From the IMG/VR virus record IMGVR_UViG_3300030019_000098, positions 1-35,268 of that record: 35,268 bases of DNA; one strand, written 5' to 3'. The position numbers and the translations under genes are program-made. How positions within the stretch are numbered: position 1 is the stretch's first letter; every line of letters starts with the position of its first letter. Below the pieces are notes generated by a model. That model did no database searches, was not told the DNA's origin, and worked only from the letters and a program-made list of their open reading frames with translations. Below, piece after piece: positions 1 through 35,268 of this stretch. The DNA is from a virus.

Positions 1-354
1 GGAGTTTGTTTAGACGGAATAGGTATATATGCTGAGTCAGAAGTATATAAAGAACTATTTATGTTAGACGCTTATCCAAAACCCTGTGAAGCAATAGCTT
101 GCAATGGAGGACTTAATATACTATATAGGTCAAGTGAGAGATACATATTTAGAACGAGAATAGAAGCTGAAGATTTTCTTGAAGAATTACGGCTTGAAAA
201 AGCAAAAGAATTACTAAACAGTGAAAAGTTTATTGATAGGTTATTTGAATGTGCTACAAGTATTAAAAGACTTAGTAAATATGGAGAGAAAACAATTTAT
301 GAATTGGCAGTAAAATTATATAAAGAAAGATTGAGGGATAAGGTAAATGAATAA
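1..354 (+). CDS. Hypothetical protein, 5' end outside the window
   Basis: The frame is open from the first base, and the first internal ATG (base 61) has no ribosome site before it, so the gene very likely starts upstream. The visible 117 residues are mostly charged helix, with two Cys near the middle (PCEAIAC) and a Lys/Arg/Glu-rich C-terminal half. I recognise no family. Its 3' end overlaps the YopX-like gene by 8 bases, which suggests translational coupling within one operon. Confidence 0.6.
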   Translation, partial: GVCLDGIGIYAESEVYKELFMLDAYPKPCEAIACNGGLNILYRSSERYIFRTRIEAEDFLEELRLEKAKELLNSEKFIDRLFECATSIKRLSKYGEKTIYELAVKLYKERLRDKVNE

Positions 355-724
355 TGATAAATATAGAGTTTGGGATAAAGAAGAAAAACGCTTTTGGTAT
401 TTTACATTACAAGAAATATTGGAAAGAAAAATGTCTTATGAAGGTTCATGGGATTTAAAAATACTGAAAGGAGATAAAACAAAATATACGGGCTTAAATG
501 ATAATAAAGGTAAGGAAATTTATAAAGGTGATATTATCAAAGCTATCAATAGAAATTATGATTGTGAAGAAAACAGAAAAGACTATTTTCAGCTATTTGA
601 AGTAACTTATCTTAATGGTTGTTATATGTTTGGTAATTGGAATGCACATGAATTTTTTAATAGTTTTATGTTTAGAGAGATTGTTGGGAATAAATTTGAA
701 AATCCTGAACTTTTAGAAAACTAA
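347..724 (+). CDS. YopX-family phage protein
   Basis: A 125-aa protein with the YopX-family layout: an N-terminal K-Y-R-V-W-D (residues 5-10), then Y-T-G-L-N-D followed by N-K-G-K-E-I-Y-K-G-D-I-I at about 47-65, the hallmark of this family. The C-terminal part is a small beta-rich domain, as in other YopX proteins. The family is common in temperate phages of Firmicutes; its molecular role is not established, so I give none. The gene overlaps the end of the preceding frame by 8 bases and is followed by an 83-base gap. Confidence 0.85.
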   Translation: MNNDKYRVWDKEEKRFWYFTLQEILERKMSYEGSWDLKILKGDKTKYTGLNDNKGKEIYKGDIIKAINRNYDCEENRKDYFQLFEVTYLNGCYMFGNWNAHEFFNSFMFREIVGNKFENPELLEN

Positions 725-807
725 GAATGGCTATTTTAGGGACTTGTAGACAAGGTAAATTGCTTGTTTTAAATGAAAGTTAATAAATTAAAAAGAGGTG
801 AATTAAA

Positions 808-1062
808 ATGAAAAATATAATAGGTAGAAAAGCAGTTATTACTAAAATACATGATGGATTAGGAAATGAGGCTAATGATAGTAAATACATAGGAAAAGCT
901 TATAACCAAGTTGTAAAGTTAGTTATATTAGTACCGAAAACAACAGATTTTTATATTACTGATTTCTTTATTCCAGAATTTATAGAAGAAAATAATGATT
1001 ATATACATTACGGGTTTTTAAAAATTAGTAAAGGCAATATCACGTTATTGGAGGATGATTAA
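808..1062 (+). CDS. Hypothetical protein, 84 aa
   Basis: The start is well supported by AAGAGGTG just upstream. The product is a small acidic protein with a beta-rich N-terminus (N-I-I-G-R-K-A-V-I-T-K-I) and an aromatic stretch (D-F-Y-I-T-D-F-F-I-P) that suggests a compact fold. There is no signal peptide or membrane segment and I recognise no family. The next gene starts directly after its stop, and the last codons supply that gene's GGAGG ribosome site, so the two are translationally coupled. Confidence 0.6.
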   Translation: MKNIIGRKAVITKIHDGLGNEANDSKYIGKAYNQVVKLVILVPKTTDFYITDFFIPEFIEENNDYIHYGFLKISKGNITLLEDD

Positions 1063-1356
1063 ATGAATATGACAACTCAATATATAAAACTTAAAAATCT
1101 AATTAATATAAATACTCAAAAAGAAGTGTGTCCTCAGTACAATAATAGAAAAGTAGATTATTCAAGATCACAAATCCAAGTTGATAAACCATTAAAAATA
1201 GTAGATACTGATGGAATTTTCTTTTCGCATGAAATGGTAGAAGAAATCTTTGAGGATAATATGTATAGGTTTGAAGTTATGACAAGCAGAAAGATATGGT
1301 TCTTTGAATATTGTGATGAGAACTGGAATAGAATTGGAGGTAAAATAAATGGCTAA
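1063..1356 (+). CDS. Hypothetical protein, 97 aa
   Basis: The start codon abuts the previous stop, with GGAGG about 9 bases before it. The protein is soluble and mixed in charge; residues 60-90 are aromatic and acidic (E-E-I-F-E-D-N-M-Y-R-F-E and W-F-F-E-Y). No family is recognised. It overlaps the next gene by 8 bases. A reverse-strand frame across its 3' half lacks a ribosome site and is a shadow. Confidence 0.6.
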   Translation: MNMTTQYIKLKNLININTQKEVCPQYNNRKVDYSRSQIQVDKPLKIVDTDGIFFSHEMVEEIFEDNMYRFEVMTSRKIWFFEYCDENWNRIGGKING

Positions 1357-1549
1357 ATTTTGCTCACAGGAATGTAAAGACATAGGTTCAATTTGTGATT
1401 TTTGTATACATTACAAGGATGAATATGAAAATATAGAGGGTAAATTCTCAGGGGAAGGTCTTTGTGATATAGATAATTCAGAGGTTGATGCATGTGATGG
1501 AATGGCTTGTAATAATTTTGAATGTTTTAGAATAACAAAACACGAATAA
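1349..1549 (+). CDS. Cysteine-rich small protein
   Basis: A 66-aa protein with eight cysteines (residues 5, 9, 16, 19, 39, 49, 54 and 59), including C-x3-C and C-x2-C pairs. It has no signal peptide, so metal (zinc or Fe-S) binding is more likely than disulfides in an anaerobic cytoplasm; that is inference. The ribosome site GGAGG lies inside the end of the preceding gene. It is the last gene of this small operon; about 140 AT-rich bases without a supported ORF follow. Confidence 0.55.
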   Translation: MAKFCSQECKDIGSICDFCIHYKDEYENIEGKFSGEGLCDIDNSEVDACDGMACNNFECFRITKHE

Positions 1550-1689
1550 TATAAATTCAAATCTTGCAGAAATGATAAAAATTACGAAAAAATATAATAT
1601 CAATGCGAATGTTAATTAAAAATAACCAATTCAAATTTGTATTTTAAAGCAATTTGATAATTATATATATAATAAAAGGAGATGTAAAA

Positions 1690-1836
1690 ATGGATTTAAA
1701 TAAAAATTATAAATGGAGTATATTAGAGAATATAGTAACCATGATATGTACAGTTATTATGTGCAAATATGTTAGTATGTGGGGACTGTTATTCCTCATC
1801 AACTTAAACTTTGTGAAATCTTCAATTAAAAAATAA
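1690..1836 (+). CDS. Small single-pass membrane protein
   Basis: I place the start at the ATG seven bases after AAAGGAG; a longer frame opening at 1654 has no ribosome site. The 48-aa product has one hydrophobic segment, with two clusters (I-V-T-M-I-C-T-V-I-M and W-G-L-L-F-L-I), and a basic C-terminus (S-S-I-K-K). No family is recognised. Small membrane proteins like this are common in phage early regions. Confidence 0.5.
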   Translation: MDLNKNYKWSILENIVTMICTVIMCKYVSMWGLLFLINLNFVKSSIKK

Positions 1837-1855
1837 TAAAGGAGAATGGTATAAA

Positions 1856-2068
1856 ATGAAAAAGTTCTTGTGTAAAATAGCTAGTAGAATATTAAAGAAA
1901 TATGGAATAGTTGAGATTGAAAAAGAAACAAAGATCATGATTCATAATGAGATGTATGTTATAAGTCAATATAGTATACATAAAAGTTGGAATGGAGATA
2001 GTATTAGCTTTGAAGGACTAGATGCAAGTCAGTTTTTAAATAAAAGTATAATTACTTTTGATAAGTAA
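1856..2068 (+). CDS. Hypothetical protein, 70 aa
   Basis: A clear ribosome site (AAAGGAG, then 9 bases, then ATG) marks the start. The N-terminus is basic and helical (K-K-F-L-C-K-I-A-S-R-I-L-K-K), followed by a beta-rich half. There is no membrane segment or recognised motif. Spacing from the previous gene is 19 bases, so they are probably co-transcribed. Confidence 0.5.
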   Translation: MKKFLCKIASRILKKYGIVEIEKETKIMIHNEMYVISQYSIHKSWNGDSISFEGLDASQFLNKSIITFDK

Positions 2069-2135
2069 GAGAATTTAAAAGAGAAATTTTATTTGGTTTT
2101 AATAAATTAATAGAGATAAAGGGAGGGTAAATCAA

Positions 2136-2783
2136 ATTAAAGATTATGTTATTAAAAAAGTATCAAGACAAGAAGCAAAAGATATCTTAGAAGAGTTTCA
2201 TTATCTATCAAAACAGGGCTATTCATTCAGAAGTGGATTCCATTATGGCTTATTCTTAGACAATACTTTAATAGGAGTAGCTATATATCATACTTTATCA
2301 GTTCCAGAAACGGCAAAAGGTTGTTTTGGATTAGAAAGAAATCAGCAACAAGGTTTATATGAACTAGGTAGACTAGCTTTAAATCCAGTTTATTATGAAA
2401 AGAACTTAACTTCATGGTTTCTAAGCAGAACAATAAAGTTATTAAGGAAGGATGCAGAAGTCAAAGCAATTCTATCTTATGCAGATAGCGAATTTCATAA
2501 TGGATACATATATCAAGCAACTAATTTTAAATATTATGGACTTACTGCTAAGAAATCTGATTTTTGGATATTGCAAGAAGATGGTACATACATAAAACAT
2601 CAGAGAGGTAAAATAAAAGGATTAATTGGAGAACATAGACCACGAACAAGAAAACATAGGTATTTAATTATTTTTGATAAATATTTAAAATGTTTGTGGA
2701 AACAAGAGCCTTATCCAAAAGGTGATAATAATTCTACATATAATAAATTAAAATATATTAAGGAGGAAGTTAAATATGATTGA
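2136..2783 (+). CDS. Mom-like DNA adenine modification protein, ATT start
   Basis: Phage Mom proteins (N-acetyltransferase fold) convert adenines to a bulky N6-modified form that blocks host restriction enzymes. The 215-aa frame has family blocks: a GCFGLERN segment, E-L-G-R-L-A-L-N-P, S-Y-A-D-S-E-F-H-N-G-Y-I-Y-Q-A-x-N-F-K-Y-Y-G, and a basic R-P-R-T-R-K-H-R tail. The frame has no ATG, GTG or TTG before base 2571, which would cut away two thirds of the conserved protein. A strong GGGAGGG site lies 8-9 bases before an ATT at 2136, giving an N-terminus of (M)-K-D-Y-V-I-K-K-V. I therefore call ATT as the start. Family assignment rests on recalled motifs; the start is inference. The 3' end overlaps the next gene by 8 bases. 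Confidence 0.8.
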   Translation: MKDYVIKKVSRQEAKDILEEFHYLSKQGYSFRSGFHYGLFLDNTLIGVAIYHTLSVPETAKGCFGLERNQQQGLYELGRLALNPVYYEKNLTSWFLSRTIKLLRKDAEVKAILSYADSEFHNGYIYQATNFKYYGLTAKKSDFWILQEDGTYIKHQRGKIKGLIGEHRPRTRKHRYLIIFDKYLKCLWKQEPYPKGDNNSTYNKLKYIKEEVKYD

Positions 2784-3135
2784 TTACATGGTTAGGTATA
2801 AGTATTATATAGATGATTTAGAATTTAATAGTGATAGAATTATAACAATTCAAGAAGGTCATATTGAAGATCAAGAACTGCTAGAAGATGTATTGTTGGA
2901 ACTATTAAAAGAAGAAATAGATAATGAAAATATTGTATTAATAGATTTTGAAGAATTAACACAAACAGAACAAGCTAACTTATATAGAATTACGGCTGAC
3001 GATGTTTATTATAATGATGAATATATGTACAAAGGTGATATTAATAATAAAGCTGAGAAATTCATAGGTAAAGATATGGAAGAAGCTTTAGATGTTATTA
3101 AAGAATATAATTATAATGTTGATTGGCTTGGATAA
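2776..3135 (+). CDS. Hypothetical acidic protein, 119 aa
   Basis: AAGGAGG precedes the ATG, and the gene overlaps the mom-like gene by 8 bases, which suggests coupled translation. The product is strongly acidic, with Glu/Asp-rich helices around residues 28-60 (L-L-E-D-V-L-L-E-L-L-K-E-E-I). Acidic phage proteins are sometimes DNA mimics, but nothing here demonstrates that. It is followed 39 bases later by the topoisomerase. No family recognised. Confidence 0.6.
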   Translation: MIDYMVRYKYYIDDLEFNSDRIITIQEGHIEDQELLEDVLLELLKEEIDNENIVLIDFEELTQTEQANLYRITADDVYYNDEYMYKGDINNKAEKFIGKDMEEALDVIKEYNYNVDWLG

Positions 3136-3174
3136 AATATATTGAATAAATTATAACAGGAGAGTGATTACATA

Positions 3175-6100
3175 ATGATACAAGAAGATGCATACAGAAA
3201 TTTATCAGATAAAGAGCAAGCTATATTAAAATTACCAGTATTTTTTGATGGATATGATAATTTTTATCATCCAATAAGAGAGAGTGTAACAAATTGTAGA
3301 GATATATTAGTCGAAATGGATTCTGAAAACGGAATAATAGAGGTGATACTAAATGATGATAATGAAACAATAACAATAAAAGATAATGGTTGTGGAATAA
3401 TTTTAGATGGAGAAAGTAATGGAATTCCCAATTGGCGACATGCTTTTTTAATATTGTTTAGTGGAAGCAAAATGTCAACAGGCAAAACTTCTGGAGGCAC
3501 AAATGGCTGTGGAAATACTATAATAAATTATTCTAGTGATTTTATGGATATTACATCAAAAAGAAATGGGAAAATATATCATATACAATTTATAAATGGT
3601 GGAGAAATTTCTGTTCCTTTTGAATGCTTAGGAACTACTGAAGAACATGGAACAGAAATAACCTTTAAATTATGTGATAAAATATATACTAATACTGTTT
3701 TTAATGAAAATGAAGCTAAGGGTATTGTAGAAAGAATAGTTGTTACTAGCCCAAATATAACTTCTATATTTAAATATAAAGACCAATGTTATACTTTTAA
3801 TTTTAAAAATTTATCTAAATACCTAGAGTTTAAAGAAATTAAAGGAGAAATTAATAATATAATAGTTACAGAAAAAGAATATGAAAGTGAATTTTATAAT
3901 ATTGATAAGCAAAAAAATGATATAGAAAAAACCAAAATTAATCTAGTAGTTAATTTTTCAAAAGAGAAGGTGTTACATTATCCATTTTTAAATGGAATTT
4001 ATATGCCACAACTAGAAGACAATACGGTTCATAGAGGTCTAATAAGTGGTTTTAAAGATTCCATAAACAGCTATTTAAAAGACAATAACATGTATGGAAA
4101 AGGAGAAAAGCCTATAACATTAAAAGATATTGAGGAAAGTATATCTTATATATGCGATGTAAATTCTACAAATGTATCATATACTTCTCAAACAAAATTC
4201 TCAACTAAAAAAGAACTTTATGAAACGACTGTTAAAACATACATAAAGGACTTTTTAGAGATTTATTCAATTGAAAATAAAGAAGATATGGATAATTTAT
4301 CAAAAATAATATTAATAAATAAAAGAGCAAGAGAAAAAAGTGAAGAAACTAGGCAAAAAACTAAAGCAAAATTATCTGATGAAATTAAATTTACAGATGA
4401 TATAAAAAACTTTAAAAATTGTATAACCAAAGACAAAGACTTAGCTGAGATATACATAGGGGAAGGATCGTCTGCACTTGGTGGAATATTACAAAGTAGA
4501 AAATCATTTTTTCAAGCTGGATTTCATGTAGGTGGTAAAATGTTATCTACTTTAAAAGCCACAGAAAAACAAATTTTTGCTAATGAAGTAGTATATAACT
4601 TATACAGAGTATTTTGCTGTGGAACTCATTTATATAATTCAAAATTTAATGTGAAAACAAAAGATAAACCACCATTACCTAACTTTAATATAGATAATTT
4701 CAGATGGAAAAGGGTAATTCTGGCAACCGACCAAGATATAGACGCATATCAAATTAGATGCTTAATTCTGTGTTGCGTATATAGAATGTCAAAAGAATTA
4801 ATAGAACAAGGATATATTTATATTGCTGAAGCACCACTATTTGAAATTACTACTAAAAACAAAGATAAAAAACAAGAAGAAACTTTATTCGCTTACACTG
4901 ATAAAGAAAAAGAAGATATAACCAAAGATTTGGACAGTAAAGGAATTAAATATTATCCACCTGAACGTAATAAAGGTTTAGGACAAATGCAAAAAGATAC
5001 TATGGCTAAAGCTATAATGAATCCAGATACAAGAAGATTGACTCAAGTAACTGTATCAGATATTGAAGCAATGATGGAAGTTTTTGAATTGTGGTTAGGT
5101 GATAACGTAGAAAATAGAAGAGATATGATTACAAATAACTTTGATTATATTGAGCATTTTGATGAGTGTGACAGTAAAGATGTAGTTCAATTAGTTAATG
5201 AGAATTATCTTCCTTATGCAATAGATATAGTTAAAGATAGAGCAATCATCGGAATTGATGGATTCAAACCTTCTCATCGGAAATTATTATGGACGTTACA
5301 TGAAAAAGGATTATATGATAAAAGAACTAAATCAGCTAATATAGTTGGAGATAATATGTCTTATAATGTACATGGTGATGGTAGTATTTATCAAACCTTA
5401 GTTAGAATGGCACAAGATGATACATTACTATATCCTTATGTAAATGGTAAGGGTAATTTTGGGCTACACACTCACAATAGTAAGGAACTTCAAGAAGCTC
5501 ACATGAGGTATACTGAAGCTGGTGCATCAAATATTAATAAAGAATTTTTTAAGGATATTAATAAAAATGCAGTTGAGTTTATGCTAAATTATGATGGGCA
5601 AAAACAAGAACCGAAATTATTGCCAACAACTTTTCCTAATTTGTTAGTTAATTATAATGAAGGTATCGCTGTAGGAATGGCAAGTAAAACTCCATCATTT
5701 AATCTTAATGAAGTAATAGATACAACAATTGCATACATATCAAGCAAGGATATCAATGTATCTGATTATTTAATTGCACCAGATTTTGCAACAGAAGGTG
5801 AAATATTATATGACAAAAATGAATTAGAAGATATTTATAATATGGGGAAAGGAAATGTAACGTTACGTGCAAAATATAAAGTTGTTGATAATAATATAAT
5901 AATCACACAAATACCATATAGCACAAATATTGAAGCAATAGTCGCAAGAATTAAAGAATTATGTTCTGATAAAAACTTATCCTATAAAGCTATAACAAAT
6001 GTTATAGATACAACAGAATTAAGTGGAATATCAATTACTATAGAAGTGAAAAAGAACACCAATACTGATAAATTAATGTCATTATTATATAAAAATACTC

Positions 6101-7221
6101 CTTTGGAATCTAAACAATCTTTTAATATGAATATCATATGTTTAGATGGAAAACCAAAAGTATTAGGAATAAAAGGAATATTAGATGAATGGTTGATATT
6201 CAGAAAAACATGTATAAAAAATGTATTATCTAATGACATCAATACAAAATCAAAATCATTACATCTATTGAAAGGATTAGAAAAGGTATTATTAAATATA
6301 GACAAAGCTATAGAAATTAATAGATATAGTGAAGAAAATCAAATAATACCAGAATTAATGAATGAATTCAACTTAGATGAAATACAAGGAAAATATGTCT
6401 ATGATATGAAATTAAGAAACATAAACAAGAAATACATTGAAAATGAAATAAAAGATATTCATGCATTAGAAGATGATATCAAAAACTTAGAATATAAATT
6501 AGAAACTGATTCAGAGATTGATAAGATGATTATATCAGATTTACAAAGGGTTAAAAAAGAATATGGACAACCTCGTAAAACAGAAATAATCTATGAAGAT
6601 AAAGTGAAAGAAGTAAAACAAGAAGATCTAATTGAAGACTTTACAGCTACACTAATATTTACGAAAGAACAATATTTTAAGAAAACACGTAAATATAACG
6701 AAACTCAAAAAATTAAAGACGATGATGAAGTTAAAACAATAATACAATGTAGTAACAAGGATAAAGCTATCTTTATTTCAAATCAAGGGAATGCTTATTT
6801 CTTAAATCTATGGGAAATCAATGAAAAGACACCAAGTACCATAGGTGACTTCTTACCAAATTTATTGCCACTAGAAAAAGATGAAAACATAATAGGAATG
6901 TTGACTACTAACCAATATAAGGGAGAAACAGTATTAATGTATCCTGACGGGCATTTGGTTATAATACCATTAACCTCATATGCTACTAAACAAAATGCTA
7001 CTAGATTAAAGAATAGTTTAGCTAAGAAATTAGGATTACCAATATTAATAACTCAAATAACTGAAGATATAGATATTGAATTAACTGATAATTTTGGTAA
7101 GACTAAAATGGTAAATACCACAGGATTAAATAGGAAAGACAGTAGAAACGCACAAGGTATAATAATTTGGAACTCTAAGAAAAAGGATTGGAATTTAGTA
7201 TCTGCTAAAATTATAAAATAA
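3175..7221 (+). CDS. Single-chain type IIA DNA topoisomerase (GyrB/ParE plus GyrA/ParC fused)
   Basis: Type IIA topoisomerases pass one duplex through another using ATP. In this 1348-aa chain the GHKL ATPase comes first (E36 in R-E-S-V-T-N, D70-N-G-C-G, G-G-T-N-G-C-G at 107-113). TOPRIM follows, with G-E-G-S-S near 430, the metal triad D519-Q-D521-I-D523 and then R-N-K-G-L-G-Q-M. The GyrA/ParC-type cleavage core has H-R-K-L-L-W, G-N-F-G and the probable catalytic Tyr at 779 in M-R-Y-T-E. The end (about 1160-1348) resembles a short GyrA-type beta-pinwheel. In bacteria these halves are normally separate proteins, so a fused chain is unusual. Whether it supercoils, relaxes or decatenates cannot be read from the sequence. 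A GGAGAGTG site precedes the ATG. Reverse-strand frames inside it are shadows. Confidence 0.95.
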   Translation: MIQEDAYRNLSDKEQAILKLPVFFDGYDNFYHPIRESVTNCRDILVEMDSENGIIEVILNDDNETITIKDNGCGIILDGESNGIPNWRHAFLILFSGSKMSTGKTSGGTNGCGNTIINYSSDFMDITSKRNGKIYHIQFINGGEISVPFECLGTTEEHGTEITFKLCDKIYTNTVFNENEAKGIVERIVVTSPNITSIFKYKDQCYTFNFKNLSKYLEFKEIKGEINNIIVTEKEYESEFYNIDKQKNDIEKTKINLVVNFSKEKVLHYPFLNGIYMPQLEDNTVHRGLISGFKDSINSYLKDNNMYGKGEKPITLKDIEESISYICDVNSTNVSYTSQTKFSTKKELYETTVKTYIKDFLEIYSIENKEDMDNLSKIILINKRAREKSEETRQKTKAKLSDEIKFTDDIKNFKNCITKDKDLAEIYIGEGSSALGGILQSRKSFFQAGFHVGGKMLSTLKATEKQIFANEVVYNLYRVFCCGTHLYNSKFNVKTKDKPPLPNFNIDNFRWKRVILATDQDIDAYQIRCLILCCVYRMSKELIEQGYIYIAEAPLFEITTKNKDKKQEETLFAYTDKEKEDITKDLDSKGIKYYPPERNKGLGQMQKDTMAKAIMNPDTRRLTQVTVSDIEAMMEVFELWLGDNVENRRDMITNNFDYIEHFDECDSKDVVQLVNENYLPYAIDIVKDRAIIGIDGFKPSHRKLLWTLHEKGLYDKRTKSANIVGDNMSYNVHGDGSIYQTLVRMAQDDTLLYPYVNGKGNFGLHTHNSKELQEAHMRYTEAGASNINKEFFKDINKNAVEFMLNYDGQKQEPKLLPTTFPNLLVNYNEGIAVGMASKTPSFNLNEVIDTTIAYISSKDINVSDYLIAPDFATEGEILYDKNELEDIYNMGKGNVTLRAKYKVVDNNIIITQIPYSTNIEAIVARIKELCSDKNLSYKAITNVIDTTELSGISITIEVKKNTNTDKLMSLLYKNTPLESKQSFNMNIICLDGKPKVLGIKGILDEWLIFRKTCIKNVLSNDINTKSKSLHLLKGLEKVLLNIDKAIEINRYSEENQIIPELMNEFNLDEIQGKYVYDMKLRNINKKYIENEIKDIHALEDDIKNLEYKLETDSEIDKMIISDLQRVKKEYGQPRKTEIIYEDKVKEVKQEDLIEDFTATLIFTKEQYFKKTRKYNETQKIKDDDEVKTIIQCSNKDKAIFISNQGNAYFLNLWEINEKTPSTIGDFLPNLLPLEKDENIIGMLTTNQYKGETVLMYPDGHLVIIPLTSYATKQNATRLKNSLAKKLGLPILITQITEDIDIELTDNFGKTKMVNTTGLNRKDSRNAQGIIIWNSKKKDWNLVSAKIIK

Positions 7222-7245
7222 TATAATAAATTAATGTAGAAAGTA

Positions 7246-7274
7246 TTGACAAGCTATTATCTAGATGTTAAACT
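7246..7274 (+). promoter_or_regulatory. Putative sigma-A-type promoter
   Basis: TTGACA, then 17 bases, then TAAACT (4 of 6 matches to the -10 consensus), in the gap after the topoisomerase stop and about 37 bases before the next start. It would drive the zinc-ribbon genes and possibly the chemoreceptor-like gene. Confidence 0.5.
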
Positions 7275-7310
7275 AATATTAACCAGTAAAGGAAATGAGG
7301 TGGTGAAAGA

Positions 7311-7613
7311 ATGTCAGCAGATGAACTACTACAAATGATATGGGAATATTGCAATACCAATACAAAACTCACAATAGAAACTATAAATGAATTTATAGTA
7401 CAAATTACAGACAATCCAAAACAATTAGCTTATGACTTGTCAGAAAGACTTGAAGAATGGTCATTGGATAAAGAGAAATGTCCCTTATGTGGAGAAGATA
7501 TAGTGCAGTTGGGAAGAAATACTCAATCTAGTGAATATTTTGGGCAACCAACAAATGAGATAGAAAATATATACGGTTGTGAGAGCCTAAGTTGTGGATA
7601 CATAAAAAATTAA
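7311..7613 (+). CDS. Zinc-ribbon-like protein, 100 aa
   Basis: The N-terminal 50 residues are helical. The C-terminal half carries C-P-L-C-G-E-D-I (C-x2-C) and later G-C-E-S-L-S-C-G, a typical four-cysteine zinc ribbon. A GAGGTGGTG ribosome site precedes the ATG. It lies first in an operon of small genes that includes a second zinc-ribbon protein two genes on. Function unknown; nucleic-acid or protein binding is a guess from the fold type. Confidence 0.6.
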   Translation: MSADELLQMIWEYCNTNTKLTIETINEFIVQITDNPKQLAYDLSERLEEWSLDKEKCPLCGEDIVQLGRNTQSSEYFGQPTNEIENIYGCESLSCGYIKN

Positions 7614-7654
7614 AACAAATTAATATAAATAAAAACATCAAAGGAGATGTTATG

Positions 7655-7987
7655 ATGAAACATAAAATAGGAGAAATAGTAACAATAACAGATGATTTTG
7701 AAATAAAAGGTGCAATAGATAATAACAATACAATATTAGTCAAGAGTGGAGATACAGGCTTTATTGATTCAAAAGGATTAATTCATTATATGACAGGAAA
7801 AGCCAGAGGAAAAATTCAAAATATAGAGGATATAGAAGTAAAAGGGTATGATTATGAATCTATTTCTAAACTAATTTATAAAAGACTCAATGCTGAATAT
7901 GATATTGGAGAAATGTTAGAAAATGAAGATATAGACAAAATTGACTTTATGGAAACTATAGAAGATATGTTAAGTGATATTTTATAA
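7655..7987 (+). CDS. Hypothetical protein, 110 aa
   Basis: Two consecutive ATG codons follow AAGGAG; the second has the better 8-base spacing and is chosen (7652 is the alternative). The longer frame to 7592 runs into the previous gene and has no ribosome site. Residues 1-45 form a small beta-barrel-like stretch (I-G-E-I-V-T-I-T-D-D-F-E-I-K-G); the remainder is acidic helix. No family recognised. A copy of the intergenic motif ACAAATTAAT lies upstream. Confidence 0.55.
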   Translation: MKHKIGEIVTITDDFEIKGAIDNNNTILVKSGDTGFIDSKGLIHYMTGKARGKIQNIEDIEVKGYDYESISKLIYKRLNAEYDIGEMLENEDIDKIDFMETIEDMLSDIL

Positions 7988-8009
7988 TAAATAAAGAAGG
8001 CGAATTAAA

Positions 8010-8252
8010 ATGAATAAAGCATTATTACAAGAAAACAAAATCTACTGCCCAATATGTGAACAATCAAACTATCAATTAACAAGCGATTATAAATTAGTTG
8101 AAATAGAAAACAATAAATACGTAGAATTTGTAGCAAGATGCTTAACCGATGGTTGTAACGAAAAGTTTTATTTTCAGAGTGATATAGGAATAAACAATCA
8201 TTTTAACTTTGACAGAGACAAAGAGATTGAGATTAAAGATGAAATACTATAA
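8010..8252 (+). CDS. Zinc-ribbon-like protein, 80 aa
   Basis: C-P-I-C-E (C-x2-C) near the N-terminus and C-L-T-D-G-C at about residues 44-49 form a second four-cysteine ribbon, spaced much as in the protein two genes upstream. The C-terminus is charged. An AAGAAGGCG ribosome site precedes the ATG. It has no signal peptide or membrane segment. Role unknown. Confidence 0.6.
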   Translation: MNKALLQENKIYCPICEQSNYQLTSDYKLVEIENNKYVEFVARCLTDGCNEKFYFQSDIGINNHFNFDRDKEIEIKDEIL

Positions 8253-8302
8253 GAATTTGATAAATAAACTATATTTCCTCAGATAAATTTGACAATTTAG
8301 TG

Positions 8303-8332
8303 TTGACAAGGGTAGCCAACAACAAATAAATT
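8303..8332 (+). promoter_or_regulatory. Putative promoter upstream of the chemoreceptor-like gene
   Basis: TTGACA followed 18 bases later by TAAATT (4 of 6 to the -10 consensus). A second TTGACA lies 14 bases further upstream with no obvious partner. The pair sits in the only sizeable gap before the gene starting at 8357. Confidence 0.4.
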
Positions 8333-8356
8333 ATTAAATACGAAGGAGTATATAAG

Positions 8357-9223
8357 ATGATGAAATTATTTAAAAATGAAAAAGGTATAAAAGAAGCAAG
8401 AGAATCAATGGAAAAACTAATGAATGAAAAATTAGAAATAATCAAAAAGGAAAATGAGAACAAAATAAATAAATTAGAATTACAAAATAACGAACTAAAT
8501 ACAGAGTTAGAAACCAAGAATAAGCTATTTGAAGAATATAAGAAATCAGTACAAGAAATAACCTTAAGACTATTAAAAGATACTGAATCAATTAGTAATG
8601 CCATTGATTCCTCAGCAAGTATATCAGAGGAGTTTACGGCTACAGTAGAAGAGATCAACGCAACTATATTTAACATAGCCGAAAGAGTTAATAGTGCATA
8701 CGAAAGTGCTAAAAACAATGGTGGAATAATGGATAAATTTAGTAGCGATATTGAAAATATTTATGATAATGCGAATGATTTAAATATTAAAATGCAAGAT
8801 ATTTCTAAAATAACAGAAGCTATTAAAGAAATTGCAAACCAAACAAATCTTTTATCATTAAATGCAAGTATAGAATCTGCCAGAGCTGGGGAATATGGCA
8901 AAGGGTTCTCAGTTGTAGCAGATGAAATTAAAAAGTTAGCAGAACAATCAAAAGGTTTTAGTTCTACGATAAGCCAAATAATAAAAGAACTTCAAGTTAT
9001 GGTTACTACTATACTTACAAAGACTGAAACTGGAAAAGAAAATAGCATAAAATTAAAACAAAGTAGTATAACTAGAATTGCTAATATAGAAGAAATTAAT
9101 ATTAGCATGAGTGATACATCTGCTGGAATGGAAGAAATATCAGCAGGAATTCAAGAACAAACTGCAAATATAGTTGAAATAGCTAATGAAATTGAGAAGG
9201 TACTAAAATTAATCAAGATATAG
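8357..9223 (+). CDS. Soluble methyl-accepting chemotaxis protein (MCP) signalling-domain protein
   Basis: The 288-aa product is almost all coiled coil. Residues 159-179 contain the MCP hairpin tip that binds CheA and CheW ([13 protein letters not shown], then S-I-E-S-A-R-A-G-E), followed by [16 protein letters not shown]. There is no transmembrane segment, HAMP domain or sensory domain; the N-terminal 70 residues are charged helix. So this is a bare cytoplasmic signalling bundle. In bacteria such proteins join chemoreceptor arrays and control CheA. A phage copy could retune host motility, which is inference. GAAGGAG, 8 bases before ATG, fixes the start. The 149-aa frame opposite it is a shadow. 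Confidence 0.93.
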
Positions 9224-9260
9224 TTAAATACCGATATACATAAGAAAGTGAGTTGATTAA

Positions 9261-9851
9261 ATGCTGAATAGGACAATGCGTTTGTCAGTGGTATTATTAT
9301 CAAGTAGTTTACTATTTATAATGCCAACAAATGCAAAGATACCATTCGTGGCAAATAATATTAAAGAAGAATTTAAAGTTAACGAAATGGTACAGATAGA
9401 CAATTTAGGATTAGTTAAAAATCCCATACAAATACAATATGAAAAAGATAAATTAGAAAGCGATAAGATTAAAACTGAGAAACTTAAACAAGAACAATTA
9501 GAGAAAGAGAAAATAAATGAACTTCAATGGCAAGAGTTTGTATTAACTTACTATGGAGTATTGGAAAGTGAATGTGGTAAAACAGATGGAATTACAGCTA
9601 GTAACAAACGAATTTCTCGTGGAATGGTAGCGAGTCCACCTCATATACCTTTTGGAACTAAAATAATTATTGATGGTAACGAGTATGTAGTTGAAGATAG
9701 GGGAAGTAGCAAATATATAAAAGTTAATAATGATGGAAGTATTAGATTGGATGTTTATACTCCTAGGCGTGAATCAGAATCAGATAGTCAATATAAAAAG
9801 AGAATTCAATCTTACGGAGTTGATAGAAAAGTTGGATATATTGTTAAATAG
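9261..9851 (+). CDS. Secreted 3D-domain (double-psi beta-barrel) protein, probable cell-wall hydrolase
   Basis: The N-terminus is a signal peptide (basic start, then L-S-V-V-L-L-S-S-S-L-L-F-I, with T-N-A as a likely cleavage site near residue 25). A Lys/Glu-rich coiled-coil linker spans about 60-90. The C-terminal 100 residues match the 3D domain named for its conserved aspartates: T-Y-Y-G near 96, I-P-F-G-T-K-I-I-I, V-E-D-R-G-S and R-L-D-V-Y. This domain is related to MltA/RlpA-type lytic transglycosylases and to Firmicutes wall-remodelling proteins. It could act on peptidoglycan during infection or lysis, or remodel the wall of a lysogen. A short overlapping frame from 9730 is a shadow. Confidence 0.85.
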   Translation: MLNRTMRLSVVLLSSSLLFIMPTNAKIPFVANNIKEEFKVNEMVQIDNLGLVKNPIQIQYEKDKLESDKIKTEKLKQEQLEKEKINELQWQEFVLTYYGVLESECGKTDGITASNKRISRGMVASPPHIPFGTKIIIDGNEYVVEDRGSSKYIKVNNDGSIRLDVYTPRRESESDSQYKKRIQSYGVDRKVGYIVK

Positions 9852-9868
9852 AAAGGAAGGTGAAATAT

Positions 9869-10012
9869 ATGATAAATGGACAAACATTGTATGTAAGGTA
9901 CAATCCATCAGGACAAGTAGTTAGAGTTGCTAGAGAAGGATACCAAGCAATGTACGTATACATAAATAATAAGCAAGTTTTAGTACCGATGTATAATTTG
10001 AGTGAGCTTTAA
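9869..10012 (+). CDS. Small hypothetical protein, 47 aa
   Basis: A strong AAGGAAGGTG ribosome site precedes the ATG by about 7 bases. The 47-aa product is beta-rich (Q-T-L-Y-V-R-Y-N-P-S-G-Q-V-V-R-V-A) with no membrane segment or recognised family. It follows the 3D-domain gene by 17 bases and is probably in the same operon. Confidence 0.5.
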   Translation: MINGQTLYVRYNPSGQVVRVAREGYQAMYVYINNKQVLVPMYNLSEL

Positions 10013-10041
10013 TTTTAAATTAAATAAAGAAGGTGGAACAA

Positions 10042-10230
10042 ATGCAAGAAATAGAATATGTTGATTTCCAAACTGCTAGAAAATATATGGATAATGGCGG
10101 TAGATGCAGATTTAACAATAAAGAATACTTTATTAGAGATGGAGACTTATATTTAACTTATTTGACTAAACCAATGGTTACAAGTTTGTCTTTAAAAATG
10201 CTAGATTCAAAGAGATGGATACTATTATAG
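10042..10230 (+). CDS. Small hypothetical protein, 62 aa
   Basis: The ATG chosen lies 6-7 bases after AAGAAGGTGG; a GTG nine bases upstream overlaps that site and is rejected. The product reads like a small beta domain (Y-V-D-F-Q-T-A-R-K-Y-M-D-N-G-G-R-C-R and K-E-Y-F-I-R-D-G-D-L-Y-L-T-Y). No family recognised. Confidence 0.5.
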   Translation: MQEIEYVDFQTARKYMDNGGRCRFNNKEYFIRDGDLYLTYLTKPMVTSLSLKMLDSKRWILL

Positions 10231-10258
10231 TCATTTAACTGATGAAGGAGTGATAATA

Positions 10259-10417
10259 ATTAATAAAAAATTATGTCTAAATATTCAATTTTCTAATTTG
10301 CTATTGAAGATGAATGATGAAGATATGGAAGAAGTATATAAATTATTATATAAAATCAACAAGAGACAAACGCAAGAAAATAAAGAAAAGATGGGAGAAT
10401 ATAATAATGAAATTTAG
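10259..10417 (+). CDS. Small hypothetical protein, 52 aa, ATT start
   Basis: GAAGGAG lies 8 bases before ATT-AAT-AAA-AAA, and the frame then runs 52 codons of hydrophilic helix, rich in Lys, Glu and Asn, to a TAG that leads into the next gene's ribosome site. An in-frame GTG at 10250 overlaps the GGAG and cannot use it; the next in-frame ATG lies about 50 bases in. ATT is therefore the best start, as in the Mom-like and NrdG genes. No family is recognised, and a chance frame remains possible because it is short. Confidence 0.45.
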   Translation: MNKKLCLNIQFSNLLLKMNDEDMEEVYKLLYKINKRQTQENKEKMGEYNNEI

Positions 10418-10429
10418 GAGTGAATGAAT

Positions 10430-10645
10430 ATGGGAAGTCAAATGCAAAAGTTTTTAGACAAAGAAAAGATATTAGTAGAAAGTAACAAATTTAAACAATA
10501 TCAAAAGGATTTTGAAACTCAAATTCGTGAGGCTGACAATGAAAAGCTTAGACAATATTTCTTAGAATATTCTGAGAGTCAAGAAGACGGAAAGTTATTG
10601 CAAGGTGCGTTTGAGTTTATGCAATGGATAATAGCTAATAAATAA
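10430..10645 (+). CDS. Hypothetical protein, 71 aa
   Basis: The ATG chosen is 9 bases after AGGAG; an in-frame ATG six bases earlier is too close to that site. The product is an all-helical, highly charged protein with an aromatic C-terminus (G-A-F-E-F-M-Q-W-I-I-A-N-K). No family recognised. Confidence 0.55.
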   Translation: MGSQMQKFLDKEKILVESNKFKQYQKDFETQIREADNEKLRQYFLEYSESQEDGKLLQGAFEFMQWIIANK

Positions 10646-10671
10646 AGAATAGAGATAAAAGGAGAATAAAT

Positions 10672-10947
10672 GTGAGTTATAAAGATAATGAAACAGTAAA
10701 TATTACACTAGAAAGATATGAAGATTTGAAAGAATCATCTGAATGTTTATATAAGCTAATAAATTCTTTAGCAAATAGTTCTACAATAACACCAAATAAA
10801 GAATTATTAATAAATAAGGAAAAGATTAGAGATGTCTATATTCAAGCAGATAGAATGTTATATATGCATTGTTTAAAACTAGGAAGTAAGTATGATGATG
10901 TTGAATTAGAAAATATTAAATTTAAGAAAGTTGAGAGTGATAAATAA
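10672..10947 (+). CDS. Hypothetical protein, 91 aa, GTG start
   Basis: AAGGAG lies 7 bases before a GTG start; an overlapping ATG two bases earlier meets TGA at once. The protein is helical: residues 10-30 resemble a short coiled coil (L-E-R-Y-E-D-L-K-E-S-S-E), and two cysteines are scattered. Its TAA shares one base with the next ATG (TAATG), a strong coupling signal. No family recognised. Confidence 0.6.
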   Translation: MSYKDNETVNITLERYEDLKESSECLYKLINSLANSSTITPNKELLINKEKIRDVYIQADRMLYMHCLKLGSKYDDVELENIKFKKVESDK

Positions 10948-11222
10948 TGAATATTAAAAATGAAAACTTATTAAATGTTACATACAACAATTTATCTAAT
11001 TGTAAAGACTTAAATAATGAACTAAAAACATGGGGAATAAGTATTTGTGTCAATGGAGTATTACGAGATATTAATGATATTTTAATCGAGTTATCAAAGA
11101 CATTAAAAGAATTGGTATTAGATGTCAAGCAAAGAGAAAATATCAAAAGTTATATTTGCAGTTTGTTAGGTGGTCTTAAATATAGAGAGTCTATATTGAT
11201 ATTAATGAATAAATTATACTAG
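10947..11222 (+). CDS. Hypothetical protein, 91 aa
   Basis: It starts within the stop codon of the previous gene (TAATG). GAGAGTG inside that gene acts as the ribosome site. The product is helical, with a Leu/Ile-rich central region (I-L-I-E-L-S-K-T-L-K-E-L-V-L-D-V) and a hydrophobic C-terminus too short for a clear membrane span. The two genes probably encode interacting proteins; that is inference from coupling only. Confidence 0.55.
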   Translation: MNIKNENLLNVTYNNLSNCKDLNNELKTWGISICVNGVLRDINDILIELSKTLKELVLDVKQRENIKSYICSLLGGLKYRESILILMNKLY

Positions 11223-11256
11223 ATTTGTTAGAATTACAAAAAATCTCATTTTCAAC

Positions 11257-11277
11257 AATGGGGCTATAACTAGCTTA
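11257..11277 (+). repeat. Dispersed 21-base intergenic repeat, copy 1
   Basis: AATGGGGCTATAACTAGCTTA, matching copy 2 at 16474 at 19 of 21 positions. Both copies lie just after the stop codon of a small gene and about 80-100 bases before the next start. The GC-rich GGGGCTAT core is unusual in this AT-rich DNA. Confidence 0.6.
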
Positions 11278-11354
11278 CAGAGGTTGGATATTAACATAAA
11301 ATGCTGATTTTAACAACTGTTAATAAATTAAAGCTAGAAAGGATTGAATAAATC

Positions 11355-11702
11355 ATGAAAAAATATTACAAATTAGAAACTGGCGATATTAATTTACAAG
11401 ACTTATTATCATCTAGAACATATACAAATCCATATGGATTCAATCAATGTATTTACTGTGATAAAGACGTAGAATCTAGTGATTGGAGAATATTTAAAAT
11501 AAAAGATCAATCTCAATGGGTAACACCAACTAGATGCGATTGTGAAGGTGCTAAAAAGGAACTTGACTATAAATTAAATTTAGTTGAAGGATTATCTGAA
11601 TTGGACAATTTAATTGATGAAAAAGAATTAAATAAAAAGATATTTAAAAATATTACTCTAGAGAACCAAAATGACTTTGAAGAATTTGAAGAAGAAGACT
11701 AA
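11355..11702 (+). CDS. Hypothetical protein with a CxxC / CxC cysteine set
   Basis: A 115-aa acidic protein with C-I-Y-C near residue 32 and R-C-D-C-E near 64, a possible zinc site. The C-terminus is very acidic (D-F-E-E-F-E-E-E-D). The ribosome site (AAAGGATTG) is weaker than those of its neighbours. The spacing and the R-C-x-C element recall zinc-binding regions of replication-loading proteins, but I do not consider this enough to name it. Confidence 0.55.
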   Translation: MKKYYKLETGDINLQDLLSSRTYTNPYGFNQCIYCDKDVESSDWRIFKIKDQSQWVTPTRCDCEGAKKELDYKLNLVEGLSELDNLIDEKELNKKIFKNITLENQNDFEEFEEED

Positions 11703-11775
11703 ATCATAATGAGGTGAACTAAAAATAGCTTATATAATAAAATAAAAGAAATAAACATATTAAGGAGTGATTGAA

Positions 11776-11955
11776 ATGTTGAAAGCAATAATAAAATTTA
11801 TAGGTTCAGTTATCACATTTTTAATAGCATTAGCTATTTTAGATTATTTTAAAGCAGATGTTTTTATGTACTTTGTGGTTGGAGTAATAGCGTCAGTGAT
11901 CTCTAACGGCATAGATAATATTGTAGATAATACAACAATAAAAATAAACAAATAA
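11776..11955 (+). CDS. Small membrane protein, two helices
   Basis: The ATG lies 5 bases after AAGGAGTGA; a GTG overlapping that site is rejected as the start. The 59-aa product has two hydrophobic segments, F-I-G-S-V-I-T-F-L-I-A-L-A-I-L and M-Y-F-V-V-G-V-I-A-S-V-I, joined by a short loop with a polar C-terminus. Two-helix phage proteins of this size can be holins, but its place beside redox genes gives no support for that. Confidence 0.55.
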   Translation: MLKAIIKFIGSVITFLIALAILDYFKADVFMYFVVGVIASVISNGIDNIVDNTTIKINK

Positions 11956-11979
11956 TATAGGAAGAGAGTGATTTGAAAG

Positions 11980-12159
11980 ATGTCAATGATATTAAATCCA
12001 GACATTAAAAAGAGAAAAGAAGTAGCAATGAAAGTTTTAGCAAATAACAAATATTGTCCATGCATGATTATTGAAAATGAAGATACTAAATGTCCATGCA
12101 AAGATAAAAGAGAAAAAGACATTTGTATATGTGAACTTTATATTAAGGAGGAAATTTAA
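11980..12159 (+). CDS. Ferredoxin-thioredoxin reductase catalytic-chain-like mini-protein
   Basis: A 59-aa protein with three C-x-C pairs: C26-P-C28, C38-P-C40 and C49-I-C51, with E-D-T-K before the second. This is the cysteine pattern of the ferredoxin-thioredoxin reductase catalytic chain, whose 4Fe-4S cluster and disulfide pass electrons from ferredoxin to thioredoxin-like proteins. Family members are usually about twice this length, so this is a minimal version. Its stop abuts the start of the glutaredoxin-like gene, and NrdD follows. The likely chain is host ferredoxin, this protein, the glutaredoxin-like protein, then the nucleotide reductase system; the order is inferred from position. 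No perfect ribosome site is seen (GAAGAGAG, 10 or more bases before). Confidence 0.75.
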   Translation: MSMILNPDIKKRKEVAMKVLANNKYCPCMIIENEDTKCPCKDKREKDICICELYIKEEI

Positions 12160-12381
12160 ATGATTTTATTAATTGGAAAGAAAAATTGTTCAGCCTGTAA
12201 TATGACTAAAACAGTTTTAAAAAATAAAGGTATTGAGTTTGAATATAAATTATTAAATGATTTACCACAAGAAGAACAGGATTTTTATATAAACTTAGCA
12301 CAAGAAAGTAACATGCTATCATTACCATTAATAGTGGTTGATAATAAATTAAAAACATTACAAGAAATAATAAACAATTAG
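12160..12381 (+). CDS. Glutaredoxin/NrdH-like redoxin
   Basis: A compact 73-aa thioredoxin fold. It has an N-terminal beta strand, the redox motif C-S-A-C near residues 10-13, and the cis-Pro region S-L-P-L-I-V-V-D near 64, as in glutaredoxins and NrdH. It would shuttle electrons by dithiol exchange. AAGGAGG sits inside the end of the preceding FTR-like gene, so the two are coupled, and nrdD starts 16 bases downstream. A function in supplying reducing power for deoxynucleotide synthesis is inferred from this cluster. Confidence 0.85.
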   Translation: MILLIGKKNCSACNMTKTVLKNKGIEFEYKLLNDLPQEEQDFYINLAQESNMLSLPLIVVDNKLKTLQEIINN

Positions 12382-12397
12382 AAGGAGAGATAATATT

Positions 12398-14323
12398 ATG
12401 TACTTAAAAATAAGCTATGAACAAGAATTTGACGATTTAATGATGTATTTAAGGGGTAAATATCCAAGTGAATTATTCGATATGGACGGAATAGGCGTAC
12501 AATTAGACTTAGCCAAATTCTCAAAAAGTTTCTTTAGTAAAAAAGTAAAAACTACTACTGATATATCAGTAGATCAAAATAGTAATGTAGATGACGTTTC
12601 AGTAATTAGTTATTCAACTGAATTGAAAAAACCTTTTGAAAAAATAAACAGTTATTATATGATGTGGAAAGAATCCAAATCTTTATATGGATTAGGATTT
12701 GCAAATAATATTGTAGAAAGAAATTTAACGGGAGATATTTATATAAACGACTTTATAGGAGTAGGAGGAGGATTACCATATTGTTATAACTATTCTACAT
12801 ACGACATTATGATGAATGGACTTAGTATGGTAAAGAAAATACATAGTGTACCACCTAAATATCTAACAGCTTTTAAATCTCAATTAGAACAATTTGTAGT
12901 AGTTGCAAGTAATTCAACTCTAGGTGCTTGTGGATTAGCTGATTTATTAGTAGTAATGAGTTACTATGTTAAAAATATATTAGTAAATAAAAGAGATGAA
13001 CATTTTTCTTTTGTAACTGAAGAAGATTGTTGGAATTATGTTGATTCACAATTAACATCATTTATCTACACAATTAATCAACCAATGAGAGGGAATCAAT
13101 CTCCATTTACTAATGTATCAATTTATGATGGTAGATTCTTAGATAAAATGATTAATGACTACATATTCCCAGATGGTAGCCATCCTGATAGAGAAGTAGT
13201 TAAGAAGATGCAAAACCTATATCTAGACATTATGAATAGAGAACAAGAAAGAACTCCAATTACGTTTCCTGTTACAACAGCATGTTTCAGCATAAATGAC
13301 AATCAGGAACTACAAGATATAGGGTTTGTTAATTACATAGCAAAAAAGAATATGAAATTTGCTTTTATAAATATGTATATGGGTAAGACTAGCACATTAT
13401 CTTCTTGTTGCAGATTACGCAGTGAAACTACTAATGAATATTTTAATAGCTTTGGAAGTGGTTCAAGTAAAATTGGTAGTTTAGGAGTTTGTACAATTAA
13501 TTTACCTAGATTATCAATAAAATATCAAAATGATCAAGCAAAATTTATGGAAGAATTAGCTTTATTAGTTGAGATGTGTGCAAAAATTAATAATACAAAA
13601 AGAAAGATAGTTCAAAAAAGAATAGACAATGGTAATCATCCACTATATGATTTAGGCTTTGTAGATATTAACACTCAATATTCAACTTGTGGAATTAATG
13701 GATTCAATGAGGCAATATCATATTTAGGAGAAGATATAAAAACAGAAAATGGAATGCAATTAGGATTAGAAATCATAAACATAATAAATACTGTTAATGA
13801 TAAAATGCAAAAGAGATTTAAAACTCCTCATAATTGTGAACAAATTCCAGCAGAAAATGTATCAATTAAACTAGCATCAAAAGACCAATTATTAAAATAT
13901 CAAACAGAATACAATTTATATTCAAATCAATTCATACCATTAATAGTAAATGCAGATTTATTAGATAGAATTAGACTACAAGGAACATTTGATAAACATT
14001 TCTCTGGTGGATCTATAATGCATATTTCTTGTGATGAAAGATTAAATAACGTAGAAGATATGAAATTGTTAATTGAAACATGTGCAAAACAAGGTGTAAT
14101 ATATTTTGCAATAAATTATTTATTAAGAAAATGTGAAAATGGTCATATGACAGTAGGTTCAGATAATATTTGCCCTATATGTGGTGCGGAAATAGTAGAC
14201 TTCTATACCAGAGTGGTCGGTTTTCTTACAAATATTAAAAACTGGCACAAAGTTAGAAGAGAAGAAGATGCTCCGAATAGACAAATGTACAATACTGAAT
14301 CCATAGGAAAGGCTAGTAAGTAA
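12398..14323 (+). CDS. nrdD: Anaerobic (class III) ribonucleoside-triphosphate reductase, NrdD
   Basis: NrdD reduces ribonucleotides to deoxyribonucleotides with a glycyl radical and works only without oxygen. The 641-aa chain has L-G-A-C-G-L-A-D-L-L, G-N-Q-S-P-F-T-N-V-S-I-Y-D, S-S-C337-C338-R-L with the family's active-site cysteines, and a C-terminal zinc site (K-C-E-N-G-H, then C-P-I-C-G). The glycyl-radical segment is R-V-V-G608-F, where the family usually has a Tyr or Phe after the Gly. Length is typical of phage NrdD; an ATP-cone domain is not evident at the N-terminus, so allosteric control by ATP/dATP may be reduced. AAGGAGAG precedes the ATG, and the stop overlaps the nrdG start. Confidence 0.97.
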   Translation: MYLKISYEQEFDDLMMYLRGKYPSELFDMDGIGVQLDLAKFSKSFFSKKVKTTTDISVDQNSNVDDVSVISYSTELKKPFEKINSYYMMWKESKSLYGLGFANNIVERNLTGDIYINDFIGVGGGLPYCYNYSTYDIMMNGLSMVKKIHSVPPKYLTAFKSQLEQFVVVASNSTLGACGLADLLVVMSYYVKNILVNKRDEHFSFVTEEDCWNYVDSQLTSFIYTINQPMRGNQSPFTNVSIYDGRFLDKMINDYIFPDGSHPDREVVKKMQNLYLDIMNREQERTPITFPVTTACFSINDNQELQDIGFVNYIAKKNMKFAFINMYMGKTSTLSSCCRLRSETTNEYFNSFGSGSSKIGSLGVCTINLPRLSIKYQNDQAKFMEELALLVEMCAKINNTKRKIVQKRIDNGNHPLYDLGFVDINTQYSTCGINGFNEAISYLGEDIKTENGMQLGLEIINIINTVNDKMQKRFKTPHNCEQIPAENVSIKLASKDQLLKYQTEYNLYSNQFIPLIVNADLLDRIRLQGTFDKHFSGGSIMHISCDERLNNVEDMKLLIETCAKQGVIYFAINYLLRKCENGHMTVGSDNICPICGAEIVDFYTRVVGFLTNIKNWHKVRREEDAPNRQMYNTESIGKASK

Positions 14324-14787
14324 TTATAAACATATTAGCTACTCAATATACTTTAAGTAGAAAAGCCTTAGAAATATATGTGGCAGGGTGTAAGGGCAAT
14401 CCCCATTGCACCAATTGCCACAATCCTGAATCATGGAACTTTGATATAGGTGATTTATATGATGAGGTGTATTTTGAGAAAATAAAAACTAAAGTTCAAG
14501 ATTTTGATAATATGATAACTTCAATACAGATATTTGGAGGAGAACCTAACGACCAAAATCATGTAGAGTTAGAACAAATGCTAAGAGATTTAAAAACACT
14601 CAATAAGGAAATATGGTTATTTACTAGATATGATTTAAAAGACTGCCCTAAATTTGAACTAAAATTATGTGATTATATTAAAACTGGAAGGTATATTGAA
14701 GAATTAAGTTGTACTATTAATTTACAATACGGTATTCACTTGGCAACAGAAAATCAACATATTTATAAAAAGGGGTTAAATTATTAA
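14323..14787 (+). CDS. nrdG: Anaerobic RNR activating protein (radical SAM), NrdG, ATT start
   Basis: NrdG uses a 4Fe-4S cluster and S-adenosylmethionine to place the glycyl radical on NrdD. Here the three cluster cysteines are C23, C29 and C32 (C-x5-C-x2-C), wider than the usual C-x3-C-x2-C, followed by H-N-P-E-S-W. F-G-G-E-P lies near residue 66 and the typical end L-Q-Y-G-I-H-L-A is present. Starting at the first GTG (14380) would leave only three residues before the first cysteine and remove the first beta strand. The frame extends back to an ATT that shares its A with the last base of the nrdD stop (TAATT), with AGGAAAGG about 10 bases before. The 154-aa protein then has normal length. 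Start is inference; identity is firm. Confidence 0.92.
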   Translation: MINILATQYTLSRKALEIYVAGCKGNPHCTNCHNPESWNFDIGDLYDEVYFEKIKTKVQDFDNMITSIQIFGGEPNDQNHVELEQMLRDLKTLNKEIWLFTRYDLKDCPKFELKLCDYIKTGRYIEELSCTINLQYGIHLATENQHIYKKGLNY

Positions 14788-15354
14788 ATGGAAGAAGAAT
14801 TTAAAGATATAGTTGGATTTGAAGGTAAATATCAAATATCAAATTTTGGAAACCTTAAAAGTTTAGCAAGAATAAATATGCAAAATAGATATATGAAAGA
14901 AAGAATATTAAAACCATCCAAAGATAAAGATGGATATTTAAGAATTGGATTATCTAATGGAAATAGAGGTGATTGCACATATTATAGAATAAATAGACTC
15001 GTTGCTGAATATTTTATTACTAATCCTTTAAATTTACCACAAGTTAATCACATAGATGGAATAAGAGCTAATAATATTTATACCAACCTTGAATGGTGTG
15101 ATGGTGCTTATAATCAATGGCACAGATGTCATGTGAATAATAATCCTCCAGATAATGATTATAAAAAGAAAGGCGTAAAAGCTACATTGTTAGATAAAAC
15201 AGTAATGATATTTGATTCATTAGTTGAATGTGGAGAATACTTTAATACTTCTTCATCTGCTATAAAGAATAAATTATACGGAAAATCAAGTAATCCAACA
15301 ACAAGAAGTAAGACTAATAAATTATATGGTATATTTTTTGAATGGGCAAATTAA
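14788..15354 (+). CDS. Free-standing HNH homing endonuclease with NUMOD4 domain
   Basis: Residues 4-30 form a NUMOD4 DNA-binding module (F-K-D-I-V-G-F-E-G-K-Y-Q-I-S-N). The HNH_3 nuclease follows: I-N-R-L-V-A, V-N-H88-I-D-G, N-N and N-L-E-W at about 67-103. The position before R-L-V-A is usually His and here is Asn. The C-terminal 60 residues look like a helix-turn-helix NUMOD1-type DNA reader. Such proteins cut a specific site in related genomes and spread their own gene. The ATG follows the nrdG stop directly, so it is probably a recent insertion into the reductase operon and may target nrd sequences. No intron borders are visible around it. Confidence 0.9.
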   Translation: MEEEFKDIVGFEGKYQISNFGNLKSLARINMQNRYMKERILKPSKDKDGYLRIGLSNGNRGDCTYYRINRLVAEYFITNPLNLPQVNHIDGIRANNIYTNLEWCDGAYNQWHRCHVNNNPPDNDYKKKGVKATLLDKTVMIFDSLVECGEYFNTSSSAIKNKLYGKSSNPTTRSKTNKLYGIFFEWAN

Positions 15355-15426
15355 TAAAAGTCTGAATAAATCAGATACTTTATTACAATTCAATAAATTA
15401 ATTCAATATATAAGGAGAGAAGAAGA

Positions 15427-16233
15427 ATGAAATATAAAATAAATGTAAGTTTGTTTTCAGAAAATTACATAGAGGTAGAAGCAGATTCTCACGAAGAAGC
15501 TAGAAGATTAGCATACAATGAAAAATATAATATTATGTCAGAACAATTCAAGAATATTGGAGTATCACTTACTGATGATAATGGTGAATATAGAAATTTA
15601 AGTGATATCCTAGAGGATATGTCTAAGAAATTTAATGAAAACATCAAAAATGATAAATTAGAAGGAGAGAATAAAATGAATAAATCAACAATTGAAATGG
15701 ACGTATTACCATTAGGGGCAGAAGACACAGGTGAATCAATAACAGGAACTATGAAACAAGTAAACAACAAAATGACATTACAAGTAAGATACATAGATAA
15801 AAATATTACACCTATGGAAAAGATTGATGGTGGGGATTTAGTTGATATTAGAGTTAGTAGAGTATTTAAAAATGGAGAAGAAACAATTTTCCCTTGTAAA
15901 TATAGTTTTGGAGATACTTTATTCTTTAAATTAGGTTTCGCCATGAAAATGCCACCAAACAAAAAAGCTAATGTATATCCTCGTTCAGGAATGTTTAAAA
16001 ATTATGGATTTTTATTAACAAACAGTGTCGGTCAAATAGATAATAGATTTCAAGGAAATGATGATGAATGGTGTGCAATGGTATGGTGTACTAGAGATGG
16101 CGTAATAAACTACGATGATAGAATATTACAATTCGAAGTAGTTGATAGAGTTATGGAAAATGTTGAATTTGAAATAGTTGAACAATTAGGCGATGTAAAT
16201 CGTGGTGGATATTCTAGTACGGGAACTAAATAA
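15427..16233 (+). CDS. dut: dUTPase with an N-terminal extension; internal start at 15676
   Basis: dUTPase hydrolyses dUTP to dUMP, keeping uracil out of DNA and feeding ThyA. The trimeric-dUTPase motifs occur in order: D-G-G-D-L-V-D-I (motif 1), P-R-S-G (2), G-Q-I-D-N-R-F-Q-G (3), R-I-L-Q-F (4) and R-G-G-Y-S-S-T-G (5). They lie in the last 185 residues. Residues 1-83 are a separate domain (I-E-V-E-A-D-S-H-E-E-A-R-R-L) resembling small DpnD/PcfM-type phage domains. A strong GAAGGAGAG site precedes an in-frame ATG at 15676, exactly where the dUTPase domain begins, so both a fusion and a free enzyme may be made. The long reverse-strand frame here is a shadow. Confidence 0.9.
   Translation: MKYKINVSLFSENYIEVEADSHEEARRLAYNEKYNIMSEQFKNIGVSLTDDNGEYRNLSDILEDMSKKFNENIKNDKLEGENKMNKSTIEMDVLPLGAEDTGESITGTMKQVNNKMTLQVRYIDKNITPMEKIDGGDLVDIRVSRVFKNGEETIFPCKYSFGDTLFFKLGFAMKMPPNKKANVYPRSGMFKNYGFLLTNSVGQIDNRFQGNDDEWCAMVWCTRDGVINYDDRILQFEVVDRVMENVEFEIVEQLGDVNRGGYSSTGTK
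15661..15678 (+). promoter_or_regulatory. Internal ribosome site and start for free dUTPase
   Basis: GAAGGAGAG, then 6 bases, then ATG, in frame within the longer gene and at the boundary between the N-terminal domain and the dUTPase domain. It is at least as good as the first start's site. Confidence 0.6.
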
Positions 16234-16250
16234 TTAGGAGGTATTTAATT

Positions 16251-16463
16251 ATGGAAGAATTAAAATTTACTTATAAGAATTGGAAAGACGAAATATCAGA
16301 AAGAAGAGCATATACTCAGTCAATAAAAATCTATTATGGAGAAGTTGAGTGGCACAAAGGAGAACAATGGTTAATGGTAGCATTTGATATTGATAAGCAA
16401 GATTATAGAACATTCGCAATTAGAGATATTATTGGTGAGTTTCCATTAGATTTTATAAAATAA
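16251..16463 (+). CDS. WYL-like small protein, 70 aa
   Basis: The sequence reads like a single WYL (SH3-like) domain: F-T-Y-K-N-W-K-D-E-I-S-E-R at the start, then G-E-Q-W-L-M-V-A-F-D-I and D-Y-R-T-F-A-I-R-D-I, equivalent to the W-Y-L-V-A-Y and R-x-F-R-L-D-R-I signatures. WYL domains bind nucleic acid or nucleotides and often regulate. There is no helix-turn-helix here, so it is a stand-alone domain. TTAGGAGG precedes the ATG. The specific role is unknown. Confidence 0.65.
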   Translation: MEELKFTYKNWKDEISERRAYTQSIKIYYGEVEWHKGEQWLMVAFDIDKQDYRTFAIRDIIGEFPLDFIK

Positions 16464-16473
16464 TAGGTTTGAG

Positions 16474-16494
16474 AATGGGGCTATGACTAGCCTA
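16474..16494 (+). repeat. Dispersed 21-base intergenic repeat, copy 2
   Basis: AATGGGGCTATGACTAGCCTA, 19 of 21 identical to the copy at 11257. It begins 10 bases after a stop codon. It may be a transcript-end or leader element; no clear function. Confidence 0.6.
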
Positions 16495-16576
16495 GATTTC
16501 TAAATATTCTAATAAAATAAAATAATACTTTTAAATGATTATGATAAATTAAAAAAATTGAAAGAAGGAATGAAAA

Positions 16577-16837
16577 TTGAAAGAATTTTTAAAAGAACAT
16601 TGGACTGAAGTCTTCGGTACAATTACTGGATTAGGACTTATGATCTATTCTGCAATTACCAAAGATATAATATGGTTTAACTTTGGTATCTTAATAACGT
16701 ATATGCACTTAAACAACTTTAAAACAGATTTAGATAATAAGAAAATCAAAGATTTAGAAGAACAATTATCAAATACACAAGAATTATTAAATAGATTAGC
16801 AAAAGTAATTCTTAAAGGAATTGAAGGAGGTAACTAA
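16577..16837 (+). CDS. Membrane-anchored coiled-coil protein, 86 aa, TTG start
   Basis: AGAAGGA lies 7 bases before a TTG start. After a short amphipathic head (K-E-F-L-K-E-H-W) there are one or two hydrophobic stretches (T-I-T-G-L-G-L-M-I-Y-S-A-I and I-W-F-N-F-G-I-L-I-T-Y), then a coiled coil (L-E-E-Q-L-S-N-T-Q-E-L-L) to the end. The layout resembles small phage inner-membrane or holin-associated proteins, but no family is certain. Confidence 0.6.
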   Translation: MKEFLKEHWTEVFGTITGLGLMIYSAITKDIIWFNFGILITYMHLNNFKTDLDNKKIKDLEEQLSNTQELLNRLAKVILKGIEGGN

Positions 16838-16856
16838 TAAATAAAACAAATTATAA

Positions 16857-16890
16857 TAAATTAAGACAGATTAAATAAAATAGTCTGTCT
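16857..16890 (+). other. Hairpin in intergenic gap
   Basis: AAGACAGA pairs perfectly with TCTGTCTT across a 13-base loop. No T-tract follows, so I do not call it a terminator; it may protect or attenuate the transcript between two membrane-protein genes. Confidence 0.4.
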
Positions 16891-16946
16891 TACACAAAAG
16901 TATAGAAAGCAGGTGATAAATAAATTAAATAAAGGAAGTGTATTAA

Positions 16947-17288
16947 ATGTTAATAATATTATATATTATACTAATTTATATCCTATTAGGCTCAGTAATT
17001 TATCTTATAGGACAAAATTTACATACTAAAAACAGCGGAATATTAATGCTTTATTATTACTTAGTATTAATGTTTGGAATGGCAATAGACTTGATTATAT
17101 ACCTTGATGATTCTTTGATCCCAACAATTAAGAATAAAACAGATATCTTTTGGGTTAAAAGACAATATAATAAATTCTTAAAGATAAAAGATTTAACTGA
17201 AGACGATAAGCAACTTATTATTAAAGCTAAAAATGAAATGGTTAGATTTCTTAGTAATGTAGACGGGGTACAAGATGATGAAGAATAA
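16947..17288 (+). CDS. Two-helix membrane protein, 113 aa
   Basis: Two hydrophobic spans at about residues 2-22 and 31-52 are followed by a charged cytoplasmic-type tail of 60 residues (F-L-K-I-K-D-L-T-E-D-D-K). AAGGAAGTG precedes the ATG. The gene overlaps the next, also membrane-anchored, by 14 bases, so the two products probably act together at the membrane. No family recognised. Confidence 0.6.
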   Translation: MLIILYIILIYILLGSVIYLIGQNLHTKNSGILMLYYYLVLMFGMAIDLIIYLDDSLIPTIKNKTDIFWVKRQYNKFLKIKDLTEDDKQLIIKAKNEMVRFLSNVDGVQDDEE

Positions 17289-17997
17289 ATTAATTAAGTT
17301 TATTGTTAACTTTGTAATATCAGGTTTAGTATGTGTTTTAATGATAACTTCAATATTTGCATATAAATCACATACTACTAAAACTTTAACACAAGTCCCA
17401 CAAACTCAAATTTCACAACAAGTACAACAGTTTAGAGTTATTTCCAGTAAAGATGTTATAGACCATTTGAATAAGGAAAATAGCTTGAATGTATTTAGTG
17501 GTGAAATAGGTGCTACAAAAACATTTACAAATAAAGATATTCCAAGTGATGACGTAAATATGAATTGGATTAATAAGTGGTTTGAAAATCATAGTTCTAA
17601 AGAGATTACATATAACAATAGATATAAATTTTTATTTGCATATGATTTAAGTACTCCTAAAGTTACTTGCAATGATGGGGTTATAAACATTCAAATTAGT
17701 CCAAATAAATTAAGTTTGATAAGTATAGAACAATTAAATCAAGCAAGTTCTGAAAAAGTGAAACTTTTTGAATCCAATTTCCAACCATATCAAAGAGATG
17801 CACTTAACATGAGAGTCAAAGAATTGACTAGAAATACAATAATGTCAGATCAAGACTATAGAGCAGAAGCAATAGAAAATACAAAAGATAAACTTCGAGA
17901 AAATTTGAAAGCTTTTCTAGGAGATGATATAAAGGTAAATTTCACAGAAACAACGTATGATGTAGTACAACAAAATGATGTTTCACTAAATAGTTAA
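17275..17997 (+). CDS. Membrane-anchored DUF4230-like protein
   Basis: A 240-aa protein with one N-terminal hydrophobic anchor (F-V-I-S-G-L-V-C-V-L-M-I-T-S-I-F-A-Y, about residues 13-30), a Gln/Thr-rich linker, then a beta-rich outer domain containing S-T-P-K-V-T-C-N-D-G-V-I-N-I-Q-I-S-P and a helical C-terminus. This matches the general pattern of DUF4230 proteins, whose function is unknown. It may be external to the membrane. It overlaps the previous gene, and a strong terminator follows 27 bases after its stop, so it ends the operon. Confidence 0.65.
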   Translation: MMKNKLIKFIVNFVISGLVCVLMITSIFAYKSHTTKTLTQVPQTQISQQVQQFRVISSKDVIDHLNKENSLNVFSGEIGATKTFTNKDIPSDDVNMNWINKWFENHSSKEITYNNRYKFLFAYDLSTPKVTCNDGVINIQISPNKLSLISIEQLNQASSEKVKLFESNFQPYQRDALNMRVKELTRNTIMSDQDYRAEAIENTKDKLRENLKAFLGDDIKVNFTETTYDVVQQNDVSLNS

Positions 17998-18024
17998 TTT
18001 ACAATAAAATAAATACATATTTTT

Positions 18025-18057
18025 AAGAGTAGTTAGGAACAATTAACTACTCTTTTT
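18025..18057 (+). terminator. Rho-independent terminator
   Basis: An 11-bp perfect stem (AAGAGTAGTTA with TAACTACTCTT), 8-base loop and T-run on the + strand. It ends the operon finishing with the DUF4230-like gene. Confidence 0.9.
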
Positions 18058-18121
18058 CATATATTCTTTATACATTAATTTGTTAAAATAAGTATTGCAT
18101 TATTTTGGCACTAGTGGTAAG

Positions 18122-18151
18122 ATTAATTTGTGGTTAAAATAACAAATTAAT
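18122..18151 (+). promoter_or_regulatory. Perfect 10-bp inverted repeat in the leader of the methyltransferase gene
   Basis: ATTAATTTGT and ACAAATTAAT are separated by 10 bases, directly ahead of the ribosome site. The right arm is also a copy of the dispersed ACAAATTAAT motif; another inverted copy sits at 18073. An operator or transcript hairpin are both possible. Confidence 0.45.
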
Positions 18152-18178
18152 ATAAATAATAAAGGAGATGTTAAATGA

Positions 18179-19732
18179 ATGTTTACTGACAATGACCAAT
18201 TCTACCCAACCCCTAAAAACTTAGTTTTTAAAATGTTAGATAAGATATCAGAAATAAGAGGCTTTAAGTACGTTCTCGAGCCGAGTGCTGGTAAGGGAAA
18301 TATCATTGAATACTATAAGGAATATTACGATAAACAATATTCTAATAAATTTTGGTCGGGAAATAATAGGGCAGAGAAAGACTTAGTATTTGATGTAATA
18401 GAATTAGATGAAAACTTAGCAAATCTATTAAGAGGGAAAGGTTACAATCTTGTACATGATGATTTTCTTACATATGATCCACAAAGATTTTATGATTTAA
18501 TAATTCTAAATCCTCCATTTGAACAAGGAGATAAACATTTTTTACGATGTTTGGAAATTCAAAAACGAATAGGTGGTCAAATTGTAGGTTTGTTAAATGC
18601 AGAAACCATAAAAAATCCATATAGTAATACAAGAAAAGAATTAATAAATCAAATACAACAATACAATGGAAAAATAGAATATATTCAAAACGCCTTTAGT
18701 GATTCAGAACGAAAAACAGATGTAGAAACTGCTTTAATATACATAAATGTTCCAATGCAAAAAGATGAATCTATATTTGAAAGACATTTTAAAAGAGATA
18801 ATCCTGATATAGATGTTGATAATTTTCAAGCATTACTTCCCCAAATGACAAAACTTCAATCTTTAGTATTAGAGTGTGATATGGTTAAAAAAGCAACTAC
18901 AGAATTATTTAAAGAAAAAATGAAAATAAATAAATTATTAAATGGGTTTGGAATAAGTTCTGGTGTTAGCATATGTGATGATACATCGACTCCTAAACAA
19001 TTATCAATCAATGACTATTTAGACAAGACTAATTTACAATATTGGAACAAATTTATAGAAGAAACTGATTTTAAAAAGAAATTACCATCTAAATTAAGAG
19101 ATAATTTTAATTGCAATATGGAAAAACAAAGAAATATATCTTTTAACATGAATAATATTCACTATTTCTATGAACAATTAATACAAGCTATTCCAAAAAG
19201 TTATGAAGAAACTGTTGCAAAAGTTTTTGAAGATCTCACTTATAAGGGGTATTATTCAGATTCAACATGGAATAGCAATATTTATTTATACAGTGGTTGG
19301 AAAACTAATAGTTGTTATAAGATAAATAAGAAATCAATTATAAGATACTATGGAGATTATTTATATAGAGTTCCCGATACATTAAAAGATTTAAATATCA
19401 TCTTCAATAACATACAAGGCGATAGTTATGATATAGACAATAGAGATATAATAGAATCTATTAAAAAATGTGAAAAGAATATTGATACACCTCACTTTTA
19501 TTTATCGAGTTTTAAAAAGGGTACAATTCACATAGTATATAAAGATAAAAGAGCATTAGAGATTTTTAATATTTTAGCAGGAAAGGGCTTAAACGCATTA
19601 CCTCCAGACTTTGGGCAAAAGAAATATTCAGACATGAACGAAGAAGAAAAACAATTAGTTAAAGATTTTGATTTGACAGTACAGGAATATAATGGATTAG
19701 GTATAACAAATAATTATTTAAGATTAGAATAA
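18179..19732 (+). CDS. DUF4942 / N6-adenine methyltransferase-like protein
   Basis: A 517-aa protein with a class I methyltransferase core. It has F-Y-P-T-P at 8-12, the SAM-binding motif L-E-P-S-A-G-K-G at 33-40 and the catalytic N-P-P-F at 111-114, as in DNA adenine methyltransferases. The C-terminal half (about 310-517) resembles DUF4942, which is often fused to such domains in phages and plasmids. It probably methylates phage DNA to evade restriction; the target sequence cannot be read. AAAGGAG is 11 bases before this ATG. An ATG four bases earlier has better spacing but reads only M-N-V-Y before TGA, so it may be a tiny overlapping leader. Confidence 0.85.
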   Translation: MFTDNDQFYPTPKNLVFKMLDKISEIRGFKYVLEPSAGKGNIIEYYKEYYDKQYSNKFWSGNNRAEKDLVFDVIELDENLANLLRGKGYNLVHDDFLTYDPQRFYDLIILNPPFEQGDKHFLRCLEIQKRIGGQIVGLLNAETIKNPYSNTRKELINQIQQYNGKIEYIQNAFSDSERKTDVETALIYINVPMQKDESIFERHFKRDNPDIDVDNFQALLPQMTKLQSLVLECDMVKKATTELFKEKMKINKLLNGFGISSGVSICDDTSTPKQLSINDYLDKTNLQYWNKFIEETDFKKKLPSKLRDNFNCNMEKQRNISFNMNNIHYFYEQLIQAIPKSYEETVAKVFEDLTYKGYYSDSTWNSNIYLYSGWKTNSCYKINKKSIIRYYGDYLYRVPDTLKDLNIIFNNIQGDSYDIDNRDIIESIKKCEKNIDTPHFYLSSFKKGTIHIVYKDKRALEIFNILAGKGLNALPPDFGQKKYSDMNEEEKQLVKDFDLTVQEYNGLGITNNYLRLE

Positions 19733-19762
19733 AATATTTCAACAAATTAATATATTAATGTG

Positions 19763-19791
19763 TTGACAAAAGAATCCAAATATATTATTAT
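19763..19791 (+). promoter_or_regulatory. Strong sigma-A-type promoter
   Basis: TTGACA, 17 bases, TATTAT (5 of 6), in the gap after the methyltransferase gene. It should drive the small gene at 19881 and the ligase. The dispersed ACAAATTAAT motif lies just before it. Confidence 0.75.
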
Positions 19792-19880
19792 ATACATATG
19801 GACACAAATAAGTTCCAATTAATGAAATAGATATAAAAATAATACATAAATAATAAATTAAATAAATGGAGGTAGATTAA

Positions 19881-20033
19881 ATGTTGAAAAATGAATTTAA
19901 GAATACTGGTGAACTAGGTTTGGAAGATATATATAACTATAATGATTGGACGTATTCATTAGAATATATGGAAATGGCAAAGGCTTATAATCTACAAGAA
20001 GATAAAAAATGTGAATTAAAAGAAGCTATTTGA
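19881..20033 (+). CDS. Small hypothetical protein, 50 aa
   Basis: ATGGAGGTAG upstream gives a good ribosome site. The 50-aa product is acidic and aromatic (E-D-I-Y-N-Y-N-D-W-T-Y-S-L-E-Y-M). No family recognised. It is the first gene after the strong promoter and precedes the DNA ligase by about 50 bases. Confidence 0.5.
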   Translation: MLKNEFKNTGELGLEDIYNYNDWTYSLEYMEMAKAYNLQEDKKCELKEAI

Positions 20034-20084
20034 CAAATTAATGTAAATTATAAATTAAAATATAATAATGAAGGAGATATGAAA

Positions 20085-21185
20085 ATGGAAAAAGTAATAA
20101 GAATTATAAATAAATTAGAAAGTACAAGTAGTTCAAATGATAAAATATCAATAATACAACAGAATAAAGATAATGAAGACTTTACTAAAATATTATATTA
20201 TACATACAATGATAGTCTTCAGTTTGGATTCAGCGAGAAGAAACTTAGAGAATTACTAAAGAGCTATTTAGAAAATTCAACATTCTATGTAGGACATTTA
20301 TGGATTAATGGATTTGAAATGCTTGATACACTTTCAAAATCAAATATCAATGATAGCCTACGAAAAGAAGTTTTAGAATTTTTATCAAATTGTGATTACG
20401 AAGAACAAGAACTATGGATTAAGGTACTTACCAAGGATTTAAGATGTAATATATCAGGGAAAAGCATAAATAAGGCTATCAAAGGATTAATACCAGAATT
20501 TAATATCCAACAAGCATATCCGATTCATAAATATCCATTAAAGAAAGGCACTTGGATTTGTTTAGAAGAAAAACTTAATGGTATAAATTGTTCATACGTA
20601 AATGGAATAATGTTAAGTAGGCAAGGTAAAGAGATATCAAACTTAGATCATATAATTAAACAATTAGAACAACTAAGTTTTGAAGGATACTATTTCAATG
20701 GAGAATTAGTTAGAAAGAATATAGACAATATTTCAAATGGTGAGAACTTTAGATTAACAACTTCAATCGTAAATTCAGATGTGGAAGATAAAACTATGAT
20801 AGATTTAATTGTATTTGATTTATTACCTATAGATGAATTCTTTGCAGGAAAAAGCAAATTGAAATATAAAGATAGGCTAAAACAATTAAGACAATTAAAA
20901 GCAGATGCAGTTGAAAAGGGACTAGCTAATTTGGATATACCAATTGTATATTATGAAGGAACAGACATATCTGTGGTAGATGAATATTTAGATTTAGCAA
21001 TATCACAAGATAAAGAAGGTTGTATGGCTATAAAGGATTGTGAATGGAAAAATAAACGTCACAATGGCATATTAAAGATTAAAAAGTTTATGACTGCTGA
21101 TTGTAAAATAATTAATTATGCAGAAGGAGAAGGAAAATATAAAGGAGTTTTAGGTTCTTTTATAATAGATTATAAAGGTAATTAA
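20085..21185 (+). CDS. ATP-dependent DNA ligase, cut short by an in-frame TAA
   Basis: Phage ATP-dependent ligases seal nicks through a lysine-AMP intermediate. The adenylation lysine is K163 in E-E-K-L-N-G; F-N-G-E-L-V, E-G-C-M-A-I-K and L-K-I-K-K-F fit motifs III, IV and V. An N-terminal helical domain of about 140 residues precedes them. The frame stops with TAA at 21183, just as the OB-fold begins (D-Y-K-G-N-stop); the same frame continues with the rest of the OB-fold to 21377. The 366-aa product lacks motif VI and is probably impaired in self-adenylation unless the stop is read through. AAGGAG is 8 bases before the chosen ATG; another ATG at 20079 is too close. Confidence 0.88.
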   Translation: MEKVIRIINKLESTSSSNDKISIIQQNKDNEDFTKILYYTYNDSLQFGFSEKKLRELLKSYLENSTFYVGHLWINGFEMLDTLSKSNINDSLRKEVLEFLSNCDYEEQELWIKVLTKDLRCNISGKSINKAIKGLIPEFNIQQAYPIHKYPLKKGTWICLEEKLNGINCSYVNGIMLSRQGKEISNLDHIIKQLEQLSFEGYYFNGELVRKNIDNISNGENFRLTTSIVNSDVEDKTMIDLIVFDLLPIDEFFAGKSKLKYKDRLKQLRQLKADAVEKGLANLDIPIVYYEGTDISVVDEYLDLAISQDKEGCMAIKDCEWKNKRHNGILKIKKFMTADCKIINYAEGEGKYKGVLGSFIIDYKGN

Positions 21186-21377
21186 GTTTCTGTTGGTTCA
21201 GGCTATTCAGATGAACAACGTCAAGAATATTGGACAAACCGTGATAAATACATAGGTAGAATTTTAGAGGTTAAGTATAAAGAAGAAACTATGGATAAGA
21301 AAACCAAGTTAATAAGTTTACAATTTCCAACCTTTGTGTGTATTAGAGAAGAAGGAAAACAAATAAGCTATAATTAA
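21186..21377 (+). pseudogene. Detached C-terminal OB-fold of the DNA ligase
   Basis: Reading on in the ligase frame after TAA gives 63 residues that are clearly ligase: V-G-S-G-Y-S-D-E-Q-R, N-R-D-K-Y-I-G-R-I-L-E-V and F-P-T-F-V-C-I-R-E-E-G-K (motif VI region), then a normal TAA. No start codon with a ribosome site lies at its head, so it is not an independent gene. A single A-to-T change in an AAA codon would create the stop; sequencing error and stop-codon readthrough are alternatives. Confidence 0.75.
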
Positions 21378-21394
21378 AAAAGAGGTGATTAAAT

Positions 21395-21670
21395 ATGAGT
21401 GGAATTTCATGGAATGAAGTAGGTATGACTACTAAAAAGGTATTTAAATATTTAGATTCAATTGATTTATTACCTTATATAAACGAATTCAAAGAAAAAG
21501 ACTTATACGATTTAATGGAAAAATTAGAAGAGATTTATGACTATAAAGATGAATTTTCTGAGACACTTTTTGATTATATAAAAGTTAGTGAATTCGCTGA
21601 ATATCTAAACAAAAGATATAATTTAAATATAAAAGAAACTGAAATAATAAGTTCTTACTATTATATTTAA
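21395..21670 (+). CDS. Hypothetical protein, 91 aa
   Basis: An AAGAGGTG ribosome site precedes the ATG, 17 bases after the true end of the ligase frame. The product is acidic and helical (K-V-F-K-Y-L-D-S-I-D-L-L, then L-M-E-K-L-E-E-I-Y-D-Y), ending in aromatics. No family recognised. Confidence 0.55.
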   Translation: MSGISWNEVGMTTKKVFKYLDSIDLLPYINEFKEKDLYDLMEKLEEIYDYKDEFSETLFDYIKVSEFAEYLNKRYNLNIKETEIISSYYYI

Positions 21671-21768
21671 CAATAGTAAAATAACAGAGCCAAATAAAAG
21701 TTAAATTTTAAATAAATAAAATAGTACGTTTTGTGCAGAAATCACGAATTATAGGAGGGATAAATACA

Positions 21769-21867
21769 ATGTATACATTATGCTTAATAAATGGTTATAA
21801 CTATCACTATTTTAATGACAAACTACTTAGCATAAGTAAAAATAATTGGGTACTTAATATATTATAA
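21769..21867 (+). CDS. Possible small peptide, 32 aa
   Basis: A strong AGGAGGGA site lies about 9 bases before ATG, and the frame gives 32 residues rich in Tyr and Asn (L-I-N-G-Y-N-Y-H-Y-F-N). The ribosome site is the main support; the peptide has no recognisable feature. Confidence 0.4.
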   Translation: MYTLCLINGYNYHYFNDKLLSISKNNWVLNIL

Positions 21868-21883
21868 AAGGGTGGAAGATGCA

Positions 21884-22030
21884 ATGGATACAGGAAAAGC
21901 TATGGCGATTATAAAAGAAAAAGCAACAATAATAGGATTCCTTGATTTCTAGGTACATGAAAATGTCCTTGATAGAGAAAATGCCGACAATTTAAAACAG
22001 TATTTAGAATGGTTAGCTAAACAAATTTAG
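21884..22030 (+). pseudogene. Small ORF interrupted by an in-frame TAG
   Basis: GGTGG is 8 bases before the ATG. The frame reads 22 codons (M-D-T-G-K-A-M-A-I-I-K-E-K), meets TAG at 21950, then continues as convincing protein (V-H-E-N-V-L-D-R-E-N-A-D-N-L-K) to a second TAG. It looks like a 48-aa helical protein broken by one base change. Because it is short, the continuity could be chance. Confidence 0.4.
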
Positions 22031-22086
22031 TTCGCAATGCTAATAAATCAAATAAAAATAATGAGGGTAAAGGGGATATATTAAAA

Positions 22087-22374
22087 ATGAATAATTCATG
22101 TAAACAAATTGAAGTAGAATATCAAAACCCAACAATAATGGACTTAATGGCTGAAATTGACAGGCTTACACAGGAATTATCAGAAGTTAAGGCTGAGAAT
22201 TATATGTTGAGAAATGACAATATATTATTACATAATAGTATTGAACAAAAATATGAAGAAAGTTCACAAGAAGAAGGTGATCTAAGTATGCTAGAAGAAT
22301 ATGAAGACAAATATTTAACTGATGTAGACGCATATTTAGAAGCTTTTGATAATATTAGTTTAACAAGGTTATAA
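22087..22374 (+). CDS. Coiled-coil protein, 95 aa
   Basis: Residues 18-60 form a leucine-heptad coiled coil (I-D-R-L-T-Q-E-L-S-E-V-K-A-E), followed by an acidic tail (E-E-Y-E-D-K-Y-L-T-D). It should dimerise or bind a partner. The ribosome site is weak (GAGGG, then GGGG upstream). No family recognised. Confidence 0.5.
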   Translation: MNNSCKQIEVEYQNPTIMDLMAEIDRLTQELSEVKAENYMLRNDNILLHNSIEQKYEESSQEEGDLSMLEEYEDKYLTDVDAYLEAFDNISLTRL

Positions 22375-22420
22375 ACAAATTAATATATAAAGTAATAATA
22401 AGAATGGAGAATGAAAGAAT

Positions 22421-22912
22421 ATGATAAGTAATTATGAAGTTCAATATATGAATATAGTTAAAAATATAATAGAATATGGATACTACGATAATAATAGAAC
22501 AGGTATGCCAACATATAAACTACCACATCAAATAATACAAGTGGATTTACAAAAGGAGTTTCCTATATTAAAAACTAAACAGGTGGCTTTTAAAACAGCT
22601 ACAAAAGAAATGTTATGGATATGGCAACAACAGTCAAATGATGTTACATTATTACAAAATCAAAATGTTCATATTTGGGATGAATGGGTTGATAAGAATA
22701 ATACTATAGGAAAAGCTTATGGGTATCAAATAGCAAAATATAAACAACTTGATAAACTTATTGAAACTTTAAAAACTAATCCACAAGATAGAAGAATGAT
22801 TATTTCTTTATGGAATATTGAAGATTTACCAGAAATGCAATTACAACCTTGTTGTTATCAAACTATTTGGGATGTGACAGATGGTAAACTGAATTGTATG
22901 CTTATACAACGT
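22421..22912 (+). CDS. thyA: Thymidylate synthase ThyA, exon 1
   Basis: ThyA methylates dUMP to dTMP using methylene-tetrahydrofolate. This exon gives residues 1-164: N-R-T-G near 25, [23 protein letters not shown] and the catalytic cysteine C144 in Q-P-C-C-Y-Q. It ends at Q-R, within the dUMP-binding Q-R-S-x-D motif; the following Ser and Asp are 1.2 kb away in exon 2, and the unspliced frame stops two codons later. GGAGAATG precedes the ATG. With exon 2 the enzyme is 293 aa, normal for the family. DHFR follows, completing the folate cycle. Confidence 0.95.
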
Positions 22913-24107
22913 TTGTAAAAGAGCGTCTTTAGGTAGTAATACCTATCGAAAACCCTGTTAAACGGGGAAACTCTTATATTTATAAGACAATCCCGTACTA
23001 AATATTATTATTTGTGTTATTAAAATAAAAAGGAGGTGAATAAATAATGATAGGAACGTATTTTATAAAAAATTTACTTAATAATAAATTTTATGTAGGT
23101 CATTCAGTTAATATAAATCAAAGATTTAATTCTCATAAGTCAGCACTAAGAAAAAATAAACATCATAATAAGCACTTGCAAAGAGCGTGGAATAAATATG
23201 GTGAAAATAATTTTGAATTTGAAATCTATAAAATTTGTAATACAGAAATTGAAAGTATAGAAATTGAACAATATTATATAGATAATTATAAAGATATGTT
23301 ATATAACATATCTAAAAAGGCTAAAGATGGTGGTGATTTGTTATCGTATCATCCCAATAAGAAACTAATTATAGAAAAAGGATTAGAAACTAGAAAAGAA
23401 AATATGTCTAAAATGTCAAAAGAAGAACTAAGCAATACATACGGAAGAAAAGGAGAAGATAATGGAATGTATGGCAGACATCATTCTGAAAAATCGAAAA
23501 ATAAAATTTCTCAAAAAAACACAGGTGCTTATCGAGACATAAAAGGAAAAACTTATTATGAGTTCTTTGGAGAAGAAAAGGCTGTCGAAATTAAAAATAA
23601 CTTATCTGATAAAGCAAAATTAAAAATTGGAGAATTAAATAGTTTTTATGGGAAACATCACTCTGAGGAATCGAAAAATAAAATTAGAGAAAAACAATTA
23701 GGAAAGAAACCTCCTAACATGAAAAAAGTAAAAATAGAAGAAGATGAATACGAAAGTCTAACCGAAGCTTCTAGACAACTAGGGGTGACACCTACAACAA
23801 TATTAAATAGAATAAAATCAAAAAACTTTCCTAATTATTATTACATATAAAAACACAAATAATAATTAAATGTCTAACGACTATCGAAAGCATGTTTGAT
23901 AAATATAAAAGGTTATTAAATAGAAGCGAGTAGAGTACCCCTCAAGTTATTGGAGGTTGCATAATGCAAGGTGACGGGAAAAGCAGGGAATCCTATCTGA
24001 AATACTAATAGGATTGTGATATAGTCTTTTCTATATAGTAATATATAGCAGTTTCAATTAATGGAGTTGAAACGGGTAAGGTTTAACGAACCTTATTGAA
24101 AATAGAG
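22913..24107 (+). ncRNA. Group I self-splicing intron in thyA
   Basis: The intron divides CGT from TCA in thyA. The 5' exon ends in T and the intron ends in G, as group I introns require. Structured blocks flank the endonuclease gene: a 5' part with paired GGGG/CCCC-type elements and A-A-T-C-C-C-G-T-A (22991-22999), and a 3' part with A-C-G-A-C-T-A-T-C-G-A-A-A-G and the partner G-A-T-A-T-A-G-T-C. Splicing restores an uninterrupted conserved protein motif. Borders are fixed by the protein frame and are firm to within a base or two. I have not folded the RNA, so the subgroup is open. Confidence 0.88.
23047..23850 (+). CDS. GIY-YIG homing endonuclease inside the thyA intron
   Basis: A 267-aa endonuclease of the SegA/I-TevI type. 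The catalytic domain has G-T-Y at 3-5, Y-V-G at 16-18, R26 and E74 (E-Q-Y-Y-I). Two NUMOD3 DNA-binding repeats follow (M-Y-G-R-H-H-S-E-K-S-K and F-Y-G-K-H-H-S-E-E-S-K), then a C-terminal helix-turn-helix (L-T-E-A-S-R-Q-L-G-V). It would cut intron-free thyA and copy the intron into it. A near-perfect AAGGAGGTGA site precedes the ATG, so it is probably translated well from unspliced or excised RNA. Confidence 0.93.
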   Translation: MIGTYFIKNLLNNKFYVGHSVNINQRFNSHKSALRKNKHHNKHLQRAWNKYGENNFEFEIYKICNTEIESIEIEQYYIDNYKDMLYNISKKAKDGGDLLSYHPNKKLIIEKGLETRKENMSKMSKEELSNTYGRKGEDNGMYGRHHSEKSKNKISQKNTGAYRDIKGKTYYEFFGEEKAVEIKNNLSDKAKLKIGELNSFYGKHHSEESKNKIREKQLGKKPPNMKKVKIEEDEYESLTEASRQLGVTPTTILNRIKSKNFPNYYYI

Positions 24108-24497
24108 TCAGGAGACATTCCATTGGGCGTTCCCTTTAATACAACGCAATATGCAGTTTTAACTCATATGATTGCACAAGCTACTGGATTACAAGTAGGG
24201 CAACTTACTCATATTATAAATAATGCTCATATCTATGAAAATCAAATTGAAGGCATGAGAGAACAATTAGAAAGATATGAGAGGTTACAAAGTTGTGTAT
24301 ATAATTATGATACTTATAATGAATATTATAAAGATATAACGCACGAAGAATATAGTAAATTACAAGATATTTATTCTATAACCCCTAAACTAAAATTAAA
24401 TCCTGACATAACTAATTTTTATGACTTCACCATAGACGGTATTGCTTTAGAAGATTATAAAAATATGGGAATTATTAAAATGAAAGTGAGTGTATAG
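24108..24497 (+). CDS. thyA: Thymidylate synthase ThyA, exon 2
   Basis: This exon supplies residues 165-293: [16 protein letters not shown], completing the dUMP-binding motif, then [11 protein letters not shown] and the C-terminal K-M-K-V-S-V typical of ThyA. The frame is open a few codons into the intron's end, but nothing there acts as a start. The stop precedes the DHFR start by one base. Confidence 0.95.
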
Positions 24498-24498
24498 A

Positions 24499-24972
24499 AT
24501 GTTATCTATTATAGTAGCTATTGATCTTAACGGTGGAATTGGAAATAACAATGAATTATTGTTTCACGTTAAAGAAGATATGAGAAGATTTAAAGAATTA
24601 ACTACGAATCACAAAGTAATTATGGGCAGAAAAACATTTGAAAGTTTGCCGAATGGTGCATTACCTAATAGAACAAATATAGTGTTAAGTCGTTCTAAAA
24701 TGGGACTAGATGAGGAATTAGACATATGCTATATGAATATTGATATGGTTCTAGAAGAGTATAGAGATTCAAATGAAGAAGTGTTCATTATAGGTGGAGG
24801 AGAGATATACAGCCAATTATTGCCTTATTGCAATAAGATTTATTTAACTATCGGATTTGGAGAATTTGAAGCTGATACATTCTTTAATTTTAATAAAGAT
24901 GAGTGGGAGATAGATGGATTATCTACAATGCACAATACATTTGCTTTTTACAATTATAAGAGAAAGGAGTAA
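24499..24972 (+). CDS. folA: Dihydrofolate reductase
   Basis: DHFR regenerates tetrahydrofolate after ThyA oxidises it. The 157-aa chain has the family start L-S-I-I-V-A-I-D, then G-I-G-N-N-N-E-L-L-F, E-D-M-R-R-F-K, V-I-M-G-R-K-T-F-E-S-L-P and F-I-I-G-G-G-E-I-Y for NADPH binding. The usual L-P-W at the substrate loop is replaced by L-L-F. I choose the ATG that gives the standard N-terminus; an in-frame GTG 9 bases earlier lies inside thyA. The gene follows thyA at once and is surely co-transcribed. Confidence 0.95.
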   Translation: MLSIIVAIDLNGGIGNNNELLFHVKEDMRRFKELTTNHKVIMGRKTFESLPNGALPNRTNIVLSRSKMGLDEELDICYMNIDMVLEEYRDSNEEVFIIGGGEIYSQLLPYCNKIYLTIGFGEFEADTFFNFNKDEWEIDGLSTMHNTFAFYNYKRKE

Positions 24973-24978
24973 ATACAA

Positions 24979-25350
24979 GTGGCTGATTATAATGAAATAA
25001 TAAATGATCTAATTGAATTATTGCACAAGATAGACGTATTTAAAACAAGAGCTGAAAAATATTATAGTGAGTGTGCTGACAACATGGAATTGGGTGAAAT
25101 ATATGCTTATAAACAATCTGGTAAATTAGTATCTGAACTATTAGAAAAATATAAAAGTGCTAATATATCAATAAACGACTATACCATAACTAAATTAGCT
25201 AAAACTAAAACAATGCAAGAAATAATAGACACTATAGGTTCTGAAGTATGTCCTAGTGTATATGGACTTGTAGATTTTAACCAATACCAATGTGACGAAT
25301 ATAATTGTGAAACTTGTTGGGAATGTGCTTTAAGGGATTCAGGTATTTAA
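24979..25350 (+). CDS. Hypothetical protein with C-terminal cysteine cluster, GTG start
   Basis: AAAGGAG lies about 9 bases before a GTG start. The N-terminal 80 residues are helical; the C-terminus holds five cysteines (E-V-C-P-S-V, then Q-C-D-E-Y-N-C-E-T-C-W-E-C), a likely metal site. No family recognised. It is the last gene of the thyA-DHFR operon. Confidence 0.6.
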   Translation: MADYNEIINDLIELLHKIDVFKTRAEKYYSECADNMELGEIYAYKQSGKLVSELLEKYKSANISINDYTITKLAKTKTMQEIIDTIGSEVCPSVYGLVDFNQYQCDEYNCETCWECALRDSGI

Positions 25351-25378
25351 TTTAAAGATGATGTTATATAATTTACAC

Positions 25379-25407
25379 TTCACAAACAAACAAATGTTCG
25401 ATATAAT
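25379..25407 (+). promoter_or_regulatory. Promoter with an embedded LexA-box-like operator
   Basis: TTCACA (5 of 6), 17 bases, TATAAT (perfect). Between the boxes sits CAAACAAATGTTCG, one mismatch from the Firmicutes LexA palindrome CGAACRNRYGTTYG. A repressor there would block polymerase. It drives only the 87-aa gene that follows. Confidence 0.65.
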
Positions 25408-25442
25408 GTTATTATTATATATTGAATAAGGAAGTGCAATTT

Positions 25443-25706
25443 ATGAAGGTTGTAGCGAAAAACATAGAAGTAATAGCTTACTTTACTGAAGAAGGGAAGA
25501 TAACTCCTTTAAAGTTTAGGATTAAAAATGAAAATGGTGAATATCAAACTATAAAAATAGAAAAAGTTGTAGATACTAAGCTCGAAAGACTTTGTGGCAA
25601 CAATGCAAAAGTATTTACATGTCAAAGCAATATTGATGGGATAGTGAAAATATATGAAATAAAATTCATAATAGAAAGTAGTAATTGGATACTATTTAAA
25701 ATTTAA
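25443..25706 (+). CDS. Conserved-looking 87-aa protein, possibly SOS-controlled
   Basis: The ATG chosen is 6 bases after AAGGAAGTG; a TTG 21 bases earlier overlaps the leader. The protein is beta-rich, with K-V-V-A-K-N-I-E-V-I-A-Y-F near the start, L-K-F-R-I, V-F-T-C-Q-S-N-I-D-G and a W-I-L-F-K-I terminus. I recall similar small proteins in clostridial genomes, sometimes near translesion-polymerase genes, but this is memory and not a search. The promoter carries a LexA-like site, in keeping with a DNA-damage role. It is the last + strand gene of the long left arm. Confidence 0.65.
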   Translation: MKVVAKNIEVIAYFTEEGKITPLKFRIKNENGEYQTIKIEKVVDTKLERLCGNNAKVFTCQSNIDGIVKIYEIKFIIESSNWILFKI

Positions 25707-25789
25707 AATAATAATGAATAATATCCAATACATAGGTCATACTATTATTATAAACCATTGCTTTAGGAAAACTAAAAAATGAAAAAAAT

Positions 25790-25865
25790 AAGGGAGTCTA
25801 AATATAGATTAGATACTAATTGCAAATTAATGCAAAAAATATTTAAATTATATTTAGACTCCCTT
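25790..25865. terminator. 17-bp perfect inverted repeat, probable - strand terminator
   Basis: AAGGGAGTCTAAATATA and its exact complement are separated by 42 bases. On the - strand the stem is followed by ATTTTTTTC, so it can end leftward transcription; on the + strand no T-run follows. The long loop is unusual for a terminator. Confidence 0.55.
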
Positions 25866-25970
25866 AAAATTGTAATTATTTACCTCATAACGACATGTTG
25901 CTTATCCGATTTTCGTATGTTATTATTAGATTGGAACTAATTTAGTGGTATTTTCAAGCGATATTACTAT

Positions 25971-26009
25971 AAAAAGAAGTGGCTTATAAATTTAAGTTGC
26001 TTCTTTTTA
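25971..26009 (+). terminator. Bidirectional rho-independent terminator
   Basis: AAAAAGAAGTGGCTTA pairs with TAAGTTGCTTCTTTTT through Watson-Crick and G-T pairs, with T-runs on both strands. It separates the rightward left arm from the leftward right arm. Confidence 0.8.
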
Positions 26010-26039
26010 TTTGAACTTTAATTTATTTTTAAATGTGTA

Positions 26040-26067
26040 TTGACTTTGATTGAAATAGTGATATAAT
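26040..26067 (+). promoter_or_regulatory. Strong promoter in the convergent boundary
   Basis: TTGACT, 16 bases, TATAAT. It points right, into a region whose next gene is on the opposite strand, so its product should be a short RNA. Confidence 0.6.
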
Positions 26068-26072
26068 TGTTT

Positions 26073-26140
26073 TATGGATATATTTTGTTTGTTATTATAT
26101 GTCCTAAAGGTGAGATTACTTGAGAAAGTAGTCTCTTTTT
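26073..26140 (+). ncRNA. Candidate small RNA of about 70 bases
   Basis: Bounded by the promoter ending at 26067 and a terminator: 10-bp stem GAGATTACTT/AAGTAGTCTC, GAGA loop, then TTTTT. The transcript ends where the opposite-strand XhlA-like gene stops, so it could overlap that mRNA's 3' end. An ATG lies at the expected first base, but there is no ribosome site. Confidence 0.45.
26112..26140 (+). terminator. Rho-independent terminator of the short transcript
   Basis: 10-bp stem with one G-T pair, a GAGA tetraloop and a T-run on the + strand only. Confidence 0.8.
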
Positions 26141-26507
26141 ATTTTAATCCAAGATATGTTAAAATTCCACCAACAATCATAGATGCTATAACCCAAAATT
26201 GTTTAGTATTATAAAATTTCATTTCATTATTTATTTTATTACTTTCAGTTTTTATTCTTTCTTCTTGAGATTCTTTTGCCTTAAAGTAATCAAACATTTC
26301 TTTGGTAAAGTTATTTAATGTATTTTGTTGTTTTTCAGACTGCTTCATTTGATCTTTTGACTGTTCTGCCATTAATAGTTTAATTTCTGCTTGAGAGCGT
26401 GAAATCCCAGCTAATTCTAACCTTTGTTCAACATCACTTTCCTCAAGTCTTCTTAGTCTTGCTTCATGGTCTGATAATTGTTTGTCTATGTAATTATTTT
26501 CGTCCAT
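26139..26507 (-). CDS. XhlA-like membrane-anchored coiled-coil protein
   Basis: A 122-aa protein with a charged coiled coil (residues 8-90, with Q-L-S-D-H-E-A-R-L-R-R-L-E-E) and one C-terminal membrane helix (W-V-I-A-S-M-I-V-G-G-I-L-T-Y-L-G). This is the layout of the XhlA/holin-associated family, in which the membrane segment helps host lysis together with a holin; no partner holin or endolysin is in this window. GAGGAGG lies upstream of the ATG. The family call rests on layout, not on a strong motif. Confidence 0.7.
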   Translation of the reverse strand: MDENNYIDKQLSDHEARLRRLEESDVEQRLELAGISRSQAEIKLLMAEQSKDQMKQSEKQQNTLNNFTKEMFDYFKAKESQEERIKTESNKINNEMKFYNTKQFWVIASMIVGGILTYLGLK

Positions 26508-26628
26508 ATATATTCCTCCTCAAAATTTTAATTTATTTATTCATTGTTAACACATTCCTTTTCTTTAAGATTAGTGAATTATAATATATTGATTTATATA
26601 AAGAGTATAATTATTTTTAATTTTGGTT

Positions 26629-26637
26629 ATTATAACA
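26629..26637 (-). promoter_or_regulatory. Extended -10 promoter for the XhlA-like gene
   Basis: On the - strand the sequence reads TGTTATAAT, an extended -10. No good -35 is seen. It lies about 120 bases before the start codon. Confidence 0.35.
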
Positions 26638-26737
26638 GAGTAGAATTGATTATTGATTTAGAGTGTTGTTCTTTGGTAATTGATTCTACAATATTTTAAC
26701 CTTTTATATTTTAAATTGATAGATAATAGATACTGAT

Positions 26738-26784
26738 AAAACCTAATCTTGTGGATTTTAATAGTTTCGATGAGGTTAGGTTTT
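26738..26784 (-). terminator. Terminator after the first recombinase
   Basis: AAAACCTAATCTT pairs with GAGGTTAGGTTTT (13 bp with G-T pairs). On the - strand T-rich sequence follows, so it ends the DUF1064-recombinase operon. The rest of the gap 26508-26845 holds nothing else I can support. Confidence 0.65.
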
Positions 26785-26845
26785 ATTGCTATTTGTTTTT
26801 TATTTTTGCTATTGTAATCATTTAAAAGAGTGGTTTTAAAAGGAG

Positions 26846-27814
26846 TTAAATATCAAACTTTAGCATTTCTTGTTTTAAAGATTCGGTATCTTCTTGCAAA
26901 TAAAAATCTTTTGTTACACCCGTTGATCTATGGGATAACGCCTTCGAGACTGCTTCTAGACTCATACCTGCTTTATATCTAAGGTCACTGCCACTATGTC
27001 TTAAATCATGCATGGATAATTCAGGTTCATTGATAATAGCCCCTATTTGTTTTATCCATGTACTTTTAAATTGTCCAACTGAAGCTTGTCTCCACCCATT
27101 ATAATTAGTAACAAATAAATGCTCACATTCAATTCCTTTTTCTTTTCTTTCATTCAACCATTGTTTAATTAATTCTATACATCTATCATTGAGATTGAAC
27201 GTAATAGAATATCCTTCTTTTTCGATTACATCTCTTATAACCCTATTTTCTAAGTCAATCTGGTCTAATCTAATAGTAGATATAGCATTAACTCTAGCCA
27301 TAGTAAATAACCCTAATTCAAATACTAATGTTAATTGAGTATTATTTCTTTCTTTTAATCCTTCTCTTATCGTTTCTACTTGTTCTTGTGTTAGAAATAC
27401 TCTTTTTATTTCATAAACTCCTTTTTGAGCTTTAGGTCTTTCTAATAAATCTACTACATTTTCTTTGATTTTTCTTTTCTTTTTATAATATAGATATAAT
27501 GATGAGATACTAGACAGTCTACGTTGCATACGTCTATCTTTATTTTCAAATACGCTTTGACATAGTGCAAGAAAATCTTCAACAACATCTGCCATTTCCT
27601 CAGTTTCAAAATCAAATATGTATTTATTATCATAATTTTTTAATATAAAAACAAAGAATTGGTTTATATCTGAAGTATATGAATTCTTAGAGGACTCAGC
27701 TAACTGTCTTTTCCCATTAAGATATTTCCTCCAAAGTTCTTTATTTTGTGGATTTATTTGTTCTATCAATTTTGGAGTTGTATATTGAACATGTTTTCTT
27801 TTTTCTTTTGCCAT
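26846..27814 (-). CDS. Tyrosine recombinase (integrase family)
   Basis: A 322-aa site-specific recombinase. The N-terminal half is a SAM-like core-binding domain. The catalytic set is R174 (T-M-A-R-V-N), H269-D-L-R272-H, H295 (A-L-S-H-R-S) and the nucleophile Y305 (D-F-Y-L-Q). The family joins and excises phage genomes at att sites or resolves multimers. It starts one base after the stop of the DUF1064 gene, so the two are coupled. It shares little with the other recombinase at 28464 beyond the catalytic residues. No att site is identified. Confidence 0.92.
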   Translation of the reverse strand: MAKEKRKHVQYTTPKLIEQINPQNKELWRKYLNGKRQLAESSKNSYTSDINQFFVFILKNYDNKYIFDFETEEMADVVEDFLALCQSVFENKDRRMQRRLSSISSLYLYYKKKRKIKENVVDLLERPKAQKGVYEIKRVFLTQEQVETIREGLKERNNTQLTLVFELGLFTMARVNAISTIRLDQIDLENRVIRDVIEKEGYSITFNLNDRCIELIKQWLNERKEKGIECEHLFVTNYNGWRQASVGQFKSTWIKQIGAIINEPELSMHDLRHSGSDLRYKAGMSLEAVSKALSHRSTGVTKDFYLQEDTESLKQEMLKFDI

Positions 27815-27815
27815 A

Positions 27816-28352
27816 TTATATCAAGTCCTTTCTTAATTGTTTTATTTTGTCTTTTTTTTTACTAACATTCTTATCTTTCTCAGCTTTTAATTTGTCCCTA
27901 ACTTCTTTCCTAGCTTTCTTTTCACTTTTCTTTTGTTTAACTAATTCAGTGTACTGTTTCTTTTCTATTTTATCTTCTAAGTTAAACCATCTGCTATCAT
28001 ATGTAACAATTAATTCAAAACGTGTATCTTGATTTAAGTATTTAAACATCTTTATCTTGCACTTACTTTCATTTGTAATATTATAAAGACTACCTTTTAC
28101 ATCAACAACGACTAGTTGACCATCTCTAATAAAGCTCATATCAGAAATATATTCCATTTTACGAATTCCTTTATTTTCGTAGTGGGAATCTTTAAAGGCT
28201 GGCACTAATAAGAAAGGTTTTTGTCTATCTAAATTGTTTATCTCTCCTTTCTCTTGTTGCTTTAATAGTTCATTCCAATATTTCCATTCTGTTGTGCTGT
28301 CGAAAATTCCCCATTTAGGATCATCAACTTTTTTACTTGAATATTTGCCCAT
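27816..28352 (-). CDS. DUF1064 nuclease-like phage protein
   Basis: DUF1064 proteins have a restriction-endonuclease-like fold and occur in phage recombination/replication regions. The 178-aa product shows the pattern: F-D-S-T-T-E-W-K-Y-W, D-R-Q-K-P-F, the metal-binding Y-I-S-D-M-S-F-I and V-V-V-D-V-K-G, ending in a long Lys-rich coiled tail (K-K-S-E-K-K-A-R-K-E). The start chosen has AGAAAGGA 8 bases upstream; a longer frame to 28418 runs through the terminator of the next gene. Coupling to a recombinase suggests a shared role in genome mobility or Holliday-junction processing; that is inference. Confidence 0.8.
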   Translation of the reverse strand: MGKYSSKKVDDPKWGIFDSTTEWKYWNELLKQQEKGEINNLDRQKPFLLVPAFKDSHYENKGIRKMEYISDMSFIRDGQLVVVDVKGSLYNITNESKCKIKMFKYLNQDTRFELIVTYDSRWFNLEDKIEKKQYTELVKQKKSEKKARKEVRDKLKAEKDKNVSKKKDKIKQLRKDLI

Positions 28353-28394
28353 ATCCCCATTCCTTTCTAATTCAATTTTTATAATTCCACGCAA

Positions 28395-28427
28395 CAAAAA
28401 AGAGCTTGTACAATTCATACAAACTCT
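28395..28427 (-). terminator. Terminator after the GGCC-rich recombinase
   Basis: On the - strand AGAGTTTGTA pairs with TACAAGCTCT (one mismatch), followed by TTTTTT. It insulates this gene from the DUF1064 operon. Confidence 0.75.
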
Positions 28428-28463
28428 AAAAATAATCTAATATTTAATTTTAATATCTTTGGC

Positions 28464-29288
28464 CTAATCCAAATCTTCTATAACATTTAATAATTCTTCT
28501 TTACTCTTTCTGGTATAAATCCGAGTTGTTTCAATACTACCATGGCCACATAAATCGGCTACAATATCAATGGCCAAACCAGAATCTATTAACCGTTTTG
28601 CATATTGATGGCGAAATGAATGTGCATGATTTTTCTCCTTTTTTACATTGGCCAACTTACCATATTTCTTTAAAACTTTATCTACACCACTTCTAGTCAT
28701 ATGGCCACGAGTTCCTACAAACAGGTAATCACAACCTTTATTCATTCGGCCCAATCTACAATAATTTAACCAAACATCATTCAAGGCCTTGGGAATAAAT
28801 ACAGATCTAATCTTATTTCCCTTGCCAACAATTTGTATTGTATTACTATGTATGTCTTTTATTTGAAGTTGTAGCATTTCACTTATTCTTAGGCCAGTCA
28901 ATTCCAATGTTTTTACTATGGCCAACGTTCTATAATCCTTCTTGGCCTTAGCAATATCAATTATATTTTCTATATCAGCCTTATTAATTACATTCTCTAA
29001 GAAATTCTGTGATTGTATTTTTACTTTTGTAGTTGTGGCCGACACTTCAATAAAAGCAAAGAATTGATGTATGGCCACAAGTTTTCTATTGGCCGAAGTA
29101 GGAGATAAGAATCTTTCATATAATAAATATTCTTTGTAGGCCTTCATTGTATCATTGTGAAATTCTAATATCTTATTTTCTTTTGCATAGGCCATGAATT
29201 GATTTATATCTCTCATATAGGCCTCAATAGTCTTATTACTTTTTTCTTGCTTGGCCAAGTATTCTCTAAACATTTGTAAATTATTCAT
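28464..29288 (-). CDS. XerC/D-like tyrosine recombinase with saturated GGCC sites
   Basis: A 274-aa recombinase of compact Xer type. Residues 1-90 are the core-binding domain. The catalytic residues are R134 (L-T-G-L-R-I-S-E), a Lys in the beta hairpin (G-K-G-N-K), H223-S-F-R226-H, H249 (L-C-G-H-G-S) and Y258 (R-I-Y-T-R). Xer-like enzymes resolve dimers, integrate phages or invert DNA segments. The coding sequence is remarkable: it holds 16 GGCC sites, with a seventeenth spanning the stop codon. 12 of the 14 Ala codons whose preceding codon could end in G form GGCC, as do 4 of 5 suitable Gly codons. GCC and TCG are chosen although rare around here. Its own promoter and terminator make it a one-gene unit. 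GGAGG precedes the ATG. Confidence 0.93.
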   Translation of the reverse strand: MNNLQMFREYLAKQEKSNKTIEAYMRDINQFMAYAKENKILEFHNDTMKAYKEYLLYERFLSPTSANRKLVAIHQFFAFIEVSATTTKVKIQSQNFLENVINKADIENIIDIAKAKKDYRTLAIVKTLELTGLRISEMLQLQIKDIHSNTIQIVGKGNKIRSVFIPKALNDVWLNYCRLGRMNKGCDYLFVGTRGHMTRSGVDKVLKKYGKLANVKKEKNHAHSFRHQYAKRLIDSGLAIDIVADLCGHGSIETTRIYTRKSKEELLNVIEDLD

Positions 29289-29308
29289 CTTTATATACCT
29301 CCATAACT

Positions 29309-29317
29309 ATTATACCA
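29309..29317 (-). promoter_or_regulatory. Extended -10 promoter of the GGCC-rich recombinase
   Basis: On the - strand TGGTATAAT lies 20 bases before the start codon, leaving a very short leader with GGAGG. No good -35 is seen. Confidence 0.55.
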
Positions 29318-29566
29318 TGTTTTGGACTGATAATCTTAGTTATGTATCGAATTTAAAACAAAAATCCTAATTCTTAATGTTGTGGCCAGTATAAATATGA
29401 AAGTATTATCATTAATTCTAATTCTATTACGCCAATATTTTTAGACTTTCTTTTACCTTTAATACAATTGAATTTAAATGGCATTCAAAAGCAGAGTTGC
29501 AAGTAGAATAACTTTTTCGATTTTATAAAAATGAATGGTTCTGTGGTGTTTATCAAAAATATATGT

Positions 29567-29572
29567 TATAAT
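29567..29572 (+). promoter_or_regulatory. Extended -10 promoter of the small + strand ORF
   Basis: TGTTATAAT (TG at 29564-29565 region, TATAAT at this site), about 37 bases before the ATG of the small membrane peptide. The -35 region is poor. Confidence 0.45.
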
Positions 29573-29608
29573 ATTATATTAACCACATAATCATCCTAAG
29601 GAGAAGCA

Positions 29609-29722
29609 ATGGAATATATATGTTTATCAATAAGTTGTTTGATTCTATTTATGCTAGGTCGTATAATTAATAAGTTACGGCATGTCAGCCGAAATATTGA
29701 TAATAAAATTTTCAATGATTAA
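29609..29722 (+). CDS. Tiny single-pass membrane peptide, 37 aa
   Basis: TAAGGAG lies 7-8 bases before the ATG, and an extended -10 promoter sits upstream. The peptide has one hydrophobic helix (I-C-L-S-I-S-C-L-I-L-F-M-L) followed by a basic, polar tail (R-I-I-N-K-L-R-H-V-S-R-N). It is alone on the + strand among leftward genes. The layout resembles type I toxin peptides and other small phage membrane proteins; no antitoxin RNA is evident, so I do not assign a toxin role. Confidence 0.5.
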   Translation: MEYICLSISCLILFMLGRIINKLRHVSRNIDNKIFND

Positions 29723-29744
29723 ATGAATCCAATTTACAAACACA

Positions 29745-29780
29745 AATAAGAGCAAGATTATAATATCTCTTGCCCTTATT
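29745..29780. terminator. Convergent terminator
   Basis: AATAAGAGCAAGA pairs with TCTTGCCCTTATT (one mismatch) between the small + strand ORF and the end of the - strand repeat protein. The T-runs are modest. The rest of the gap 29289-29794 is AT-rich, with no further gene seen. Confidence 0.5.
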
Positions 29781-29794
29781 ACATTAATTTATTA

Positions 29795-32700
29795 TTACAT
29801 TATAAACACATATCCAATAATTTTATTTCCAACAACTATCTTGCATTCTAAATCAGATAAACTTCCTAAAACTTCTATTTTAGAACTCAAATCATTATTA
29901 TAAGGAGTCCTAGTTATTATTTTACAACTTAATTCTGAAATATTTGATACTGAAATAATACCATTTAAATCATTAGTAGGAGTAATCTCTACTTTATTAT
30001 CTAAGTCATTGTATTCATTTCTTCTAACTTTAATCTTACAAGAAATATCTCCTTTAGCAACTCTAATTATACAATCTAAATTTTCTACTGATATAATATC
30101 AATTTTTGAATTTAAATCAATTTCTTTAGTATTCCTTATTTTAATTACTGAATTTAAATAAGATGGTTTAATAACATTAATCTTACTATCTAAATTATCA
30201 TTTGCTATTATATTGATTTTTGAATTAAGATCAATATCTGAATATCTTCTAACTTTAATAGTAGAACTTAAGTTTGCGTGATTGGTTACTTCTATTAATG
30301 AATCTAGATTATTATAAGTAGTTACTATGATTTTAGAATCTAATTCTGAATCCCAAGTGTTTCTTACTTTAATTATACAACCTATTAATTCATTTGTTAG
30401 AACATTGATTACACAATTTAAATCGCTACGTTGAGTTACACTTAATTTATTATTTAAATCTAAAACGTCATTTCTTCGTACTATAATACTTGAATATAAC
30501 TCACTTGTAGGTGTAACTTTAATTATACTAGCTATATCAGGATTATTTACTATGATTTTGCTATTAAGTTCTTTGTATTCATTTCTTCTTACTACAACTT
30601 TAGAGTCTAATGATAATATTTCATTTCTTCGGACAATTAAATTACTATCAATATTATCTATTTCATTACGTTTTACTGTTATGATAGAATTTATATACGG
30701 ATTATTTACAATAATTGTACTTGATAATTCATTTATTTCATTTAATCTAACTTTTAATAAGGAATCTAAATTATTTTCTTCATTCCTTTTTACAACTAGT
30801 TTACAATCTAAATCTCCACGAATAACAGTAATTTTAGAATCTAAGTATCCATTATTATTTACGACCAAAGATGAATCTAAATCGCTTTCTAAATTATAAT
30901 TAGGTACAGTAATTGAACAACTTAAATCTTTATTTTCAACACTCATTACGAATATTTTACTTAAAAAATCATTAGAAACATTACTCTTTACTGTAGTATC
31001 AAAATACTCTATTTCTAAGGTAGGTGGATAAACACTTTCCCTAGAATAAAGCCTTAGTCTTTGTTGAATTGACTCATCAAGTGATTTAATTATAAATCCA
31101 TTTTGTAGCATACTACCATTGAACCAATTATCAATTATATACATTAAGTCAATTTCTATAATACTTCCACTAACGCTAGAAACAGCTTTTATTGTACTTA
31201 AAGAATCTTCTTGATTATTCCAAGTTATATCATTTTCATACCAAGAATCTTTTACTTCATCTAATTGAATACCACTTGTATAATAAGACGTATTACTATG
31301 TAATTTTAAAATAGCCTTTGTAAATACCCTAGTTGTAGGTATCCCACTTAAATCAAACTGTAAGAATGAGCGATATAATTCTCCACTATTATTACCAACA
31401 TACATATCAATTTCGCTACCATAGTTGAATGTAGGTAATTGACTTCTGGTATAAGCATCTTGTACCGGCTTTAATGTCAAATTAACTTTAGGAGCTGGTA
31501 ATATATCTACAATACCAAACATTCTATTGGAAGGTCTAGTCTTGATTATAGAATTTAAATCCTCAGTACCTTCATTAATTACTAAGATAGTAGAATCTAA
31601 ATCATTAGTATCTGTAATGTATACAAACATCTTACTTGAGATATCGTTTTTACCATCGACAAATCTTACATGAATAGTTGAATTTAAATCAATATTTTCA
31701 TTTCTTCTGACTAATACATTTGAATTGATATCAGTTATATCATTTCTTCTAACTGTAATCTGTGAATCGAATTCATTGTTGTCATATCTTCTGACATTCA
31801 AGATACAATCTACTGTAGACATATCTCTTACTGTTATTTTAGTTGATAAATCTTTTGCAGAAGGTATTCTAACAGATATTTTAGAATTTAATTCTTTATA
31901 ATTGGTAACTTTTATTTTACTTAAGAATTCACTTGTTGGAGATATTTTTACTATTCCATTGAAATCATCATCTAAATATCTTCTTACTTTTATTATAGAA
32001 TCAACTTCGCCCTTACTAACTAAAATCTTACAACCCAATTCTTCAAATAATGAAATTAAAATTGTACTATCAATGCTACCATCGTCATATCTTCTTACAT
32101 TAATTATGGAATTTAAATCATTATCTTCAGACCTTCTAACTTTAATTGTAGAATCTAAGTCATTGGTAAACATAACTAAAATTTTACTATTTAATTCATT
32201 AATGTCGTATCTTCTGACTTTAATTATCGAACTTAACTCATTATAATTATACCTTCTAACTGTTATCTTTGATGATAATTCACTAAATCTTGTGGTAGAT
32301 ATTGTGCAATTCAGTTCACTTACATCTTTTCTTCGTACTATTATTTTAGAGTTTAAATCTTTATATTCATTACGTCTTACTGCAAGTTTACTAACTAAGT
32401 CTAAAATATTAGTAACTTTAATATTTGAATTTAGTTCACTAATATCATATCTTCTAACTTTCACCTTACAATCTAAATCCTTAATTTGTGTAACATTTAT
32501 AATACAAGGCATTTGATAATTATTAACTACAGTTATTTTACAACTAATATTAGGTTGGGATACTGCAACTTGTGAATTGAAATCTCTAGCAGTATTTATT
32601 TTAACTTTTATTATAGAATTTAAATTAACTCCTGTTGCAACATTGATTTTACTATTTAATGCGTCTGTTAATACTTGTAATTTACAATCTAAATAACTAT

Positions 32701-33583
32701 TATTTCTAACTGTTATTGTACTATCTAAATCATTATTAAAATCATATTCAGGAACTATTATAGTACAATTTAATTCATTTTTTGCAGGTATTTTTACACT
32801 TATTTTACTATTTAATATTGCTGACCCATAGCTAGGAGGATTAGGGTTAAAATACTCAACTTCCAATATAGGAGTAAAACTTGATTCTCTTGAATAAGTT
32901 CTACCATATTGATTATAAGTTTCGTCTGAAGATTTAAAAACAAATCCTGTTTGGAATCTATTTCCTTCGTACCAATCAATAATACTATTTGTAACATCAC
33001 AATATATATATTTCTGACCTAGTGAAGTTCCACCTTGGAATGTTTCAAGTAGAGTTCCCATTGGAGGTTGGTTATCCCATGTAATATCATTTTCATCAAA
33101 ACTATTTAAACATTCGTATACTTCTAAGTTAGGAATAAAATTATCAGTACTTATCCTAGTTGCTTTTATTGTTGCTTTTGTTATTATTAAACCTTTTTGT
33201 AATCGAAGTAAATTAAAGTCCATGAATGTTCTAAATATTCCATCAAAAGAAGATGAATAACCAACTAATAAATCTTTTTCTTTTCCGTAATTTAGAACTG
33301 GTTGGTCTGATCTCACGAATGCATCTTTTAAGCAAGGTATAATTTGAGTTATTTTTTGTGTTTTGACTATATCTACAGTACCAAACATTTTGTTCTTTAT
33401 TGGAATAGTTAAGGTACTTGATAATGAAACATTTTCGTCTTGTACTGATTCATCATTATATCTAACTGTAATTGTACTATTTAAATTATTGACAGAATCT
33501 ATATCAATTTTTGCATAAGCTTCATTTTGAACATTACTTCTATTAATTATTATATATGAATTTAAGTCGTTATCATATTGCAT
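29795..33583 (-). CDS. Large repeat protein with two DNRLRE domains, probable virion fibre/adhesin
   Basis: The 1262-aa protein is two copies of one module: a lead M-F-G-x-V-D-I (residues 66 and about 688), a DNRLRE domain of about 165 residues (D-A-F-V-R-S/D-A-Y-T-R-S at the start, N-D-I-T-W, G-F-V-F-K-S and L-E-V-E-Y-F at the end), then many 12-14-residue repeats of the form L-N-S-K-I-x-V-R-R-x-x-x-x-E. The alternating hydrophobics suggest stacked beta strands, as in solenoid fibres. DNRLRE domains occur in cell-surface and phage structural proteins. No signal peptide is present, which fits a virion part. It lies 55 bases downstream of another fibre-like gene. Open + strand frames across it are repeat shadows. 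Confidence 0.85.
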   Translation of the reverse strand: MQYDNDLNSYIIINRSNVQNEAYAKIDIDSVNNLNSTITVRYNDESVQDENVSLSSTLTIPIKNKMFGTVDIVKTQKITQIIPCLKDAFVRSDQPVLNYGKEKDLLVGYSSSFDGIFRTFMDFNLLRLQKGLIITKATIKATRISTDNFIPNLEVYECLNSFDENDITWDNQPPMGTLLETFQGGTSLGQKYIYCDVTNSIIDWYEGNRFQTGFVFKSSDETYNQYGRTYSRESSFTPILEVEYFNPNPPSYGSAILNSKISVKIPAKNELNCTIIVPEYDFNNDLDSTITVRNNSYLDCKLQVLTDALNSKINVATGVNLNSIIKVKINTARDFNSQVAVSQPNISCKITVVNNYQMPCIINVTQIKDLDCKVKVRRYDISELNSNIKVTNILDLVSKLAVRRNEYKDLNSKIIVRRKDVSELNCTISTTRFSELSSKITVRRYNYNELSSIIKVRRYDINELNSKILVMFTNDLDSTIKVRRSEDNDLNSIINVRRYDDGSIDSTILISLFEELGCKILVSKGEVDSIIKVRRYLDDDFNGIVKISPTSEFLSKIKVTNYKELNSKISVRIPSAKDLSTKITVRDMSTVDCILNVRRYDNNEFDSQITVRRNDITDINSNVLVRRNENIDLNSTIHVRFVDGKNDISSKMFVYITDTNDLDSTILVINEGTEDLNSIIKTRPSNRMFGIVDILPAPKVNLTLKPVQDAYTRSQLPTFNYGSEIDMYVGNNSGELYRSFLQFDLSGIPTTRVFTKAILKLHSNTSYYTSGIQLDEVKDSWYENDITWNNQEDSLSTIKAVSSVSGSIIEIDLMYIIDNWFNGSMLQNGFIIKSLDESIQQRLRLYSRESVYPPTLEIEYFDTTVKSNVSNDFLSKIFVMSVENKDLSCSITVPNYNLESDLDSSLVVNNNGYLDSKITVIRGDLDCKLVVKRNEENNLDSLLKVRLNEINELSSTIIVNNPYINSIITVKRNEIDNIDSNLIVRRNEILSLDSKVVVRRNEYKELNSKIIVNNPDIASIIKVTPTSELYSSIIVRRNDVLDLNNKLSVTQRSDLNCVINVLTNELIGCIIKVRNTWDSELDSKIIVTTYNNLDSLIEVTNHANLSSTIKVRRYSDIDLNSKINIIANDNLDSKINVIKPSYLNSVIKIRNTKEIDLNSKIDIISVENLDCIIRVAKGDISCKIKVRRNEYNDLDNKVEITPTNDLNGIISVSNISELSCKIITRTPYNNDLSSKIEVLGSLSDLECKIVVGNKIIGYVFIM

Positions 33584-33638
33584 TTCATTTTCTCACATCC
33601 TTTCTCATTGTATTGAGCCATACGATGTCTACATTTTA

Positions 33639-35213
33639 TTAAACTGGTTCACAAATCGCATCTATTTCAAATATTCCACCTGTCCCACTAGAATGTACGT
33701 CACTCGTGATACGACAAAAAAACTCTTTACTTTCACCGTCTTGTAATATAAAAGGAAAATTTAATTGAGTTAATGTATCTGCCCCTTCTGGTACAAACGA
33801 AGAGTCTTTTGCTATATGCAACTCATAATTTACCACGGTATCAGATTTTACTGTTATAAATGTATTCTCTACTGGATATCCATAGTCATTTTCAATCAAT
33901 ATTCTCTTTACGTCACTAGTTTGACCAGCAGTTAGAGTGCCAAAATCAAGCATCTCTAAAATATTTCCATGTGCATCTGAATAAAACCCTGATACTTCAT
34001 CTTTAAACATCAAATTTTTATATTTTCCAATAGAATTAAGCGAATATGCAAGTGTGCCTCCTACATAATCCTGTATTTCAAATTTTATTGTATTTTGTTT
34101 GTTCAATATTAAATCATCACTTGTCCAACTATGTTCTATATAATGAGGTACGTCAAAATATTCAGTATAAGATGGTGTACTTAAATCCTCAGTATATGGA
34201 TATTTTTGCACCCCATTTATCAACATTCTATATCTAATTTTGTCTCCATTAATATCATCGAGTGACCCAGAAACACTCCAATTATCAGATAAAATACTTG
34301 AAAATATGGGATTGTTATTTACCATATTTAAAGATTTTGTAATAGAATAAACTAATCCCCTAGAATCTTTGACAGATAAAATAATAATATTATTACCTAC
34401 TTTGAAATCTAAATAATTATACGTGTGTGCAATTTGTTGAATTTGTTCTCCATCTAGCCAATCAGACCATCCGTTATTGCCTTCAAAGTCAATAAATATC
34501 CCATTGATAGTAATCTTATATTGAAATAAATCGCCTTCTAAATCTTGCAAATCTGCTGATAATTTTATATTTGTTCTATATAATGTTGTATCAGGACTAA
34601 TTGTTAAATTACTAATTGTAGGAGATGAATTAACAGGATATGTGGTAATTAAATTATTTATTTGCGGACTTAACATATTGCTTTCCGAATACATATATAC
34701 TGCATAATCTAATGTTCCACGCTTAAACCACGCATTTATATCGCCATCTAATATATTATTAACTTCTAGTCTTGTCATTCCTTTTGTATCAATATCACTT
34801 AATAATACTTGTTGCCATACTCCACTTTTAAATGTCCACCAAGAATTTCTGCCATCTTTAGAAAATAAGAACTTAGACATTAATTGAGCTTTAATATTTA
34901 ATATTACACTTGGAACTACTGTATCACTCCAACATAATAATTTAGGACTATCAATAACAAAAAATGGTTTATATGTATTAGATGTATTAAATATTAAATT
35001 TAGATTTGTAGATTTATCAGACCAAGTAATAAATTCTACTTGGTCTTCATCTAAAGTTGACCATTGTGCTTCAGTTATAGAATTTATTGATGAAATACCA
35101 AAATCAATAAAGTTTTGTTTTGTAAGTGGTTCTACTAATATAGAGTCTACCCAACTAGTGCCATTAAAAGTTAATAGTTTTCCAGCTAAAGTTTTAACAA
35201 ATGTATATTCCAT
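33639..35213 (-). CDS. Tail/fibre-like structural protein with Ig-like repeats
   Basis: A 524-aa protein with no signal peptide. Residues 1-190 are aromatic and beta-rich (L-L-T-F-N-G-T-S-W, A-Q-W-S-T-L-D, W-W-T-F-K-S-G-V-W). Two Ig/cadherin-like segments then follow (N-S-S-P-T-I-S-N-L-T-I-S-P, D-L-E-G-D-L-F-Q-Y-K-I-T and D-I-N-G-D-K-I-R-Y-R-M). The C-terminus is beta-rich (L-D-F-G-T-L-T-A-G-Q-T-S-D-V-K). This fits a phage tail or adsorption protein, and gene order with the DNRLRE protein supports that. AAAGGAGG lies before the ATG. I recognise no specific family. Confidence 0.7.
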   Translation of the reverse strand: MEYTFVKTLAGKLLTFNGTSWVDSILVEPLTKQNFIDFGISSINSITEAQWSTLDEDQVEFITWSDKSTNLNLIFNTSNTYKPFFVIDSPKLLCWSDTVVPSVILNIKAQLMSKFLFSKDGRNSWWTFKSGVWQQVLLSDIDTKGMTRLEVNNILDGDINAWFKRGTLDYAVYMYSESNMLSPQINNLITTYPVNSSPTISNLTISPDTTLYRTNIKLSADLQDLEGDLFQYKITINGIFIDFEGNNGWSDWLDGEQIQQIAHTYNYLDFKVGNNIIILSVKDSRGLVYSITKSLNMVNNNPIFSSILSDNWSVSGSLDDINGDKIRYRMLINGVQKYPYTEDLSTPSYTEYFDVPHYIEHSWTSDDLILNKQNTIKFEIQDYVGGTLAYSLNSIGKYKNLMFKDEVSGFYSDAHGNILEMLDFGTLTAGQTSDVKRILIENDYGYPVENTFITVKSDTVVNYELHIAKDSSFVPEGADTLTQLNFPFILQDGESKEFFCRITSDVHSSGTGGIFEIDAICEPV

Positions 35214-35268
35214 AAAGAGATACCTCCTTTCTTTTAAAAATATTAACCATTTTAAGCTAATTGTTTCA

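Follow-up and report, generated by a model that had tools for sequence, protein, structure and literature searches.

A phage tyrosine recombinase gene saturated with GGCC, a word almost absent from the rest of the genome

Introduction

Phages lose restriction sites. In Escherichia coli, clusters of GATC at oriC are read by Dam and SeqA, and the P1 pac site, which lies within a gene, contains clustered Dam sites. At the RNA level, the Staphylococcus aureus sraP gene is enriched in UACAU, the site of the endoribonuclease MazF. Restriction-site avoidance has been described in phages and bacteria (PMC4687349), and the highly iterated palindromes of cyanobacteria are over-represented in the genome and have been tied to methyltransferases (PMC4390886).

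Here we analyze a stretch of viral DNA of 35,268 bases with a GC content of 26.7% (the window), for which the original prediction, made from the sequence alone, proposed that one tyrosine recombinase gene is under selection to carry sites for a GGCC-recognizing activity.

Results

GGCC sites are confined to one recombinase gene and its edges

All 18 GGCC sites of the window fall within 927 bases (28461–29387, no strand assigned), while the remaining 34,341 bases contain none; for the window outside the cluster, a Markov estimate gives 9.7. The recount reproduces the 18 sites in 927 bases of the original prediction, in which the absence from the rest of the window was not mentioned. The first bases of the sites on the plus strand are at positions 28461, 28544, 28572, 28650, 28703, 28748, 28785, 28892, 28920, 28944, 29037, 29073, 29091, 29139, 29190, 29220, 29253 and 29384. 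Spacing is irregular (18–131 bp) and clear helical phasing is absent.

The recombinase gene (28464–29288, minus strand) realizes 16 of the 19 GGCC that synonymous codon choice permits, 19 being the reachable maximum. The codon-level regularities described earlier hold in detail: 12 of the 14 alanine codons whose preceding residue allows GGCC form it, the exceptions being K103-A104 (AAG GCT) and V243-A244 (GTA GCC); four of the five suitable Gly-X pairs do so (the exception is G237-L238); and the five alanines at GGCC-incompatible positions carry GCA or GCT. The sites occupy two reading frames, 12 as NNG-GCC and four as GGC-CNN.

Synonymous shuffling had been proposed as a check. Permuting the gene's own synonymous codons yielded a mean of 4.7 and a maximum of 12 sites in 20,000 permutations, far below the observed 16, and drawing codons from phage usage yielded a mean of 0.32 and a maximum of four in 20,000. 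Compared with 11 other ORFs of the window, GGCC is the most over-realized of 243 tetramers with at least eight synonymous chances each (16/19 in the gene against 0/155 in those ORFs); the tetramers that follow, GCCA, GCCT and TGGC, each overlap it. Among all 4–6-mers of the 130-kb contig G002, which contains the window, GGCC and its extension GGCCA form the strongest clusters. The gene sequence is identical in the window, G001 and G002, the latter two being separately named metagenome contigs, and is therefore not a single-assembly error. The saturation is real and extreme.

Several trivial causes were considered and rejected. A motif longer than GGCC is not apparent, the site flanks being mostly A/T without a common consensus. 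Chance and codon bias are rejected by both codon nulls and the tetramer comparison, and high local GC by the 25.8% GC of the gene outside the sites. An origin in codon pairs, tRNA or the protein does not accommodate the use of two frames together with sites outside coding DNA. That the signal acts on DNA, as the original prediction held, is supported because two reading frames are used, one site lies across the stop codon and another lies upstream of the likely promoter.

Edges of the saturated region

A likely −10 box (TATAAT, 29309–29314, minus strand) was placed by eye upstream of the gene and has a similar counterpart ahead of the homologue on contig L003 (see below). It was left unlisted by a consensus promoter scan, in which promoter-like sites numbered 18, compared with 26.8 in shuffled sequence. 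Around the box lies an inverted repeat, ATAACTA...TAGTTAT (29303–29343, minus strand), a possible operator or recombinase site of which L003 has a visible, imperfect counterpart. About 70 bp upstream of the box is the GGCC at 29384–29387 (no strand), the sole GGCC of the 506-base intergenic region (29289–29794). At the other end, a GGCC crosses the stop codon (28461–28464), its first G in gene orientation being the last base of TAG. The downstream edge is marked by a terminator-like hairpin followed by a T-run (28401–28427, minus strand); similar sequence also follows the stop codon of the L003 homologue. Terminator-like sites in 26000–29900 number two against 1.0 ± 1.2 in shuffled sequence, a count that is weak by itself.

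The neighboring genes, all on the minus strand, contain no GGCC. None of four possible sites is realized in the next gene downstream, a DUF1064 gene (27816–28418, 200 aa), none of 15 in a second tyrosine recombinase gene (26846–27814, 322 aa) and none of 18 in the repeat-rich upstream gene (29795–33583, 1,262 aa). The GGCC run ends with the likely transcription unit of the recombinase gene. The 1,262-aa protein is made up of many short diverged repeats, with DNA repeats of 20–79 nt.

The recombinase

The 274-aa product matches PF00589 (110.4 bits, cut-off 27.1) and has a SAM-like N-terminal domain. Residues R134, K156, H223, R226, H249 and Y258 align with XerA/XerD; with the catalytic residues of XerD taken by us as the reference for the R-K-H-R-H-Y assignment, the alignment indicates that the catalytic residues are retained. 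The NCBIfam equivalog models for XerA (165.8 bits, cut-off 220), XerD (152.4, cut-off 329.6) and XerC (151.9, cut-off 335.15) all score below their cut-offs, and by these models the protein is not a true XerC, XerD or XerA. Outside GGCC codons, third-position GC is 19%, compared with 16% (sd 3%) for the ORFs of G002. The composition outside the sites, together with a gene order and flanking signals like those of L003, speaks against a foreign gene.

GGCC in the rest of the phage genome

The window corresponds, without differences, to positions 21819–57086 of G002 (130,085 bases), and G001 (62,979 bases) is identical over its full length. G002 contains 19 GGCC, of which 18 are in the recombinase unit, leaving one outside where composition gives 44.8 for the contig. 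This sole outsider, at 93579, lies inside a 1,911-aa ORF whose product resembles a tape-measure protein. Another contig, G007 (111,869 bases), ends in 22,116 bases that are identical to the end of G002, and its 89,753 further bases are free of GGCC (none in the whole contig, 31.3 expected). G002 and G007 likely represent one phage of about 220 kb, hereafter phage A; the join is likely rather than proven because these phages swap long near-identical segments, such as 7,265 bases at 99.97% identity between G014 and G007.

Across the other ORFs of phage A (a non-overlapping set of at least 100 aa, taken from G002 and from the part of G007 not shared with it, minus the recombinase gene), one of 1,602 possible GGCC is realized. 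The recombinase is also rich in possible sites. Scaled to 274 aa, the mean for ORFs encoding 200 aa or more is 8.9 (sd 4.6, maximum 26.5) in G002 and 7.3 in G007, and two of 67 such ORFs in G002 reach 19, the recombinase gene presumably being one of them.

Other words are scarce as well. G002 contains no GCGC, one CGCG and three CCGG, compared with 20, 10 and 25 expected, as well as six CCGC and 89 GATC, compared with 29 and 305. The same five words are strongly depleted in the window.

Related contigs and the GGCC-free homologue

Phage B (G004, 218,173 bases), which shares 75–84% DNA identity with phage A over likely structural genes, contains no GGCC (60.8 expected) and, of 1,500 possible sites, realizes none. 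Its best match to the recombinase gene, at 29% identity, is not a close homologue. GGCC is likewise absent from G003, G005, G006, G009, G010, G012, G014, G015 and G021, several of which overlap each other, and occurs once each in G008, which overlaps G002, and G013. Contigs whose only link is a single shared gene do not all avoid the word: G011 contains 61 (74.8 expected), G020 18 (11.3), G016 six (29.6), L036–L039 13–17 (20–25) and L107 81 (75.7). When 13 other contigs and G003 were scanned for clustered 4–6-mers, no GGCC cluster of this kind emerged; the strongest other clusters are TATA repeats (G004, G005) and, in G020, a GC-rich patch with seven GGCC in 600 bases.

In viral scans seeded by exact short peptides, which may miss further relatives, the sole other close relative of the recombinase is encoded by L003, a contig of 15,974 bases (68% identity). 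Bacterial homologues (10 loci, at most 30% identity) were left out of the comparison. Gene order is the same in L003: recombinase 1, recombinase 2 and a small gene. Its homologue has no GGCC and nine possible sites, compared with 19 in phage A, so that the enrichment, whose presence in homologues had been proposed as a check, is not common to both. Because the syntenic homologue lacks GGCC and offers only nine possible sites, the saturation is, on the sequences compared, lineage-specific. Of the two findings that the original prediction had named together as speaking against it, a homologue without the enrichment thus exists, but the native look of the gene speaks against recent acquisition. 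A loss of GGCC in the L003 lineage is possible from this one homologue, and the saturation itself is left unexplained by such a loss.

Within the 16 GGCC tetramers of the gene, 39 of 64 bases differ from L003 (2.4 per site), compared with 211 of the gene's other 761 bases. At the 12 alanine positions that form GGCC, L003 has alanine five times and otherwise I, D, E, V, N, V and K; at the seven other alanine positions it has alanine three times. This alanine comparison is not decisive. The 19 possible sites, set beside nine in L003 and a mean of 8.9 in G002, hint that amino acids, too, have shifted toward more possible GGCC sites; the argument is weak, given that two of 67 G002 ORFs reach 19, that the highest value is 26.5 and that L003 retains alanine about equally often at both kinds of position.

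Methyltransferases and nucleases

The original prediction had also suggested a search for a GGCC methyltransferase or nuclease, which gave no support for either in the phage records. PF00145 has no match in G000–G003. Three tandem C5-methyltransferases are encoded in G007 (locus L069, 4318–7176), so that phage A, if the join is right, probably encodes three; G004 has one. A HaeIII-type nuclease (PF09556) was found in none of three phage records (G002, G007 and G004). For comparison, we used C5-methylases encoded beside HaeIII-family nucleases; the nuclease occurred in four of 398 genomes, and BLAST recovered a methylase at three of the four loci, L129 being the locus without one. The recognition motif common to these HaeIII-neighbor methylases is in none of the three methylases of phage A. 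The recognition region of the middle one recurs in a methylase of L161 and of L162, and both of these adjoin a second C5-methylase. We take such tandem pairing to indicate an asymmetric recognition site. GGCC specificity of the middle methylase is unlikely because its relatives are paired in this way, and on these two grounds a phage-encoded GGCC methylase is not supported.

The three methyltransferase genes stand next to genes for a 552-aa tyrosine recombinase and a DUF6262 protein (L069, 1610–7176), which we take to be a Tn554-like pair. The 7,265-base near-identical stretch in G014 includes the methylases, which suggests that this segment was recently transferred. L107, which carries a methylase of 40% identity, lacks CCGG over 20.8 kb (49% GC), where composition predicts about 76, with GGCC at expectation.

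GGCC patches in other virus contigs

Eight stretches matched a search pattern describing a recombinase with GGCC at two of its motifs. L181 and L182 are phage A itself; L177 and L178 have 62–69% GC, L183 and L184 48–53% GC, and L179 and L180, which have two ORFs in common, about 44% GC. The L179/L180 patch comprises 18 GGCC in 1 kb near an integrase-like ORF (a label given by eye) and takes in small genes as well as palindromes in non-coding DNA, among them GTGGCCAC; it was rejected as a second saturated gene, since it spans small genes and non-coding DNA. L179 as a whole has 61 GGCC, compared with 25 expected, patchily distributed along the contig. In L179 (7600–8940) and L180, GTGGCCAC and TGGCCA repeats occupy non-coding DNA before the integrase-like ORF, beside a tRNA-like sequence (again labeled by eye), and the small genes are rich in GGCC. 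The patch is perhaps a combination of integrase arm sites and host codon habit, and a common cause of GGCC clusters near integrases is possible. In L184, positions 1–2000 contain 28 GGCC at 53% GC (about 10 expected), away from the pattern match and falling to background level beyond.

Other features of phage A

An insert encoding an I-TevI-like GIY-YIG endonuclease interrupts the thymidylate synthase gene of the window (22421–24497) at profile position 168/169. A like arrangement, a split thymidylate synthase with I-TevI, is that of the T4 td intron; the insert has no Rfam match at the gathering threshold. Elsewhere in phage A (L012, 970–2220) is a gene for a protein with RRXRR and HNH domains, presumably IscB-like.

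Discussion

The reading that we favor, with a probability of roughly 35%, is that the recombinase unit carries a read-out of methylation or occupancy that depends on the number of sites. A GGCC-recognizing activity on double-stranded DNA, most likely of the bacterial host, would act on this phage family, whose members would escape it by keeping GGCC out of their genomes. Phage A would redirect the same activity onto its own recombinase transcription unit; absence elsewhere combined with the cluster points to an activity aimed at one unit. Under selection, the gene would have gained nearly all GGCC that the protein permits, with one more upstream and one across the stop codon. Many sites would make a strong and graded target, whose state could be read out as recombinase expression. 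The state might be that of methylation, for example fully methylated incoming DNA versus newly replicated DNA; alternatively, a GGCC-binding protein might occupy the unit and block transcription. The reader is probably host-encoded because phage B keeps its genome free of GGCC yet lacks the target gene. We rank methylation or occupancy above cutting because a single site suffices for cutting, and a benefit that rises with site number would suit additive binding or methylation better. Plain restriction predicts loss of the word everywhere and relaxed restriction its return everywhere; a number-dependent reading predicts the pattern observed. Against the favored reading, a normal host restriction system should make 18 unmodified sites lethal, the irregular spacing without helical phasing speaks against cooperative binding, and the L179/L180 patch could mean that integrase sites or host composition explain such clusters. 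The stronger form, a number-coded switch within coding DNA, in which a host GGCC system sets the state of the recombinase gene, and selection for site number has reshaped its sequence, and perhaps part of the protein, to the coding limit, is more tentative, and we consider it rather doubtful.

Cutting would nevertheless make sense if the gene acted as a fuse, a possibility that the original prediction also named. A GGCC-restricting host would then cut only the recombinase gene, many sites making the cut fast, and ligase or recombination would rejoin the genome without the gene, or the cut would decide the life style. The unit is the phage's only dense GGCC locus, the window encodes a likely DNA ligase (20079–21185; PF04675, E 2.3e-6), and the gene may be dispensable, phage B having no homologue closer than 29% identity. 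A cut genome, however, is normally dead, so that the sites should have been purged here as elsewhere, and one site would be enough without saturation; we regard the fuse as unlikely, if the least so among the alternatives. Next comes a recent swap of the allele from an unsampled GGCC-dense relative, comparable to the cyanobacteria with iterated palindromes, with site loss not yet begun. The lack of saturation in the sole close relative found, L003, and the segment exchange among these phages (99.97% over 7,265 bases, G014/G007) fit this idea, which is nonetheless also unlikely: the GC content outside the sites (25.8%) and third-position GC (19% versus 16%, sd 3%) are ordinary for the phage, gene order and flanking signals resemble those of L003, the edges match one gene, and no GGCC-dense, AT-rich donor was among the contigs seen.

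The sites might alternatively form a locus for packaging, initiation, partition or recombination, bound by a phage protein and lying in a gene by chance, as pac of P1 does. Such a protein would have to act at a single place, which would account for the lack of GGCC in the rest of the genome. This would agree with a single dense GGCC locus in about 220 kb, and in L179/L180 palindromes containing GGCC recur outside coding sequence, next to an integrase-like gene, but phage B, with similar structural genes, has no GGCC and no such locus, and the sites, irregularly spaced, track one gene and its codons, which makes this reading quite improbable. Still less probable is an action on RNA, where GGCC as an endoribonuclease site would make the recombinase message specially sensitive, as UACAU does for MazF. 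Genes rich in MazF sites are a precedent, and 17 of the 18 sites are on the likely transcript; the remaining one lies upstream of the likely promoter, and GGCC is depleted alongside GCGC, CGCG, CCGG and GATC, the pattern usually left by restriction enzymes. Lowest in our ranking is the introduction of GGCC at this locus by mutation or repair, without selection. It would suit the 2.4 bases by which each site differs on average from L003 and a count near the maximum, but the catalytic residues are kept, and we know of no process that writes one tetramer at one gene with sharp edges.

A site lost almost everywhere and yet packed into one gene would imply that a short word can be selectable at a single locus, where it perhaps shapes the protein as well. 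If the favored reading of methylation or occupancy is right, the unit would constitute a gene-wide epigenetic switch in a phage, and the natural fragment and its natural GGCC-free homologue exist as a pair with which such a switch can be tested. The pattern also offers a new search principle, namely to look for genes saturated with a word otherwise avoided by their genome.

The recombinase itself has the family match and the catalytic residues in common with XerA, XerC and XerD, without reaching their equivalog cut-offs. As in genes rich in MazF sites, one gene has an unusual number of sites for a sequence-specific enzyme; there, however, the target is RNA and the word non-palindromic, and the remainder of the genome is not known to be nearly free of it. 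With oriC/SeqA and P1 pac the locus shares a dense local cluster of a short palindrome (18 in 927 bases), usable as a sensor of methylation state. It differs from them in that no cognate methylase or reader was found in phage A, and in that a whole coding unit is filled to near the protein's limit with a word almost absent elsewhere.

The literature searched on over-represented GGCC or other palindromes in phages, iterated GGCC palindromes and methylation-controlled integrase genes contained no precedent. In cyanobacterial iterated palindromes, over-representation is genome-wide (PMC4390886), whereas in phage A GGCC is confined to one unit, with a single site outside it. Restriction-site avoidance (PMC4687349) matches the depletion of GGCC relative to composition and Markov expectation in the rest of phage A and its absence from the nearest relatives, together with the low counts of GCGC, CGCG, CCGG and GATC; it does not predict a gene packed with the very word that is avoided.
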